A stretch of DNA of 64,000 nt from Paenibacillus terrigena DSM 21567 (lineage in GTDB: Bacteria > Bacillota > Bacilli > Paenibacillales > Paenibacillaceae), in assembly GCF_000374845.1 (NCBI RefSeq), contig NZ_KB895424.1:32360-96359 (forward strand). The letters run 5' to 3'. The position numbers and the translations under genes are program-made. Below, one piece after another: positions 1-64,000 of the stretch; positions within the stretch are counted from its first letter, which is position 1, and every line of letters begins with the position of its first letter. The notes below the pieces were generated by a model. That model worked only from the letters and a program-made list of their open reading frames with translations, was not told where the DNA came from and searched no databases.

Positions 1-673
1 CTTCGGCTACCATTCGACGTGGGATCCAAAGACGAAGTCCGTTCATTTGAAGACGATCCAAGAAAACGACATCATCTGGTCATCGAAGAAAATCAATGAG
101 AATACCAAAGATGCGATTGTTAATGTACAATATCCGCAGGTAAGCGGGCTCACAAATGCGGAGGTTCAAGAGAAAATCAACACATTGTTCGCTTCGGAAG
201 CGAAGAAGTATGTCGACACGGCCAAAGAGAGCTCGAAGGGGGCCTACGAAGAACTTGGGTTCAAATATGAATACACGTCGAATTATGATATCAAATATAA
301 TTCGAACCAAGTGATCAGCCTCTTATTCTCGAGTAATGAATATACAGGCGGCGCGCATGGCATGCCAGAGCAATGGTCTTATACCATCAATATTGATACT
401 GGCGTCGTCTATACGCTGAATGATCTGTTCAAGCTTGTTCCGGATTACAAGCAAGTCATCAATGAAAAGATCAAAAAAGAGATTGCACCGATGTTGATGT
501 ACGATGCCAAATTCCAGAGCATTAACGAAGATACAACTTTCTATGTGAAAGACGAGGGTGTTGTGGTTTATTTCGGGGTGTATGAATATACGCCTTACGC
601 AGCGGGATTCCCTGAATTCTATATTCCATTCCGTTCCGTATCACCGAGCTTTGAAGGCAAGCTGCCTTTCTAG
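1..673 (+). CDS. C-terminal part of a secreted DUF3298/RsiV-like protein (partial)
   Basis: The frame is open from the window edge to the TAG at 671, so the N-terminus is missing. The visible protein starts with FGYHSTWDPKTKSV, which resembles the end of a copper-amine-oxidase-N (stalk) domain, where a WD.KTK.V strand is typical. It continues into a DUF4163/DUF3298-type pair: YPQVSGL early on, then SNEYTGGAHGMPEQ and YTLNDLFK, and a final part with VVVYFGVYEYTPYAAG. DUF3298 proteins of Firmicutes (RsiV, lysozyme-sensing anti-sigma factors, and relatives) carry the GGAHG motif. Here no anti-sigma region can be seen, so a secreted or cell-wall protein of unknown ligand is the safest reading. 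An internal TTG at 47 is not a convincing start because coding signal continues upstream of it. Confidence 0.75.
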   Translation, partial: FGYHSTWDPKTKSVHLKTIQENDIIWSSKKINENTKDAIVNVQYPQVSGLTNAEVQEKINTLFASEAKKYVDTAKESSKGAYEELGFKYEYTSNYDIKYNSNQVISLLFSSNEYTGGAHGMPEQWSYTINIDTGVVYTLNDLFKLVPDYKQVINEKIKKEIAPMLMYDAKFQSINEDTTFYVKDEGVVVYFGVYEYTPYAAGFPEFYIPFRSVSPSFEGKLPF

Positions 674-700
674 AAGTTTTCGTGTGGTAGCTCATACAAT

Positions 701-734
701 AAAACCCCCATGCATTGGATGCATGGGGGTTTGT
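701..734. terminator. Bidirectional intrinsic terminator
   Basis: A perfect stem (AAACCCCCATGCAT / ATGCATGGGGGTTT, three-base loop) lies between two convergent genes, the partial DUF3298 gene and clpP, with A and T runs at either side. It can serve both. Confidence 0.85.
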
Positions 735-749
735 CGTCTTGCGGTTAAC

Positions 750-1331
750 TTACAGCTTCTCAAGAACCTTGTCGACTAATCCGTATTCCGCAGCTTCATA
801 AGCGCTCATGAAGTAGTCGCGGTCGGTATCCTTCTCGATACGATCTAGCGGCTGACCACTGCGATCCGCAAGAATTTTGTTCAGATGATCACGCATCTTG
901 ATAATGCGTTTCGCGCGAATTTCAATATCGCTGGCTTGACCTTCTGCTCCACCTAATGGTTGATGGATCATGACTTCACTGTTCGGCAGTGCGAAGCGTT
1001 TGCCCTTCACCCCTGCTGTAAGCAAGAAGGCACCCATGGAAGCTGCCATACCGACGCAAATCGTCGATACATCCGGTTTAATGAATTGCATTGTATCGTA
1101 AATCGCCATACCTGCCGTAATCGATCCGCCCGGGCTATTGATATACAGCGAGATGTCCTTCTCTGGATCTTCTGCTGCAAGGAATAGCATTTGCGCAATG
1201 ATCGAATTAGCTACCACGTCATTAACGGGTGAGCCTAAGAAAATAATACGATCTTTCAACAGCCTTGAATAAATGTCATATGAACGTTCGCCGCGGTTCG
1301 TCTGTTCCACGACCATAGGAATGTAACTCAC
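750..1331 (-). CDS. clpP: ATP-dependent Clp protease proteolytic subunit
   Basis: ClpP forms the 14-mer serine protease chamber that degrades proteins handed over by ClpX or ClpC, including tmRNA-tagged peptides. Starting at the GTG at 1331 gives 193 residues and places the catalytic triad at Ser98 (GMAASMG), His123 (MIHQP) and Asp172 (TDRDYF), matching the usual Firmicute numbering. This start has a good GAGGAGG site seven bases upstream, while an upstream in-frame start at 1352 would put that site inside the gene. The gene is monocistronic, preceded by its own SigA promoter with a CtsR box, and convergent with the partial gene before it. Family assignment is secure. Confidence 0.97.
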
Positions 1332-1372
1332 AGAAAATCCTCCTCTACTCACATCGACTAGCTTTCCACCAA

Positions 1373-1412
1373 ATCATACTCCAAATCAGAACAAAAGTCA
1401 AAGATAGTCAAA
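1373..1412 (-). promoter_or_regulatory. clpP promoter with CtsR box
   Basis: On the minus strand, TTGACT and TATGAT are separated by 17 bases. On the plus strand 1396-1412 reads AGTCAAA-GAT-AGTCAAA, an exact match to the CtsR heptad direct repeat (A/G)GTCAAA-NAN-(A/G)GTCAAA, and it covers the -35 box. CtsR represses clp genes in low-GC Gram-positives and is inactivated by heat or protein stress, so clpP here should be stress-induced. Confidence 0.85.
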
Positions 1413-1421
1413 CTGGTGATA

Positions 1422-1452
1422 CAAAAAAAATCAGCCGAAGCTGATTCTGTGT
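1422..1452 (-). terminator. Intrinsic terminator of the tRNA-Arg gene
   Basis: Minus strand: AATCAGC-TTCG-GCTGATT followed by eight T residues, just downstream of the tRNA 3' end. It insulates the tRNA from the clpP promoter. Confidence 0.85.
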
Positions 1453-1459
1453 GTATGTA

Positions 1460-1534
1460 TGGCGCGCCCGCTAGGAATCGAACCTAGATCTCAGGCTCCG
1501 GAGGCCTACGTCATATCCATTGGACCACGGGCGC
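1460..1534 (-). tRNA. tRNA-Arg (anticodon CCG)
   Basis: The minus strand folds as a cloverleaf. The acceptor pairs are GCGCCCG with CGGGCGC, followed by a G discriminator and an encoded CCA. The anticodon arm AGGC-CTCCGGA-GCCT gives anticodon CCG, which reads the arginine codon CGG. The T arm contains GGTTCGATTCC. Its own terminator follows. Confidence 0.95.
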
Positions 1535-1708
1535 AAAAAGGATAGCAAGGAGAATTATATGCTATAAATCATAGAATTGCAAGTCCTAATCTGAATATCA
1601 TGAGAAAGCTTCTACCGAAATACACCCGAAGATAAGCTACCGAGTTAAAAAGGGATATTCCATGATGTATAAGTTTCTGTAAACATGTGAATTCTACATG
1701 CGGTACAC

Positions 1709-1737
1709 TTGCAAACTGCACTCGAAAGGGTTAAACT
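1709..1737 (+). promoter_or_regulatory. Promoter of the cggR-glycolytic operon
   Basis: TTGCAA (1709-1714) and TAAACT (1732-1737) are spaced by 17 bases. They lie about 70 bases before the cggR start and directly ahead of the CggR operator. Confidence 0.75.
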
Positions 1738-1742
1738 AGGGG

Positions 1743-1778
1743 TGGGACTAAAAAGGTTTCCGTGGGACGTTTTCGGGC
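1743..1778 (+). promoter_or_regulatory. CggR operator
   Basis: Two TGGGAC hexamers start at 1743 and 1763, exactly 20 bases apart, and each is followed after six bases by a second element (GGTT and GGGC). This is the layout of the Bacillus CggR operator, CGGGAC-N6-TGTC-N4 repeated twice. It begins six bases after the -10 box, so bound CggR would block initiation. In Bacillus fructose-1,6-bisphosphate weakens CggR binding. Confidence 0.8.
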
Positions 1779-1804
1779 CAACTAAGTTGCAGGAGTGGAA
1801 AGAA

Positions 1805-2851
1805 ATGCGGAAAATATTAGAGATAGAAAAGCAACTTCTGCCTGATCTCATGGAAATACTAAAAAAGAGATATGAAATCCTTCATCAAATCAAGCTGTCT
1901 GAGTTAGTCGGGCGCAGGACGCTGGCGACTTCCTTAGAGATGACCGAGCGGGTACTGCGTGCAGAGACAGATTTATTAAAGACACAAGGACTCATTGAAA
2001 TTGAGAGTGCAGGGATGCGCCTAAGTTCAGCCGGAGAGAAGCTGCTAGAGGACTTAGAATCCATTGTGAAAGAACTGTTCGGTCTAACAAATATGGAGGA
2101 GCGAATTCGCAAGTCTTTCGGTCTTCAGCAAGTGCTGATTGTACCGGGTGATTCGGATCGTTCGCCGCTTACGAAGCGAGACCTTGGTCTTGCAGCATGT
2201 AAAGTGCTTCGTAAAGTGATGGGTAAAGATGATGTCGTTGCTCTCACTGGCGGTTCCACACTGGCTCAGATGGCAGAACAGATGACTTCAACGACGCCGA
2301 TGAAATCCAATTGGTTCGTGCCAGCTCGTGGTGGTTTAGGCGAGAGTCTTGATTATCAAGCCAACACCATCGCATCGAAGATGGCAAAACGTGTAGGTGC
2401 GCAATATCGATTACTGCATGTCCCGGATCTTCTCAGCGAAGAGGCATATCAGTCCTTGATGCAAGAACCGAATATTCTAGAGATTGTGGAGTTCATTCGG
2501 AAAGCTCGCATTGTCGTTCATGGGATTGGAGACGCCTTTGTGATGGCCAAACGAAGACGGGTCGATCAACAGATGGTGGATGCCCTAAGGCAGGAGGGTG
2601 CTCTAGCGGAAGCTTACGGGTACTATTTTGACCGACAAGGCAATGTGGTTCACAAGATGGTGTCCTTAGGACTTCGACTCGAAGAGATTCAAGAAATGGA
2701 ACTCGTGATTGCCATTGCTGGCGGTGCTAGCAAAGGAGCAGCGATTCATTCCGTCTTGAAATTCGGGCGAGAGAATGTGCTCATTATTGATGAAGGTGCA
2801 GCGCTTGAAATCATTCGATTGATGGATGCAGAAGAACAAGAAGTAAGTTAA
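1805..2851 (+). CDS. cggR: Central glycolytic genes regulator (SorC/DeoR family)
   Basis: CggR represses the gapA operon and releases it when fructose-1,6-bisphosphate is high. The ATG at 1805 follows AGGAGTGG and gives 348 residues, close to the usual 340. Residues 1-70 carry the helix-turn-helix region, with QLLPDL..ILKKRYEIL and VGRRTLATSLEMTERVLRAE, which strongly resembles Bacillus CggR. The rest is a sugar-binding domain of the SorC type, with LTGGSTLAQMA in the phosphate-binding region and IAIAGGASKGAAI near the end. An upstream in-frame start at 1709 is rejected because it would lie within the promoter. It is first gene of the glycolytic operon, 72 bases before gapA. Confidence 0.96.
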   Translation: MRKILEIEKQLLPDLMEILKKRYEILHQIKLSELVGRRTLATSLEMTERVLRAETDLLKTQGLIEIESAGMRLSSAGEKLLEDLESIVKELFGLTNMEERIRKSFGLQQVLIVPGDSDRSPLTKRDLGLAACKVLRKVMGKDDVVALTGGSTLAQMAEQMTSTTPMKSNWFVPARGGLGESLDYQANTIASKMAKRVGAQYRLLHVPDLLSEEAYQSLMQEPNILEIVEFIRKARIVVHGIGDAFVMAKRRRVDQQMVDALRQEGALAEAYGYYFDRQGNVVHKMVSLGLRLEEIQEMELVIAIAGGASKGAAIHSVLKFGRENVLIIDEGAALEIIRLMDAEEQEVS

Positions 2852-2923
2852 CAATGTTGTGGTCTTGACGAGCCCTCAGGTTTGTCTTGAGTATATATAA
2901 ATTAATTTTAGGAGGAATCATCA

Positions 2924-3934
2924 ATGGTTAAAGTTGGTATTAATGGTTTTGGACGTATTGGACGCCTTGCTTTCCGCCGTATTCAAGCAGTAGAAGGTAT
3001 CGAAGTGGTAGCAATCAATGACTTGACAGACGCTAAAATGTTAGCTCATTTGTTGAAATATGATACAACTCAAGGTCAATTCCAAGGAAACGTTGAAGTA
3101 CATGAAGGATTCTTCAAAGTAAACGGTAAAGACGTTAAAGTTCTTGCGAACCGTAACCCTGAAGAATTACCATGGGGCGAGCTTGGCGTAGACATCGTTC
3201 TTGAATGTACTGGATTCTTCACAACCAAAGAAGCTGCTGAGAAACACATCAAAGCAGGCGCTAAAAAGGTTGTTATCTCCGCTCCAGCAACTGGCGATAT
3301 GAAAACAATCGTATACAACGTAAACCATGAAATTCTTGATGGTACAGAGACAGTTATCTCTGGCGCATCTTGCACAACAAACTGCCTAGCTCCAATGGCA
3401 AAAGTATTGCAAGACAAATTCGGTATCATTGAAGGCTTGATGACAACAATCCACGCTTATACAGGCGACCAAAATACACTTGATGCTCCGCATGCGAAAG
3501 GTGACTTCCGTCGCGCTCGTGCAGCAGCTGAGAATATCATCCCTAACACAACAGGCGCAGCAAAAGCAATCGGTCTTGTTATCCCTGAACTTCAAGGTAA
3601 ACTTGACGGTGCAGCACAACGTGTTCCTGTAGCAACAGGTTCCTTGACTGAGCTTGTAACTGTTCTTGATGCAAAAGTAACAGCTGACGAGATCAACGCT
3701 GCAATGAAAGCTGCTTCTGACCCAGCAACTTATGGCTACACAGAAGACGAAATCGTATCTTCCGATATCAAAGGTATGACTTTCGGTTCCTTGTTCGACG
3801 CAACACAAACAAAAGTATTGACAGTTGGCGACAAGCAATTGGTTAAAACAGTAGCTTGGTACGACAATGAAATGTCCTACACAGCGCAATTGATCCGTAC
3901 GTTGGAATATTTCGCTAAACTAGCTACGAAGTAA
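2924..3934 (+). CDS. gapA: Glyceraldehyde-3-phosphate dehydrogenase, type I (glycolytic)
   Basis: Converts glyceraldehyde-3-phosphate, phosphate and NAD+ to 1,3-bisphosphoglycerate in the cytosol. The 336-residue protein begins with the Rossmann motif INGFGRIGR and has the acidic NAD-selecting residue in AINDLTD, which favours NAD+ over NADP+. The active-site motif SCTTNC lies near residue 150, and the substrate-binding [13 protein letters not shown] and WYDNEMSY segments are present. The start follows a strong AGGAGG site. Codon use is typical of highly expressed genes. It lies directly after cggR, so this is the glycolytic gap rather than the gluconeogenic gapB. Confidence 0.98.
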
Positions 3935-3956
3935 TAGCGGTTGTAGCATGATTGTA

Positions 3957-3990
3957 GAGCGGAAACAGTTCATAATTGTTTCCGCTCTTT
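3957..3990 (+). terminator. Hairpin between gapA and pgk
   Basis: GAGCGGAAAC pairs with GTTTCCGCTC over an 11-base loop, followed by only three T residues. Inside an operon this would act as a leaky terminator or as a 3' stabiliser of a gapA message, allowing more GapA than downstream enzymes. Which of the two it does is inference. Confidence 0.65.
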
Positions 3991-4019
3991 AACTAATATG
4001 TGTTTGGAGGAACCGACGA

Positions 4020-5201
4020 ATGAACAAGAAGAGTGTACGTGATGTAGAAGTAACTGGTAAACGCGTATTTGTCCGTGTCGATTTTAACGTGCCATTAGAA
4101 GACGGTAAAATTACGGACGACACACGCATTCGTGAAACCCTGCCTACGATCAAATATTTGATCGAGAACGGTGCAAAAGTTATTCTAGCAAGTCACATGG
4201 GCCGTCCAAAAGGTCAGTTCGTGGATTCAATGCGTCTAACACCAGCTGCGGTTCGTCTTAGCGAATTGCTAGGCAAACCAGTAGTTAAAGCAGACGAAGC
4301 GATTGGCGATGCGGTTAAAGCACAAATCGCTGAGCTCAAAGACGGCGATGTATTGCTTCTTGAGAACGTTCGTTTCTACGCAGGTGAAGAGAAGAATGAT
4401 CCGGAACTCGCGAAAGAATTTGCATCCCTTGCAGATTTGTTCGTGAATGACGCATTCGGCGCTGCTCACCGTGCGCATGCTTCGACAGCAGGTATTGCTG
4501 CATACTTACCAGCCGTTTCCGGACTTCTGATGGAGAAAGAGTTGAACGTACTAGGTAAAGCATTGCTGAACCCTGAGCGTCCATTCACAGCGATTGTCGG
4601 CGGATCGAAAGTGAAAGATAAAATCGATGTTATCAACAAAATGCTCGAAATTGCTGACAACGTATTGATCGGTGGCGGACTTGCTTACACATTCCTCAAA
4701 GCACAAGGTCACGAAATCGGCAAATCGCTCTGCGATAACGAGAAATTAGAAACAGCGCTTGGATTTATCGAGAAAGCCAAACAACTTGGCAAAAACTTCA
4801 TGATTCCAGTGGATTACGTTGTAACGGACGATTTCAGTGCAGATGCCAATACGAAGATCGTTGATGTTGACGGCATTCCAGCAGACTGGGAAGGTATCGA
4901 TATCGGACCGAAAACGCGTGAGCTTTATGCAGACGTGATCAAGAATTCGAAGCTCATTGTATGGAACGGACCTATGGGCGTATTCGAAATCGAGCCATTC
5001 TCCCACGGTACGCGTGCGGTTGCACAAGCTTGTGCAGAAACAGCGGGCTACACGGTCATTGGCGGCGGTGATTCTGCAGCAGCAGCAGAGAAATTCCATT
5101 TGGCAGACAAAATGGACCATATCTCAACTGGCGGCGGCGCATCTCTTGAGTTCATGGAAGGCAAGAAACTTCCAGGCGTTGAAGCGCTTAACGATAAATA
5201 A
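4020..5201 (+). CDS. pgk: Phosphoglycerate kinase
   Basis: Transfers phosphate from 1,3-bisphosphoglycerate to ADP, giving ATP and 3-phosphoglycerate. The 393-residue protein has the family N-terminal signature [12 protein letters not shown], the substrate loop ASHMGRPKG, the hinge [12 protein letters not shown] and the C-terminal nucleotide site IGGGDSAAA and [13 protein letters not shown]. The ATG follows TTGGAGGAACCGACGA. The gene sits 85 bases after gapA, the gap being filled by the hairpin, and 44 bases before tpiA. Length and motifs are normal. Confidence 0.98.
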
Positions 5202-5230
5202 GATCAGTACTCCTTAGGTGGGGAAAATAG

Positions 5231-6001
<771 letters not shown>

Positions 6002-7540
6002 ATGACAGCACCTAAACCGGTAGCACTGATTATCCTCGATGGTTTTGGGCTTAGTGACAACTTGGTGGGTAACGCCGTTGCACAAGCGAATAAGCCGAAT
6101 TTTGACCGGTACTGGTCGACTTACCCTCACACAACGCTTACGGCTTGTGGTGAAGCGGTAGGGCTTCCTGAAGGTCAAATGGGGAACTCGGAAGTAGGTC
6201 ACTTGAACATCGGCGCAGGCCGGATCGTGTATCAAGATTTGACTCGTATTTCCAAATCGATTCGTGATGGCGAATTTTTCGATAACGAGACGCTGATTAA
6301 AGCCGTTCGTCATGCGAAAAATAACGATAAAAAATTGCATATCTATGGATTGTTGTCCGATGGCGGCGTGCACAGTCACATCAGCCACTTGTTCGCTATG
6401 CTAGAGTTGTGCAAAAAAGAAGAATTCAACAACGTATTTATCCACGCTTTCTTAGATGGACGCGATGTATCGCCAGATAGCGCGAAAGGCTATATGGAAC
6501 AATTGATCGCGAAAATTCAGGAGCTTGGCGTTGGTACAATCGCAACGGTTCAAGGCCGTTACTATGCGATGGACCGCGATAAGCGTTGGGAGCGTACGGA
6601 GAAATCCTACCGCGCGATGGTATATGGCGAAGGCCCGAAATACCAAGACCCGCTCAAAGCGATCGTTGAGTCTTATGAAAAATCGGTATTCGACGAGTTC
6701 GTCATGCCAACGGTTATCGTGGATGAGAACGAACAGCCTGTAGGTTTGATGGAGTCGGAAGATTCCGTTATCTTCTTGAACTTCCGTCCAGACCGTGCGA
6801 TTCAATTGTCCCAAGTATTCACGAACGCGGACTTCCGCGGATTTGATCGTGGGGATAAAGCACCGAAGAACTTACACTATGTATGTCTAACGATGTTCAG
6901 CGAGAGTGTAGACGGATTCGTCGCATACTCACCGAAGAACCTTGATAATACACTTGGCGAAGTGCTCGTTCAGAACAACAAGAAACAACTTCGTATCGCT
7001 GAGACCGAGAAATATCCGCACGTTACGTTCTTTTTCAGTGGCGGACGTGACAAGGAATTGGAAGGCGAGACACGTATCCTGATCCCTTCACCGAAAGTTG
7101 CAACGTATGACTTGCAGCCTGAGATGAGTGCAGCAGAAGTTGCAGCAGCAGCGGTGGCTGAGATCGAAGCGGAGCGTCAAGATTGCATTATCTTGAACTT
7201 TGCGAACCCGGATATGGTGGGTCACTCCGGTATGCTCGAGCCGACGATCAAAGCAGTTGAAGCAACGGATGAGTGCCTTGGTAAAGTGGTTGATGCTGTC
7301 ATCGCAAAAGGCGGTGTAGCCATCATTATCGCGGACCATGGTAATGCCGAAGTTGAGATCGACGCGAATGGCCGTCCACATACCGCGCATACGACGAACC
7401 CGGTTCCTTGTATCGTGACTACGAAAGATGTTACGCTAAGAGAAGGCGGGATTTTGGCGGACGTGGCTCCGACCATTCTTGACCTGATGCAATTGAACAA
7501 GCCGGAAGAAATGACGGGCACAACAATTGTAAATAAGTAA
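6002..7540 (+). CDS. gpmI: 2,3-bisphosphoglycerate-independent phosphoglycerate mutase
   Basis: Converts 3- to 2-phosphoglycerate through a phosphoserine intermediate, using Mn2+ and no 2,3-BPG. The ATG directly abuts the tpiA stop. The 512-residue protein has the alkaline-phosphatase-like metal site at ILDGFGL, the nucleophile serine in [25 protein letters not shown], and the second metal site in [12 protein letters not shown] and ADHGNAE. Manganese-dependent iPGMs are pH-sensitive and regulated in sporulation in Bacillus; that is family knowledge, not visible here. Confidence 0.98.
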
Positions 7541-7575
7541 TTTAAATTAAAATGAATCATCTAAAAGGAGTGTAA

Positions 7576-8868
<1,293 letters not shown>

Positions 8869-8885
8869 TTGATTTTCTATTAAAG

Positions 8886-8916
8886 GGGTTAGCCAGGTGA
8901 CTGGTTAGCCCTTTTT
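8886..8916 (+). terminator. Terminator of the glycolytic operon
   Basis: An 11-pair stem (GGGTTAGCCAG with CTGGTTAGCCC, two G-T pairs) with a GTGA loop is followed by five T residues, 17 bases after the eno stop. Confidence 0.9.
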
Positions 8917-8969
8917 GTATGCAGAACCGGCTTGAAATGGCTTCATACAGGCAATGATTGGGATTGACC

Positions 8970-8998
8970 TTGTAATTCGAATGTGTTAATGATACAAT
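8970..8998 (+). promoter_or_regulatory. Probable secG promoter
   Basis: TTGTAA and TACAAT are separated by 17 bases, about 90 bases ahead of secG and after the operon terminator. Confidence 0.55.
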
Positions 8999-9086
8999 AA
9001 GAATACTGTTCTTTAATGATGTAACCTAACGTTTTACACATAACTTATCATTTTGATGTGAAGCTATTCTTACAGGAGGTGGAACT

Positions 9087-9326
9087 ATGGAAACTTTGTT
9101 CACAATTTTACTCGTCATTTTTTCGTTAGGCTTGATTGCTGTCGTTCTTCTACAGAAAGGGAAGAGCGCGGGGCTATCGGGTGCCATCTCCGGTGGAGCG
9201 GAACATCTTTTTGGTAAACAAAAGGCGCGCGGCTTGGATTTGTTCTTGCAGCGTTTGACGGTCGGACTTGCAGTCGGATTTTTCGTTCTTGCAATGGTCG
9301 TTGCTTATTTGGTTAAAGCGTCTTAA
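9087..9326 (+). CDS. secG: Preprotein translocase subunit SecG
   Basis: A small inner-membrane partner of SecYE that assists SecA-driven export. The 79 residues form two hydrophobic helices (about 3-22 and 52-75) joined by the conserved loop [24 protein letters not shown], in which the GKSAGLSG part is the family hallmark. The start follows AGGAGGTGGAACT. Position between eno and rnr is the standard Bacillales order. Own promoter and terminator are visible. Confidence 0.95.
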
Positions 9327-9340
9327 TTGAAGATGAGAAC

Positions 9341-9369
9341 AAGCGGGAGATGATTTCTCCTGCTTTTTT
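9341..9369 (+). terminator. secG terminator
   Basis: AAGCGGGAGA-TGAT-TTCTCCTGCTT followed by a run of T, 15 bases after the secG stop. Confidence 0.85.
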
Positions 9370-9487
9370 TATTTTATACAGGCATAAGGATCTTTTTTAG
9401 GATTACGGATGTCTAAGCGACATTTCGTGTATACTGAGTATATATACATAGCAACACGAATCGATGGGATTGATTTGAGGTGATTTC

Positions 9488-12202
9488 TTGTTAACTGAAC
9501 AAGATGTATTAGATTTTATGCAAGAGACGGCATATAAGCCGATGACGTATCAGGAGATGGAGCAGCATTTTGGAATTGAGGATGCGCAGGAATTCAAGGC
9601 ATTTCTGAAGCTGCTGATCCAGATGGAGCAGGAAGGGAAGATCATTCGCACGCGTTCCGAACGGTACGGTATTCCGGAGCGAATGAATCTCCTACGCGGC
9701 CGGTTACAGGCCCATGCGAAGGGATTCGCATTCCTTATTCCAGATGATAGAGAACATCCGGATGTGTACATTCACGCGAACGATTTGAAGAGTGCGATGA
9801 ATGGAGATATCGTCCTTGTACGTGTAACAACGAAGGGTGCGGCCGGTGGGAAATTAGAAGGTGAAGTCGCGCGTATCGTCAGTCGTGCGGTAACGCAAGT
9901 CGTGGGTACATTCCAGAATCATGAGACGTATGGGTTTGTCATCCCGGATGACAAGCGGATTAATCGTGATATTTTCATACCGAAAGATGCATTCCAAGGT
10001 GCAGTGACGGGTCAGAAGGTTGTTGCGAAGATTGTTAATTACCCAGAAGGCCGCGCGGCAGCGGAGGGGGAAGTTGTGGAGGTTCTGGGTCATAAAGATG
10101 ATCCAGGTGTCGATATTCTCTCGATTATTCGCAAGCATCAGTTGCCTGAAGCGTTCCCTGAAGAAGTCATGGAAGAGGCAGCTTCAGCACCAGATTCGAT
10201 TACAGACGAAGAAATTGCTCAGCAAGGTCGACGGGATCTTCGGGATATGCGCATTGTGACGATTGACGGAGAAGATGCGAAGGATTTGGACGATGCGGTG
10301 AACGTGGAACGTCTTCCTAACGGGAATTACAAGCTTGGTGTTCATATCGCGGACGTGGGTTACTATGTCCCAGAACGATCGAAGCTGGATCAAGAAGCTT
10401 ATGCGCGTGGATGCAGCGTATATTTGGTGGATCGGGTTATTCCGATGCTGCCGCATCGTCTGTCGAACGGGATCTGCAGCTTGAATCCGCAGGTGGACCG
10501 CTTAACGCTCTCCTGTGAGATGGAATTCGATGAGCACATGAAAGTTGTGAACCATGATATATTCACGAGTGTGATCAAGACGAAAGAACGGATGACGTAT
10601 ACGAATGTACGTAAAATTCTAACGGAACCCGAAGAACATCCGGAGCTCATGGAGCGCTATCAGGACTTGGTGCCGGACTTCCAGCTGATGCGTGAGTTAG
10701 CAGAGCGGCTGCGGAAGCACCGGATGCGTCGCGGCGCGATTGATTTTGATTTCCAAGAATCAAAGGTCATTGTCGATGAGAATGGCAAACCGACTGATAT
10801 TATCAAAAGAGAGCGATCGATCGCCGAGATGATCATTGAAGAGTTCATGCTCGCGGCCAATGAGACGGTGGCTGAACATTTCCACTGGTTGCGTGTTCCA
10901 TTCCTTTACCGAATCCATGAAGACCCAGATTCAGAGAAGCTGATGACATTCATGCAATTCGCGGCGAATTTCGGTTTTGCGGTTCGGGGGAAAGGCAATT
11001 CCGTGCACCCTCGGGCGCTTCAGACATTACTCGAACAGATTCAAGGAACGAAGGAGCAGACCGTCATCAGCACGATGATGCTGCGTTCGATGAAGCAGGC
11101 GAAATACGATTCGGAAAGCTTAGGTCATTTTGGCTTGGCTGCTGAATTCTACTCGCATTTCACTTCACCGATTCGCCGTTATCCAGATTTGGTAATCCAT
11201 CGTATTATTCGCGAGGTTGCAGAGAATGGCGGAGCACTCACGGAACAGCGTCATGAATACCTCGCTTCTCGGATGAAGGAAATTGCACAGCAATCCTCGG
11301 AGCGTGAACGCGTGGCTGTGGATGCTGAACGTGATACAGAGCAGCTCAAGAAAGCGGAGTTCATGCTTGATAAGGTCGGCGAAGAATTCGAAGGTATGGT
11401 CAGCAGCGTGACGAGCTTCGGGATTTTCGTGGAGCTTGATAACACGGTGGAAGGTTTGATTCGTCTAAGTGATATGACGGATGACTACTACCATTTCCAT
11501 GAGCAGCATATGGCACTGATCGGTGAACGTACATCGAAGGTGTACCGGATTGGCGATGAAGTGAAGATTCGCGTTGCGCGTGTGAATATGGACGATCATA
11601 CGATTGATTTCGAGATGATTGATACGAAGTCCCGAGGAGGTCAGCTGAATCTGATTGGCGGAGGCTTTGGCGAACGCGGTGGACGCGGCGGCAAGGGCAA
11701 GAGCAAAGGGTTCGGTCAAGGCGGCTTTGGAGCACGCGGTAAAGGTGATCGTGGCGGTAAACCCGGCAGCGGCAAATCAGAGCGATCCGGAGCAGGGAAA
11801 CCGAGTTCGGATGCATCTCGCAGCAGCGCGGCTGGAACCAGCAGAGGTGGGAAATCTAGCCCGTTCAAACCAGATAGTCCGGGGAAAAAGGGTGGAAAGT
11901 TCGGCAAGTTCGAGTCGCGGGATCGTACACGTGGAGACCGTGGTGAATCGAAGAACCCATCATCGGAGCAAGGCAAAAAATTTGGCTTTGGTTCAGGTAA
12001 AGGCGGCTATGGTGCGCCGACACCATCGGAGCCCGGGTCAGAACCAAGCAGTGCCGGATTTGGTCTTGGTGAAGGTCGGAGTAAACCGCGCAAGAATACG
12101 TCAGAGAGCGGTATTTTTGTAGGTGAAGGCCAGAGCGCATCGAAGCGACGCGGAAAGCCGAAGAACGGTACGGCTTCGTTCGTTCGGAAGAAGCGGAAAT
12201 AA
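9488..12202 (+). CDS. rnr: Ribonuclease R with long basic low-complexity tail
   Basis: A 3'-5' exoribonuclease that digests structured RNA and works with tmRNA-SmpB in decay of non-stop mRNA. The start is a TTG preceded by GAGGTGA. Order of parts: an N-terminal winged-helix region (about 1-70), two cold-shock-type OB folds ([14 protein letters not shown], then [16 protein letters not shown]), the RNB catalytic domain with the acidic cluster [14 protein letters not shown] near residue 260, [10 protein letters not shown], and an S1 domain ending near residue 711. About 190 further residues follow, rich in Gly, Ser, Lys and Arg with RGG-like stretches. Total length is 904, against roughly 780 in Bacillus subtilis. 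The tail is in frame with no break and ends FVRKKRK. Confidence 0.95.
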
Positions 12203-12216
12203 GGGGTAACATGAAC

Positions 12217-12247
12217 AAGGAGTCTGCGGATCGCGCAGGCTCCTTTT
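12217..12247 (+). terminator. rnr terminator
   Basis: AAGGAGTCTGCG pairs with CGCAGGCTCCTT (one G-T pair) over a five-base loop, with TT following. It lies between rnr and the convergent methyltransferase gene. Confidence 0.8.
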
Positions 12248-12280
12248 GAATTTCGGATCGTAATATCGCGGGCGAAGGGG

Positions 12281-13381
12281 CTAGCGCGCTTTGGCGACGA
12301 TGCCGTTATGCACTTTGATGGTGCCGTGTCTTAGGATGTCGAAGCCGTTCTCGTACACATAGAGACCCATCTGGCGGATGTCCATGAGTTCGCGGTACGT
12401 ATGGTTCATAATATCCTCCATGACGGTGTAGAAGAGACGCGTCTTGAGATGTTTCTTCGGTGTCGTCAGAATGGCGTATCCACCAGGTTTCAGGAACTTG
12501 CGATGCCAATTCATAACTTCAGGCTTATGCTCATCTGGGAAATGCTCGAGCAGTCCGACACTAATGACGATATCGAATTCCGGACCGAAGGTGAGGTTGC
12601 GTATATCATCAACGATGTAGTGAAGATTCATCTGATCTTTGTACCATACCTTGGGATGTCTCGTGGAAGGGTGAGATCCTAGGAAGGGATAGGATTTCGG
12701 GAATTGCCCGAATCGATCGGTTCGGCAGAATTCGTCATAGTCAACGAGGACGACTTCTCCGCCAGGATACATGGAATACAGCTGCATGGCTTCGTATCCT
12801 TCCGCAGCTCCTAGAAAAAGAATACGTGGCCGTGTGACATCGAGTCCGTGGAATAGCGCTCTTTTGCCGCGAGGGTCCCACACGCCGTCGGTGACACGAT
12901 GTGCGATATTCCAGACGCTAAGCTGTGCGAGATCACTGAGCGCTGTTCGGACTTCGCTAGGATGAAAGCGGCTGAGTGATTTCCATAAGGATGCCCTCGT
13001 AGCTTGCAGCTCCTTCGGGACATCTTTTTCGAATAGGGTATGAAAAGACTGGTTGAAGAGCTGCCAGGAGGTACGAATCGGCATCGTCTGTTCATGCTGC
13101 TGTTCCCAATCTCGACGGGCTTCCGACATGTTCTTCACCTGGAAAGGGCGGCCGATGTCCTTCCAACGGAGTTGGGACCAGTCGTAGACGGCCTTGGCAT
13201 TGATAAATCGATCGAGGTGGACATTGTCGGGGTTACGAAGATCTATCCGGAAATTGGCGAGCTTGTGCGTCGTATTGAAGTCTGCTTCGCTGTAAGGGTA
13301 GTGCGGCATTTGTGCTTCATGAAGTGAGTCGCTAGGAGCAGGAGATTGCACAGTGATCTGGGGTTCATGCTTCTCTTGCAT
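12281..13381 (-). CDS. Class I SAM-dependent methyltransferase, target unknown
   Basis: The last two thirds form a Rossmann-type methyltransferase: motif I RILFLGAAEGYEAM near residue 190, the acidic ribose-binding strand VVLVDYDEF, motif IV FDIVISVGLLEHFPD and the post-motif KFLKPGGYAILTTPKKH. The first 180 residues match no family I know; they contain a proline-rich start and several tryptophans (YDWSQLRWKD, RRDWEQQHEQ). The ATG at 13381 has GGAGG eight bases upstream. Convergent with rnr and divergent from smpB, so there is no operon partner to hint at the substrate. Motif I lacks the classical G.G.G spacing. Confidence 0.75.
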   Translation of the reverse strand: MQEKHEPQITVQSPAPSDSLHEAQMPHYPYSEADFNTTHKLANFRIDLRNPDNVHLDRFINAKAVYDWSQLRWKDIGRPFQVKNMSEARRDWEQQHEQTMPIRTSWQLFNQSFHTLFEKDVPKELQATRASLWKSLSRFHPSEVRTALSDLAQLSVWNIAHRVTDGVWDPRGKRALFHGLDVTRPRILFLGAAEGYEAMQLYSMYPGGEVVLVDYDEFCRTDRFGQFPKSYPFLGSHPSTRHPKVWYKDQMNLHYIVDDIRNLTFGPEFDIVISVGLLEHFPDEHKPEVMNWHRKFLKPGGYAILTTPKKHLKTRLFYTVMEDIMNHTYRELMDIRQMGLYVYENGFDILRHGTIKVHNGIVAKAR

Positions 13382-13527
13382 GCGTTGTTCCTCCTTCGTT
13401 CATGGCTATTACCGTATCATATGAATCGTAGCTTCTAACCAACCATCTGACAAGGCGGTTCGATGTAAATATTTTTCAGAAGAGAGTAAGTTCAATTGCA
13501 TTAGCGGTTCTGAGCGTGCCTTTCTCC

Positions 13528-13557
13528 TTGATTTGACGCTGCGGGGTTTGCTACAAT
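13528..13557 (+). promoter_or_regulatory. Probable smpB promoter
   Basis: TTGATT and TACAAT with an 18-base spacer, about 50 bases ahead of smpB. Confidence 0.6.
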
Positions 13558-13605
13558 AGAGGTCTATAGCATCGGGCGGATGGACGCTCGAAAGGAGTGA
13601 TTATC

Positions 13606-14085
13606 ATGGGTAAAAAGAGTGATGGCAAATTGCTCGCCCAGAATAAGAAGGCATCCCATGATTATTTTATTGAAGATACGTATGAAGCGGGTCTGGTGCT
13701 GACCGGAACGGAGATTAAATCCTTGCGTACAGGAAGAGCGAACATCGGTGATGCGTTTGCGACAATTCGTAACGGGGAAATCTTCATCCACAATATGCAT
13801 ATTAGTCCGTTCGAACAAGGGAATCGCTTTAATCCGACAGATCCAACGCGTACGCGTAAGCTGCTCTTGCACCGTGTTCAGATTCATAAGCTGTTGGGGC
13901 AGACGAAGACCGAAGGATATACGATTGTTCCTCTGAAAATCTACGTTCGCAATGGCTATGCCAAATTGCTGATAGGTTTAGGTCGAGGGAAGAAACAATA
14001 CGATAAACGTGAATCTGCGGCGAAGCGGGATGCACAACGCGATATTCAGCGTATTCTTCGTGAGAAGCAGAAAGTGGCTAGATAA
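13606..14085 (+). CDS. smpB: SsrA-binding protein SmpB
   Basis: Binds the tRNA-like domain of tmRNA and places it in the A site of stalled ribosomes. With the ATG at 13606 (AAAGGAGTG upstream) the protein has 159 residues, the usual size; a GTG at 13597 lies inside that ribosome binding site. Motifs: [29 protein letters not shown] at the start (core [10 protein letters not shown]), the OB-fold segment [12 protein letters not shown], and the basic C-terminal tail [14 protein letters not shown] that inserts in the mRNA channel. Its partner RNA gene lies 255 bases downstream. Confidence 0.97.
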
Positions 14086-14131
14086 TCTTGCCTTGGATAA
14101 ACCTAGTGAGATGATGAACATTTTGGTGTTC

Positions 14132-14161
14132 CTTTACTTTTGAGGGTCCAAGGCCGTATAA
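14132..14161 (+). promoter_or_regulatory. Candidate ssrA promoter
   Basis: TTTACT and TATAAT with an 18-base spacer, about 180 bases before mature tmRNA. If used, the precursor would carry a long 5' leader removed by processing. A weaker TTGGTT-17-TTATAG pair lies nearer the gene, at about 14271-14299. Confidence 0.45.
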
Positions 14162-14340
14162 TGAGAATGTAATCGTGAGTGACCGACATGGATATTCACG
14201 ATGACTATCTACCATGCTCGATTGAAGTCGGTGGACTTCAGAATTATCACTGGTCCAGATCGAATTTAGTTGGTTCGATCGGCGCATTCCCTTTATAGAA
14301 ACAGTGGTCCTTACGAGGACGCAGACGTTTCTACATTCAT

Positions 14341-14704
14341 GGGGGCGTTCTTGGATTCGACGGGGGTAGTTCGGGCATGAGTAGCGGGTAGTGGGGACGC
14401 GACCGCTTCATCAACGCTAAAGCCTATTAAACGGCAAACAACAAAACAACTTCGCATTAGCAGCTTAATAACCTGTTAGCGAGCTTCGCCTCTGCATCGC
14501 CCATGTGCCGAGACCGGGGCCCAACTTTAGTGGGATACGCTGTCACATCTCCGCCTGGGGTGTGCTGAAGAAGACAATCAGGCTGACCCAAAGTATAGCC
14601 GGTTACGGGGCGATACTCGGGTGACATCAAAACTGTAACTACACCCGTAGAAGCTTATGTTGCGTTATCTTCGGACAGGGGTTCGATTCCCCTCGCCTCC
14701 ACCA
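14341..14704 (+). ncRNA. ssrA: Transfer-messenger RNA (tmRNA)
   Basis: The 5' end GGGGGCG pairs with CGCCTCC before an encoded ACCA, and GGTTCGATTCCCC forms the T arm. The mRNA-like part (14433-14468) reads GGC through GCT and then TAA TAA, giving the tag GKQQNNFALAA after the alanine brought by tmRNA itself. The ALAA end is the ClpXP degradation signal of Gram-positives. Pseudoknot-forming segments lie between the tag and the tRNA-like end. Its 3' end appears to have served as an integration target; see the repeat entries. Confidence 0.97.
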
Positions 14705-14709
14705 ACATG

Positions 14710-14738
14710 AAAAAGGACACCTCAGAGGTGTCCTTTTT
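14710..14738 (+). terminator. ssrA terminator
   Basis: AAAAAGGACACCT and AGGTGTCCTTTTT form a near-perfect stem six bases after the tmRNA CCA. Confidence 0.9.
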
Positions 14739-14767
14739 GCATTGTGTGGAGACGAGACAGGGGATCG

Positions 14768-14975
14768 CCCCTGTCAGGGGTTCAGCCCGCGCGCAGGGAG
14801 CGAAAACAAGGGGTCCCCGCAAAGTAATCGGAAATCGCTGTAAGACTAAGCTTCACTTTGTGGGGTTGAGCATGGGAGCACGGCGTTTATATCCAACCTC
14901 TAATATCGCCGGCGGAGGATAGGCATCGTGAGCAAGTAAGATGGAGATATGAACATTCCCCTCGCCTCCATCATG
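14768..14975 (+). repeat. Post-ssrA repeat, copy A (with ssrA-end-like core)
   Basis: The first part (14768-14803, CTGTCAGGGGTTCAGCCCGC and following bases) recurs at 18331, in part at 19640, and more loosely at 22544. The last 100 bases (14876-14975) match 18395-18494 at about 94 of 100 positions by eye. Within it 14956-14970 repeats the ssrA 3' end TTCCCCTCGCCTCCA exactly. No convincing ORF. I interpret it as a junction left by integration at ssrA. Confidence 0.75.
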
Positions 14976-15005
14976 AAAAGCCCGACCTCACGCGGTCGGG
15001 CTTTT
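14976..15005 (+). terminator. Terminator following repeat copy A
   Basis: AAAAGCCCGACC-TCACGC-GGTCGGGCTTTT. It has no gene directly before it; it follows the ssrA-end-like core as the real terminator follows ssrA. Confidence 0.8.
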
Positions 15006-15019
15006 GATTTGCTCGGAAT

Positions 15020-15091
15020 TGTAGACGGATTGTAGACATCAGATGAAATAGAAGTCTATTTTTTGATTATCCTGTAGACGAAAAGTCTACA
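15020..15091 (+). promoter_or_regulatory. Cluster of TGTAGAC half-sites
   Basis: TGTAGAC occurs at 15020, 15031 and 15073, the last facing GTCTACA at 15085 to give a perfect 19-base palindrome with a five-base centre. A further GTCTA lies at 15054. The cluster is 130-200 bases before the PHP/SLH gene and is probably an operator array for a regulator I cannot name. Confidence 0.5.
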
Positions 15092-15218
15092 AGTTATAGA
15101 AGGGTGTGCTCCCAAGCGATATTTTTACAAATTACTGCAACTCTTTAACATGTAAATTTACAGTTCATCTTTATACTTAAATCGATATCATAATGTATTC
15201 GAAGGGGATTATAACTAC

Positions 15219-17999
15219 ATGAACAGCAAGCTGAAGTCTTTAATTTGTACCTCATTCGCCTTTTTCATGCTCGCACAGAGTATGGCGACGGTGTCTGCAA
15301 CAGGGAACACACCTTCCACCAATTCAACAGGAAGATGGATGTCTGGTGAGTACCATACCCACACCATACAATCGGCAGATGCATCCGAATCTTTTATGAA
15401 ATTGGAAAATGTACTCGACGCTGCGTTTCGAGAGGATCTTGACAATAAGCCTGTAGAAACAGTCACATCACTGACGTACGGCAATCCCTTTGATTTCATC
15501 GTGCTATCTGATCATCTGCGCGATTCACCGCGAGATCCAGATGGTAACAGTAAGCCTACTGCACGTTGGGAAGCGATTAAAGAACAGCAGGACAAGCTTG
15601 CAGCGCTCCAATCTACTGGAAAATACGTAGGTAAATTCATTTATTCTGGCTTCGAATGGGACATGATGGGTTTGGATCATGGTTCTGTTGGTATTATTGA
15701 TTCCAAAAGTAATGAAGTACCCATCGACGCTATTCATCAATTCGAATGGTTGTACAGCTACGATACAACTCCAGGTATGTTTCATTCAAATGAGGATGCT
15801 CTTTGGGGACCGAGACTTGATAAGAATACGTTGAAACTCGATAAAAATAAAACATTTGAAGCCATTGAATGGCTGAAAACGAATTACCCGGAGAGTTATG
15901 TATTGCTTAACCATCCGTCTAGACATAACGGCAGCAGTACGGGTGTTGTCACTATCGAAGACATTCGTAAGATGAATGATATTGCTCCTGAAATTGTGTT
16001 TGGCATGGAAGGGTTGCCGGGTAACCAAATGGCAGCCGGTGGGAATAGATCGGAATTAGCTGACGTATACGGCGGAGCTGATGTCATGGTCGCAAAGGTC
16101 GGCGGAATGTGGGATGCCATGCTTGGTGAAGGTCGCCACTTCTGGAACTTCACAAATTCCGACTTTCATTTTAAGGTGAGCAGCAATCGGAGTTATTCAA
16201 GCGGTTACTGGCCTAGCGAGTACTCGCGAAACAATACTTGGGTCGAGGGTAATACCTTCAAAGATATTGTTGAGGGTATGCGTTCAGGTAAATCTTATGC
16301 GGTTTATGGCGATCTCATCAATGCGCTTGACTTCAAAGCTACTGGAAATGGCGCTCAAGCTGAAATGGGCGAGAACCTACAGGTAACCGAAGGGGATCTT
16401 ACAACAATCAGCATTCGCTTTAAGAGCCCAGAGCACAACAATTACGCACCAATCAGCCCGCATAATACCTCAGTCACTAATGATACCAAAGTAGATCATG
16501 TCGATCTAATCTCTGGAGAAGTGACTGGTAAGCTCGATGAAAGTCAATATGCCAGCAATACAACCAATGCCACGACGAAAGTCATTAAACGCTTTACCCA
16601 AGACGATTGGGGACAACCCGATGCCGAAGGCTATTATACTGTCTCTTATAAGGTGCCTGCGGATACAAACCGTTATTATCGTTTGCGCGGTACGAATCTG
16701 GGTACAGACGTAGCAGGCTTTACAGCTAGCGGAGAGCCTTTACAAGATCAATCATTTGATAGGGGTAGTGACACGCCGGAGCAGAACGAGGAACGCTTCA
16801 ATAATATTAATGACCGTAACTATACAGGATTGTGGTTTTATTCCAACCCGATCTTTGTTGATGTCACCGCACTCAGTGATGAGCAGGCAGTTAACGATAC
16901 GATTACTAGTGTAACTTCAACACTTGGTGATACAAGTGCGATTACCACTAACATTCCCCTTCCTTCTGAAGGATTGCATGGTACACAGATTGAATGGAAG
17001 AGCAGTAATACGAATGTCATTCGCATCGACAACAACACCGCGGTTGTTACACGTCCATCCTCTGACATGGGGGATATGAGTATCACACTAACTGCAACGA
17101 TCTCTCGCGGGGATCACAGCGTAAATAAACCGTACACCTTTATCGTTAGAGCCAACCCTTCTAACAATTCGTCAGGCAATAGCTCGTCATCAGGCAATAC
17201 TTCGCCAGGCAACAACTCTAGCAAGCCGAATGCGTCTGTCTCAGGTGGTGGAGGGACAGTTACTGCTGATTCGAATGGCAATATTACAATAACACCTGAT
17301 AAAGGTTACCAGGTTAAAGATGTTACGATCAATGGGATATCTAAGGGAGCACTCACTCAATTGACAGGTATGAAATCTTCTGATCAAGTTGTTGTGACTT
17401 TCGAGAAGCTTCCGGAGCAACCTCAGAAGCCAACTGAGCCTGCTAAACCTGTTGTTACTTTTAGTGATGTTTCGAATCACTGGGCGGTTTCATCCATTAA
17501 CTATGTTGTGGAGCATGGATTGTTCACGGGTACCGCGCCAAATACGTTTAGCCCGAACCAAACTATGACTCGTGGTATGCTGGTCACGGTTATGCACCGC
17601 TTAGCTGGTAAACCAGAAGTAGGGTCAAGTCACTTCAAAGATGTTAATACGAATGCCTATTACAGTGATGCGGTAGCTTGGGCAAGTCAGAATAACATTG
17701 TCCATGGGGTTGATAGTAGTCACTTTGCTCCAGATCGACCGATTACTCGTGAACAACTTGTACAGATGCTCTTCAATTATGCAAAAGCAAACCAATTGAA
17801 TGTTAACGCTAGCCAGTCATTAGTCGCTTTCACAGATGCGAAGAAAATCTCAGCTTGGGCAGTTGATGCCATGAAGTGGTCCGTAAGCAACCAGTTACTT
17901 TCTGGTAAGGGTAATGGCATGCTGGATCCGACGGGTGCTGTATCACGTGCTGAAGTCGCAGCAATTATTAATCGTTTTATGACTACCTTTAACATGTAA
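15219..17999 (+). CDS. Secreted PHP-domain phosphoesterase with SLH anchor
   Basis: Probably a metal-dependent phosphoesterase displayed on the cell wall. Residues 1-28 are a signal peptide (hydrophobic FAFFMLAQSMATVSA). From about 40 to 360 there is a PHP/CehA-like domain with metal ligands in GEYHTHT, VLSDHLR, FHSNED, LNHPSR and FTNSDFHF. A beta-rich central part follows, then an atypical Ig-like domain (about 560-650, IEWKSSNTNVI), a Ser/Asn/Gly linker, a GGG-type repeat, and three SLH domains (about 745-925, SDVSNHWAVSSINYVVEHGL being the first) that bind pyruvylated wall polysaccharide. The gene sits alone between ssrA-like repeats. Natural substrate unknown. Confidence 0.85.
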   Translation: MNSKLKSLICTSFAFFMLAQSMATVSATGNTPSTNSTGRWMSGEYHTHTIQSADASESFMKLENVLDAAFREDLDNKPVETVTSLTYGNPFDFIVLSDHLRDSPRDPDGNSKPTARWEAIKEQQDKLAALQSTGKYVGKFIYSGFEWDMMGLDHGSVGIIDSKSNEVPIDAIHQFEWLYSYDTTPGMFHSNEDALWGPRLDKNTLKLDKNKTFEAIEWLKTNYPESYVLLNHPSRHNGSSTGVVTIEDIRKMNDIAPEIVFGMEGLPGNQMAAGGNRSELADVYGGADVMVAKVGGMWDAMLGEGRHFWNFTNSDFHFKVSSNRSYSSGYWPSEYSRNNTWVEGNTFKDIVEGMRSGKSYAVYGDLINALDFKATGNGAQAEMGENLQVTEGDLTTISIRFKSPEHNNYAPISPHNTSVTNDTKVDHVDLISGEVTGKLDESQYASNTTNATTKVIKRFTQDDWGQPDAEGYYTVSYKVPADTNRYYRLRGTNLGTDVAGFTASGEPLQDQSFDRGSDTPEQNEERFNNINDRNYTGLWFYSNPIFVDVTALSDEQAVNDTITSVTSTLGDTSAITTNIPLPSEGLHGTQIEWKSSNTNVIRIDNNTAVVTRPSSDMGDMSITLTATISRGDHSVNKPYTFIVRANPSNNSSGNSSSSGNTSPGNNSSKPNASVSGGGGTVTADSNGNITITPDKGYQVKDVTINGISKGALTQLTGMKSSDQVVVTFEKLPEQPQKPTEPAKPVVTFSDVSNHWAVSSINYVVEHGLFTGTAPNTFSPNQTMTRGMLVTVMHRLAGKPEVGSSHFKDVNTNAYYSDAVAWASQNNIVHGVDSSHFAPDRPITREQLVQMLFNYAKANQLNVNASQSLVAFTDAKKISAWAVDAMKWSVSNQLLSGKGNGMLDPTGAVSRAEVAAIINRFMTTFNM

Positions 18000-18034
18000 C
18001 AATAAATACCATTTTCAAATGGACAAAAGTGCAC

Positions 18035-18084
18035 CTTCCCTCGCCTCCATACTGAAAACCCAGTCCCCACAAGGGCTGGGTTTT
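18035..18084 (+). repeat. ssrA-end-like core plus terminator (third copy)
   Basis: CTTCCCTCGCCTCCA at 18035-18049 repeats the ssrA 3' end with one base missing. It is followed by a terminator, AAAACCCAG..CTGGGTTTT (18054-18084), of different stem sequence, directly after the PHP/SLH gene. Confidence 0.7.
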
Positions 18085-18108
18085 CTATGTGTAAAGAAGA
18101 GAAAAATC

Positions 18109-18330
18109 CTATTTTGCATGCTTATCTGGCTGATGAATACCAAATACATTTCCTTCTGTGTCAATGTAATACCCTTGCCATGCCATTCCAGGCAGTGCAT
18201 ACTTTGGTAATGCGAGCTTGCCTCCGAGATTAAGAATTTTAGTTTCAGTAGAATCATAGTCTTCTACTCCCATAGTACATGCATAACCATTCATAGCCTG
18301 TCCAGGTTGGGGGGAAGCACCTTGACGTTC
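18109..18330 (-). pseudogene. Truncated VOC (glyoxalase-fold) gene copy
   Basis: This encodes the C-terminal 70 or so residues of a VOC protein, ending QGYYIDTEGNVFGIHQPDK, nearly identical to the intact gene at 19719-20114. The upstream frame runs RQGASPQPGQA and then homology stops abruptly at 18330, where it meets the CTGTCAGG repeat. The N-terminal half, including its start, is missing, so it is unlikely to make a working protein. It marks a partial duplication whose breakpoint coincides with the repeat. Confidence 0.85.
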
Positions 18331-18494
18331 CTGTCAGGGTTCAGTCCGCGCGCAGGGAGCGAATGAGATGCTTCGGAGGGGTAGCTTCGCGAACGAGCAC
18401 GGCGTTTATATCCCACCTCTAATATCGTCTGCGGAGGATGGGCATCGTGAGCAAGTAAGATGGAGATATGAACATTCCCCTCGCCTCCACCATG
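18331..18494 (+). repeat. Post-ssrA repeat, copy B
   Basis: Second copy of the 14768-14975 unit, shortened in the middle. It starts with CTGTCAGGGTTCAGTCCGC, continues with the 100-base block (18395-18494) and includes TTCCCCTCGCCTCCA (18475-18489), again identical to the ssrA end, and CCACCATG. The left edge is the breakpoint of the truncated VOC gene. Confidence 0.75.
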
Positions 18495-18498
18495 TAAA

Positions 18499-18526
18499 TC
18501 CACAACCGCATGAGGTTGTGGGTTTT
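18499..18526 (+). terminator. Terminator following repeat copy B
   Basis: ATCCACAACC-GCATGA-GGTTGTGGGT with T run. The 20 bases CACCATGTAAATCCACAACC just before and within it recur exactly at 30194. Confidence 0.8.
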
Positions 18527-18726
18527 TGCCATCGTTCAATAACCATCTATGGATTTATACACTTTCTGGATAGCCTGCACTAAGTTAGTCAGAAAAAATA
18601 AGGGCTAGTAAAATGAAGGCAACAGAGAGAAAGGATCGCGGAAAATTAGCGCCTTTGCTTCGATAAGTTCATCTGAATAGGACCAGTCCTAGTCTAAAGT
18701 CTAGGTTCAGTCACCCCCTAAGACGG

Positions 18727-18755
18727 TTATGTCAGGCAAATAAGGCGGATATAAT
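18727..18755 (+). promoter_or_regulatory. Probable promoter of the sensor-domain gene
   Basis: TTATGT and TATAAT with a 17-base spacer. Upstream, CCTAG and CTAGG (18688-18705) form a small inverted repeat. The rest of 18527-18726 shows nothing recognisable. Confidence 0.5.
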
Positions 18756-18804
18756 GGATTTATAACTCAGAACGTGACTTATGAAGCTAAAGGAGTGTTT
18801 GAAA

Positions 18805-19596
18805 ATGAAGGGAATAGACGCGACAGCAATGGCGCAGTCAGGGAAGGTGCGTTGGGTGCTTTTTAATCCAAAAACCTATGCAACGATTCTCTATTTATTG
18901 TTATCCCTCCCATTAGGGATTATCTATTTTTCAGTAGCGATAACGGGACTTGCACTATCCATCAGTTTAACCCCAATATTTATCGGAATACCGCTGTTTT
19001 TTGGAGTAGCTAAGCTGTTGAATGGGATTGTGAATTTTGAACAAAACATAATTAGACAAATTTTAGGTTTACCTACGCCACCTGTTTCATTAACCTACAA
19101 CCGACAGTCTGAAGCTGGGCAGAACTGGTTGATGCGAATGATGAGAGGTTTTGACGGGGCGCTATTTATTCGAAACCTGCTACTCGTATTACTTAGATTT
19201 ATAACAGGCATTGTATTCTTTACTATTATGGTAACGGTGATTTCGCTAGGACTAGGATTGATTGCTCTTCCAGTCGTGCATATCATTTTGATGAATGAAA
19301 TGCAGCTTGATATTTTAGAGAATAGCTTGTTTAGTTATTTTCATATAGATTGGACCTATAATCAGCAATATCTGTTGTACGTAGGAGTTGGCCTTGTACT
19401 TTTTTGGATCGCGCTTCGCGTCGTGAACGGGCTCATGCAAGTTCAGCGCAGAATCATGTATGTGGATGAGCCATATCAGCAGCCGTCAGTACCAGTGGAA
19501 GCACAAATACATGCGACGGTTCAGCCGCAATATTATGAGTACCAAGAGGATCAGCCTACTCAAGGGAAGATGCAGCCAGCCTATAGAGAGCTTTAA
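18805..19596 (+). CDS. Membrane protein with putative sensor domain
   Basis: A 263-residue integral membrane protein with four hydrophobic segments (about 33-55, 58-80, 125-160 and 193-215), of the kind found as the N-terminal 'putative sensor' domain of some histidine kinases and as stand-alone proteins in Firmicutes. The conserved pattern LSLPLGIIYFSV..GLALSISLTPIFIGIPL supports this. The C-terminal 50 residues are polar, rich in Gln, Pro and Tyr, and cytosolic in appearance. ATG at 18805 follows AAAGGAGTG; an upstream ATG at 18781 would cover that site. No kinase domain is attached or adjacent. The stop codon lies inside the terminator stem. Function unknown. Confidence 0.75.
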   Translation: MKGIDATAMAQSGKVRWVLFNPKTYATILYLLLSLPLGIIYFSVAITGLALSISLTPIFIGIPLFFGVAKLLNGIVNFEQNIIRQILGLPTPPVSLTYNRQSEAGQNWLMRMMRGFDGALFIRNLLLVLLRFITGIVFFTIMVTVISLGLGLIALPVVHIILMNEMQLDILENSLFSYFHIDWTYNQQYLLYVGVGLVLFWIALRVVNGLMQVQRRIMYVDEPYQQPSVPVEAQIHATVQPQYYEYQEDQPTQGKMQPAYREL

Positions 19597-19609
19597 AAGC
19601 TCTCTTTTT
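19585..19609 (+). terminator. Terminator overlapping the sensor-domain stop codon
   Basis: AGAGAGCTTT pairs with AAAGCTCTCT and T5 follows; the TAA at 19594-19596 is within the hairpin. Confidence 0.8.
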
Positions 19610-19626
19610 GTGTGGCGTGATCTTCT

Positions 19627-19699
19627 GACAGGGGTTGCCCCTGTCAGGGGTTCAGTCCGCCTTCAGTTAAAAAGCCCGACCTCACACGATCGGGCTTTT
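19627..19699 (+). repeat. Post-ssrA repeat, partial copy C, with terminator
   Basis: GACAGGGGTTGCCCCTGTCAG and TTCAGTCCGC resemble the first part of copies A and B, then the sequence jumps into AAAAAGCCCGACCTCAC..GATCGGGCTTTT (19669-19699), similar to the terminator after copy A. The ssrA-end core is missing. On the minus strand the same hairpin can end the VOC gene. Confidence 0.65.
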
Positions 19700-19718
19700 G
19701 CCTATGCAATGAAAAATA

Positions 19719-20114
19719 TTATTTTGCGTTCTTATCTGGCTGATGGATGCCAAATACATTTCCCTCAGTGTCAATGTAATACCCTTGCCAAGCCATTCCG
19801 GGGAGTGCGTACTTTGGTAATGCGACCTTGCCTCCAAGACTAACAATTTTTTCTTCAGTAGAATCGTAGTCCCCCACTCCAATTGTACATGCATAACCAT
19901 TCATAGCCTGACCTGGTTCTGGAGAGGCCCCTTGACGTTGCATCAAAGCCCCGTTGATTCCAAGTTCATTTTCAGTGCCCGTAACAGCTCCAAAATAGGG
20001 CATTCCAGCATAAGTGCTCCAATCCTCAAATGTCCATCCAAATACCTCTCCATAAAACTTCTTGGCACGCTCCATGTCATCTACATGAATCTCGAAATGA
20101 ACTATTCTGCCCAT
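19719..20114 (-). CDS. VOC-family (glyoxalase/bleomycin-resistance fold) protein
   Basis: A 131-residue protein of the VOC superfamily, which binds a metal and acts in lyase, dioxygenase or antibiotic-binding roles. It begins MGRIVHFEIHVDDMERAKKF, a standard first beta-alpha-beta module, with FYGEVFGWTFEDW, and ends YIDTEGNVFGIHQ. His in HFEIHVDD and a Glu or Gln in the second module could be metal ligands. Start ATG is preceded by AGGAGG on the minus strand. A truncated near-identical copy lies at 18109-18330. It points away from the MarR gene; specific substrate unknown. Confidence 0.85.
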   Translation of the reverse strand: MGRIVHFEIHVDDMERAKKFYGEVFGWTFEDWSTYAGMPYFGAVTGTENELGINGALMQRQGASPEPGQAMNGYACTIGVGDYDSTEEKIVSLGGKVALPKYALPGMAWQGYYIDTEGNVFGIHQPDKNAK

Positions 20115-20229
20115 GATTATTACCTCCTACGTAATGGTTTTCTTTAATCTTTTATTATGCATTCTTTTTGATTCTCCTTCTTCATTATTGTAATTAATTT
20201 AGGAATTATTCAGGGGTTCCTGCGACAAT

Positions 20230-20275
20230 TTGAAGAAAATCATTTGGTCATATATAATAAGGTTACAAACAAATA
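20230..20275 (+). promoter_or_regulatory. marR promoter with operator-like site
   Basis: TTGAAG (20230) and TATAAT (20253) are spaced by 17 bases. GGTC-N10-AGGTTAC (20246-20266) followed by AAAC covers the -10 region and start point. The same GGTC-N10-AGGTTAC core, same spacing, occurs twice more at 20811 and 20914, so this looks like an autoregulated promoter. Confidence 0.7.
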
Positions 20276-20334
20276 AGATGGTGGACAATATCGATATAAA
20301 TAGAGAGAATAATATTATTTTTAACCAAGAAAAA

Positions 20335-20790
20335 ATGTCGAAACAACATACTCAATTAGATACCCAATCGTTAACGACTCTTATTTTCCTCATGGAGAGT
20401 TCGCATGAAATATTTAAAGAAATAACTGTTCATCTTTCCAAATTTGGACTTTCAGTGGCGAAAGTAAAAGTACTACAGACACTTTTCAGTGAAGAAAAGC
20501 CAATGATGCCATCTGAATTAGCGAAAAATTCCGGTGTTTCGAGATCAACGATGACCGGATTACTGGATGGTCTTGAACGTGACGGCTTGATCTATAAAGG
20601 AGAAGGGGATGATCGCAGAATTACCCTTATTTCTATATCAGAAGCGGGAGTAAATCTCATGAATACGCTGCAGCCTTACTATGCAGCCCTTGCTGACAAA
20701 ATTACCAGTGACGTAACAAAAGAGGAACAGGATTTATTGGCTCAACTATTAGTGAAGTTGAAGCGCAGTTTAGAAGGACAGAAAGGTTAA
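20335..20790 (+). CDS. MarR-family transcriptional regulator
   Basis: A winged-helix dimeric repressor, expected to release DNA on binding a small phenolic or lipophilic ligand or on thiol oxidation. With ATG at 20335 it has 151 residues. The wHTH region spans about residues 42-105, with the recognition helix in MMPSELAKNSGVSRSTMTGLLDGLERDGL and the wing at YKGEGDDRRITL (DDRR motif is the family hallmark). Starts further upstream fall in or next to the promoter at 20230-20258 and are rejected; an ATG at 20278 cannot be excluded. It sits ahead of an SDR and a ketosteroid-isomerase-like gene and shares operator-like sites with them. Confidence 0.88.
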   Translation: MSKQHTQLDTQSLTTLIFLMESSHEIFKEITVHLSKFGLSVAKVKVLQTLFSEEKPMMPSELAKNSGVSRSTMTGLLDGLERDGLIYKGEGDDRRITLISISEAGVNLMNTLQPYYAALADKITSDVTKEEQDLLAQLLVKLKRSLEGQKG

Positions 20791-20804
20791 TTTTTTTTCG
20801 TAAA

Positions 20805-20837
20805 TAGTTCGGTCCCGCATTATCAGGTTACGAACTA
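20805..20837 (+). promoter_or_regulatory. Putative MarR operator 2
   Basis: TAGTTCG and CGAACTA form a perfect 7-base inverted repeat around GTCCCG..AGGTTA. The 28 bases 20810-20837 match 20913-20940 at 25 of 28 positions. Confidence 0.6.
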
Positions 20838-20905
20838 TATTTCTCTGTCCTACACTTTTCTTCTTTTTGCTTAAGAACAAACATAGAAGTCGTATCTTTT
20901 GCTCA

Positions 20906-20940
20906 TATAATACGGTCCCGTACTATCAGGTTACCAACTA
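20906..20940 (+). promoter_or_regulatory. SDR-gene -10 box and putative MarR operator 3
   Basis: TATAAT at 20906 is followed at once by CGGTCCCGTACTATCAGGTT and ACCAACTA. No good -35 is visible at 17 bases upstream. Binding here would block the SDR transcript. Copy 2 is 103 bases upstream. Confidence 0.6.
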
Positions 20941-21059
20941 AAATGAAGGGAGGTGGTAGGAAAATAAATCATCGTAGTTGTAGAGTGGCATATGATTTTT
21001 GAATTTACTCGATGCTGTGTTTAAGTGGAAAAAAATGTGACAAAAAAGGAGTGACAAGA

Positions 21060-21812
21060 ATGGGACGTCTAGAAAATAAAGTTGCAATTATTACGGGTTC
21101 TGCCGGAGGGCAAGGAAAAGCGGAGGCAATTCTTTTCGCAAAAGAAGGAGCCAAAGTAGTCGTAACAGATGTGCAGGAAGACAAAGTTAATCAAGTCGTA
21201 GCTATCATCAAGGAAAATGGCGGGGATGCAATTGGCTTTTACCATAACGTGGCATCCGAAGATAACTGGATTCAAGTGGTTAAAGATACGGTTAAAGCCT
21301 TTGGTAAAGTGGACGTCCTCGTGAACAATGCGGGTATTACCAGTAATATACCGCTTATTGATACCCCACTTGAACAATGGAACAAAGTGATCGACATCAA
21401 CTTAACAGGCACTTTTCTTGGCATGAAACATGTGATTCCAGTAATGCTGGAAAATGGGGGTGGTTCCATTGTTAACATTTCATCCATTGCTGGATTAACT
21501 GGCGGCAGTGGAGCCGGTGCCTATACAGCTTCAAAAGGAGCAATTCGACTTTTCACAAAGGCGGCAGCTATTGATTATGCTAAGCAAAATATCCGAGTGA
21601 ACTCCGTTCATCCGGGCTATATTGAAACACCGATGACAGAGGCATTCTTTTCGAATGAGCAGATGCTGAACTGGTTTAAGGCAGCTACGCCTCTTCCATA
21701 CCTCGGGAAACCGGAAGACATCGCTGAAGGTGTCCTATATCTTGCTTCAGATGAATCTAAATTTGTAACAGGCATTGAACTCCCGATTGATGGGGGATAT
21801 TCAGCACAGTAG
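21060..21812 (+). CDS. Short-chain dehydrogenase/reductase, hydroxysteroid-dehydrogenase-like
   Basis: A classical SDR of 250 residues that should oxidise or reduce an alcohol/ketone with NAD(H). Seen: cofactor motif TGSAGGQGKAEA, acidic VVTDVQED after the second strand (favours NAD over NADP), NNAG, catalytic Ser in NISSIAG, YTASK, and the C-terminal PIDGGYSAQ. ATG at 21060 follows AAAAAGGAGTGACAAGA. It precedes a gene that keeps the catalytic residues of ketosteroid isomerase, so a 3-beta- or 3-alpha-hydroxysteroid or similar cyclic alcohol is a reasonable but unproven substrate. Confidence 0.9.
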   Translation: MGRLENKVAIITGSAGGQGKAEAILFAKEGAKVVVTDVQEDKVNQVVAIIKENGGDAIGFYHNVASEDNWIQVVKDTVKAFGKVDVLVNNAGITSNIPLIDTPLEQWNKVIDINLTGTFLGMKHVIPVMLENGGGSIVNISSIAGLTGGSGAGAYTASKGAIRLFTKAAAIDYAKQNIRVNSVHPGYIETPMTEAFFSNEQMLNWFKAATPLPYLGKPEDIAEGVLYLASDESKFVTGIELPIDGGYSAQ

Positions 21813-21888
21813 GGAATTGGTGCTCAACATCCAATTAAAGGGAACAGACAGTTTTACCCAAATTAAAATTGAGAAGGGAACGAATAAT

Positions 21889-22266
21889 ATGTCAACACAA
21901 TCCGAAATGAAAGCCGTAATGCAAAAATACCTCGACGCATTTAATGCCCAAGATGCAGATGCAGTCCTTGCGCTCTATGCCGAAAATGCGACGGTCGAGG
22001 ACCCAGTCGGTTCCCCACCGTTACAAGGCAAGGAGGCCATTGGCGCATTCTATCAGAAGGTTATACCTATGGGTAGCAAACTTAAATTGGCTGCCCCAAT
22101 CCGCGGATCCCATAGCAACTCGGCAGCGATGGCATTTGTGGTAGAAAGTGCCATGGACGGTCATACGGTCAATATCAATGTCATCGATGTCATGACGTTT
22201 GATGAATCCGGCAAAATTACCAGCATGCGAGCATATTGGGGTAAGGAAGACTGCAATATCCTGTAA
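21889..22266 (+). CDS. Ketosteroid-isomerase-like (SnoaL/NTF2 fold) protein
   Basis: With ATG at 21889 (GAAGGGAACG upstream) the protein has 125 residues, the same length as Comamonas delta5-3-ketosteroid isomerase. Tyr14 and Asp38 (TVEDPVGSPP) fall at the same numbers as the catalytic residues of that enzyme, and Asp100 (VIDVMTFD) aligns with its Asp99. KSI moves a C5-C6 double bond into conjugation with a 3-keto group. The upstream SDR could supply that ketone. Other NTF2-fold isomerases or hydrolases remain possible. Gene overlaps nothing and starts 76 bases after the SDR stop, probably in one transcript. Confidence 0.82.
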   Translation: MSTQSEMKAVMQKYLDAFNAQDADAVLALYAENATVEDPVGSPPLQGKEAIGAFYQKVIPMGSKLKLAAPIRGSHSNSAAMAFVVESAMDGHTVNINVIDVMTFDESGKITSMRAYWGKEDCNIL

Positions 22267-22332
22267 TTCCAATGATAACGTGCTGATATTATTGCACATT
22301 GATTATCCTAGAATTCCAGAAAAACTCCAAAA

Positions 22333-22368
22333 GGGGACAGGCGTGTATTCATGGCCATGTCCCCCTGT
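22333..22368 (+). terminator. Possible terminator after the KSI-like gene
   Basis: GGGGACA and TGTCCCC can pair across a loop of about 20 bases. No clear T run. Confidence 0.4.
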
Positions 22369-22463
22369 TGTTGAGAAACATATGCCGCACCGATGGCAAC
22401 TGTGGACGGCGTACTATTATGTTATCGTGACCAAGCCGAATGGTGGATTTTCCAAGCCATGGT

Positions 22464-22575
22464 TCGCCTCCACCAAAAAGCTGAACACCCAGACCGCATG
22501 AGGTCTGGGTGTCCTTTTTGCATTGGAGGAGTCTCGGGGGGGCGAACCCTGGGTTCAGGCCGCGCGGCGGATAGT
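22464..22575 (+). repeat. ssrA-end-like core, terminator and partial repeat D
   Basis: TCGCCTCCACCA (22464-22475) repeats the last bases of ssrA including CCA. A terminator follows (ACACCCAGACC-GCATGA-GGTCTGGGTGT then CCTTTTTGCATTG), and TCCTTTTTGCATTG is identical to the sequence after the real ssrA terminator. Next comes GGGTTCAGGCCGCGCGGCGG, related to the start of repeat A. This is the clearest duplicate of the whole ssrA 3' flank. Confidence 0.75.
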
Positions 22576-22577
22576 GA

Positions 22578-23228
22578 TTACTTTCCGTGGATAAGATACG
22601 GGCTCAATCCCGTTGCAATCAGGCGATGCCCCCGATCATTGGGGTGAATGGGCAGAGATCCGCTTAACGCATCTTCAATTTTTCCGTTGCGATATCCATA
22701 GATAAGATTGGCCTGTCTTCCTTCAAACCACATATGAGCAGGGGCTACTGTGGCATCATAACGACGAGCTGTGTCTTGTATGATACGATTAAATTGGCTG
22801 ATCGACTCGACTGCAAGAGAGCTGTTCGGAAATGGATTGTACTGCGTGCAGCAAATGATTCGGGCACGGCTTCTTTTTTTGATCAGAGTGAGAAGTGAGC
22901 ATAAATTTCGGCTGTAGTTAGTTGCAAGTTGTTTGGCAGGTAAGGGGGATTGGCTTCTAAGGGAAGAAATCGCGGCATTCGCTAAATCTACTCCTCCGAT
23001 CCATATAGAAACCACATCCGATTGATGAATCATTGAGGCGCCTCGCCATAACACTGCATCTAATAAATTTTTGCTGGTCCAACCAGACCGAGCCAGAACA
23101 TGCCCAGTAACCTTACGGGAGCGTGTGTTTAATGCAGATACTATCAATTGGGGATAAGCATTTACTTTGGAGGAGGCATCTTTCCCAAATGTAATGGAAT
23201 CCCCAAGAGCTGTATAGATCATAGGCAT
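22578..23228 (-). CDS. SGNH/GDSL-family hydrolase
   Basis: A 216-residue esterase-type hydrolase without signal peptide. Block I ALGDSITFG holds the nucleophile serine, block II the glycine RSGWTSKNLL, and block V IHPNDRGHRLIA could give the catalytic histidine. Block III, normally GxND, reads IGGVDLAN, so the oxyanion-hole asparagine is replaced by valine or shifted. Start ATG at 23228; a second ATG at 23222 is possible. Its 3' end meets repeat D. Substrate unknown, activity uncertain because of block III. Confidence 0.82.
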   Translation of the reverse strand: MPMIYTALGDSITFGKDASSKVNAYPQLIVSALNTRSRKVTGHVLARSGWTSKNLLDAVLWRGASMIHQSDVVSIWIGGVDLANAAISSLRSQSPLPAKQLATNYSRNLCSLLTLIKKRSRARIICCTQYNPFPNSSLAVESISQFNRIIQDTARRYDATVAPAHMWFEGRQANLIYGYRNGKIEDALSGSLPIHPNDRGHRLIATGLSPYLIHGK

Positions 23229-23380
23229 ATCACCAACCTAATGTTCAAATTTGTGCTTGTTTGTGTAGTGCATCATATAGATATAATAGTGTAATCATGT
23301 ACAAGTTGTGTGGACATTAACAACGAATCCATCAATATGAGCGTTTGCTAGTAATTCTCGGAATAAAGGCAAAGTAAGAG

Positions 23381-23420
23381 GTGACATCAAAACTGTGATT
23401 GCACAAGTAGAAGCCTATGT
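23381..23420 (+). pseudogene. Diverged tmRNA fragment
   Basis: GTGACATCAAAACTGT at 23381-23396 is identical to tmRNA 14621-14636, and the 40 bases to 23420 match tmRNA 14621-14660 at 34 positions, including GTAGAAGC and TATGT. Similarity fades afterwards. This tmRNA segment lies 45-85 bases before the CCA end, outside the short core seen at the other copies. The rest of 23229-23653 contains an AT-rich stretch with TATAATAG (23289) but no convincing gene. Confidence 0.65.
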
Positions 23421-23653
23421 GTCTTGGACAAAAGAAAAATATCACCATTCTTTGTAAAAGGAGATGCATACGATGATTCGAACCTTTCCATTTTAGTAGT
23501 ATGAAGAGCCATCGGCCATTTAGCTTTGGTAGGTGGTTTTTTAATTATGATCAGTTTAGATACAAGATAATTAGCCTGCAGGAATACCTGCAACTCAAGT
23601 CAAATATGTCTTTATCCTGCTTGGTATGATGGAGTCGAAAGGAGGGAAGCTAC

Positions 23654-24556
23654 ATGTACGAATGGAACGAAATGGTTCAGCTCATGATCAGTTGGATCGA
23701 TAATAACCTCACCTCGACTCCTACATTGTTGAAAATGTCCGAGCAACTGGGGTATTCACCTTATTACTGCACTAAGAAGTTTCATTCTCTAACAGGAATG
23801 ACATTGAGAGATTATATATGGATGAGGCGAATTAGTTGTGCAGCCCTTGACCTGAGGGATACGGATGCCCGTATTCTTGATATTGCTATTAAGTATGGAT
23901 TTTCCTCACAAGAGGCTTTTACCCGGGCATTCGTGAAAGCTTTTCATGTTACTCCGGCTGTATATCGAAGAGTACCGCGGCCTATTCCGTTGGCTATTCG
24001 TGTTGAAGTGTTCTCTCCTTATCATTTCAATGTGAAGGAGAGGGGCAAGATGGTTGAGGTTAATTTGCAAGAAGTAGAAATTAAAATTGAGCGTATACCT
24101 GCACACAAATTTATCGGGATATGGGATATTTCTTCCCAGAATTACGGAGATTTCTGGAACAACGAACATAATTACGATGAGATAAGCGGAACGCTGGATA
24201 GCATGTCCCATCTCTGTCTTCCCGGACAGTTGGGACAGACTGCAGGCTGGTTCTATCAGGATGGGCAGAAGGGATATCTCTATGGCATACCAGTGGCCTC
24301 CGAATATGACGGAGAGATTCCGGAAGGGATGGAATGTCGTGACATTCCGGAGTCCGATTACTTGGCGTTTTTCTATCCACCCTTTGATTACTTAAGAGCT
24401 AATGGAGAAGTCATGAGCATTGTTGAGCAAAAGACATGGAATTTTGATCCAACTGAGATGGGATTTGTCTGGGATGAAGGAACAAAGTATGATTACCAAA
24501 GACATTTCCCGGAGGGGTATGGTTATGCCGTGCTGCGTCCTGTGAAGGAAATATAG
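23654..24556 (+). CDS. AraC-family regulator with GyrI-like effector domain
   Basis: Residues 5-105 form a double helix-turn-helix with LLKMSEQLGYSPYYCTKKF and ILDIAIKYGFSSQEAFTRAF and the end VTPAVYRR. Residues about 130-300 are a GyrI/BmrR-like effector-binding domain (IPAHKFIGI.., then SDYLAFFYPPFDYL and YDYQRHFPEGYGYAVLRP), the arrangement of Rob/SoxS-like drug-responsive regulators in Bacillales. RBS AAAGGAGGGAAGCTAC fits the ATG. No target gene is adjacent in the same direction, so it may act elsewhere. Confidence 0.9.
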   Translation: MYEWNEMVQLMISWIDNNLTSTPTLLKMSEQLGYSPYYCTKKFHSLTGMTLRDYIWMRRISCAALDLRDTDARILDIAIKYGFSSQEAFTRAFVKAFHVTPAVYRRVPRPIPLAIRVEVFSPYHFNVKERGKMVEVNLQEVEIKIERIPAHKFIGIWDISSQNYGDFWNNEHNYDEISGTLDSMSHLCLPGQLGQTAGWFYQDGQKGYLYGIPVASEYDGEIPEGMECRDIPESDYLAFFYPPFDYLRANGEVMSIVEQKTWNFDPTEMGFVWDEGTKYDYQRHFPEGYGYAVLRPVKEI

Positions 24557-24573
24557 CGTTTCAAAAGTTTAAT

Positions 24574-24599
24574 ACAGCCATTCCCTCGAGGGTGGCTGT
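24574..24599 (+). terminator. araC-type gene terminator
   Basis: ACAGCCA-TT-CCCTCGAGGG-TGGCTGT then CCTTTGTTTTT, 15 bases after the stop. Confidence 0.75.
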
Positions 24600-24763
24600 C
24601 CTTTGTTTTTGGCATATTCCTCCTTATAGTCGATAACATGGATACTGTGTAAAAATAGAACAATTTAGCAATGAAAAAAAACAGCCCCCATCCATGGGAA
24701 CTGTCCCCCCGTTTGAATAAGTTGTAGGAGCAGCATCATTTGGATTGCATGATGTGGATATAT

Positions 24764-24796
24764 GAATAAGCCAGCCTTATGAGGCTGGCTTATTTG
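24764..24796. terminator. Intrinsic terminator in the 24.6-24.85 kb gap
   Basis: ATAAGCCAGCC-TTATGA-GGCTGGCTTAT plus T. It may end the minus-strand HD gene. The remaining gap (24600-24763) holds only a weak ACAG..CTGT hairpin at about 24685. Confidence 0.7.
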
Positions 24797-24855
24797 CATT
24801 GAATTCTCTTCGGTAGGCCATAAAACGTGGGGACGAAAGAGGGGCTGGTAGTCAG

Positions 24856-25485
24856 CTAAGAGGATAACGCCTCATTCGTAATGCCTTCGATATCAATCAG
24901 AGACCGTGTTCCTTCACGAACCAAATCGGGTAGAATATGCTGCAGGAAATAATCGACGCAATGAAGCTGGATTCCTTTGATTTTGATTAGCGCAGTACGG
25001 TACATCACGATAAATTCTTTCTCAGTATTTCCTCGCTGAAGCTCTGCAAAAGCTTCATAGACCTGATCCATTTTATCGGCGACCTCTAGGATGAGCCCTT
25101 CCAAGGAATCGTCTTTACCTTCGCGCAGCTGCCTGCGGAAGATGGGTTTGAATTCATCCGGAATATGCTCCTCAATGAAATGCGCGACCATGCCTTCTTC
25201 GACTTGCTGCAGCATCGCTCGAAGCTCCAGGGAATGGTGCTTCACGGGAGTCTTGATATCGCCAATGAAAATTTCCCCGTAATCATGACTGCTCGTGATT
25301 TCATATAGCTTCTTCCAATCGACAGTGGCGCCGTTGCTTTCTTCAATATCTGCCAAGGTTTTGGCATATTGAACGACCTTCCAAGAATGCTCGGATACGC
25401 TATGCGCCTGAAATTTGAACTTACCCGGGCATCGAATAATTCGCTCTAAATCCGTTAGTGATTGGAAATACGTATGAATCCCCAT
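24856..25485 (-). CDS. HD-domain hydrolase, YfbR/5'-deoxynucleotidase-like
   Basis: Probably a metal-dependent phosphohydrolase acting on nucleotides. With the ATG at 25485 (AAAGGAACTCACC upstream) it has 209 residues. HD-superfamily ligands are visible in order: His in VSEHSWKV, the HD doublet in SSHDYGEIF, and the distal Asp in VADKMDQ. This arrangement and the YFQSLTDLERIIRCPGKF start resemble YfbR-like 5'-deoxynucleotidases. An upstream in-frame ATG at 25548 adds 21 residues lacking similarity and has no comparable binding site. It stands alone. Confidence 0.85.
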   Translation of the reverse strand: MGIHTYFQSLTDLERIIRCPGKFKFQAHSVSEHSWKVVQYAKTLADIEESNGATVDWKKLYEITSSHDYGEIFIGDIKTPVKHHSLELRAMLQQVEEGMVAHFIEEHIPDEFKPIFRRQLREGKDDSLEGLILEVADKMDQVYEAFAELQRGNTEKEFIVMYRTALIKIKGIQLHCVDYFLQHILPDLVREGTRSLIDIEGITNEALSS

Positions 25486-25674
25486 ATGGTGAGTTCCTTT
25501 CTTTGATGAATGAAGTGGATGTTGCTTTATGAATAGTATATCTTCCATTTGTTAATGGATGATTAAGTTGAGCAGGGAATTTTTACAAGTCAAACTTTTT
25601 GAACCCGCTGTAACGTCAGTACTGTATCAAGAAGAGAACATCTCATCATCCTAAAAAAGAAAGCAGGAATCAAC

Positions 25675-26724
25675 ATGAACTTCAAAAAAATCCTTACAAG
25701 TACTATGGTTGCATCGCTCGTACTCAGCGGAACCGCTATGGCCGCAAGCAATAATAGCTTTAAGCTGCCAACCAACATGCACAAGCTGGTGCAAAAACAA
25801 GTCGACGTGACTGGTGACAAAAAAGCGGACATCATCACACTTTATGGCCAGAAGGAGAAGGCAAGCGATATATATAATGAGGAATTGCTGCTTGTCATTA
25901 ATGATGGTAAGTCAAAGAAAACGACCTCTATTTCGCTCCATGACGGCGGGTATTCTCCTCAGCTCCTCGTTCCGGATCTTACCAATGATAAAGTGGCTGA
26001 TATTATGGTTACTGCCGATACAGGCGGAAGCGGCGGTTATAAAACCAGCCATATTTACACTTTGAAGAACAACAAGCCTGCAGAACTTCCACAGCCAGGG
26101 CTTGCCAAAGGTAAGGTCGGCGTGCAGGGAAATGCTTTCATTGACTTGAAACCAATCGTTCTGAACAAAAAAGGCGCCTACACGTTGCAAGGGGTTGAGA
26201 GAGTTGGAACTACCGTTTCGGATACAATCGCTTACGTTACCTCCGATTGGAAGTGGAACCAGGGCAAATGGGAGCTGTTTAACGTCAAAATAGAGCAGCC
26301 TAAGAAAGAATCGAATTCGTCTCAGGATCAGGTGAAAAGCTCGATTTACAAAAATACCGAAGCAAACTTCAGTGTAGAAATACCTTCCTCTTGGAATGGT
26401 AACTATAAGGTGCGCGCTGAAAAGTCCGACAGCATGTTCCCTTCGGCCAAGCATGTCGTTTACTTTGACTACACAACGAAGGATAAAAAAGATTCCCAAT
26501 CGCTAATTACCATCTCTGTCTTCGCACAGAACGATTGGAACAAGCTTTCCGATGATGACAAGAGCCAAATCGGAGGTACCCTTGCTGAGGCAAACGGTAT
26601 GGTATATGTGTTAACAACACCTCAATCCAACCCGTTTGATCCTCAATCAGCTGACGGCAAGAAGTTTGATCAAATGTTCAAAGATTTGAACCTGAAAAAA
26701 GGATTTTCTGTTCTTAAAAAATAG
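25675..26724 (+). CDS. Secreted protein of unknown function with FG-GAP/VCBS-like start
   Basis: Signal peptide 1-24 ends at a good AMA-A cleavage site. Residues 40-130 read as a repeat-like beta module (VDVTGDKKADIITLYG, then VPDLTNDKVADIMVTAD), with the Asp/Asn-rich loops typical of VCBS or FG-GAP calcium-binding repeats. The second half, from about 220, is a PsbP-like or similar fold (YKNTEANFSVEIPSSW) common in Bacillales lipoproteins. No lipobox cysteine is present, so it is probably released or wall-associated. Ends with a strong terminator. No operon partners. Confidence 0.8.
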   Translation: MNFKKILTSTMVASLVLSGTAMAASNNSFKLPTNMHKLVQKQVDVTGDKKADIITLYGQKEKASDIYNEELLLVINDGKSKKTTSISLHDGGYSPQLLVPDLTNDKVADIMVTADTGGSGGYKTSHIYTLKNNKPAELPQPGLAKGKVGVQGNAFIDLKPIVLNKKGAYTLQGVERVGTTVSDTIAYVTSDWKWNQGKWELFNVKIEQPKKESNSSQDQVKSSIYKNTEANFSVEIPSSWNGNYKVRAEKSDSMFPSAKHVVYFDYTTKDKKDSQSLITISVFAQNDWNKLSDDDKSQIGGTLAEANGMVYVLTTPQSNPFDPQSADGKKFDQMFKDLNLKKGFSVLKK

Positions 26725-26748
26725 TCTGACGAACGGGCTACACGAAGA

Positions 26749-26788
26749 GGGCTGTCCAGTCATCGAAGATAACAGAGGACAGCCCTTT
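26749..26788 (+). terminator. Terminator of the secreted protein gene
   Basis: GGGCTGTCC pairs with GGACAGCCC across a 19-base loop, then TTT. Confidence 0.75.
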
Positions 26789-27157
26789 ATGCGCTTGGCA
26801 GCGAAGACTGTACATACATAATGTGAATTGTCTCGCGATGCGAACTGAGTTTTAGGTATATTTTCTTGTTGGAAATGATGTGTTGCGGCTGAACATGCCG
26901 TTCTTGTCCTTATTTGTTCCCAATGTCTCTAATCGAATCGTATCGATTATGTATTGCAAAAATTGAAGTGAACGGAATGATAGGAACCTGGCCATGAGGT
27001 CAGGTTTTCATTTTGGGAACGAATATTTCCGCAATATTATTGATTTACAGCGAGATTTGCCTTCCATATTTGTCTATAGATTTGTTACTATGATACTAAG
27101 ACGAATGGAAGTAATCTATAAGTGTTATAAATTAATTAATATCGTGGAGGGAATGTA
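26789..27157. other. Intergenic stretch with orphan terminator
   Basis: No ORF of substance. AACCTGGCC-ATGA-GGTCAGGTT followed by TTCATTTT (26988-27017) is a terminator-shaped hairpin without a gene before it, of the same CATGAGG loop style as those at 18499 and 22480. The GH3 gene start has GTGGAGGGAATGTA upstream; its promoter is probably in 27060-27115 but no clear pair stands out. Confidence 0.55.
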
Positions 27158-29938
27158 TTGAAAAACCAAAAATTTGGAGTTCCATTAGAAGGCTTTGCTG
27201 AATTTAGCAGAAAAGTAGCCGCAGAAGGTGCTGTGTTGCTAAAGAATGATGGGAATTTTTTTCCCGTTAGGAGAAACGTTTCGATTTTTGGCAGAACCCA
27301 AGTGAACTATTATCGCAGCGGTACAGGTTCGGGCGGCAGTGTCCATGTTACCCATACAACCAATCTGTTAGACGGTCTTCGGAGTAAAGAGAATATCACC
27401 GTCAATGAAGAGTTAGCAGCGGTATATGAGAAATGGATTGAGCAGAATCCATTCGATAATGGCGGAGGCGGTTGGGCGGCTGAGCCGTGGCACCAGAAGG
27501 AGATGCCTCTAACCGATGAGCTGGTGAAGGAAGCAAGAAACAAATCCGACAAGGCGATCATTGTGATCGGACGTACGGCAGGAGAAGATCAGGATAACGC
27601 TGATGCGCCGGGAAGTTACCAGTTGACGGCAGAAGAAAAAGCAATGCTGCAGCGGGTGACCACACATTTTGAACAAACGGCTGTTGTACTCAACGTATCG
27701 AATATTATTGATATGAGCTGGATGAACGATGCCAGCTACGTGCACCCGATTTCATGCGTGATCTACGCGTGGCATGGCGGCATGGAAGGCGGCAATGCTA
27801 TTGCAGACGTGCTGGCTGGTGACGTGACACCGAGCGGTAAATTAACGGATACGATTGCGTATTCGATCGACGATTATCCTTCAACTCGCAACTACGGCCA
27901 TGAGCTAAGAAGCGTGTATGAAGAAGATATCTACGTCGGTTACCGTTTTTTCGAAACGTTTCAACCCAATAAGGTCCAGTTTGAATTTGGTTATGGCTTA
28001 TCTTACACCGTATTTAGCATAATGCCTGAGGAAGCCAAGCTGGCCGTCAAAGAGGGGAAACAATACATTGAAATCGGCGTAACTGTACAAAATACGGGAG
28101 CCGAATTTGCAGGTAAAGAGGTCGTTCAAGTTTATTATGAAGCGCCGCAAGGGAAGCTGGGCCAACCGGCAAGAGTCTTGGCAGCATTCGAAAAGACGAA
28201 GGAGCTTCAGCCGGGCGAATCGCAGCGTCTTACCGTGAGTTTCCCTATTCATGCGATGGCTTCTTATGATGACGTCGGAGTGACAGGGCATCCTTCCGCC
28301 TATGTGTTGGAAGCCGGAACCTATCACCTGTACGTGGGGAATAGTGTCAAGAATGTCGTTGAAATCGACGTTGAAGGACAAAAAGGATACATCGTGGAGA
28401 CCCTTCAAGTTATAGAACAGCTGCAAGAGGCGATGGCGCCAACGGAAAGCTTTACGCGAATGAAACCGGGCACTCGGAATGAAGACGGTACCTATGAACT
28501 TACCTATGCAGAGGTGTCGACACGCAAGGTTTCGATGGCGGAACGGATCGAGCAGAATCTTCCTAAGACGCTGGAGCAGACGGGGAACCAAGGGTATAGG
28601 TTAAGGGACGTTTATGACCAGAGAGTGAGCATGGAAGCTTTTATCGCTCAGCTTAGCGATGAGGATCTTGCCGCCATCGTTAGAGGAGAAGGTATGAGCA
28701 GTCCGCTCGTCACACCGGGTACAGCTTCAGCCTTCGGGGGTGTAAGTGATCCATTATTGAGTTACGGCATTCCGGTTGCCTGTACGGCGGACGGTCCGTC
28801 TGGGATTCGGATGGATAGCGGTCAGAAGGCGACGCAAGTGGCCATTGGAACCTTACTTGCTGCAACATGGAACACCGAATTGGTCGAAGAGCTTTACGTC
28901 ATGGAAGGCCAAGAATTATTAAGCAATAACATCGACGCTTTGCTTGGACCGGGATTAAATATTCGGCGCAGTCCGCTGAATGGGCGTAATTTTGAGTATT
29001 TCTCGGAAGATCCGCTCATTTCCGGGATGTTCGCTGCAGCGTGCACGCGCGGTATTATGAAAGGCGGCTCGAATGGCACGTTGAAGCATTTCGCCTGCAA
29101 TAACCAGGAGAAGCACCGCAGCAAGGTAAATGCCATCGTATCTGAGCGCGCCCTCCGGGAGATTTATCTGAGAGGATTTGAAATCGCGGTCAAACAGGGC
29201 GGTGCAAATTCGATCATGACCTCCTACAATCCTATTAACGGGCATTGGGCTGCGTCGAATTATGATTTGAACACCACAATTCTGCGTGGGGAATGGGGCT
29301 TCAAAGGCATCGTGATGACGGATTGGTGGGCGATCATGAATGATGTTGTTCATGGAGGGCCTGCGGATCGGAAACTTACGAATATGATGGTCCGTGCACA
29401 AAACGATCTGTATATGGTTGTGGGTAACTACGGCGCGGAGACGAATATTTGGGGAGACAATACGATTGAATCCTTGGCAAACGGCTCCTTAACCCGCGGT
29501 GAGCTGCAGCGCTGTGCTACGAATATTTGTGAGTTCTTGATGCAAGCACCGGTGTTCTCCAGAGAGCAAGTGATTGAAGAAACAATCCTAGCTTTCAAAG
29601 CGAATCCAACGCTTTCGTCGGAACAAGCGCAAGCATTATCCCACAATGCACAGGTTACAGTTTCTGCGACAGGGTCCACCTTGATGAAGGTTGAACAGGC
29701 TGGGGTATATCGGATCTTTGCTCATGTCATGTCACCGGATAACGAGTTGGCTCAAAGCGCGTGTAACGTAACCTTGAACGATCAGACGGTGACGACGATT
29801 CAAACCAACGGTACAGAAGGCAGTTGGATCCAGTTGAAGCTGCTGAAAATCGAACTGGAAACAGGCGTATATGAACTGAAGTTTGATTTTGTCAAACCAG
29901 GCATGCAGATTGATTGGATCGAGTTTAAGCAAGTGTAA
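27158..29938 (+). CDS. Glycoside hydrolase family 3 enzyme with permuted domain order
   Basis: An intracellular 926-residue beta-glycosidase (no signal peptide), acting on beta-glucosides or beta-xylosides by a retaining mechanism. The usual order is reversed: the C-terminal GH3 domain comes first (AAEGAVLLKNDG, then GEDQDNADAPGSYQLT), then a fibronectin-III-like domain (about 285-410), then the TIM barrel from about 500 (IPVACTADGPSGIRMD, KHFACNNQE, SIMTSYNPING). The catalytic nucleophile is Asp in GIVMTDWWAIMND. The last 90 residues resemble a small carbohydrate-binding domain ending IDWIEFKQV. Start TTG follows GTGGAGGG. Best compared with permuted bacterial BglB-type enzymes. Confidence 0.93.
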   Translation: MKNQKFGVPLEGFAEFSRKVAAEGAVLLKNDGNFFPVRRNVSIFGRTQVNYYRSGTGSGGSVHVTHTTNLLDGLRSKENITVNEELAAVYEKWIEQNPFDNGGGGWAAEPWHQKEMPLTDELVKEARNKSDKAIIVIGRTAGEDQDNADAPGSYQLTAEEKAMLQRVTTHFEQTAVVLNVSNIIDMSWMNDASYVHPISCVIYAWHGGMEGGNAIADVLAGDVTPSGKLTDTIAYSIDDYPSTRNYGHELRSVYEEDIYVGYRFFETFQPNKVQFEFGYGLSYTVFSIMPEEAKLAVKEGKQYIEIGVTVQNTGAEFAGKEVVQVYYEAPQGKLGQPARVLAAFEKTKELQPGESQRLTVSFPIHAMASYDDVGVTGHPSAYVLEAGTYHLYVGNSVKNVVEIDVEGQKGYIVETLQVIEQLQEAMAPTESFTRMKPGTRNEDGTYELTYAEVSTRKVSMAERIEQNLPKTLEQTGNQGYRLRDVYDQRVSMEAFIAQLSDEDLAAIVRGEGMSSPLVTPGTASAFGGVSDPLLSYGIPVACTADGPSGIRMDSGQKATQVAIGTLLAATWNTELVEELYVMEGQELLSNNIDALLGPGLNIRRSPLNGRNFEYFSEDPLISGMFAAACTRGIMKGGSNGTLKHFACNNQEKHRSKVNAIVSERALREIYLRGFEIAVKQGGANSIMTSYNPINGHWAASNYDLNTTILRGEWGFKGIVMTDWWAIMNDVVHGGPADRKLTNMMVRAQNDLYMVVGNYGAETNIWGDNTIESLANGSLTRGELQRCATNICEFLMQAPVFSREQVIEETILAFKANPTLSSEQAQALSHNAQVTVSATGSTLMKVEQAGVYRIFAHVMSPDNELAQSACNVTLNDQTVTTIQTNGTEGSWIQLKLLKIELETGVYELKFDFVKPGMQIDWIEFKQV

Positions 29939-29953
29939 TTGGAAAAATGGCAC

Positions 29954-29982
29954 AAAACCCGACCGGATTGAGGTCGGGTTTT
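29954..29982 (+). terminator. GH3 gene terminator
   Basis: AAAACCCGACC-GGATTG-AGGTCGGGTTTT directly after the stop. Confidence 0.85.
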
Positions 29983-30013
29983 CATCTTAATTGTATGGGA
30001 AAGTGCTACCTGT

Positions 30014-30240
30014 TTATTTGATGAATTTCGTTACAGTCATATGCTTGACCTCGGACATATTCCCCATATCGTCTTTCAGCGTAATACCGATGATGGATAT
30101 CATCTCATGGAATATCCAATCGTAGCAGCACTGGTGTTTGAGTCTGCTCACCGAGACTACTCCCATAGCAGCACTAGTGTCATGATCTGCACTCACCATG
30201 TAAATCCACAACCTCTTACGGCTGTGGGTTTAATATGAGA
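30014..30240. other. Degenerate stretch with copy-B-like tail
   Basis: CACCATGTAAATCCACAACC at 30194-30213 is identical to 18488-18507, and a similar hairpin follows (..CTGTGGGTTT). This looks like a further relic of the ssrA-flank repeats. On the minus strand the segment ending at 30014 translates as ISIIGITLKDDMGNMSEVKH and reads like a protein C-terminus, perhaps a gene remnant. TAGCAGCACT(A/G)GTGT occurs twice, 45 bases apart. Confidence 0.45.
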
Positions 30241-30592
30241 TGTCACGATTACGCGAAACTCTCGGTCTATCATGCCGGGAGTTTTTTGTTGTACAGTTAA
30301 GAGAGAAAAGGTAGGACCTAAGGAGGTAAACGCTATCTTTATACCTATAAAAACGCGACATGAGGGCCTTCATGTCAACAAGTGTATACCCAATGTCATA
30401 AATTATCTATTTGAAAGGAAGGCCACATTTCATAATGTTACTGTAAGGACATTTACATATGTTATAAGCTTCTATGACGTGTCGGAATCTCGGAAGGGAG
30501 GAAAGAGCATCGAGGTAAGCTGAAATGGAAGCGCATACCATTTGGGAGTTTGATGTTTCTTGACTCAAGAATCAGAAGGGAGTTAGCACGAT
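30241..30592. promoter_or_regulatory. Leader region of the giant surface-protein gene
   Basis: Contains a terminator-like hairpin AAACTC..CCGGGAGTTTTTT (about 30256-30288), an inverted repeat GACATGA-N6-TCATGTC (30357-30376), and a 21-base palindrome AAATGG-N9-CCATTT (30523-30543) whose middle reads AAGCGCATA. The last resembles a LacI/CcpA-type operator. The 83-codon ORF here is not convincing. Confidence 0.45.
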
Positions 30593-33500
30593 ATGAGAAG
30601 GAGTAGAAAATGGGTTGCGCTAATCATGGCTGCGATCATGATCGTAACGATGATGCCGATCGCGCAAGCGGAAGAGGCGCTGCCTACACAGAAAAAAGAA
30701 CAGACGTCAACCGACCTGCCTGGCGGAGTCGATCCGGTTGATCCATTGGTTCAACCGATTGCTAACGCAGAGGGCGTCACTGCATCGGTATACAACGACG
30801 TCTATCGCAACCTGGCTGCAGGACTGTCTTATGAGTGGTCAGAAGAGCCGGAAGCATCTTATCCGGACGTCGACAACAAATTGACGGATGGCAAATATGG
30901 AGCGAACGATAGATCCGACAAAGCATGGGTTGGACATCATTTGAAGAAGACACGCGAAGTCGTGTTCGATCTCGGAGATAAGAAGTCCATCACGGCTATT
31001 AAAGCGCATTTCTTAGAAGATTGGCCATCGAATAACGTGCTCTTGCCGTTAACGGTCTCGATGTACGTCTCCGATGACAAGGTGAACTGGGGATTGCTCA
31101 AAGATAATGCCACACAGAAACTGTGGAATAACGGCAAATACGATGAGACGTACCAGTGGGATGGAAGCAAGGACGGCATTAAACCGATCGGACCAGATGC
31201 GAAAATCGCATATGCACGGTACGTGAAAGTGATGTTCTCCATGCATCCTTCGGCGATGACACTCGTGGATGAGATTGAAATTATCGGTCAAGACGGGCAA
31301 GCAGCGGGAGCGGTAACCGTGCCGTCACATGAGTCGAAGCTCTTGGCGCCTGGTGAAGCGACGGCGGGGATTGAGGATCTAGGGCTGCTCTATAATGGAC
31401 ATTATGCTGGCGGTAAAGGCGATTGGTCGAAGGATCGCATTATTCCGAATATCAGTTACGTGGATAAAGTTACGAAGCAGCCGACAGAATGGCTCTTCGA
31501 CGGCGTCCTTTATCTCGGGACGAACTCTCCGGAAGGTCGCAGCTTCGGGGCGGGGTCGGGTGATCCGTCCATTCTTGCAGACTGGAAATGGTATTTGAAT
31601 AAAACTTTCGCGGCAGATGGCGATATGAAGCACCTGAATGATGCGACGGTGGAAGTCAGTGTGAAGCTCGGCGAACCGAATCATAAGACCAAGGTTGTGC
31701 TCATGATTCCGTATCCGGATGAGGGAGTGTCCAATTTCGGAGATCTTGGTGACGGGAATCTTAACTTTACTGGTCATGAACCGCAAGCGCTTTCAAATCG
31801 TGCGAAGGCGACGCAGTGGTATATTAACGAAGTGAAGAATCGTTGGGCTGCTGGGAAATATTCCAATCTTGATCTCGTTGGTATGTACTGGCTAGAAGAG
31901 CAGATCGGCATCGATGCAGCTGGTCCGGAATTGATAAAGGCTGTAAGCGGGCAAGTACATGCGGACAATATGAAATTTTTCTGGATTCCGCATTTCTTGG
32001 CGTATAAGGCTTATATGTGGAAAGATGTTGGCTTCGATGCGGTAGCGTTCCAACCGAACTATTTCTTCGAGCCGACAGGTTATGATCGTTTTGAAGATGC
32101 TTCAAACATCGCGAAGCGTTATGGGATGACGAACGAGTTCGAATTCGATGATCGGATGCTGACGGACGGCGTGTTCCGGGAGCGGTATATCGATTATTTG
32201 AACAGCGGTGTGGAGACTGGGTTGATGGCAAATGGCTTCAACGCTTACTACCAAGGCAATAATGCTGTTTATGATAGTGCGGTGAGCACAGATCCAGCCA
32301 ATCGTGTACTCTATGATTGGTTGAGAGACTATGTCAAAGGAACCTATTCAGTCAACAATGCCGCTCCACCGGAAGTGGAAGTGCAGATGAACGGCAAGTC
32401 GTTTGAGGCAGGTCAAGTTCTAGCGGATTCCGAGAAAGTGGCATTTACATGGAACCTTAAAGATGCTGCCGATCCAAGTGTGATCAAAGTTTCTGCGATG
32501 TATGATGGCAAGCCTTACACGGCAGGGACGGAAATCACGTTGAAGAATATGTTTGGCAAGCATATGTTGGATGTGACCGTCACTTCGGGGAAATCCAAGA
32601 AAACGTCGTTCACGTTCGAAGTGAAGACGGATGCTGCGACGATGATAGCTCTCGTGGACAGTTACGTCATTGACGGGAAAATGAAGAACAACGATGCAGC
32701 GGCGCTTAAGGTCGACCTAGAAGCTATGAAACAGGCGGAAGGCGGCGTAAACCCAGCCGAATTCACGAAGTCTCTGAAGAGCTTCAATACGAAGCTGGAT
32801 CAACTGAAGAAGAACATTGCGGGCGATGCTTATGCGACGCTGAAGGAAAGCGTCTATTACCTGGCAGGCAGTCTGGCTCAAGGTAAATCTGTTGAAGTAT
32901 CGTCGGTTGAATATGATAATCCGAATTATATCCCTTCCCACGCGGTGGACGGATTCCAAGCGACTCGTTGGGCGAGCAGTTATAATGATGCGAACTGGTT
33001 CCTGGTCGACCTCGGTCAGCCGACGGCGATGGATACGGTCCGCATCAGTTGGGAAGGTGCCCGCGCCGACACGTATAAGCTGCTCGTATCGGACGATAAG
33101 GAGAAATGGACCAATGTGATGCCGAATGACGGCATTATTAAAGCGCAGGATGGCAAGGAAACGGTTCAATTCAAGCCGGTGACGGCGAGATACATCAAAT
33201 TCGAAGGCGTCAAGCGGGCTACAGGCTACGGGTATTCCTTCTATGAGTTTGGCGTATATTCACTGTCCGATCAGCCGGCATCTCTGGAACGCAATCTTGC
33301 GCTCGGGCTTCCTTATACCTGGTCGCAAGCACCTGAGGCATCCCGTCCAGATGATCAGAAGAAGCTGACCGATGGCAAATATGCCAAGATGGTCAACGGC
33401 AAACCGGATTTCAATGATTCGGCGTGGGTCGGACATCTGCGGAAGAAAACGCGTGAAGTCGTATTCGATCTTGGTGATAAGAAATCGATCTCGAAGATCA

Positions 33501-36500
33501 AAGCGCATTTCCTAGAAAGCTGGCCAACGAACAATGTGCTCGTGCCGCTGACGGTCTCGATGTATGTCTCCGATGACAAAGTGAATTGGGGATTGCTCAA
33601 GGACAGCGCGACACAGGAACTCTGGAGAGACGGAACCTATGACGAGACATACCAGTGGGATGGCAGCAAAGACGGCATCAAAGCTAGCGGTCCCGATCAG
33701 AAAATCGCCTATGCTCGCTATGTGAAAGTGACATTTACAATGCATACGCGTGCGATGACCTTCGTGGACGAGATTGAAATTCTCGGCGAAGACGGGAAAG
33801 CTGCTGGAGCCGTAACCGTTCCGACGCAGACGCCGAAATTCTTGGCGGCAGGCGAAGCGACAGCGGGTATCGAGCATCTTGGATTACTGTACAACGGGCA
33901 ATATGCGAATGATCTAGGCACCTGGACGAAAGAACGGATCATTCCGAACATTAGTTATGTCGATAAGGACGGCAAGATAAAGGATCGACTCTTCGACGGT
34001 GTCCTGTACCTTGGCATTAACTCGCCAAATCCGGGTCGTGATTTCGGCGGGCGTGCTTACCTCGAAGATTGGAAATGGTATTTGGATAAAACCTTTGCGG
34101 TAGGCGGCGATATGGATGCGTTAAACGCAGCGGCCAAGGAAGTATCCGATGCGCTGAACGAGGCTGGAGTGAAGGAAAAGGTTGTCCTCATGATTCCGGA
34201 TCCAGGTGAATCGATCACCAATTTCGGAGCAATTGAACAAGGCGGAGAATCGCTGAACTTCAATGATTCCGTTGGCAAGGAGAAAGCCCTTGCGAACCGT
34301 GAAAAAGCGGTTCAATGGTGGCTGCAGCAAGTCAAATCGAGATGGGAAGCAAAAGGTTACGCTAACCTTGAGCTGGTCGGGATGTACTGGTTCGAAGAGC
34401 AAATCAGCACAAGCCAGTCCGGACCGGATCTTATCCGCAAGGTGAGCGACAGCCTGCATGGCATGAAGATTAGCGACCAAGACCTGAAGTTCTTCTGGAT
34501 TCCGCACTTCTTCGCTTATAAGGCGTTTATGTGGAAGGATGTCGGCTTCGATGCCGTGACGATCCAGCCGAACTATTTCTTCGAGCCGACGGATAAAGAG
34601 CGCTTGGAGGATTCCGCGAACCTGGCGAAGCAGTACGGCATGTCCAATGAACTCGAGTTCGACGATCGGATGCTGACGGACGGCGTGTTCCGCGAGCGGT
34701 ATATCGATTACTTGAACAACGGTGCGAAGACAGGTTTGATGACAGAGGGCTTCAAATCGTATTATCAAGGCAACAACGCAGTATATAACACTGCAGTCAG
34801 TAAAGATCCAGCGACACGCGTTCTGTACGACTGGCTGTACCAATTCGTGAAGGGAACTTATAAGGAAAATTACGATGAGCCGTCTGAAGTGAACGTGCAA
34901 ATGAACGGCAAGAAGTTCCAGAGCGGCGTGAAGCTACCGGATTCGGAATCCGTATCCTTTACATGGAAACTCCAAGAGGATGACGGTCTGACGAAAGTGA
35001 CGGCGACGTATGACGGCAAGCCTTATACAGCGGGTACCGTTATTCCGCTCGCAGGCAAACTCGGCAAACATGAGCTCGTCATCACCGTTACAGCGGGAAA
35101 AATGGTGAAAACATCCTATGTAATTGAAGCAACGACGAATGCATCTGGTATCCAGACGCTAGTGGATCGTTTCCAAAAAGCGGAGCAATTCACGAATCCG
35201 ACCGTAGCGCCAACGCTGAACAACTATCTTGAAATGATGAAGCGTAATGAGGGTGTAGATGCAGCGCAGGTCACGAAATATCTCAAAGGCTTCAACACGA
35301 AGCTGGATGAATTCAAGAAAGCAGGCACGATCAAAGATGAGGCTTACAATACGCTGAAGGAAAGTGTCTATTACCTGACAGGCAATTTGGCGCAAGGTAA
35401 AACGGTAGAGGCCTCGTCGACGGAAGGCAACAATGCGAACTATGCACCAGCCAAAGCGGTGGATGGATTCCCAGCTTCCCGATGGTCGAGTGAGATTGTA
35501 GATAATACATGGTTCCAAGTCGATCTCGGTAAAGCGGTTCTGATGGATACCGTTCGCATCGATTGGGAGTACGCTCGCGCGAAGACTTACAAGCTGCTCG
35601 TATCGAACGATAAGCTGACTTGGAAGAATGTCATGCCGAACGATGGAGTCATTACGGCGCATGACGGCAAAGAGACGGTTCAGTTCAGCCCGATCTCAGC
35701 GAGATATATCAAATTCCAAGGGGTAGAGAGAAATACCGATTACGGCTATTCCTTCTATGAATTTGGCGTCTATAACCTCTCGGGTGCGGTAGACATGAAG
35801 GCGATTGATGGCGTGCAAGCAACAATTGATAATGCAACGAGAAAAGTAACAATTAACGGACTTGTGATGAACGCTGATCAATCCTTGGTCAACCTAAAAG
35901 TGTTTGATCCACATGGAAAAATCAATTACGAAGAACAGAAGGCAAGCACGGCGAATGGCAAAATTGAGTTCGCGTTCACGATTAAAGCCGCAGTACAGGG
36001 TAATTATGATGCATTCCTGTCGATCGATGGCAAGAGTGAGTCGGTCAAAGTTAGCTTCGTATACAATAAGAAGTCCGACCCTAATCCCCCTGGTAACCCT
36101 AATAATGGACCAGACGGAAACTCTACGACGCCAACACCTGCACCGGTCAACATCCAGCCGCAAGCAGATGGTTCTGTAAAAGCAACCGTTAGCACGAAGT
36201 TGGATGGTACAACCGCTGTGGGTACGATTAGCGAGCAGGATCTGAAGGCGGCGATCACAGGTACGAAAGCCGATGCATCCGGCAAGCAGACGGTCATCGT
36301 TGAACTGAAGAAAAATGGCAATGCTGCAGGTTATGCGCTTGATCTTCCAGCTTCATTCTTGGCTGAGAATCCGAATCTGGTGATTGAAGTAAGCACGCCG
36401 AATGCATCGGCCGTATTGAACGGCCAGATGTTCGCGAAGTCAGAGCTCGGCAAGCAAGTGCGGGTGATCGTAAGCGCAGGGGATCGCAAATCCTTGAATG

Positions 36501-37333
36501 CTGCGGCACAGGCGCAAGTGGGTAACCGACCGATTGTACAATTGTCCGTACAAATGGATGGCAAGTCGGTAGCTTGGAAGAACGATAAGGCTTCCGTACT
36601 GGTTAAAGTGCCTTACGTACTAACAGGCAAAGAGTCGGCTTCCAGCATCGGAGTTCTATGGATTAATGATCAAGGTGTTGCAACCGTAGTTAAGGGAGCG
36701 GTATACTCCGCTGCTGACAAGCAGCTTCGTTTCCAAGCGAACCAAGCTGGTGTCTACGCGGTATCCTATATGGGGCTGGCTGCGTCCTTCACAGACCTCG
36801 GTAAGCATGCATGGGCACAGGAAGCAGTTGAGCAATTGGCATCCTTAGGCATCGTGCAAGGAACGTCTGCTGCCGAATTCAGTCCGGCTGAACAAGTAAG
36901 CCGTGCAGACTTCGTCCTGATGCTGGTCAGAGCGCTGAATCTGAAGGCGGAAGCAGGAGCGGCATTTACGGATGTCGATGCACAAGCTTACTATCATGAA
37001 GCTGTAGCGATTGCGAAGCAGCTTGGCATCGTGACAGGCACGAACGGAGATCAATTCGCTCCGAAGGCGAAGATATCTCGTCAGGATATGATGGTCATGG
37101 CTGCGCGGGCGCTAGCTGTAGCGCAAGCGAAAGAGCTCAAAGGCGACCTCACTGCGCTGGATTCCTTCAAGGATGCTGGCAAGGTGGCAGACTATGCAGC
37201 GGACAGTATTGCAGGCATGATCGAGCAAGGGCTGATCCAAGGCAATAATGGTCTGATCAATCCAAGCGGCAATACGACACGTGCAGAGACAGCTGTGTTC
37301 TTGAGCAGATTGTTGAAAGTGCTAGCGGAGTAA
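30593..37333 (+). CDS. Giant SLH-anchored surface protein with duplicated DUF4855 and F5/8C domains
   Basis: A 2246-residue secreted protein. Signal peptide 1-27 (MAAIMIVTMMPIAQA). Two tandem copies of one architecture follow, about 70-895 and 896-1735. Each has a discoidin-like domain (LTDGKY..REVVFDLGDKKSI), a DUF4855 domain (copy 1 about 254-586, copy 2 about 1086-1423; IIPNISYVDK, FFWIPHF.AYKA, PNYFFEPT), an Ig-like part, a short helical part, and an F5/8-type-C sugar-binding domain (LAQGK..ASS, RYIKF.GV). Then come an Ig-like domain, a Pro/Asn linker, a further beta domain, and three SLH domains (about 2063-2244). Probably binds and perhaps cleaves a polysaccharide at the cell surface; catalysis by DUF4855 is inferred from its barrel-like pattern and context. 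It heads the sugar locus. Confidence 0.9.
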   Translation: MRRSRKWVALIMAAIMIVTMMPIAQAEEALPTQKKEQTSTDLPGGVDPVDPLVQPIANAEGVTASVYNDVYRNLAAGLSYEWSEEPEASYPDVDNKLTDGKYGANDRSDKAWVGHHLKKTREVVFDLGDKKSITAIKAHFLEDWPSNNVLLPLTVSMYVSDDKVNWGLLKDNATQKLWNNGKYDETYQWDGSKDGIKPIGPDAKIAYARYVKVMFSMHPSAMTLVDEIEIIGQDGQAAGAVTVPSHESKLLAPGEATAGIEDLGLLYNGHYAGGKGDWSKDRIIPNISYVDKVTKQPTEWLFDGVLYLGTNSPEGRSFGAGSGDPSILADWKWYLNKTFAADGDMKHLNDATVEVSVKLGEPNHKTKVVLMIPYPDEGVSNFGDLGDGNLNFTGHEPQALSNRAKATQWYINEVKNRWAAGKYSNLDLVGMYWLEEQIGIDAAGPELIKAVSGQVHADNMKFFWIPHFLAYKAYMWKDVGFDAVAFQPNYFFEPTGYDRFEDASNIAKRYGMTNEFEFDDRMLTDGVFRERYIDYLNSGVETGLMANGFNAYYQGNNAVYDSAVSTDPANRVLYDWLRDYVKGTYSVNNAAPPEVEVQMNGKSFEAGQVLADSEKVAFTWNLKDAADPSVIKVSAMYDGKPYTAGTEITLKNMFGKHMLDVTVTSGKSKKTSFTFEVKTDAATMIALVDSYVIDGKMKNNDAAALKVDLEAMKQAEGGVNPAEFTKSLKSFNTKLDQLKKNIAGDAYATLKESVYYLAGSLAQGKSVEVSSVEYDNPNYIPSHAVDGFQATRWASSYNDANWFLVDLGQPTAMDTVRISWEGARADTYKLLVSDDKEKWTNVMPNDGIIKAQDGKETVQFKPVTARYIKFEGVKRATGYGYSFYEFGVYSLSDQPASLERNLALGLPYTWSQAPEASRPDDQKKLTDGKYAKMVNGKPDFNDSAWVGHLRKKTREVVFDLGDKKSISKIKAHFLESWPTNNVLVPLTVSMYVSDDKVNWGLLKDSATQELWRDGTYDETYQWDGSKDGIKASGPDQKIAYARYVKVTFTMHTRAMTFVDEIEILGEDGKAAGAVTVPTQTPKFLAAGEATAGIEHLGLLYNGQYANDLGTWTKERIIPNISYVDKDGKIKDRLFDGVLYLGINSPNPGRDFGGRAYLEDWKWYLDKTFAVGGDMDALNAAAKEVSDALNEAGVKEKVVLMIPDPGESITNFGAIEQGGESLNFNDSVGKEKALANREKAVQWWLQQVKSRWEAKGYANLELVGMYWFEEQISTSQSGPDLIRKVSDSLHGMKISDQDLKFFWIPHFFAYKAFMWKDVGFDAVTIQPNYFFEPTDKERLEDSANLAKQYGMSNELEFDDRMLTDGVFRERYIDYLNNGAKTGLMTEGFKSYYQGNNAVYNTAVSKDPATRVLYDWLYQFVKGTYKENYDEPSEVNVQMNGKKFQSGVKLPDSESVSFTWKLQEDDGLTKVTATYDGKPYTAGTVIPLAGKLGKHELVITVTAGKMVKTSYVIEATTNASGIQTLVDRFQKAEQFTNPTVAPTLNNYLEMMKRNEGVDAAQVTKYLKGFNTKLDEFKKAGTIKDEAYNTLKESVYYLTGNLAQGKTVEASSTEGNNANYAPAKAVDGFPASRWSSEIVDNTWFQVDLGKAVLMDTVRIDWEYARAKTYKLLVSNDKLTWKNVMPNDGVITAHDGKETVQFSPISARYIKFQGVERNTDYGYSFYEFGVYNLSGAVDMKAIDGVQATIDNATRKVTINGLVMNADQSLVNLKVFDPHGKINYEEQKASTANGKIEFAFTIKAAVQGNYDAFLSIDGKSESVKVSFVYNKKSDPNPPGNPNNGPDGNSTTPTPAPVNIQPQADGSVKATVSTKLDGTTAVGTISEQDLKAAITGTKADASGKQTVIVELKKNGNAAGYALDLPASFLAENPNLVIEVSTPNASAVLNGQMFAKSELGKQVRVIVSAGDRKSLNAAAQAQVGNRPIVQLSVQMDGKSVAWKNDKASVLVKVPYVLTGKESASSIGVLWINDQGVATVVKGAVYSAADKQLRFQANQAGVYAVSYMGLAASFTDLGKHAWAQEAVEQLASLGIVQGTSAAEFSPAEQVSRADFVLMLVRALNLKAEAGAAFTDVDAQAYYHEAVAIAKQLGIVTGTNGDQFAPKAKISRQDMMVMAARALAVAQAKELKGDLTALDSFKDAGKVADYAADSIAGMIEQGLIQGNNGLINPSGNTTRAETAVFLSRLLKVLAE

Positions 37334-37374
37334 TGAAGTTGCGATTTGCAGCAGCATAGCGTCATCGTACAGGA

Positions 37375-37403
37375 AAAGGGCACCCCTCGGGGTGTCCTTT
37401 TTT
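37375..37403 (+). terminator. Terminator of the giant surface-protein gene
   Basis: AAAAGGGCACCCC-TC-GGGGTGTCCTTTTTT. Confidence 0.9.
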
Positions 37404-37670
37404 AGGTATCGATTGCACTTATGTCAGCGTAGCACCTGTCTCGAGCAAAGTCTTCAATCCCGCGGGAATAATCGGCACACCGTTCTGAAAAACGCCAACA
37501 GCCTGTTCGATTTCATCATGTATGATGGTAACGAGAGTTGAGTGTCATGTTATGGGTGGGGAAATTACCGAACATCGATTGGATTGCAAGAGACAGCCTC
37601 GTCATGAGGTCATTTTTGTGTGTTACGGCAATGTTCTCTAACGTGTTGCGCACCCTTGTAACTACTGGTA
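37404..37670. other. Intergenic gap with possible gene remnant
   Basis: On the minus strand 37544-37419 is open without a start and ends at TAA; it includes TIIHDEIEQAVGVFQNG and ends LKTLLETGATLT, which reads like a real protein tail. Too short to be sure. CCTCGTCATGAGG (about 37596-37608) is a weak hairpin. Confidence 0.3.
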
Positions 37671-37675
37671 TGGTA

Positions 37676-38742
<1,067 letters not shown>

Positions 38743-38765
38743 GGGAAGAAAATTCTATTGAATAT

Positions 38766-38797
38766 TTTAGTAAATTTAATTACACTATTTTAGTAAA
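38766..38797 (+). promoter_or_regulatory. Tandem TTTAGTAAA motifs before the MFS gene
   Basis: TTTAGTAAA at 38766-38774 and 38789-38797, 23 bases apart (about two helical turns), within 60 bases of the MFS start. Confidence 0.6.
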
Positions 38798-38822
38798 AAC
38801 AAATAGAGGGGATGCACATCAT

Positions 38823-40058
38823 GTGGATACGTTAAATAGTACACATTTGCTCCGGCGGTTATCGTTATGTGCGATTGTTCTATCGACTGGCCTGACGCTC
38901 GTATGGCCCATCAATACGCTCTATATGCATGAGCAGTTCGGCGGGACGCTAAGTATGGCGGGTTTAGTGCTGCTGCTGAATAGCGGAGCTGCATTTGTTG
39001 GCAATTTGATTGGGGGGATCCTATTTGATCGCTGGGGCGGCAAGCTTCCCGTTCTCTGCGCGATAGCAGGCTCAGCTTGTGCGGTAGCAGCAATGGGGTT
39101 GGCGAATGATCTATACACTTATGCGGTGCTCTTAACTTTGCTGGGTCTTTTCAGCGGCTTCGTCTATCCGATCTTAAATGCCATGGCAGTAACAGGCTGT
39201 CCAGGGGAAGAGCAGCGCGCGGTTAATATTCTATTCGTGTCGCAAAATGTCGGGATGGCGCTGGGTGCGGCGCTTGGCGGCTTTGTGGCGAATTTGTCGT
39301 TCCAGCTTGTGTTTTTCGGCAATGCGTTATTGTATGTCGTGTTCTTCGTATTGTTCGCCGGTCTAATACGTCAGCCGCATCAGGGGCATCGAGACGCAAT
39401 GAGTCCATCGCGAAGTCAACGGAACGGCCGATTATGGAACAGCGGTTCGGGGCGTGCGGTTATTGCAGCTTGTATCGGTTTTGCCGTCTCATGGCTCTGT
39501 TACTCGCAGTGGTCTGCGGTTGTTCCTCTTCACGCCAAGGTGCAGGGAATTTCTTTCGCTTTATACAGTCTGCTATGGACGGTCAATGGCGGGCTTATTC
39601 TGCTGTCGCATCCGCTCAAAACATGGCTTATACGTCGGTTCCAGATCGCGCTGCAGACACAAATTCGGTGGGGGACCTTCTTCTTCGCCGCCGGTCTCTT
39701 GCTCGTCGGTTTTGCATCATCGTACTGGCAATTCGTGCTCGCGATGATCATCATGACTTGCGGGGAAGTGCTGGTCTTCCCGGCTGTGCCAGCATGGATG
39801 GTAGAATCTGCGGACGGCAGCTCGAAAGGAAAGGTGCTCGGAGCTTGTGCCGCGTCCTCTACAGTTGGACGGATGTTAGGCCCTTGGTTAGGAGGCCTCG
39901 TGTATGAAGGATGGCCAGGTCATTGGGTCTTCACCATTGCAGCCGCTATTTGCTTGGTAACGATATGGCATTATCGGCAGGCGGGGCGACAATTGGCTAG
40001 AACTGATGCTGATGTAAAGGCTCCCAGTAAAGGGAAATACATTTCTACCACGCCTTAA
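38823..40058 (+). CDS. Major facilitator superfamily transporter
   Basis: A 411-residue integral membrane protein with about 12 hydrophobic helices. The loop 2-3 signature of the MFS is present as GGILFDRWGGKLP (normally G.LaDR.GRR). The conserved position after helix 1 is NTLYMHEQFGG. The start is GTG at 38823 with GAGGGG upstream. It follows lacI-1 by 80 bases carrying two operator-like motifs, so it may take up, or export, the sugar handled by the locus; similar MFS proteins also export drugs or lactose-like sugars. Substrate is inferred only from context. Confidence 0.87.
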   Translation: MDTLNSTHLLRRLSLCAIVLSTGLTLVWPINTLYMHEQFGGTLSMAGLVLLLNSGAAFVGNLIGGILFDRWGGKLPVLCAIAGSACAVAAMGLANDLYTYAVLLTLLGLFSGFVYPILNAMAVTGCPGEEQRAVNILFVSQNVGMALGAALGGFVANLSFQLVFFGNALLYVVFFVLFAGLIRQPHQGHRDAMSPSRSQRNGRLWNSGSGRAVIAACIGFAVSWLCYSQWSAVVPLHAKVQGISFALYSLLWTVNGGLILLSHPLKTWLIRRFQIALQTQIRWGTFFFAAGLLLVGFASSYWQFVLAMIIMTCGEVLVFPAVPAWMVESADGSSKGKVLGACAASSTVGRMLGPWLGGLVYEGWPGHWVFTIAAAICLVTIWHYRQAGRQLARTDADVKAPSKGKYISTTP

Positions 40059-40080
40059 GAAATGTAGTAAGAATGGCCCA

Positions 40081-40110
40081 AGAGCAGCGGATAAGCTGCT
40101 CTATTTTTTT
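40081..40110 (+). terminator. MFS gene terminator
   Basis: AGAGCAGC-GGATAA-GCTGCTCT followed by ATTTTTTT. Confidence 0.9.
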
Positions 40111-40174
40111 CACCCTTTTTTGTGCAACAAGTCTCTTGATTATTTCAAAGTTGGATGATAAAATGACATCATAA

Positions 40175-40216
40175 TTTACTAAATAAATACAATGTAAGCG
40201 ATATATATTTAGTAAA
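40175..40216 (+). promoter_or_regulatory. Paired operator-like motifs and cre-like site before the ABC operon
   Basis: TTTACTAAA (40175-40183) and TTTAGTAAA (40208-40216) lie 33 bases apart, with TGTAAGCGATATAT (40193-40206) between. A second TGTAAGCG site, TGTAAGCGAATACA (40284-40297), lies 18 bases before the start codon. The latter pair resembles CcpA cre sites (ideal TGTAAGCGCTTACA), two mismatches at 40284. Confidence 0.6.
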
Positions 40217-40314
40217 TTTATAATCGGGTAAAAGGGTGGTATGCGGCCAACAGTGCATTGAGGTTGTATGGAGAGGTTGAAAATGTAAGCGAATACATTT
40301 GAGGGGGTCCATGC

Positions 40315-41991
40315 ATGAAAAGAAATTGGTCATTATTGATTGCTATTGTACTTGTATTAACAACGCTTGCAGGCTGTGGCACGGAGAAAGATGCAGCTAC
40401 CGACAAAGGAACTGATAAAACCGAGGGTCAAACCACTACACCGGTGGAGAAGAAACTCAATGAATTCAATTGGGAAATGCCTGACAAGACAATTGAGATC
40501 AATTTCTACTCCGGACAGGACAATCCAGATAAAGTTAAAGAGCACGAAGCAGAACTGCAAAAGTACATTCTCGAGAAGTTTAACGTGAAGTTGCACAATA
40601 TCGTCTACGATGTAGACCAAAAAGAAAAATTGAACCTTATGCTCGCGAGCAACGACTATCCAGAAGTGATCACGGGTCTGAGTGAGTCCCAGGCACAGCA
40701 ATGGGTCGACCAGGGCAAGGCGATCGAAATCGGCGAATATGTCGACAAACTAGGACCGAACATTAAGAGCCAATTAGAGACATGGTTCAAATCTTACAAT
40801 AGCGAAGACGGCAAGTTATACATGCTGCCGAAGTACTGGGGATTGCTGCCGATTCCAGACAATAGCGCGCATATCCGCAATGACTGGTATGTAGCGATGG
40901 GATCGCCGAAATTTGAGACGCCAGAGCAATATTATGACATCTTGAAGCAGATGCAAGCTGCACATCCGAAGAATGCGAAAGGCGAGAAAACGTATGCGCT
41001 TTCAGGTGTTGCGCCAGTTACGAATACAATGGTTCCGACGCTTGCCGGTATGTGGGGACTGCAGGCGGGTTACAAAGTCTCTCCAGAAGGCGATATGACT
41101 CATTGGGTTAACACGCAAGAAGGGTTGGAGCTCACGAAATTTATGAATCAAATTTATCGTGACGGCTTGCTTGATCCAGACACATTCGTCAACAAATTCG
41201 ATGAATGGAAGGCAAAATTCTCGTCTGAACGTATTATGGGCCACATTGGTCCATGGTGGCAGTCGTGGAATGCGGGCCATGAAGTATGGCAGAAGACAAA
41301 TAAAAATTGGACAGAAGATCAACGTTATGTGCAAGTGAAGCTAAAAGCGGCTAGCGCGGAAAAAGCTTACTTGTCTCCGAAAAACGCACGTGGCGGATCA
41401 TTCACGATTATTACCGATAAAGCGAAAAATCCAGAGGATATCATCAAATGGATGAATTTCTCGATTACGGATATGGGTACGCGTCTAGTTGGTTGGGGCG
41501 CTCCGAATCAGCAGGATTCAGTATGGAAGTTCGAAAATGGAAAATGGAGTTGGGTGGAAAGCGCCAAAAAAGCGATCATTGATGCAACGTGGAATTATGA
41601 TACTTCCGATAAGCTTGGTCAAGGTTACCTGATGCTTGTTGAAGGCCAGGGCACGATGAAAGATGACGGCAAAAGTACGCTTTGGTTTGACCAGAACTTC
41701 AACGATGAAGCGAAATGGAAGAAGATCATGAACGACAATCTGAAGGATACGATCTACGATAATTCATTGGGCTCCATTACGATCCCAGCGAACGATCCGT
41801 TGACGATGACAAAACAGCAAATTGACGATCAGATTGAGACGTTATGGTCGAAGGCTGTTATGAGTAAGACAGAGGATGAGCTTACGAAGAACTACAATGA
41901 CATGAAGGATAAATTGAACAGCTCGGGACTGCATGACATTGAGAAATTCAGATCCGATACGTATAAAAAACGGATGACTACTTGGAAGTAA
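40315..41991 (+). CDS. ABC sugar importer, extracellular binding lipoprotein
   Basis: A 558-residue family 1 solute-binding protein, LipO/YtcQ type. The signal peptide ends with the lipobox LAGC (Cys about residue 20), so it is anchored in the outer leaflet of the membrane. A Thr/Lys/Asp-rich linker precedes the mature fold, which contains FYSGQDNPDKVKE, VITGLSESQAQQWVDQGK (typical 'goalie' region) and NDWYVAMG. It feeds the two permeases downstream. Such importers take up oligosaccharides or rhamnogalacturonan-type fragments. ATG preceded by GAGGGGG. Confidence 0.92.
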   Translation: MKRNWSLLIAIVLVLTTLAGCGTEKDAATDKGTDKTEGQTTTPVEKKLNEFNWEMPDKTIEINFYSGQDNPDKVKEHEAELQKYILEKFNVKLHNIVYDVDQKEKLNLMLASNDYPEVITGLSESQAQQWVDQGKAIEIGEYVDKLGPNIKSQLETWFKSYNSEDGKLYMLPKYWGLLPIPDNSAHIRNDWYVAMGSPKFETPEQYYDILKQMQAAHPKNAKGEKTYALSGVAPVTNTMVPTLAGMWGLQAGYKVSPEGDMTHWVNTQEGLELTKFMNQIYRDGLLDPDTFVNKFDEWKAKFSSERIMGHIGPWWQSWNAGHEVWQKTNKNWTEDQRYVQVKLKAASAEKAYLSPKNARGGSFTIITDKAKNPEDIIKWMNFSITDMGTRLVGWGAPNQQDSVWKFENGKWSWVESAKKAIIDATWNYDTSDKLGQGYLMLVEGQGTMKDDGKSTLWFDQNFNDEAKWKKIMNDNLKDTIYDNSLGSITIPANDPLTMTKQQIDDQIETLWSKAVMSKTEDELTKNYNDMKDKLNSSGLHDIEKFRSDTYKKRMTTWK

Positions 41992-42000
41992 AGGAAGTGA

Positions 42001-42027
42001 ACGAGAGGAAGGATTCCTTCCTCTCGT
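42001..42027 (+). terminator. Intra-operon hairpin after the binding-protein gene
   Basis: ACGAGAGGAAGG pairs perfectly with CCTTCCTCTCGT over a three-base loop, without a T run. Such stems commonly protect the abundant binding-protein mRNA and reduce read-through to the permeases. Confidence 0.75.
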
Positions 42028-42059
42028 TCGAAATTTCTATCAAGAAAGCAGGTGGGTAG

Positions 42060-43013
42060 ATGAACTCAGAAGTTGTGAATATTCAGGCACAACCCAAATC
42101 AAGATTTAACCACATTAAGCGGACAGTGTACAAAGAACGTCAGCTGTGGCTGCTTAGTATCCCGATGATCATATGGGTGTTCATCTTTAGTTATCTTCCA
42201 ATGTATGGAATTATTATCGCATTTATGAAATACATTCCCGGCAGAAATATGTTCAAAAGTCAATGGGTAGGGTTTCAGCATTTCCAAACCTTTTTCCATT
42301 CACCAGATTTTTGGCATATTCTTCGCAATACGTTAGCGATCAGTGGACTCGGTATTGTATTTGGCTTTACGGCGCCGATTATATTGGCCCTGTTGCTCAA
42401 CGAGCTGCGCCTGAAAGTGTTCAAGCGCGTTGTACAGACGATTTCATATTTGCCGCATTTTATTTCCTGGGTTGTTGTTGCTAGTATTTTGTTTGCCATT
42501 CTAGGTAATGAAGGATTTATGAATGACATGCTGATGCGGCTGGGCATCATCGACAAACCAATTGCATTTCTAGGGGAAGGAAAATACTTCTGGGGATTGC
42601 TCACAGCGACGAATGTGTGGAAGGATGTCGGTTGGTCTACGATTATTTATTTGTCTGCAATAGCTGGCGTTGATTCTGAGCTTTATGATGCGGGTAAAGT
42701 AGACGGTTTGGGTCGGTTCGGAATGGTATGGCATATTATCCTGCCAAGTATTCGTCCGACGATCGCAGTGCTGTTTATTCTGGGGATCGGCGGTATTCTA
42801 AATGCGGGATTCGAGCAGCAATTGTTGATCGGTAACTCACAGACGAGAGAATACCACGAAGTTATCGATACGTATGCGTATAAATACGGTATTCAGTTGG
42901 GCAACTATTCTTATGCTACGGCGATCGGATTACTGAAGAGTGTGATCTCGCTTGTGCTCGTTCTAGGTGCCAACCGTATTAGTAAAAAGGCGCTAGATAC
43001 TTCGATTTTATAG
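42060..43013 (+). CDS. ABC sugar importer permease, LplB type
   Basis: A 317-residue membrane protein with six helices. The cytoplasmic coupling loop reads SELYDAGKVDGLGRFGMVWHIILPSIRP, the LplB version of the EAA motif that contacts the ATPase. The first helix region LLSIPMIIWVFIFSYLPMYG is typical of LplB. RBS GCAGGTGGG. The locus encodes no ATP-binding subunit; a shared MsmX-like ATPase encoded elsewhere is the usual solution. Confidence 0.93.
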   Translation: MNSEVVNIQAQPKSRFNHIKRTVYKERQLWLLSIPMIIWVFIFSYLPMYGIIIAFMKYIPGRNMFKSQWVGFQHFQTFFHSPDFWHILRNTLAISGLGIVFGFTAPIILALLLNELRLKVFKRVVQTISYLPHFISWVVVASILFAILGNEGFMNDMLMRLGIIDKPIAFLGEGKYFWGLLTATNVWKDVGWSTIIYLSAIAGVDSELYDAGKVDGLGRFGMVWHIILPSIRPTIAVLFILGIGGILNAGFEQQLLIGNSQTREYHEVIDTYAYKYGIQLGNYSYATAIGLLKSVISLVLVLGANRISKKALDTSIL

Positions 43014-43026
43014 GGGGTGAACGGGC

Positions 43027-43929
43027 ATGAGTTCGAGTTCAATAGGAATAAAACCTACTTTGGGTAGTCGTATATTTGATGTATGCAATGTTGTATTTAT
43101 GCTGGCGTTCATGGTTGTTATGCTGTATCCTTTTGTGAATTTGCTGGCGATTTCCTTGAATGACGGGGTGGATGCAGCAAGGGGGGGGATCTACCTTTTC
43201 CCACGTGAGTTCTCGCTAGAATCCTATGCATTCTTGATGAAGAATCCGAAGTTGTTCGATGGATTCGTGATTTCTATCTTACGCGTTGTCGTCGGGACGG
43301 TCACATGTGTGTTCATGACGGGACTTCTCGCCTATATCGTTACGATCCGTAACTTCTCAGGTAGAAAATTTATGCGTGTTTTGTTCCTGATCACGATGTA
43401 TTTTGGCGGCGGTTTGATTCCAACGTATTTGCTAATGGTGCAGCTTGGATTGACCAATACCTTTAACGTGTATTGGATTCCGGGTCTTATACAGGCATAT
43501 TACATGATGCTTATGGCCTCGTACATGCAAGGTTTACCGGAGGCATTGTTCGAATCTGCACGGATTGACGGTGCTTCTGAGTTAAAGATTTATATCAGGG
43601 TCGTCATTCCAATCTCGATGCCGGTATTCGCTGCGATTGCCGTGTTCAGTTCAGTAGGACATTGGAATTCATGGTTTGACGTTATTTTATACAACTCGAG
43701 CGGTACATGGGACACGTTGCAGACCTATCTTCGCAAGCTCTTGCTTGAGGTTGAAGCGCTCCAGCAAATTCAGGATGCACAGGCAGCTTATTCGAAATAT
43801 CGTAATATTTCTAGTTCTACGCTTCGTGCAGCTGTGACGATGGTCGTTACATTACCTATCGTGGTGGTCTATCCGTTCATGCAGAAATATTTTGTTGGTG
43901 GTATGACTCTTGGTGCGGTGAAAGGTTAA
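43027..43929 (+). CDS. ABC sugar importer permease, YtcP/MalG type
   Basis: Second permease subunit, 300 residues, six helices. The EAA loop is EALFESARIDGASELKIYIRVVIP. Starts 13 bases after the preceding permease, with GGGGGTGAAC as binding site. The C-terminus MTLGAVKG is characteristic of YtcP-type permeases, which end in a short G.(V/I)KG tail. Confidence 0.93.
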   Translation: MSSSSIGIKPTLGSRIFDVCNVVFMLAFMVVMLYPFVNLLAISLNDGVDAARGGIYLFPREFSLESYAFLMKNPKLFDGFVISILRVVVGTVTCVFMTGLLAYIVTIRNFSGRKFMRVLFLITMYFGGGLIPTYLLMVQLGLTNTFNVYWIPGLIQAYYMMLMASYMQGLPEALFESARIDGASELKIYIRVVIPISMPVFAAIAVFSSVGHWNSWFDVILYNSSGTWDTLQTYLRKLLLEVEALQQIQDAQAAYSKYRNISSSTLRAAVTMVVTLPIVVVYPFMQKYFVGGMTLGAVKG

Positions 43930-43975
43930 TCTTATCGAATCAACAAGATAAGGACAGGAAATGGAGGAACTACTG

Positions 43976-45778
43976 ATGAATGCAATCAATATAGAGAAGA
44001 ACAGCTTAAAAACAGAGAAATACCATTTTACGGTCAAGGGTGACGAAAATAAGTTTCGTACCACATTGACATCCCAAGTTGTTAGCGACGGTGTCGAACT
44101 GCTGCATATTCGAATGGAGGCGGACGCCCCTGTACAGCCGACGCCGGTAGAAATCGTATGGCACGTTCCAGCGATTGATATTCAAGGCTATTGGCACCCT
44201 TCCGCATATCGTAACAGACGTCTTCATGTAGATTGGGAAAGAGGTCTGGTCTCGAAAGCGACTTATTCTGCTCCAGTGGGCTGTCTATTTAATACACTGG
44301 GCTGCAATCGGTTAACTTTCGCCTACTCTGATGCACTAAATGCCGTTGAGATGGCAGCTGGTGTCCATGAGGAATCGTCGGTGTTCCGGTGTGCGGTGAA
44401 GCTGTTCACGGAACCAATGGCTCCAATACAGACCTATGAAGCTGTTATTCGTCTGGATGCGAGAGATGTGCCTTACTTCGAAAGTCTTGATGAAGTACAG
44501 CAATGGTGGGCATCACTCCCAGGGTATGAACCGGCTACTGTACCGGAAGCAGCAAAGCTGCCTGTGTACTCGACTTGGTATAGTTTCCATCAACAGCTAG
44601 ATCCAGACCAAATCGAACACCAATGCCGACTGGCTAAAGACCTTGGGTGTGAGATGGTTATTGTGGACGATGGATGGCAGACTTCGGATAATGCCAGAGG
44701 ATATGCATATTGTGGAGATTGGCTCGTCTGCGAGGATAAGATTCCAGATATGCGTGCGCATGTCGACCGCGTTCACGCGATTGGCATGAAATATATGTTG
44801 TGGTATTCAGTTCCTTTTGTTGGAAAGAAAAGCGATGCATGGCATCGATTCGAACATAAAATCTTGACTGTATTCGACAATCTTGGCTGCGGAGTACTCG
44901 ATCCAAGATATCCAGAAGTACGGGAGTATATTATTGGTATATATGAGAAGGCGCTTGTGGAATGGGATTTGGACGGATTGAAACTTGATTTCGTAGATAG
45001 CTTCTATGCGACAGAAGAGACGAAGGATAAGCAAGATCCGGAGATGGATTTTGCGTCCGTGCCGGAAGCGGTCGATCGATTGATGAGCGACGTCATTGTA
45101 AGGCTGCGGGTGATCAAAGAGGACATCATGATCGAATTCCGTCAGAACTATATTGGACCGTTGATGAAAAAATACGGAAACATGCTTCGTGCGACCGACT
45201 GTCCAAATGATGCGACGGAGAATCGAATCCGTACGATCGATGTGAGGCTTCTAAGCGGCCAGACCGCTGTGCATTCCGACATGATCATGTGGAATCCGAA
45301 CGAACCTGCAGAGAGTGCGGCGCTCCAATTCATCAACATTCTATTCTCTGTCCCGCAGATCTCCGTGAAGCTGGATCAAATCCCAGAGGAACACGTACAA
45401 ATGACGTCCTTCTGGTTGTCCTTCTGGCGCGAGCATCGGGATGCTCTGATTGAAGGCAAGTTAATGCCTGGGCGGCCGGATTTCTTGTATCCAATGATCA
45501 GTGCGGAAACTGCGGAGAAACGTATCCTTTGCGTCTATGAAGATGTTGTTGTGAACGTAGGCGACGCGGTACCCGATACGCTGATTGTCGTCAATGGAAC
45601 ATTGAATACGCGTCTTGTACTTGAACTTGCGAACGGCCTTGGTCACGTTGAGCTTACGACGCGCAATTGTCTAGGGCAAGTCATTGATCGCCAGCAGGTG
45701 ACCTTGCATGCAGGGCTTCAACGGCTTGATGTTCCTGCATCTGGTATAGTGACGATCAAGAAGGGCGGGGTGATTTGA
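43976..45778 (+). CDS. GH36-like alpha-galactosidase family enzyme
   Basis: A cytosolic 600-residue clan GH-D hydrolase. An N-terminal beta domain (to about 190) precedes a TIM barrel with YSTWYSFHQ, EMVIVDDGWQTSD, the nucleophile Asp in DGLKLDFVDSFY, and the probable acid/base Asp in RATDCPNDATENR. GH36 enzymes remove terminal alpha-galactose by retention. Remote members also act on alpha-GalNAc or transfer raffinose-type sugars, so exact specificity is open. The ATG at 43976 follows GGAGGAACTACT; an ATG at 43961 overlaps that site. It ends coupled with the next gene. Confidence 0.87.
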   Translation: MNAINIEKNSLKTEKYHFTVKGDENKFRTTLTSQVVSDGVELLHIRMEADAPVQPTPVEIVWHVPAIDIQGYWHPSAYRNRRLHVDWERGLVSKATYSAPVGCLFNTLGCNRLTFAYSDALNAVEMAAGVHEESSVFRCAVKLFTEPMAPIQTYEAVIRLDARDVPYFESLDEVQQWWASLPGYEPATVPEAAKLPVYSTWYSFHQQLDPDQIEHQCRLAKDLGCEMVIVDDGWQTSDNARGYAYCGDWLVCEDKIPDMRAHVDRVHAIGMKYMLWYSVPFVGKKSDAWHRFEHKILTVFDNLGCGVLDPRYPEVREYIIGIYEKALVEWDLDGLKLDFVDSFYATEETKDKQDPEMDFASVPEAVDRLMSDVIVRLRVIKEDIMIEFRQNYIGPLMKKYGNMLRATDCPNDATENRIRTIDVRLLSGQTAVHSDMIMWNPNEPAESAALQFINILFSVPQISVKLDQIPEEHVQMTSFWLSFWREHRDALIEGKLMPGRPDFLYPMISAETAEKRILCVYEDVVVNVGDAVPDTLIVVNGTLNTRLVLELANGLGHVELTTRNCLGQVIDRQQVTLHAGLQRLDVPASGIVTIKKGGVI

Positions 45779-47134
45779 TTGCAGAAGAGCAGTCTTCTAT
45801 TCGAATCATCGAGTGCCGCATTAAATGAGGCCTTTGCTTGGGCCAAAGAACAAGCGTTATCGTATGCGCATTTGGATGATCCAGTGGGACCATGGTATGA
45901 AGCGGCTTTGCCGGGGCGAGATGCTTTTTGTATGCGTGACGTCGCGCACCAGAGCACAGGCGCTCATCTCCTAGGCTTGCACATGCATAACAAGAACATG
46001 CTGCAGCAATTTGCGAGACATATTTCCGGCCTAAGAGATTGGTGCTCGTATTGGGAGATCACGAAGGACGGCCTACCGGCACCGGTTGATTATACGGATG
46101 ATAGTGATTTCTGGTATAACTTGCCCGCGAACTTCGATCTCGTCGACTGCTGCTTGCGGCAGTATCAATGGACCGGGGACAAGGACTATATCGAAGCGCC
46201 AGATCTGGTGAACTTCTACCATCACACCGTGTCGGATTATGTTGACCGCTGGGATAAGGACCAGGATGGATTGCCTGAGCATTATACATTTTATGGTCGC
46301 CGCGGCATTGCTTCCTACATGGAGGATGGCATGCATCCACTTGTGGCCGGAGACCTCGTAGCGGCACTCTACGGCGGGTACCGTGCTTATTCTGAAATTC
46401 AGAAGCTTCGTGGATATGAGGGGTACCATCAGAAATATTCGGACAAGGCCGATGCTTTGCAGACCATGTACCAGGAGCAATGGTGGAATAAGGAGATGGG
46501 GCGTTTCTGTGGTGCGATCTTACAGGATCGTTCGTTCTATACCCCTTATTACGCATCTGCACAGTATCTTCCTTTATACTTCAGGCTGATCGATGATGCC
46601 GAGAAGCTGGACAAGGCATTGCTCGATGTTGTGAAGCATGGTGGGAACAATGTCGAGGAACGATCTTATTTGGCGGAAATTTATTATCAATATGGATTGA
46701 ATGATTTCGCATATTCGTTATTGCTTGAGTTATCGCATCCGAAGATGCCGCGGCGGGAATACCCGGAAGTGTCTTATAGCGTAATTACTTCTCTGATTAC
46801 GGGGATGATGGGGATTGCTCCGAGTGCAGTGGACCGTGTACTTGTAACGCAGCCGCGGCTTAGCCCTGTAGCATGGGCTGCGGCTAGACATATTCCGGTC
46901 TGGTCGAATGAAGTTCATGTATCGCACATGAGTCATCAAGAGACTGTGCTGGAGCATGTGTCCGGGCCGACGTTCGTGTGGGAACCCCAATTCTCGGGCG
47001 TATGGCGTATGATATCCGTCAATGGAACCCCGATCGAAGCGAAAGTGAAGCACGTGAAGGGAATCGGGCCGATCAGTTGGATTCAATGGAATACGGTGCC
47101 TGGCGAGCGATTTGTCGCAGAAGCTATAGCGTAG
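45779..47134 (+). CDS. Six-hairpin (alpha/alpha-barrel) glycosidase-like protein
   Basis: A 451-residue cytosolic protein starting at TTG directly after the TGA of the GH36-like gene, so translation is likely coupled; GGGGTGATT serves as binding site. The helical-barrel pattern is visible: GPWYEAALPGRDAFCMRDVAHQ near 40-65, DNPANFDLVDCC-like segments, DKDQDGLPEHYTFYG with acidic residues that could be catalytic, and SYLAEIYYQYGLNDFAY. It resembles GH78/GH63-type six-hairpin enzymes but I cannot assign a family. It probably acts on the second linkage of the oligosaccharide opened by the GH36-like enzyme. Confidence 0.7.
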   Translation: MQKSSLLFESSSAALNEAFAWAKEQALSYAHLDDPVGPWYEAALPGRDAFCMRDVAHQSTGAHLLGLHMHNKNMLQQFARHISGLRDWCSYWEITKDGLPAPVDYTDDSDFWYNLPANFDLVDCCLRQYQWTGDKDYIEAPDLVNFYHHTVSDYVDRWDKDQDGLPEHYTFYGRRGIASYMEDGMHPLVAGDLVAALYGGYRAYSEIQKLRGYEGYHQKYSDKADALQTMYQEQWWNKEMGRFCGAILQDRSFYTPYYASAQYLPLYFRLIDDAEKLDKALLDVVKHGGNNVEERSYLAEIYYQYGLNDFAYSLLLELSHPKMPRREYPEVSYSVITSLITGMMGIAPSAVDRVLVTQPRLSPVAWAAARHIPVWSNEVHVSHMSHQETVLEHVSGPTFVWEPQFSGVWRMISVNGTPIEAKVKHVKGIGPISWIQWNTVPGERFVAEAIA

Positions 47135-47158
47135 TTTACTAGAAAGTGTTGTGATGTG

Positions 47159-48178
47159 ATGGCGACCATCAAAGAAATTGCACGAATTGCAGAAGTGTCC
47201 AGTTCGACGGTGTCCCGGGTACTTCGGCAGGACATGTCCTTCAGCATCCCGCACGAGACTCGGCGTAAGGTTATCGATGTGGCTAGAACGTTGAACTATC
47301 GTGCCAAGAAGAATCGCAAGAGTATGGGGACCGAGCGCGTTAACGACTGGCGTATCGGACTTGTCATCTGGTGCTCTGAGCAGTTCGAGTTCTCCGATCC
47401 GTTCTATATGACCATACGGCAAGGGATTGAGAAAGAATGTGAGAAGCACGGAGTATCGATCCACCGGATTTTCCGTTGGATTGAGGATGTGAGCCCGGCA
47501 CTGGATTTTTCGGGACTGAACGGCGTTATTGTCGTTGGAAAAGTAGAAGCGGATATTTTGCTGCAATCATCGCATTCGGAAGTTCCGATCGTATATATTG
47601 ATCATCATGGCTCCAGTCAGTACGATTCCGTCCAGTTCGATCTCGCTGGTGCCGCGAGGTGCGCCATGGAGCGCTTGTTGGAGCTAGGACATCAGCGCAT
47701 TGGATATATGGGAGGAACGAGCTATATTCGGCAGCATGATAGCATTCAGTATATTGAGGACGAGCGGCAGACCGTCTATATGTCGATGATGAGAGAGCGA
47801 GGATTGTTCCGTGATAACAGCATGTTCATCGGCAGCTGGGGAGCAGATGAAGGCTATCGATTGATGAAGCAGGCCATTCAGCAAGGGGATGTACCCGAAG
47901 CGTTCTTCGTTGCTAGCGACCCGATGGCCATTGGCGCATTGCGGGCGCTCGATGAATCGGGGATCAAGGTGCCGGATCAAGTCGCCATCGTAAGTATCGA
48001 TGATATTGATCTGTCGCAATATGTCACCCCGCCGCTAACGACCGTCAAAGTCTACACCGAAGAAATGGGTGTGACGGCTGTCAAACTGCTGGTTGACCGG
48101 TTTCTTGGCAGGGAACTACCGCTTAAGGTTACGGTGCCAACAGAGCTAATCATCCGCAATAGCTGCGGGTCAACCTGA
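47159..48178 (+). CDS. LacI-family regulator 2
   Basis: A 339-residue paralogue of the regulator at 37711. HTH: TIKEIARIAEVSSSTVSRVLRQD; core: VIWCSEQFEFSDPFYMTIRQGIEKE, GHQRIGYMGGTSYIRQ, and [23 protein letters not shown]. It closes the sugar operon and may report on the same or a related sugar. TTTACTAGAAA (47135-47145), a variant of the locus operator motif, lies just upstream, overlapping the end of the previous gene. A GTG three bases earlier is an alternative start. Confidence 0.92.
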   Translation: MATIKEIARIAEVSSSTVSRVLRQDMSFSIPHETRRKVIDVARTLNYRAKKNRKSMGTERVNDWRIGLVIWCSEQFEFSDPFYMTIRQGIEKECEKHGVSIHRIFRWIEDVSPALDFSGLNGVIVVGKVEADILLQSSHSEVPIVYIDHHGSSQYDSVQFDLAGAARCAMERLLELGHQRIGYMGGTSYIRQHDSIQYIEDERQTVYMSMMRERGLFRDNSMFIGSWGADEGYRLMKQAIQQGDVPEAFFVASDPMAIGALRALDESGIKVPDQVAIVSIDDIDLSQYVTPPLTTVKVYTEEMGVTAVKLLVDRFLGRELPLKVTVPTELIIRNSCGST

Positions 48179-48240
48179 AGGCGACACGTTCTTTCGCGGA
48201 ATTTGGTGCAAAGCAAGACATCTCAATAGCTTGTAAGCGG

Positions 48241-48270
48241 ACACTGGCCATACAATGGTCAGTGTTTTTT
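48241..48270 (+). terminator. Terminator of the sugar operon
   Basis: ACACTGGCCA-TACAA-TGGTCAGTGT followed by TTTTTT. Confidence 0.9.
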
Positions 48271-48295
48271 CGTTTATGAGCAGCATATAGATCTT

Positions 48296-48327
48296 AAGTA
48301 TTATTTGTATTATAATAAGTAATACTT
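48296..48327 (+). promoter_or_regulatory. Palindrome at the gntR promoter
   Basis: AAGTATTA (48296-48303) and TAATACTT (48320-48327) are perfect inverted repeats flanking TATAAT-like sequence. Likely the operator for the GntR protein that follows. Confidence 0.55.
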
Positions 48328-48351
48328 AATGATCGATGAGAGGTGATACCT

Positions 48352-48732
48352 ATGGTGATTTCATTGGAGTTAGACAGCGAAACCCCGCTCTACGAGCAGC
48401 TGCGCAATCAGATCGTAATCGGCATTGCGACAGGACAACTCGAGACGGATGAGAAGCTGCCGACCGTTCGCCAGCTAGCTGAAGATCTCGGGATTAATAC
48501 AATGACAGTGAATAAAGCATACGCACTGCTGAAGCAAGAAGGCTATATTGTGATTGATCGTAGACATGGTGCGAAGGTGGGCACTCGTACGGCGGAAGAT
48601 CCTAAGCACGCGGCCCATTTGGAAGAGCAGCTTCAATTAATGATTGCGGAGGCGACGATCAAAGGTGTCGATCAACCGTGTTTCCAGGCGCTTTGTTCGC
48701 AGATTTTCGCCCGAATGACCTATCAGCACTAG
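48352..48732 (+). CDS. GntR-family regulator, YtrA subfamily
   Basis: A 126-residue protein with wHTH PLYEQLRNQIVIGIATGQL..LPTVRQLAEDLGINTMTVNKAYALLKQEGYI (core LPTVRQLAEDLGINTMTV) and only a short C-terminal helix, the YtrA type that regulates membrane-transport genes and often its own operon. ATG at 48352 follows AGGTGATACC. The two membrane-protein genes downstream are likely its operon partners. Confidence 0.9.
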   Translation: MVISLELDSETPLYEQLRNQIVIGIATGQLETDEKLPTVRQLAEDLGINTMTVNKAYALLKQEGYIVIDRRHGAKVGTRTAEDPKHAAHLEEQLQLMIAEATIKGVDQPCFQALCSQIFARMTYQH

Positions 48733-48768
48733 AAGAACTAGAATTCATTGTGAAGAGAGTTGATTACA

Positions 48769-50151
48769 ATGTTGTTGGTGATTTATCTCGTTACCATTCT
48801 GATTTGTTACATAGCTATGTTAACGACCTATATGCCGCAAGCGAAATATCACAACGGGATGCTGTTCGCGGTGATGCTGCCTTCGCAGGCGATGGACCAT
48901 CCAGCGATCCGTGAGGTTCAGGCACAATTCAAGAAGCAATTTAGACAGGTGATTGTTGGATCTCTTGTTGCGCTTATTCCCCTAGTACTGCTGTACGCGC
49001 AGCTTGCTTATCAGACGATTTATTTTCTCGTATGGTTGACGGTCTTTGCTGTCGTGATCGTGATTCCATTTCGTCGAGCCTTTCGAGCGACGCTTGCGTT
49101 AAAACGTGAGCACGACTGGTTCGTAGGGATGAAGCGGGTCATCCATAGCGATCTACGGGTTGCTCAGCTGAAGAATAAGCGCTCGGCGCCATTGTGGCTG
49201 TTCATCATTCCCTTTGCGATGTCGCTTAGTCTTATTGGATGGGCTGCGAGTGACCCGACGCGGGATTTAGGGCTTCCGATCACCAGTCTTATTATGTCCG
49301 TGATCTTCTTCTTGACCTCGCTCAGTATGCGCAAGGTTAAGGGGAAAGTGTATAGTGCGAACAGTGAAGTGAATCTCAGCTTGAATCAAGCCAAACGACG
49401 TTTGTGGTCTTACTGCTGGCTATTCATGGCGATCCTGGAGAATGTCCACTTCCTGCTGATCGATCAGCTTATGATGAATGAGAACCAAGAATGGAAGGGC
49501 GTATGGCTCGTTGTTACGCTGTTGTTCACAGCCATTCCGCTGGGCATTATTTTAACGGTGAATCATCGCGTGAAAATGTCGGAGCAAGACATATTAGCGA
49601 ATGATGGGAAGATCATCTACTCCGACGATGACGAATATTGGGGAAATGGCTTCACATACCATAACCCGAACGACAGCAGTGTGTTTGTTACCAAAAGAGT
49701 AGGGATTGGATTTACGATCAATTCAGCGACGCCGGTAGGAAAGGTGTTCGTCTGGGGTTCTGCGATCGTGTTCGCTGCTATTATTGTAGGCGTATCGTTC
49801 CTGTTGATCCGTTCGGAACTGACGTCGCCGGTCTTAACGATCACGGCTGAGCATATCGTACATATTGATTACCCGATGTACTCGTATGATTTTAAGATGG
49901 ATGATATTGAACAATTATCCCTTGTTGACAGCATTCCGAAGGGGACGAAGACGAATGGGGAAGCGACAGATCAATATGCACGAGGGAACTTCCGATTGAA
50001 GGAGTTAGGCAGGTCCAAGCTATATGTCGTCAAAAATAACCCGCCGTACATTCAGATCAAGCTCAAGGATCTTTATGTGTTCTATAATGAGAAGGACCCA
50101 ACGCAGACGAAGAAATGGTATGAGCAGCTTCAAATACAGGTACAGAAGTAG
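48769..50151 (+). CDS. Membrane protein with DUF1648/DUF5808-type segments
   Basis: A 460-residue polytopic protein, eight or so hydrophobic helices, usually found after YtrA-type GntR genes. The middle contains DDDEYWGNGFTYHNPNDSSVFV (DUF5808-like, YWG.GF.Y.NPND core) and the end, from about 350, a small beta-rich soluble part (LTITAEHIVHIDYPMYSYDF) that could be a PH-like fold. A bacitracin/lantibiotic-stress or SdpI-like role is known for relatives; none is demonstrated by the sequence. ATG at 48769; the gene starts 36 bases after gntR. Confidence 0.75.
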   Translation: MLLVIYLVTILICYIAMLTTYMPQAKYHNGMLFAVMLPSQAMDHPAIREVQAQFKKQFRQVIVGSLVALIPLVLLYAQLAYQTIYFLVWLTVFAVVIVIPFRRAFRATLALKREHDWFVGMKRVIHSDLRVAQLKNKRSAPLWLFIIPFAMSLSLIGWAASDPTRDLGLPITSLIMSVIFFLTSLSMRKVKGKVYSANSEVNLSLNQAKRRLWSYCWLFMAILENVHFLLIDQLMMNENQEWKGVWLVVTLLFTAIPLGIILTVNHRVKMSEQDILANDGKIIYSDDDEYWGNGFTYHNPNDSSVFVTKRVGIGFTINSATPVGKVFVWGSAIVFAAIIVGVSFLLIRSELTSPVLTITAEHIVHIDYPMYSYDFKMDDIEQLSLVDSIPKGTKTNGEATDQYARGNFRLKELGRSKLYVVKNNPPYIQIKLKDLYVFYNEKDPTQTKKWYEQLQIQVQK

Positions 50152-50185
50152 TTCGGATGAGCATGACATAGCTTAGGAGGTACAT

Positions 50186-50611
50186 ATGGTTGAGATGATT
50201 GCTTGGGTGGTTAGCGGTATTTTATTGGTCGTAAGCGGGTTGCATTTTTACTGGGCATTTGGCGGGAAGCGAGGCAATAGCGCGGTTATCCCCACGAATG
50301 GATCGGAGAAGCTCTTCCAGCCATTGCCGATCGGTACAAGTATGGTTGGACTTCTGCTCGCTCTAGCAGCTTGGATTGCACTCGAGTGGAGCAGCGTGAT
50401 TAAACCGCTATTATTCTCTGATCTTCTCCTCCAAGTTGGGGGCTGGGTCGTAGCAGCTGTGTTCATCATTCGTGGCATCGGAGATTTCAAATGGGTGGGG
50501 CTATTCAAGCGCAAGAAGGGTACGGTATTCGCTAAATGGGACAGTAGGCTGTATTCCCCGCTTTGCCTCTTACTCGGCATCTCTTATATTCTGATAGGCA
50601 CAATGAGATAG
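50186..50611 (+). CDS. DUF3995 membrane protein
   Basis: 141 residues with four hydrophobic helices. The start VVSGLHFYWAFGGKRG matches the DUF3995 hallmark (H.YWA.GG). RBS TTAGGAGGTACAT. Third gene of the gntR unit. Function unknown. Confidence 0.8.
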   Translation: MVEMIAWVVSGILLVVSGLHFYWAFGGKRGNSAVIPTNGSEKLFQPLPIGTSMVGLLLALAAWIALEWSSVIKPLLFSDLLLQVGGWVVAAVFIIRGIGDFKWVGLFKRKKGTVFAKWDSRLYSPLCLLLGISYILIGTMR

Positions 50612-50625
50612 GATTCGTAAATGAT

Positions 50626-50655
50626 AAAACTCGGCCGCTGGGGTCGAGTTTTATT
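50626..50655. terminator. Terminator between DUF3995 and arsR-type genes
   Basis: AAAACTCG..CGAGTTTT followed by ATTTG; usable from both sides. Confidence 0.75.
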
Positions 50656-50661
50656 TGTGCC

Positions 50662-51372
50662 TCACACCAAGTCTTCCATCGCGATGGAGTACAAAGCTTG
50701 AAGCTTCGTCCGGCCTTCCTCCGTCAATCGAACTGCTCTAGATCCTCCTTCCATTCGTACAATCCACTTCATCTCAAAGAAATGCTTCGCGATAACGGCC
50801 CCCAAGAATCCGCCGATATGATGGATCCTCTCGCTCCAGTCGAGGCATCGCTTGGCAAAAATCCGTCGGTTCACTTTCATGGTCGTGAGATCGAGACCGA
50901 GACCGAGCGAACGGAAATGCTCGATACCTTGCTCCGTAACATCAAATTCAGTCTCGGAACGATGGGCAACATAACCCTTTGTGATGAGTGCTTGGGTCAG
51001 GGCTACCCCTAATTTGCCAGCCAGATGGTCATAACAGGTACGTGCATGACGGACCTTCTCCATCTCCTGTGACTGGCGTAAGGAGCGTATCTGTACGGGT
51101 GGGGACATCGTCGAGATCAGCTCCATCAACTCAGCTACTTCCTGACTTGCTAGCCTGTAATAACGATGCCTTCCATGTTGTTCGACGGCTATTAAATTTC
51201 CTTTCACGAGTTTAGAGAGATGGGAGCTTGCCGTTTGCGGCGTGACGCCAGGGATATAGGCAAGCTCGCCTGCGGGCAGCGCATGACCTCCCATCAGCGC
51301 ATCGAGCATCGCGGCGCGGGTAGGATCACCGATGAGGGACGTGATCATGGTTATTTTCGGATATGCATTCAT
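50662..51372 (-). CDS. ArsR-family regulator with long C-terminal region
   Basis: 236 residues. Residues 10-85 form an ArsR-type wHTH: ITSLIGDPTRAAMLDALM, then LPAGELAYIPGVTPQTASSHLSKL. The remaining 150 residues are helical with no cysteine metal motif of the classical kind, as in YczG/YwfK-like ArsR relatives. The start is at 51372; no ribosome binding site is visible, but a promoter lies so close that the mRNA may be leaderless. Divergent from the DinB gene, which is its probable target. Confidence 0.87.
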   Translation of the reverse strand: MNAYPKITMITSLIGDPTRAAMLDALMGGHALPAGELAYIPGVTPQTASSHLSKLVKGNLIAVEQHGRHRYYRLASQEVAELMELISTMSPPVQIRSLRQSQEMEKVRHARTCYDHLAGKLGVALTQALITKGYVAHRSETEFDVTEQGIEHFRSLGLGLDLTTMKVNRRIFAKRCLDWSERIHHIGGFLGAVIAKHFFEMKWIVRMEGGSRAVRLTEEGRTKLQALYSIAMEDLV

Positions 51373-51407
51373 ATTTCGATGATAATTTAAATATGCGAGG
51401 TTTACAA
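51370..51407 (-). promoter_or_regulatory. arsR-type promoter and inverted repeat
   Basis: Minus strand TTGTAA (51407-51402), 17-base spacer, TATCAT (51384-51379). CATATTT (51370-51376) and AAATATG (51389-51395) are perfect inverted repeats across the -10 and start codon; a plausible autoregulatory site. The start point would fall at about the A of the start codon. Confidence 0.55.
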
Positions 51408-51440
51408 TACTCCTAAAAGCATGCTAGGAGGACATCAGAA

Positions 51441-51914
51441 ATGAATGCAAAAGAACTTATACTTCTTGATTTGAAAGAAACAAGGCGGCGATTTTTGAAA
51501 ACAGCATATGGGATCCCCGATGCGTATTTGAATTGGCAGCCGGATGCAACTGCGCTAAGCATAGGACATATGATTCGGCACGTCCTGCTCCATGATTATT
51601 CGTGGTACTTGATATTGACGGAACATCGTCTACCTGCCGACGAGGAAAGAGCCCCATTATGGGAGCTCCCGTTCACCTCCGTGCAAGATGAGGTGGATCG
51701 GTCGATTGCCTATCATGAGCAATTCATCGCTTATGTTGAATCCTTGGATGTAGAAGATTTTGAGAGCAAGCTGATCCAGTGGCCGCATCGCCCGATTGCG
51801 CGCTATCTTGGGGATACGTTAGAACGCAAATCGTATCATGATGCCGTGCACACCGGTCAGCTGCTGCAATATATGCGAATGCTTCAACTGGATCGGCCCG
51901 ATATTTGGGACTAA
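51441..51914 (+). CDS. DinB-family protein
   Basis: 157-residue four-helix bundle of the DinB/YfiT type, which usually binds a divalent metal with three histidines and may act as a thiol-dependent transferase. His in HMIRHVLLHDYSW and in SYHDAVHTGQLLQYMR fit the metal sites. RBS TAGGAGGACATCAGAA. Divergent from the ArsR gene, sharing a 68-base control region. Confidence 0.87.
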   Translation: MNAKELILLDLKETRRRFLKTAYGIPDAYLNWQPDATALSIGHMIRHVLLHDYSWYLILTEHRLPADEERAPLWELPFTSVQDEVDRSIAYHEQFIAYVESLDVEDFESKLIQWPHRPIARYLGDTLERKSYHDAVHTGQLLQYMRMLQLDRPDIWD

Positions 51915-51935
51915 TCATTTAGGATACATACAGAG

Positions 51936-51966
51936 CTCGGCCGTATGTGGTCGGGTTTTTATTTTG
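51936..51966 (+). terminator. dinB-type gene terminator
   Basis: CTCGGCC-GTATGT-GGTCGGG (two G-T pairs) then T5-ATTTT. Confidence 0.75.
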
Positions 51967-51986
51967 CCCGAATCAGATTCCAAGGG

Positions 51987-52040
51987 TTGACAAAAAGGGG
52001 TGATTCGAACATAATAATATATGATCATATGCTCATATAT
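51987..52040 (+). promoter_or_regulatory. CDF exporter promoter with ArsR/SmtB-type operator
   Basis: TTGACA (51987) and CATAAT (52010), 17-base spacer. The operator-like ATATATGA-N8-TCATATAT (52017-52040) covers the start point. This AT-rich imperfect palindrome is of the CzrA/CadC/SmtB class, which metal ions release. No such sensor gene is adjacent. Confidence 0.65.
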
Positions 52041-52104
52041 ACACTAAATAAAAATATTAAACAGAGGATTCATATTCTGATTCGATGAAGGGGGATAATA
52101 ACCT

Positions 52105-53058
52105 ATGCATAGCCATTCACATTCACATGGACACAGTCATAGTCACAGTCATCATCATCACGGCCACGGGCATAGCTACGATCACGGTAGAGAAGGTAAT
52201 AAGAAAGGTTTAATCATTGCGCTCTCGATTACAGCGGGGATTATGCTGCTAGAGTTCTTCGGCGGATTAATCACGAATAGTTTGGCGCTCTTGTCGGATT
52301 CCGGGCACATGCTGAGCGATACGAACTCGCTGATCCTAACCTTGGTCGCGATCTGGTTTGCGACACGGCCAGCCTCGCCGAACAAGACGTATGGCTATTA
52401 CCGTTTCGAGATTCTGGCTGCATTATTCAACGGGGTCACGTTATTTGCGATCGCAGGCTTTATTACATGGGAAGCGATCCAGCGGTTCAACAACCCACCT
52501 GAGGTAGCTAGCGGCTCGATGATGCTCATTGCTTCGGTCGGTCTTCTTGCCAATCTTATCAGCGCATGGGCGTTAATGCGGAAAGGCGACGTGAAGAATA
52601 ACGTCAATCTTCGCAGTGCCTATCTCCACATCATTGGTGATGCGCTCGGTTCTGTCGGTGCGATTCTAGCTGGGATCGTGATGTGGATTTTCGGTTGGTA
52701 CATTGCCGATCCGATTATTTCCGTCGTCGTCGCCCTCTTAATCTTGCGCAGCGCGTGGGGCGTCATTAAGCATACGGTGCATATCCTGATGGAAGGCACC
52801 CCGATTACCGTGAATCAATATGAAGTGAAGGAAGCGTTGGAACGGATTGAAGGGGTCATTGATGTTCATGACCTTCATATTTGGACGATTACATCGAATT
52901 TGGATTCCTTGACCTGCCATATGCTTATCGAGGACGATCAGGATGGTCAGCGCATTCTGCAAGATGCGATCCATCTGATTGAAGAGAAGTTCAAAATCCA
53001 ACATACAACGATCCAGATCGAGACCTCGAAAGTCCATCATGGGGAGATGCAAGTATAA
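52105..53058 (+). CDS. Cation diffusion facilitator (zinc/cobalt efflux), CzcD type
   Basis: 317-residue antiporter exporting Zn2+ and similar ions in exchange for protons. The first 30 residues are a His-rich tail (HSHSHSHGHSH..HHHHGHGH) that may gather metal. Six membrane helices follow with the transport-site pairs in SDSGHMLSDT and HIIGDALGS, then a cytosolic C-terminal domain with VHDLHIWTI. Regulated probably by a metal sensor through the operator above. Confidence 0.93.
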   Translation: MHSHSHSHGHSHSHSHHHHGHGHSYDHGREGNKKGLIIALSITAGIMLLEFFGGLITNSLALLSDSGHMLSDTNSLILTLVAIWFATRPASPNKTYGYYRFEILAALFNGVTLFAIAGFITWEAIQRFNNPPEVASGSMMLIASVGLLANLISAWALMRKGDVKNNVNLRSAYLHIIGDALGSVGAILAGIVMWIFGWYIADPIISVVVALLILRSAWGVIKHTVHILMEGTPITVNQYEVKEALERIEGVIDVHDLHIWTITSNLDSLTCHMLIEDDQDGQRILQDAIHLIEEKFKIQHTTIQIETSKVHHGEMQV

Positions 53059-53072
53059 TCGTTCATTCAAGT

Positions 53073-53106
53073 CACATCGGATATCCATCTGATGTGGCTT
53101 CTTTGC
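53073..53106 (+). terminator. Terminator of the CDF gene
   Basis: CACATC-GGATATCCATC-GATGTG-like stem (CACATCGGAT and ATCTGATGTG) then CTTCTTTG. Modest T tract. Confidence 0.6.
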
Positions 53107-53192
53107 ATGAAAATCTATCGTGATCTGGCTGTGGCATCTGCGTTATACTTGAGCTATATTGCTAGATTATGAGTTAAGAGGAGTTGTGAAAA

Positions 53193-54284
53193 TTGAGCAA
53201 ACAATCCGCTCTAGCTGAAGCATTTCGTCAGTCGGCCTACAAGGTTCCAGGTCATGGGGACTTGATCGTGCAGAATTTACGTACCGTGTTGGATCAGATC
53301 GATGGAGAACTGGAGAGTGATCGATACGGCTCGGGTAAGATCATTGAAGATTTTCAAGATAAGATGGCTGCTTACTTAGGGAAGGAGAAGGCCGTATTCT
53401 TCCCGAGTGGTACGATGGCACAGCAGATTGCCTTGCGGATATGGTGCGATCAGCGTGGCGTTGCCAAGGTTGCCTATCATCCGTTAGCTCATCTGGAGAT
53501 CCATGAGAATGACGCGCTCCGGGAACTGCACCGGATCGAGCCGATCCTTCTCGCAGACAAAGACCGGTTGATTCGTCTGGAAGATGTCATGAACATGCCG
53601 GAAGAGATCTCCTGCCTGCTTCTCGAACTTCCACAGCGCGAGATTGGCGGTCAATTACCGGCTTACGAAGAGCTTGAGGCGATTTCGAAGTATTGCCGGG
53701 AGCGGGGCATTAAGCTGCATATGGATGGAGCTCGCTTATTCGAGATTATGCCGTATTATGGTCGCTCGGCAGCAGAGATTAGTTCACTCTTTGATAGTGT
53801 CTATATTTCTTTTTACAAAGGGATTGGGGGTATTGCAGGTGCGATTCTTGCGGGGGATTCCGACTTTATCGACACCTCGAGAGTGTGGAAGCGAAGACAT
53901 GGCGGCGACCTGATCAGTCTATACCCGTACATCCTCAGTGCCGATTATTATTTCCAGCAGCGTATCGGTAAGATGCAGCAGTATCATGAAGATGCCAAGG
54001 CACTGGCAGGGCTCTATAATGCTTGCCATGGTATTGCCACAAGGCCAGTGGAACCGGTGTCGAACATGTTTCATGTGCACATCGATATGCCCAAGCATCA
54101 GCTTGAACCGTTATTAATTCAGTGTTACGAAGAGACGGGCGTCGGACTTACGAGTTATCTCGTGGAGGCAGGAGATACGTCTTGCGCTTACGAGGTGAGT
54201 GTTGGAGACCGATACGCGAGTTTGCCGAAGGAACGGTTGAAGGAAGCCTTGCAGTGGCTGGATAAGAAGATGATGGAATTTTAA
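53193..54284 (+). CDS. Low-specificity threonine aldolase-like PLP enzyme
   Basis: 363-residue fold-type I PLP enzyme of the beta-eliminating-lyase/threonine aldolase family, cleaving threonine or similar beta-hydroxy amino acids to glycine. Visible: FFPSGTMAQQIAL (cofactor ring contact), KLHMDGARLFE (Asp contacting PLP nitrogen), and the Schiff-base lysine in ISFYKGIGGIAGAIL. The start is TTG at 53193 with AAGAGGAG upstream. Confidence 0.9.
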   Translation: MSKQSALAEAFRQSAYKVPGHGDLIVQNLRTVLDQIDGELESDRYGSGKIIEDFQDKMAAYLGKEKAVFFPSGTMAQQIALRIWCDQRGVAKVAYHPLAHLEIHENDALRELHRIEPILLADKDRLIRLEDVMNMPEEISCLLLELPQREIGGQLPAYEELEAISKYCRERGIKLHMDGARLFEIMPYYGRSAAEISSLFDSVYISFYKGIGGIAGAILAGDSDFIDTSRVWKRRHGGDLISLYPYILSADYYFQQRIGKMQQYHEDAKALAGLYNACHGIATRPVEPVSNMFHVHIDMPKHQLEPLLIQCYEETGVGLTSYLVEAGDTSCAYEVSVGDRYASLPKERLKEALQWLDKKMMEF

Positions 54285-54302
54285 GTCATATCGTTAAGGA
54301 GA

Positions 54303-54327
54303 AGGACACCGAGCAGGTGTCTTTTTT
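54303..54327 (+). terminator. Threonine aldolase gene terminator
   Basis: AGGACACC-GAGCA-GGTGTCTTTTTT. Confidence 0.85.
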
Positions 54328-54432
54328 CTCATCCCCAAAAAATACATTATTCGACAATTTTATCTTCTCACCGTAGGTCATTCATGATATTCTTCTACTA
54401 ATACCATACTAAATATGTGTTGGAGGCGTTCT

Positions 54433-55689
54433 ATGCTTGATTACTTCAAGGACTTTATCCTGAACATCTTCATCATATTTACTCCACTCGTCATGTACCC
54501 CTATATTTATAAAATAAAAGAACGGAACCTGCTATACAGCTTCCTGATCTATATACTCTTTGCTATCGCCATGGTCTTGACGATGTCTTTTCCAGTAACG
54601 TTAAATGGCATTACATATGATTTTTGGTCGATTCCGCTAGCCGTAGGCTCGTTGTATGGCGGATTGTCTGTTTCGGGCTTGTTATATCTAACGATCGTGG
54701 GTTATCGGTTCTTGAACGAAAGTCCGCATGATTGGGCGTATATCTTTTCGCTAATGCTTACTTTCGTGTTGGTGATGCTGTCGCTTCGCATCTTTGACGG
54801 AATGAAAACGATTTGCAAAATCGGGGTCGCTGTCTGCTTAAGTCTCCTGATTAAATTTCTCACGTTAACCGTGTACTTCACATGGATTGGGCAGTTCGAG
54901 ATTCTGTTCATCAAGCCTTGGACGATTCTGCAGACCTACATCTTACAAGCTGTCATCGTCGCCTTCTACGTGTATTTGATTGAGTCCCTGAACAAGTATT
55001 TCTACATGCAGGAAGAGGTCATTAAGAGCGAGAAGATGAAGATCGTCGGTGATATGGCGGCGTCTGTCGCGCATGAGATCAGGAATCCGCTGACTGCAGT
55101 GAGGGGCTTCATTCATTTATTCGGCTCCGATCACCTGGACCACGAGAAGAAGACGATGTATCAGCAGATTTGTTTTGAGGAGCTTGATCGTACGGAGCAT
55201 ATCATTACGGATTACCTCGCCTTGGCGCAGCCCGATCCTGGGATTACGGAAGAATTGCATATTCAAGATGAGCTCTTGTATCTATCGAATGTGCTGACAA
55301 CGTACGGGAATTACAATCAGATCAAGATTCATGTCATACCCGCCCAGGAGAGACCTTTTTATATTACAGGGGATCGTTATAAATTCCGGCAGGCCCTGCT
55401 TAACATTGGCAAGCATGCGATTGAAGCGATGCAAGAAGGCGGCATGCTGACGCTGCAAGTGTGTCCGTGGAATGATTACGCGAAGATTAGCATGCGTGAT
55501 ACAGGGGGCGGGATGACCGCAGAGCAGATTCGGAGACTCGGCACCCCGTATTACTGTACGAAGGAGAAAGGAACGGGTCTGGAGATGACCGTTGCCTTTA
55601 GTATGATTAAGAAGATGAACGGCAAGATCGATGTTCGCAGCAAAATGGGCAAAGGGACAGAATACGTCCTGCTGTTCCCGATCACTTAA
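54433..55689 (+). CDS. KinB-like membrane sensor histidine kinase
   Basis: 418 residues. Six or so hydrophobic helices to about 195 match a 5TM-5TMR_LYT input domain, as in KinB sporulation kinases. The phospho-acceptor is His in VAHEIRNPLTAVRGF. The catalytic domain has DTGGGM (G1) and TKEKGTGLEM (G2). Two changes stand out: the N-box reads LLNIGKHAIEAM, with His where the ATP/Mg asparagine is normal, and the G2 box has Glu for the second-last Gly. ATG at 54433 follows TTGGAGGCGTTCT; the ATG at 54415 overlaps nothing better. No response regulator adjoins, as is usual for phosphorelay kinases. Confidence 0.88.
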   Translation: MLDYFKDFILNIFIIFTPLVMYPYIYKIKERNLLYSFLIYILFAIAMVLTMSFPVTLNGITYDFWSIPLAVGSLYGGLSVSGLLYLTIVGYRFLNESPHDWAYIFSLMLTFVLVMLSLRIFDGMKTICKIGVAVCLSLLIKFLTLTVYFTWIGQFEILFIKPWTILQTYILQAVIVAFYVYLIESLNKYFYMQEEVIKSEKMKIVGDMAASVAHEIRNPLTAVRGFIHLFGSDHLDHEKKTMYQQICFEELDRTEHIITDYLALAQPDPGITEELHIQDELLYLSNVLTTYGNYNQIKIHVIPAQERPFYITGDRYKFRQALLNIGKHAIEAMQEGGMLTLQVCPWNDYAKISMRDTGGGMTAEQIRRLGTPYYCTKEKGTGLEMTVAFSMIKKMNGKIDVRSKMGKGTEYVLLFPIT

Positions 55690-55695
55690 GATTCG

Positions 55696-55722
55696 TTCGT
55701 CACATGCATGAGGTGACTTTTG
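55696..55722 (+). terminator. Weak terminator after the kinase gene
   Basis: GTCAC-ATGCATGAG-GTGAC then TTTTGT. Confidence 0.5.
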
Positions 55723-55817
55723 TAACCTCGATCAAATTACATATTTCACTGGTTGAGATGCCTCAAATTCGAGATACTAAGACTATCAAATCGAATCCTT
55801 GAGGGAGTGGTTTTTAA

Positions 55818-56291
55818 ATGAGTCCAATCAATTCTATGTTTATTTCGATGATCATATTTTTCTTTATTTTGCGCGGTCTGCAGCGTGGGATGAACTCGCC
55901 AATTGCCAAGTCAGGGCTTCCGTTAGTCCTGCCGATCCTCTATATTAGCACATCGATGCTTCAACTGCTCGATCCGAATCTTCACATTCAGAGCGAACAG
56001 CTGCTTATTGCAGCCCTTGCAGGGATGGTCTTATCCATACCGCTCATTCTAACAACGAACTTCGAAGTGCGTGAAGCGGGTAACACCTTTATCAAATGTA
56101 ATAAGCTCATGTTCCTGCTGCTCATTACGATATTCGCGCTGCGTTTCATTGCGATTGCAACCGTGAAGGGCATGGACCCAGGTACGCTAAGCTTCCTGCT
56201 CAACTTTATGACATTCAGTTACATTGTCTGCTGGAGAGTGGCATGTTTCGTTAAATTCCATAACGTGAGATCGAAATCGATTGCTGCATAA
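55818..56291 (+). CDS. CcdC-like integral membrane protein
   Basis: 157 residues with four membrane helices of the CcdC/DUF1453 type (early GMNSPIAKSGLPLVLP and central FIKCNKLMFLLLI). The family is named from the Bacillus cytochrome c maturation gene cluster, but most members have no known task. Preceded by TTGAGGGAGTGG. Confidence 0.65.
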   Translation: MSPINSMFISMIIFFFILRGLQRGMNSPIAKSGLPLVLPILYISTSMLQLLDPNLHIQSEQLLIAALAGMVLSIPLILTTNFEVREAGNTFIKCNKLMFLLLITIFALRFIAIATVKGMDPGTLSFLLNFMTFSYIVCWRVACFVKFHNVRSKSIAA

Positions 56292-56299
56292 TTCCAAGA

Positions 56300-56324
56300 A
56301 GGGTGCCCAAGGGCACTCTTTTTC
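56300..56324 (+). terminator. Terminator of the CcdC-like gene
   Basis: GGGTGCCC-AA-GGGCACTC followed by TTTTTC. Confidence 0.85.
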
Positions 56325-56455
56325 TACGTCTGAAGACAGTTTTAAGATCCATCTCCGGTCGGGGGTGAATTCTAGACTACAGGATATTTTTGGAAAAACA
56401 TTCATGCGATACACTAATCCCATCAAGAAAAACGGTGCGAGGAGTGTAGAATGGA

Positions 56456-57322
56456 ATGCAAAAAGTGAAATTTTTTGAAGGTGAGAAATGGTTGGTATTT
56501 GCAGGTTTACTTGGGTTTTTACTTGCGGGAATATGCGGGGGATGGACGTTATTGTTTGGAGGAGAGGTGGCACCACACGGGGATGTCTCGAAAGCCTTCT
56601 CCTTTAATGCAGCGATAGGTATATTCATAATCTCCACAGCAGCGTTGATTCCATTCTCAGGGATGTCTAAGGGAGGAAGGTTGATCTTCCGATGGTCTTA
56701 TATTCTGCTGGCGCTCTACTCCTATGGTGCAGAGACGATACAAAACTTCCGCGGTGTAAATCCACGATTCGTGTTAGACGGTTCAGCCTTTGATCGGATG
56801 GTTGGCAATGGGTTCGCTATTGTTGCGCTGCTGCTCGTGTTGTTCTATCTGTTCTTAGCAGCTTTCTACTTCCGGTCCAAAATCTACAAGCAGCGCCCCG
56901 AGCTTGTGCTAGGCATTCGATATGCAATGATCGCGGTCCTCATTTCATTCGCTGCGGGTATTTGGATTTCCGTAAATAACGGTCGATTCATTGGTGGTAG
57001 CGGGAATATTATCTGGCTTCATGGGTTAGGATTCCATGCGCTTCAAGCGTTACCTTTTGTTGCGTGGCTCACAGAACAAACGCGGTGGAAATCTTCGGCG
57101 CGAAGCGGTTTGATCCATATCACGGGAATCGCCTATATTCTCGGATTGGTTGCGATGGGCTGGCAGACCTTCCAAGGGCAGCCTATTCTAGAATGGTCGC
57201 TGTATCCGTTGCTCGCTGGTTCATGTTTCCTCGTCTCGTTAGCAGCTGGCGTTCTTGTGTTTTGTGAAGCGGTTAAGGGGACTAGTGTGAATAAGAAGAG
57301 AGCTTTACATTCATTGAAATGA
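56456..57322 (+). CDS. Polytopic membrane protein of unknown function
   Basis: 288 residues with about eight hydrophobic helices. RBS GAGGAGTG upstream of the ATG. Conserved-looking loops include FQGQPILEWSL and WLHGLGFHALQALPF; histidines in the latter might bind a metal or haem, but I do not recognise a family. Alone in its unit, 93 bases ahead of the EamA gene. Confidence 0.75.
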   Translation: MQKVKFFEGEKWLVFAGLLGFLLAGICGGWTLLFGGEVAPHGDVSKAFSFNAAIGIFIISTAALIPFSGMSKGGRLIFRWSYILLALYSYGAETIQNFRGVNPRFVLDGSAFDRMVGNGFAIVALLLVLFYLFLAAFYFRSKIYKQRPELVLGIRYAMIAVLISFAAGIWISVNNGRFIGGSGNIIWLHGLGFHALQALPFVAWLTEQTRWKSSARSGLIHITGIAYILGLVAMGWQTFQGQPILEWSLYPLLAGSCFLVSLAAGVLVFCEAVKGTSVNKKRALHSLK

Positions 57323-57415
57323 GAAATAGATTGAAATTTCTCCCATTGTCCCTCACACTGCATAGTAGATGGATGATATTAGTCGATGAACGGCGATGGG
57401 GGAGAGCTATTTTAT

Positions 57416-58333
57416 ATGGATAGGAAATGGGTGCATTACGTTGGATTGGCGCTGGTCGCGGCCATTTGGGGAGCGAATTTTGGGGTATCCAGGCAGGCGA
57501 TGGAGACGTTCGATCCGATACTTTTCACGTTTCTTCGATTCGGGCTTGCTGTGCCGTTCTTCTTCTTGCTGTTGAAGGTGACCGAAGGAAGTATCGGCAT
57601 TCCGGTAAAAGTGGCACTACAGCTTGCTGTTATTGGACTTCTAGGGGTGACGGGGCTCGAGATCGCCGTTATGTACTCGATCAAATATACGACGCTGGCC
57701 AACGCATCACTATTGAACGTAGCACCTTGGCCGATCTGTGCAGCGTTGTTCGGGCCTTTGTTCATGAAAGAGCGGATTTCCTCTCGTCTCGTGACAGGCG
57801 GCGTTGCGGCGATCATCGGCGTATGCTTCATTATTCTTGGGGGAAGCGAAGGACTCGATTTGTCCTCCAACCATATGATTGGGAATGGTCTAGCGCTGGG
57901 TGTGAGTATATTCGGTGCAATCTATAACCTTGCTTGCATGCCAATTATGAAACGGTATTCTGCTCTGCGGGTGAGTACATGGATGATCTTATTCGGAGCA
58001 ATCGGCATGCTTCCGTTCACGTTTGGTTCTTGGGGCAAAGTGGACTGGAGCGCATTGACAGCGACGCACTATAGCGCGATTGGTTATAACGTGCTGATCT
58101 GCACGGTCATTTCCTTCGTTGTATGGAATGCGAGCATGTTCAAGGTCGGCGCGGCACGCGCGAATTTCTTCCGCTATGTGGTACCGGCTTCTGCGGTTAC
58201 GGCGGGCTATCTCTTCTTCGGCGAATCATTCTCAGGCTGGCAGCTAGCCGGCGCCGTATGTATGGCCGCGGGATTGGTCTGGATTAGTCTGGAGCGTAAA
58301 GATACCGCGGCATCACCCAACCTTACTTCTTGA
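57416..58333 (+). CDS. EamA/DMT-family transporter
   Basis: 305-residue drug/metabolite transporter with ten helices in two EamA repeats. First repeat starts GLALVAAIWGANFGVSRQAM (the usual WG.NF motif); the second ends AVTAGYLFFGESFSGWQLAGAV (GE.l...q..Ga). ATG at 57416 is preferred for its fit with the first helix; an ATG at 57386 adds ten polar residues. Convergent with an AraC-type gene through a shared terminator. Substrate unknown. Confidence 0.87.
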   Translation: MDRKWVHYVGLALVAAIWGANFGVSRQAMETFDPILFTFLRFGLAVPFFFLLLKVTEGSIGIPVKVALQLAVIGLLGVTGLEIAVMYSIKYTTLANASLLNVAPWPICAALFGPLFMKERISSRLVTGGVAAIIGVCFIILGGSEGLDLSSNHMIGNGLALGVSIFGAIYNLACMPIMKRYSALRVSTWMILFGAIGMLPFTFGSWGKVDWSALTATHYSAIGYNVLICTVISFVVWNASMFKVGAARANFFRYVVPASAVTAGYLFFGESFSGWQLAGAVCMAAGLVWISLERKDTAASPNLTS

Positions 58334-58347
58334 AGTAAGGTTTTTTA
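58318..58347. terminator. Bidirectional terminator between EamA and AraC genes
   Basis: AACCTTACTTC-TT-GAAGTAAGGTT with T run. It overlaps both gene ends (TGA of EamA at 58331, stop of AraC at 58345). Confidence 0.85.
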
Positions 58348-59151
58348 TTTTAACTGCTCCCTTACGTACTCGTCTGGTGTCTTGCCGATAATGGTACGAA
58401 AATCCTTGATGAAATGCGACTGATCATAATAACCTAGCTCCGTGGAGAGCTCGGACCAGTCGATGCGCGGCTGATGCTCGATCGTATCAGCGGCATTTTG
58501 CAATCGGTAGAGCTGGATCACCCATTTCGGGCTGACGCCGACATATTGGTCGAAGAGACGCTGCAGCGTTCTTTTATTCAGGTGGAAAAGATCGCAAATC
58601 TCGTCCACCTTCGTAATCTCGCGGTCCACCTTTACGCGGTCGATGATCTGATTGATGAACTCGATCTGGTCGTCCCATGGCGGGAGCTTTGGGCGAATGA
58701 ATTGTTCGGCTAGACGGACCATGTCGGACTCACTCTCTTGCGTGAGCAGCTCCTGCTCTAAATTTCCGATCTCCACGTCGAATACATCTTGAATGCGCAT
58801 CGGTTGATTCGTGAGCTCGGAGATCGGTTGCTTAATGAACGGATAGAACCCGCCAGGCTTGAATTTGGCGCCGAATACGACCCCTTTGCCCTCTAAGTGG
58901 TACGTATATTTCTGCTTCGCAGCACCGAAAATTGCACTTCGATTCGATTCAATGACGAGATTTACACAAGGGTTCGGTACAACCTCCTGCAAGTAGGGAG
59001 CTTGTTCAGTTAAATCCCAGCTGACGATCCAGAAATGCTTCACAAACTGGCCGATATCTTCGGAAGGCTCATGCCTTGTCAGTTGAAATTTATGTGTCCC
59101 ACGGGATAAATTCAATACGCCCATACTAGGCTTGATCATTTCAGGATTCAT
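58345..59151 (-). CDS. AraC-family regulator with DUF6597-type N-terminus
   Basis: With the ATG at 59151 (AAAAGGAGCC upstream) 268 residues. The first 110 resemble the DUF6597 sensory region (HFWIVSWDL.., PNPCVNLVIE, FGAKFKPGGFYPF). The C-terminal double HTH contains KVDEICDLFHLNKRTLQRLFDQYVG and WSELSTELGYYDQSHFIKDFR. Divergent from the SRPBCC gene, which shares its control region and may be a target. Confidence 0.9.
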   Translation of the reverse strand: MNPEMIKPSMGVLNLSRGTHKFQLTRHEPSEDIGQFVKHFWIVSWDLTEQAPYLQEVVPNPCVNLVIESNRSAIFGAAKQKYTYHLEGKGVVFGAKFKPGGFYPFIKQPISELTNQPMRIQDVFDVEIGNLEQELLTQESESDMVRLAEQFIRPKLPPWDDQIEFINQIIDRVKVDREITKVDEICDLFHLNKRTLQRLFDQYVGVSPKWVIQLYRLQNAADTIEHQPRIDWSELSTELGYYDQSHFIKDFRTIIGKTPDEYVREQLK

Positions 59152-59283
59152 GGTTAGTGGCTCCTTTTCCTGCATGCATTTTGTCGCGTTTTTACAATAC
59201 TTGGGCATAATTGCGTTTTATAATCATATTAGCATAGTTATGCGCTTGATATGTATTGCATAAATCGAAGGAGGAACGAAGGA

Positions 59284-59742
59284 ATGCGTGAAATTCCATT
59301 GAAGTATGAATTGTATATTAAAGCAACCCCAGAGCAGGTGTGGGATGCCATGTTCGTCCCAGAGAATACGCGCAAGCTTTTCTTCGGATGCGTATTAGAG
59401 TCTACATTTGAAATCGGTAGCCGTTATGCTTATATCGGACCGGGTGCGGATGGGGATGAGACCGTTCATGTGTACGGCGAAGTCCTCGCCTACGAGCCTT
59501 ATAAGACGTATAGCAGTACGGAGCACGCAGGCCCGTCTTATCGTGAGAACCATGCAGAGTTCCAGTCCAGAATTACGTTCAATCTTGAGACCGTGGGCAA
59601 CTGTACGAAGTTCACGTTGATCAATGATGAATGGACAGAGGGTCATCCGTCCTACGATAATACGCAGAGCTCGTGGTCGATGATTTTGAGTAACTTGAAG
59701 ACGTATTGCGAGACGGGAGAGACGATCGATTTCGGTTGGTAA
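59284..59742 (+). CDS. SRPBCC (AHSA1-like) protein
   Basis: 152-residue hydrophobic-pocket protein of the START/Bet v 1 fold. LYIKATPEQVWDAMFVPENT is the usual opening, and WSMILSNLKTYCETG the final helix. RBS AAGGAGGAACGAAGGA. Members bind lipophilic ligands or assist Hsp90; here neither is shown. Divergent from the AraC gene by 132 bases. Confidence 0.88.
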   Translation: MREIPLKYELYIKATPEQVWDAMFVPENTRKLFFGCVLESTFEIGSRYAYIGPGADGDETVHVYGEVLAYEPYKTYSSTEHAGPSYRENHAEFQSRITFNLETVGNCTKFTLINDEWTEGHPSYDNTQSSWSMILSNLKTYCETGETIDFGW

Positions 59743-59765
59743 AAGGACGTTGTAGCGGCCTACAT

Positions 59766-59823
59766 AAAAAAGAACCTGTGCGGATTCCTTCTTATACGAA
59801 GGATTCGCACAGGTTCTTCTTGT
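59766..59823. terminator. Long bidirectional terminator
   Basis: AAGAACCTGTGCGGATTCCTTC and its near-complement around a short TTATA loop give more than 20 pairs with A and T tracts on the two sides; it separates convergent SRPBCC and ABC-F genes. Confidence 0.9.
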
Positions 59824-59842
59824 TTTCGTTCTCTATTATCAA

Positions 59843-61393
59843 TTACGTTTTTATTGCACCACGGCACCAATCTTCCACACGCCATACTTGGGTAACCCAG
59901 TCTCGATAGAATTCCGATTCATGGGATACGAGCAGGATCGTGCCCGGATAGGCTTTAAGCGCCTCGCGAAAGGCATCCTTCGTTCGCACATCCAGATGGT
60001 TCGTCGGTTCGTCGAGTACCAATACGTTGCTGTCCGTGAGCATTAACTCGCAGAGCCTCACCTTGGCTTGTTCTCCACCGCTCAAGTGGCGTAGGGGCTG
60101 CCGGATATGCTTCTCGGTCAAACCGGGCATCGCAAGCATCTTGCGAATTTGCTGCTGCGTTAGATCGATCCGGAAGGCTAAGAGCCTCTCCAGGGGTGTC
60201 TGGTCAGAAGCGATGTTTTCCTGGGCAAAATAGGCTGCCTTCACGTTATCCCCTACCTGAAGAGTACCGTTAAGCAGAGGCATGAGGCCTAGCAGGGTAC
60301 GCAGCATGGTCGATTTACCAATCCCGTTATGGCCAATGATCGCAATTTTCTCCCCGCGTTTCACTTCCAAATTAACAGGGGCAATCAACGGCGTCGAATA
60401 GCCAATTTGAATACCTTTTGCCGTGATGACATGGCTCACGGGATTCTGACGCACCTCGAAGCTGAAGCGCGGCTGTGGTCCGTTTGTAGGTTTATCGATG
60501 AGCTCGATCCGACCGAGCATTTTCTCCCGGCTCTTCGCTTGCTTTGCTTTACGAATACGGTTCTTATCGATGAATTTCTCAAGTCGTGTAATTTCATGCT
60601 GCTGCTTCTCATAAGCTTGCTGCAATTGCAGACGGCTTAATTCATGACTCTTCAGAAAATTGTTGTAATTCCCCGGGTATCGCCTCAAGGTTTGATGCTC
60701 TAGATGGTAGATGACCGTCGTGATCTCGTTGAGGAAATGCTCATCATGGGATACGACGATAAAGGCATGCTCATAGCTTTTTAAATACCCGGTCAGCCAA
60801 GCAATATGCACATCATCGAGATAGTTGGTCGGCTCATCCAACAGCAATACGTGAGGTTCTTCAAGAAGCAGCTTGCCTAACAACAGCTTCGTTCGTTGGC
60901 CGCCGCTCAGCTTGCTAACATCACGCTCCATGCCGAGATCCAGAATACCAAGTCCCGCAGCGACCTCTTCAATGCGAGCGTGGATTTGATAAAAATCCGA
61001 GTCTTCGAGCTGACTTTGCAGCTCGCCGTATTGCCGTAATAGCGAGTCTAGATCGTTGTCTGCCTCGGCCATGTTCTCGGCCATGTCCAGCATGCGCCGT
61101 TCGATATCATACAAATGAGCAAATGCACTTTGCAGATAGGCTGCAATCGTCGTCCCGGGCTGTAAATGGATATGCTGCTGCAGATAGCCTACTTTGATCT
61201 GCGGCATCCAATCGATACGCCCGGCATCTGGCAAAATCTCGCCTGCGAGCAGACGGAGGAGGGTGGATTTCCCTGCACCATTGCCGCCGACCAGGCCGAC
61301 ATGCTCTCCGCGCAGCAGGCGGAAGCTGATCTCGCGAAAATTCAATTTATCTCCGTACATATGGGTAACTTCTTCAATGCTTAATAAACTCAT
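59843..61393 (-). CDS. ABC-F family ATPase (ribosome-protection type)
   Basis: 516 residues with two ABC domains and no membrane part. Domain 1: Walker A GGNGAGKST, signature LSGGQRTKL, Walker B VLLLDEPTNYLD, then SHDEHF. Linker about 240-300 rich in Lys/Arg/Gln (FIDKNRIRKAKQAKSREKM), the P-site-reaching element. Domain 2: GHNGIGKST, LSGGEQAKV, LVLDEPTNHLD. ABC-F proteins displace drugs from, or release stalled, ribosomes. The leader holds a short ORF and a terminator, the hallmark of drug-induced antibiotic-resistance ABC-F genes. RBS AAAAGGAGAG. Which drug is not deducible. Confidence 0.93.
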   Translation of the reverse strand: MSLLSIEEVTHMYGDKLNFREISFRLLRGEHVGLVGGNGAGKSTLLRLLAGEILPDAGRIDWMPQIKVGYLQQHIHLQPGTTIAAYLQSAFAHLYDIERRMLDMAENMAEADNDLDSLLRQYGELQSQLEDSDFYQIHARIEEVAAGLGILDLGMERDVSKLSGGQRTKLLLGKLLLEEPHVLLLDEPTNYLDDVHIAWLTGYLKSYEHAFIVVSHDEHFLNEITTVIYHLEHQTLRRYPGNYNNFLKSHELSRLQLQQAYEKQQHEITRLEKFIDKNRIRKAKQAKSREKMLGRIELIDKPTNGPQPRFSFEVRQNPVSHVITAKGIQIGYSTPLIAPVNLEVKRGEKIAIIGHNGIGKSTMLRTLLGLMPLLNGTLQVGDNVKAAYFAQENIASDQTPLERLLAFRIDLTQQQIRKMLAMPGLTEKHIRQPLRHLSGGEQAKVRLCELMLTDSNVLVLDEPTNHLDVRTKDAFREALKAYPGTILLVSHESEFYRDWVTQVWRVEDWCRGAIKT

Positions 61394-61531
61394 TTGTGTT
61401 CTCTCCTTTTCAATTTAGCTTGTGCTACGGCTGAATCGAGAGAACAGCAGAATTCGCAATCTTTTGTTTCGTAAGAAACACTTCATGGTTGTATGAACGA
61501 CGAAATCGTTGTTTTTCTATGGTGGTATATA

Positions 61532-61560
61532 CAAAAAAGACGAGGTGAATACACCTCGCC
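61532..61560 (-). terminator. Attenuator in the ABC-F leader
   Basis: Minus strand GGCGAGGTG-TATT-CACCTCGTC then TTTTTT, lying between promoter and ABC-F start. Confidence 0.85.
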
Positions 61561-61653
61561 CACGATCATATAGGTTTCGTAAGAAAGGGATTGGCTTTTA
61601 TCTACTGTTCTCGGATTCACTTTAACGGTAAAAATGGGCAGACTTCTCCCGTG

Positions 61654-61695
61654 TTAAGGTAATTCTCTTCTAAGAACAGTCGACAAAATTTCCAT
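61654..61695 (-). CDS. Leader peptide of the ABC-F gene
   Basis: A 13-codon ORF encoding MEILSTVLRRELP starts with ATG preceded by GAGGTGGAAAGGAT, an excellent binding site. It lies 44 bases downstream of the -10 box and ahead of the terminator. ACTGTTCT within it (61680-61673) is fully complementary to AGAACAGT (61611-61604) downstream, giving alternative folds. Such peptides sense ribosome-stalling antibiotics in erm, msr and vga-like genes; that this one does so is inferred from layout. Confidence 0.7.
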   Translation of the reverse strand: MEILSTVLRRELP

Positions 61696-61738
61696 ATCCT
61701 TTCCACCTCATGCGTTAGATTTTATTTGTTACTTCTAT

Positions 61739-61768
61739 AGTATATGCAACTTCTTTGCGATGAGTCAA
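61739..61768 (-). promoter_or_regulatory. ABC-F gene promoter
   Basis: Minus strand TTGACT (61768-61763) and TATACT (61744-61739) with an 18-base spacer. Transcript start about 340 bases before the coding region. Confidence 0.75.
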
Positions 61769-61824
61769 CCAGCCCCATAGCCAGTAGTTTAAAATAACTT
61801 TAGGTTCAAGAATCCCGAAATCAA

Positions 61825-61854
61825 TTGACTTTGCTTCTATAAGTAGCATATATT
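61825..61854 (+). promoter_or_regulatory. Adhesin gene promoter
   Basis: TTGACT and TATATT with an 18-base spacer. TTGACT (61825) and AGTCAA (61855) form a 6-base inverted repeat bracketing the -10 element. Confidence 0.7.
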
Positions 61855-61929
61855 AGTCAATGTAAATAGTTCCTTTATCCTACTTTAGACCTACATAGTG
61901 TCCATCTGCAACGACTAGAATTATATATT

Positions 61930-62000
61930 TCGGCACACTAATCGAAAGGTTAGGTCGCAAAGCCTCGGAGTCTAATGGTCTTTGACCTATGATCGTCCGG
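61930..62000 (+). promoter_or_regulatory. c-di-GMP-I riboswitch (GEMM-I)
   Basis: GGCACACTAATC-GAAA-GGTTAGGTCGCAAAGCC has the P1b arrangement of the class: a GGC/GCC pair around an ACA/CGCAAA internal loop, a six-pair stem and a GAAA tetraloop, matching GGCAAACC..GAAA..GACGCAAAGCC of Vibrio Vc2. It continues with GGAGTCTAATGG, a GGTC-TTT-GACC arm, and CCTATGATCGTCCGG, the usual UAUGAU.GcCGG end. It senses cyclic di-GMP. Located ahead of an adhesin-like gene, a frequent target of this class. Confidence 0.85.
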
Positions 62001-62035
62001 CTGCAATTACATCGTTATTGCAGCCGGACTTTTTT
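61995..62035 (+). terminator. Expression-platform terminator of the riboswitch
   Basis: GTCCGGCTGCAAT pairs with ATTGCAGCCGGAC over a nine-base loop, followed by T6. Its 5' arm includes GTCCGG from the 3' end of the aptamer, so the ligand-bound fold and the terminator exclude each other; this predicts an ON switch. Confidence 0.85.
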
Positions 62036-62078
62036 GCGTTTCCAAGGAGCTGAAATTATATATTAATAGGAGGTAGAC

Positions 62079-64000
62079 ATGAGACGAGGTTTTAGACTTG
62101 TAGTGACATGGATGTTCATCTTGTCCGTCTTTACAGGATTCATCCCTGGCACGTTGCCAGTGAGTTCTGCGGCGGCTTCGAACGATCTGGTCTGGCCGAA
62201 TCCAGGCGCGGTCAATCTGACGAAGAAGGCCGAACCAATTCCAGGAACCCCAGGGGAATGGAAAGTGACCCTGACGGTGGAAGGCAAGAATATTAAGAGT
62301 AGTTCAGACGTGGTTTTGGTCATTGACCGGTCCGGTAGTATGAAAGGGATACGGATGACCAAGGCGATTGAATCTGCGAAGAGTTTCGTCGACCGGTTGC
62401 TGATCAAAGATTCAGCGACAAGGATTGCAGCAGTTTCTTTTGCGGGGGATGTCTCGGATGTTTCCGAGTTCAAAGATTACTCTGAAAAAGAATTGTTAAA
62501 GACTGCGATCGGTAGTATTAATCCTAATGGCGGTACCAATATTCAAGCGGGAATTCACCGTGCAAGTGAGCTATTGAAGACAAGTAAGGCGGACAACAAA
62601 GTCATTGTTCTTTTAAGTGATGGAGAACCGACATACAGCTACAAGGCTTCTAAAGTAGTAGATTATCCATGGCCTATGGGCAATTCCTTTACTAAAGCAC
62701 TTCAAGAGTTCAATTATGGGAAAATCATCGGTTATGGAAATGATTATTACTTAAATGATTACGAATATTCGATAGGTTCGGGAAAAAATAAATATACGGT
62801 TGATAATAACGGTATAGGTACTGTATCAGAGGCTAAATTAGCACGAGATCAAAAAATTGATATCTATTCCATTGGACTTGAAGTAGGAAATAATTCTAAC
62901 GCAACAAACGTTTTGAAATATAGCCAGAATCGCGGCTACTACGCATCGAGCAGCACTGAATTAGAAAAAGTTTTTGCGGAATTATCCAGTAAAATTTCTT
63001 ATGCAGCACAGAATGCGGTCGTAACGGATCCAATGGGTGAGATGTTCGATAAAACCAAAGGACCTGATGTTTCGCAAGGTACAACAAAGTGGGACGAAAC
63101 AAGCGAGAAAATAACATGGGAAATCGGCAATATCATCGAAGGTACGTCTGCAACGATGACGTATACGGTGAAGTTGGATGCCAACAAGAATCCAGATCCA
63201 AATACATTGTATCCAACCAATGGACAGACAACGATGAATTATGATGATGTCTATGGTAAACCGACATCTAAAGATTTCGAAGTACCGAAAGTAAGCTTCG
63301 GTAAAGGTTCCATATTGGTTAAAGGTTACCTTGTGAACACGGACGGCGCTCCGATTAACGAAGACGGCGTGGTGGTTGAACGGCCTGACCTCGCAAAGCA
63401 ATTATATAGCGAACCATTAAAACAAAATGGCAGTGAAGCGCTTGATATTAATAAGAAGTATTCCGTTTCGGCTAAGGATATGGGTGATTATATTCTGAAA
63501 AAGGGCAATAGCCCTCAGGATGTATCGCTGACCTATAGCGAGCCTAACCCGATCGTTTGGTTCGGGTATGCGAAAGCTCCATATAACTTTAAAGTGGAAT
63601 ATAAAGCCGGAAATGTTGAACTCGACAAAGCATTGGAAGAGAAAAAACTGCAAGGCGAGTCTGTTGACGTACAAGGCAAAGCATTTGATGGCTATAAGCT
63701 GAAGAACGTAACGCTCAGCGCGGACAGTGGCATGACGGTAACAGGCGATCACGTGACTGGATCGATGCCGAAGAAAGACGTCACTGTGACGTTTAATTAT
63801 GAGGCAATCGCACAGACCGTCAAAGTGAAGTATTTATTAGAAGGAACCGATAAGGAAGTTTCTCCTCCAACTGAAGTTCCAGGCGTTACGAATGGCACAG
63901 CAAAATTGACGGCTAAAGAACTTCCAGGTTATACGGTTGTCGGTGAAAAAACGAAAGAATACAAATTCACGGCGGCAAAAGATCAAGAGGTTATCTTCTA
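62079..64000 (+). CDS. VWA-domain surface adhesin with MucBP-like repeats (partial, C-terminus outside window)
   Basis: The ATG at 62079 follows AATAGGAGGTAGAC, and the frame is open to the window end (640 codons). Signal peptide about 1-32 (LSVFTGFIPGTLPVSSAAA). A von Willebrand A domain (about 80-310) carries the MIDAS residues: VIDRSGSM (DxSxS), a Thr in NGGTNIQ and an Asp in LLSDGEPT. A pilin/adhesin-like beta region (VVTDPMGEMFDK.., ITWEIGNI) follows, and the end (VKVKYLLEGTDKEV) is a MucBP-type module. Probably a wall-linked or SLH-linked adhesin or pilus tip protein. c-di-GMP control fits a role in biofilm attachment. Confidence 0.88.
   Translation, partial: MRRGFRLVVTWMFILSVFTGFIPGTLPVSSAAASNDLVWPNPGAVNLTKKAEPIPGTPGEWKVTLTVEGKNIKSSSDVVLVIDRSGSMKGIRMTKAIESAKSFVDRLLIKDSATRIAAVSFAGDVSDVSEFKDYSEKELLKTAIGSINPNGGTNIQAGIHRASELLKTSKADNKVIVLLSDGEPTYSYKASKVVDYPWPMGNSFTKALQEFNYGKIIGYGNDYYLNDYEYSIGSGKNKYTVDNNGIGTVSEAKLARDQKIDIYSIGLEVGNNSNATNVLKYSQNRGYYASSSTELEKVFAELSSKISYAAQNAVVTDPMGEMFDKTKGPDVSQGTTKWDETSEKITWEIGNIIEGTSATMTYTVKLDANKNPDPNTLYPTNGQTTMNYDDVYGKPTSKDFEVPKVSFGKGSILVKGYLVNTDGAPINEDGVVVERPDLAKQLYSEPLKQNGSEALDINKKYSVSAKDMGDYILKKGNSPQDVSLTYSEPNPIVWFGYAKAPYNFKVEYKAGNVELDKALEEKKLQGESVDVQGKAFDGYKLKNVTLSADSGMTVTGDHVTGSMPKKDVTVTFNYEAIAQTVKVKYLLEGTDKEVSPPTEVPGVTNGTAKLTAKELPGYTVVGEKTKEYKFTAAKDQEVIF

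What the first reader, a model, noticed from the sequence alone, without database searches (positions are those of the whole stretch)
14687..23440. Gene modules bracketed by copies of the ssrA 3' end
Directly seen: the ssrA 3' end motif (TTCCCCTCGCCTCCA or shorter TCGCCTCCA) recurs at 14956, 18035, 18475 and 22464, always followed within a few bases by a terminator hairpin whose stem differs each time. Between the copies lie separate gene modules (PHP/SLH protein; truncated VOC; sensor/VOC/MarR-SDR-KSI). ssrA is a known integration site for islands and phages, whose integration duplicates the 3' end. Inference: repeated insertions at ssrA built an array of small cassettes each ending in an att core plus terminator. 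No integrase is present, so a trans-acting or lost enzyme is needed. This serial, integrase-free arrangement is the most unusual structure in the window.
Basis: partly seen in the sequence, partly recalled or inferred. Interest (0 to 1): 0.8.

Follow-up and report, generated by a model that had tools for sequence, protein, structure and literature searches.

The report
Gene cassettes stacked behind ssrA
Behind the tmRNA gene ssrA of a Paenibacillus relative lie stacked small gene modules, each starting at a copy of the ssrA end followed by its own terminator; one junction block, predicted to fold, is found in 120 of 394 genomes of the family and begins 64-89 bp behind ssrA or one alanine tRNA gene in 45 of 47 genes checked, so the stack was likely built by repeated site-specific insertion, with the recombinase likely supplied from elsewhere.

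Summary
In detail: TCGCCTCCA occurs five times in the window, on one strand, all within 7.8 kb of ssrA (0.43 expected), each followed by its own terminator. In 80 genomes, copies of the ssrA 3' end lie downstream on the ssrA strand 43 times, against 1, 1 and 5 in control positions. Terminators show empty-site states: the one behind window copy 18481 stands directly behind ssrA in G007 and G005, the one behind 22464 in G001. Two junction families appear. Type A (14776-14970, 18335-18489) is a ~130-nt block with covariation and no Rfam match, in 120 of 394 genomes; it begins 64-89 bp behind ssrA or tRNA-Ala(ggc) in 45 of 47 genes checked. Type B (22436-22472) occurs in 52 of 148 genomes, in places as arrays of 1-2 kb modules with defence genes; large serine recombinase genes overlap the ssrA end in four loci. 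Serial ssrA islands without integrase (Dehalococcoides) and composite SCC islands are known; the two end families, the covarying block and its second home at tRNA-Ala are new as far as searched. Mobility and the type A enzyme are inferred, not shown.

The parts
14341..14704 (+). ssrA (tmRNA), the platform gene; its 3' end 14693-14701 is the first core
14710..14738 (+). terminator behind ssrA; 96% the same behind a displaced core in G002
14776..14970 (+). type A block of the first, cargo-less unit, ending in a copy of the ssrA 3' end (14956-14970)
   Evidence: E 1.8e-30; this copy is one of the 11 the model was built from
14976..15005 (+). terminator opening the SLH module; a near-identical stem opens the homologous module in G155 (L287)
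15219..17999 (+). cargo: 926-aa SLH / aBig_2 protein (PHP label not confirmed by Pfam)
18036..18049 (+). core copy whose left side fits neither type A nor type B
18055..18084 (+). terminator behind core 18041
18101..18329 (-). cargo: truncated VOC gene copy
   Evidence: 86% to 19711-19939
18335..18489 (+). type A block ending in ssrA 3' end copy 18475-18489
   Evidence: E 8.9e-32; also in the model's seed
18496..18527 (+). terminator; 89% and 85% to the one directly behind ssrA in G007 and G005 (empty-site state)
18781..19596 (+). cargo: Sensor-domain (PF13796) protein; its DNA is 95.5% in G001 and 93.8% in G002, with different left neighbours
19608..19660 (+). degenerate ssrA 3' end relic, followed by terminator 19670-19699
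19719..20114 (-). cargo: VOC (glyoxalase-fold) protein
20230..22266 (+). cargo: MarR regulator, SDR, SnoaL-like genes
22436..22472 (+). type B right end (22436-22466, 31 of 66 model positions) running into core 22464-22472
   Evidence: E 8.9e-6, filters off, model built without this copy; not listed in the stricter search
22482..22518 (+). terminator; 96% to the one directly behind ssrA in G001
23380..23420 (+). ssrA relic (85%), no core left

Best explanation
The window holds ssrA followed by four more copies of its 3' end, each with its own terminator, and this stack was likely built by serial site-specific insertion of small integrase-less modules at ssrA, with recombinases likely acting in trans. 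Shown: the copies, the terminators, displaced terminators in relatives, no recombinase in the array, and recurrence in related genomes downstream and on the ssrA strand. Inferred: a circular module carries core, terminator, cargo and right end; recombination at the core puts the module between ssrA and its old terminator, so ssrA keeps a complete 3' end and gains the module's terminator, while the old core and old terminator move downstream. Each core would then mark one past insertion, the youngest next to ssrA. Type B ends are likely half-sites of a large serine recombinase of SCC/DsiB style; the enzyme for type A ends is unknown.
For: Strand and position control in 80 genomes: 43 copies of the genome's own ssrA 9-mer within 9 kb downstream on +, against 1 (down, -), 1 (up, +), 5 (up, -); 28 of 43 have a terminator, 0 of 7 control copies. 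Displaced terminators among G000, G001, G002, G005 and G007, up to 96% identical; median of 120 pairs 62%. Module order and content differ between G000, G001 and G002 with cores or core relics at the breaks. Of the five close homologues of the SLH module outside the window genome, L287 and L288 follow an ssrA-type core or ssrA relic plus terminator and L290 a degenerate one; L289 and L291 do not. Type A, distinct genes only: 102 blocks behind 47 genes, all on the gene's strand; the exact 13-mer of the own gene's end follows 51 of 102 blocks, that of the other gene class 1 of 102. Type B: 110 hits in 52 of 148 genomes, 86 downstream of ssrA, 86 of 86 on its strand.
Against: No excision, circle or transfer was seen. 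No recombinase lies in the window array. Of 72 type A cargo proteins scanned (of 92 frames) no recombinase family is among the 25 of 111 Pfam families shown. 24 of 110 type B hits lie elsewhere, at least two of them in other islands where type B is about 80 bp from the end copy, so type B may not be a simple att half-site. The first type A unit has no cargo in 45 of 47 genes, which plain random insertion does not predict. With 12 of 13 letters allowed, the other gene's end fits 34 of 102 blocks against 74 for the own gene. Core 18041 fits neither family.
Confidence: 0.52

Rival explanations
1. The modules are decayed remains of ordinary full-size ssrA islands (ICE, IME, SCC-like) that lost their integrase and most genes by deletion; nothing ever moved as a small integrase-less cassette.
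For: Elements with recombinases sit at ssrA in relatives: serine recombinases, a tyrosine integrase 172 bp behind ssrA in L092, and one in G009 between ssrA and a distal core. The window has a truncated gene and two degenerate ssrA relics.
Against: Cargo-less units of about 200 bp repeated in tandem and arrays of 0.9-2.1 kb modules with type B ends in G005 and G010 are hard to get by independent deletions.
Confidence: 0.3
2. The type A block is a resident structured RNA of ssrA and tRNA-Ala(ggc) 3' regions, and its extra copies and the core copies arose by tandem duplication and homologous exchange, not by site-specific recombination.
For: First block 64-89 bp behind the gene in 45 of 47 distinct genes, and 30 of 55 block spacings are 108-316 bp; L247 and L255 units nearly identical; covariation.
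Against: 25 of 55 spacings are 1.2-13 kb with genes between; new terminators at each core; type B and unclassified cores in the same array are not explained.
Confidence: 0.15
3. The 9-mer recurs by chance or as part of a common terminator motif.
For: None beyond the shortness of the 9-mer.
Confidence: 0.01

Closest known systems
Dehalococcoides ssrA genomic islands (ssrA-GIs, DsiB), PMC3146451 (passages read)
   Same: Tandem islands downstream of ssrA, each bounded by a 20-bp copy of the ssrA 3' end; 15 of 31 lack the integration module; a CcrB-like serine recombinase whose gene overlaps attL; a 15-bp motif upstream of the repeat; accretion of cis-mobilizable elements proposed.
   Different: Other phylum. 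In the passages read I saw no terminator exchange (the word terminator has 0 occurrences in the main text), no folded block, no second platform at tRNA-Ala and no single-gene arrays.
Composite SCC / SCC-like islands with large serine recombinases, PMC10061031 (passages read)
   Same: Serine recombinase, primase-helicase genes, tandem composites at rlmH (one in P. pinistramenti), ssrA used as site in C. difficile and C. perfringens; the G157 element has the recombinase plus a 1012-aa protein that looks primase-helicase-like (by eye).
   Different: The window array has no recombinase; type A ends and the tRNA-Ala platform are not part of what I read on SCC.
Integron gene cassettes (recalled)
   Same: Head-to-tail small modules, end sites all in one orientation, folded end site, enzyme outside the cassette; one type B module encodes a VCH_CASS14 homologue.
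   Different: No IntI, attI or attC shown; platform is a tmRNA or tRNA gene.
Group I introns in the tmRNA T-loop, PMC11915505 (passages read)
   Same: In two displaced ssrA copies of L141 the type A block interrupts the T-loop.
   Different: Block about 130 nt, no Rfam group I hit, the functional ssrA is uninterrupted.

Membership tests
ssrA genomic islands / cis-mobilizable elements (accretion) | tandem units downstream of ssrA, each bounded by a copy of the ssrA 3' end | tested here: met
ssrA genomic islands / cis-mobilizable elements (accretion) | units without own recombinase | tested here: met
   none of 15 PF00589 hits of the genome is on contig C13; no tyrosine integrase or serine recombinase fragment found in the window's frames; 3 of 4 own-genome PF07508 hits are listed, none on C13
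ssrA genomic islands / cis-mobilizable elements (accretion) | excision and transfer with a neighbouring element | not testable with these tools
   needs bench or read data
SCC-like serine recombinase islands | large serine recombinase at the island's boundary | tested here: not met
   absent in the window array; present in relatives G005, L131, L091, L144
SCC-like serine recombinase islands | type B end forms the far boundary of a recombinase-bearing element | tested here: inconclusive
   fits G157; G005 has five class 2 sites before one class 1 site; in G072 and G154 type B lies about 80 bp from the presumed rlmH-type end
Integron | tyrosine integrase beside the array | tested here: not met
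   none in the window; a 187-aa single-domain tyrosine recombinase lies in the G002 array and in 124 of 394 genomes but not in G000 and G001, which carry type A
Integron | folded end sites, all in one orientation | tested here: met
   type A covariation and strand; RNA and ssDNA folding not told apart
Group I intron of tmRNA | group I core structure | tested here: not met

The most novel reading that the evidence does not exclude
Paenibacillaceae carry an unrecognised integron-like cassette system whose platforms are ssrA and tRNA-Ala(ggc): a resident folded block sits 64-89 bp behind the gene, cassettes that end in the same folded block and in a copy of the platform gene's 3' end are added behind it, and defence and adaptive genes are shuffled by an enzyme still to be found.
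Probability: 0.3. Interest if true: 0.9.

Novelty: new variant of a known kind. Interest (0 to 1): 0.7.

Why it matters
It would give Firmicutes a cassette-stacking route comparable to integrons, at a gene nearly every bacterium has, with a simple way to spare the host gene (each module brings a new 3' end and terminator). The type A block is a compact, widespread, testable object without an Rfam match, and the arrays hold defence genes (Thoeris, a KwaB-like protein, AbiH, restriction enzymes), so they are a place to look for new ones.

Tried and rejected
Chance motif: rejected. Phage or plasmid attachment site: no match of one type A block in phages, of another in plasmids, of one type B end in phages and plasmids, and no exact match of two degenerate patterns in viral contigs. 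Known RNA family: besides tmRNA and permuted-tmRNA partial matches only weak matches below the gathering scores. Small tyrosine recombinase as required enzyme for type A: not supported, absent from G000 and G001. Energy of four single blocks is not unusual (z -1.43 to 0.17); the case for structure rests on covariation. Counts replaced: a 17-mer comparison of core and gene end gave 0 exact matches and 10 of 52 inverted 8-mers at 7 of 8 or better against 3.9 in shuffles, because T-loop bases differ and some cores lie further off; the 13-mer and local-alignment counts were then recounted on distinct genes, since 5 of the 52 genes had been fetched twice. Rows dropped there: a doubtful tmRNA call in L226, a second one in L243, a tRNA-Lys in L246; L283 had no block; loci without a platform gene in range were left out (among the scanned ones L217, L218, L228, L229, L233, L234, L236, L237, L240, L241, L251, L252, L257, L258, L260, L261, L264, L269, L273, L282), and L219 was not scanned. 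Class 1/2/other of type B contexts (63/20/10 of 93) rests on loose regular expressions of mine. Paper searches listed nothing that, by title and start of abstract, describes either end family; I read passages of three papers only, and the library is open-access only.

Full report
Check of the observation. ssrA is at 14341-14704. The 9-mer TCGCCTCCA occurs five times in the 64-kb window, all on the + strand, at 14693, 14962, 18041, 18481 and 22464; 0.43 are expected and 0 of 100 shuffles reach five. In the 6.36-Mb genome the 10-mer CTCGCCTCCA occurs 13 times, four of them here; the reversed control occurs 4 times. A hairpin with a T run follows each copy and the stems differ. Two further degenerate ssrA 3' ends lie at 19608-19660 and 23380-23420.

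Is it general? One genome scan gave 80 named loci around smpB; 79 held ssrA, and with the window that makes 80 genomes. Taking for each its own ssrA 3' 9-mer, 43 copies lie within 9 kb downstream on the ssrA strand, in 27 of 80 genomes, against 1 on the other strand downstream, 1 and 5 upstream; 28 of 43 are followed by a terminator and 0 of the 7 control copies. A profile of the ssrA 3' end finds downstream copies in 36 of 88 regions, and none upstream or on the other strand.

Empty sites. The 45 nt behind each core were compared in G000 (window), G001, G002 (contig length equal to P. selenitireducens ES3-24), G007, G005 and G010. The terminator directly behind ssrA in the window is 96% identical to the one behind the second core of G002, displaced there by a 203-bp unit. 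The terminator behind window core 18481 is 89% and 85% identical to the one directly behind ssrA in G007 and G005. The terminator behind 22464 is 96% identical to the one directly behind ssrA in G001. The median over 120 pairs is 62%. Each of these looks like a less filled state of the same site. Module order differs: sensor (94-96%), VOC (76-79%) and GDSL (95% and 78%) DNA is shared with G001 and G002, but with other neighbours and with cores or core relics at several junctions.

The SLH module. In 57 of 295 genomes there is a homologue of the first 566 residues at E 1e-60 or better. The five closest outside the window genome (86-90%) are in other genera. In L287 and L288 an ssrA-type core or ssrA relic plus terminator stands upstream, in L290 a degenerate one with a similar terminator; in L289 and L291 I saw none. 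G155 (L287) and G363 (L290) carry it on the ssrA contig, about 115 kb and 20 kb downstream of ssrA.

Type A ends. The 95 bp before cores 14962 and 18481 are part of a block of about 130 nt. A model built from 11 copies (R2) finds 120 of 394 Paenibacillaceae genomes, the own one included. The platform genes found in the fetched loci were tmRNA or tRNA-Ala(ggc); about twenty of the scanned loci had no such gene in range, and one also held a tRNA-Lys. One search counted 52 genes and 111 blocks, 111 of 111 on the gene's strand; five genes had been fetched twice. On distinct genes: 25 ssrA and 22 tRNA-Ala(ggc), 102 blocks; the nearest block begins 64-89 bp behind the 3' end in 25 of 25 ssrA and 20 of 22 tRNA-Ala (the others 113 and 1098 bp). 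The loci were chosen for having a block, not for its distance. The exact 13-mer of the own gene's end follows 51 of 102 blocks, that of the other gene class 1 of 102; with 12 of 13 letters the figures are 74 and 34, and 8 in a control stretch 200-290 nt further on. An inverted copy of the gene's 3' end lies between gene and block: at most 5 of 100 shuffles reach its score in 40 of 47 loci. So one unit reads: terminator, inverted gene end, block, gene end. Of 55 spacings between blocks 30 are 108-316 bp and 25 are 1.2-13 kb. Covariation: a 9-bp helix is paired in 94.9% of cells with 19 double changes on 11 sequences, slid controls 18-49% and 0-2; over 93 distinct sequences 91% of cells are paired with 251 double changes, slid controls 28-45% with 24-74 (that alignment was fitted to the structure). 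Against shuffled columns the number of pairs with a double change is only mildly high (31 of 500 and 12 of 500 shuffles reach it) and the number of pair types is not high in the first set (369 of 500) and is in the second (5 of 500). G-U pairs occur, so RNA or one DNA strand could be the folding molecule. No Rfam family fits. In L141 two of five blocks interrupt displaced ssrA fragments in the T-loop.

Type B ends. A 66-bp end with the core CGGCGAATTGTGGwTTTGCnCAkCCACGGTTCG was found behind modules of many relatives. A model built without the window copy (R1) finds it in 52 of 148 genomes, 110 hits; 86 are downstream of ssrA within 130 kb and all 86 share its strand; 24 lie elsewhere, 16 of them on another contig. 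The window copy was not listed in that strict search; with filters off it scores E 8.9e-6 over 31 of 66 positions at 22436-22466. Of 93 distinct contexts, 63 run into a CCTCCA-type core, 20 into a conserved hairpin that resembles an inverted type B, 10 into neither. In G005 six and in G010 five type B sites follow each other at 0.9-2.1 kb (once 4.6 kb), and only the last runs into the ssrA core. Cargo in G010 and G005 includes a ScaI-type endonuclease, a TnsA-like nuclease, an HNH protein and a KwaB-like protein; sites off the ssrA contig have AbiH (G072) and, before the first type B of G046, Vsr and a homologue of integron cassette protein VCH_CASS14. Of the other off-contig regions fetched, G057, G106 and G108 hold ssrA relics; G046 and G144 remain unexplained.

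Enzymes. Picked by eye from the cut listing, recombinase domains lie within 16 kb downstream of ssrA in 15 genomes, antisense in 7 and sense in 8. In G157 the first type B end behind this gene lies 17.4 kb from ssrA. The overlap matches DsiB of Dehalococcoides (PMC3146451). For type A no enzyme was found: 72 of 92 cargo frames were scanned and the 25 of 111 families shown hold no site-specific recombinase, though one transposase-type nuclease family (PF12784) is there and IS-like frames are seen by eye in L141 and L165.

Mechanism and limits. Most likely each module entered at the gene's 3' end by site-specific recombination and carried a new 3' end and terminator, so the gene stayed whole. 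Type B likely uses a serine recombinase in trans. Insertion, excision and the enzymes are inferred. The constant cargo-less first type A unit may be a fixed platform, as attI is in integrons; that is the novel reading and is not proved. Serial ssrA islands, islands without integrase and composite SCC islands are known; the type A block, its use of tRNA-Ala(ggc) and the type B arrays did not turn up in the searches made.

Noticed in passing
G000:C3:333000-345000 (L246): The same genome has a second type A array behind tRNA-Ala(ggc), two blocks about 5.5 kb apart with a LuxR-like and an oxidoreductase-like gene (by eye) between them.
   Followed up: partly
L248:2123-4703: A Thoeris system (ThsA and two ThsB by PADLOC models) is cargo between type A blocks behind tRNA-Ala(ggc) in G005.
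   Followed up: partly
G012, G019, G043: Two full-length tmRNA genes in tandem, starts 484-489 bp apart.
   Followed up: no
L247, third unit: A type A unit is interrupted right after its terminator by a sequence that looks like a group II intron 5' end (by eye).
   Followed up: no
L199:5311-5652: A module before a type B site, off the ssrA contig of G046, encodes a homologue of the Vibrio integron cassette protein VCH_CASS14.
   Followed up: no
G072, G154 (L202, L203): Type B sites lie about 80 bp before an end that reads like the RlmH C-terminus, so probably in rlmH islands.
   Followed up: partly
window 61922-62008: c-di-GMP-I riboswitch aptamer.
   Followed up: no
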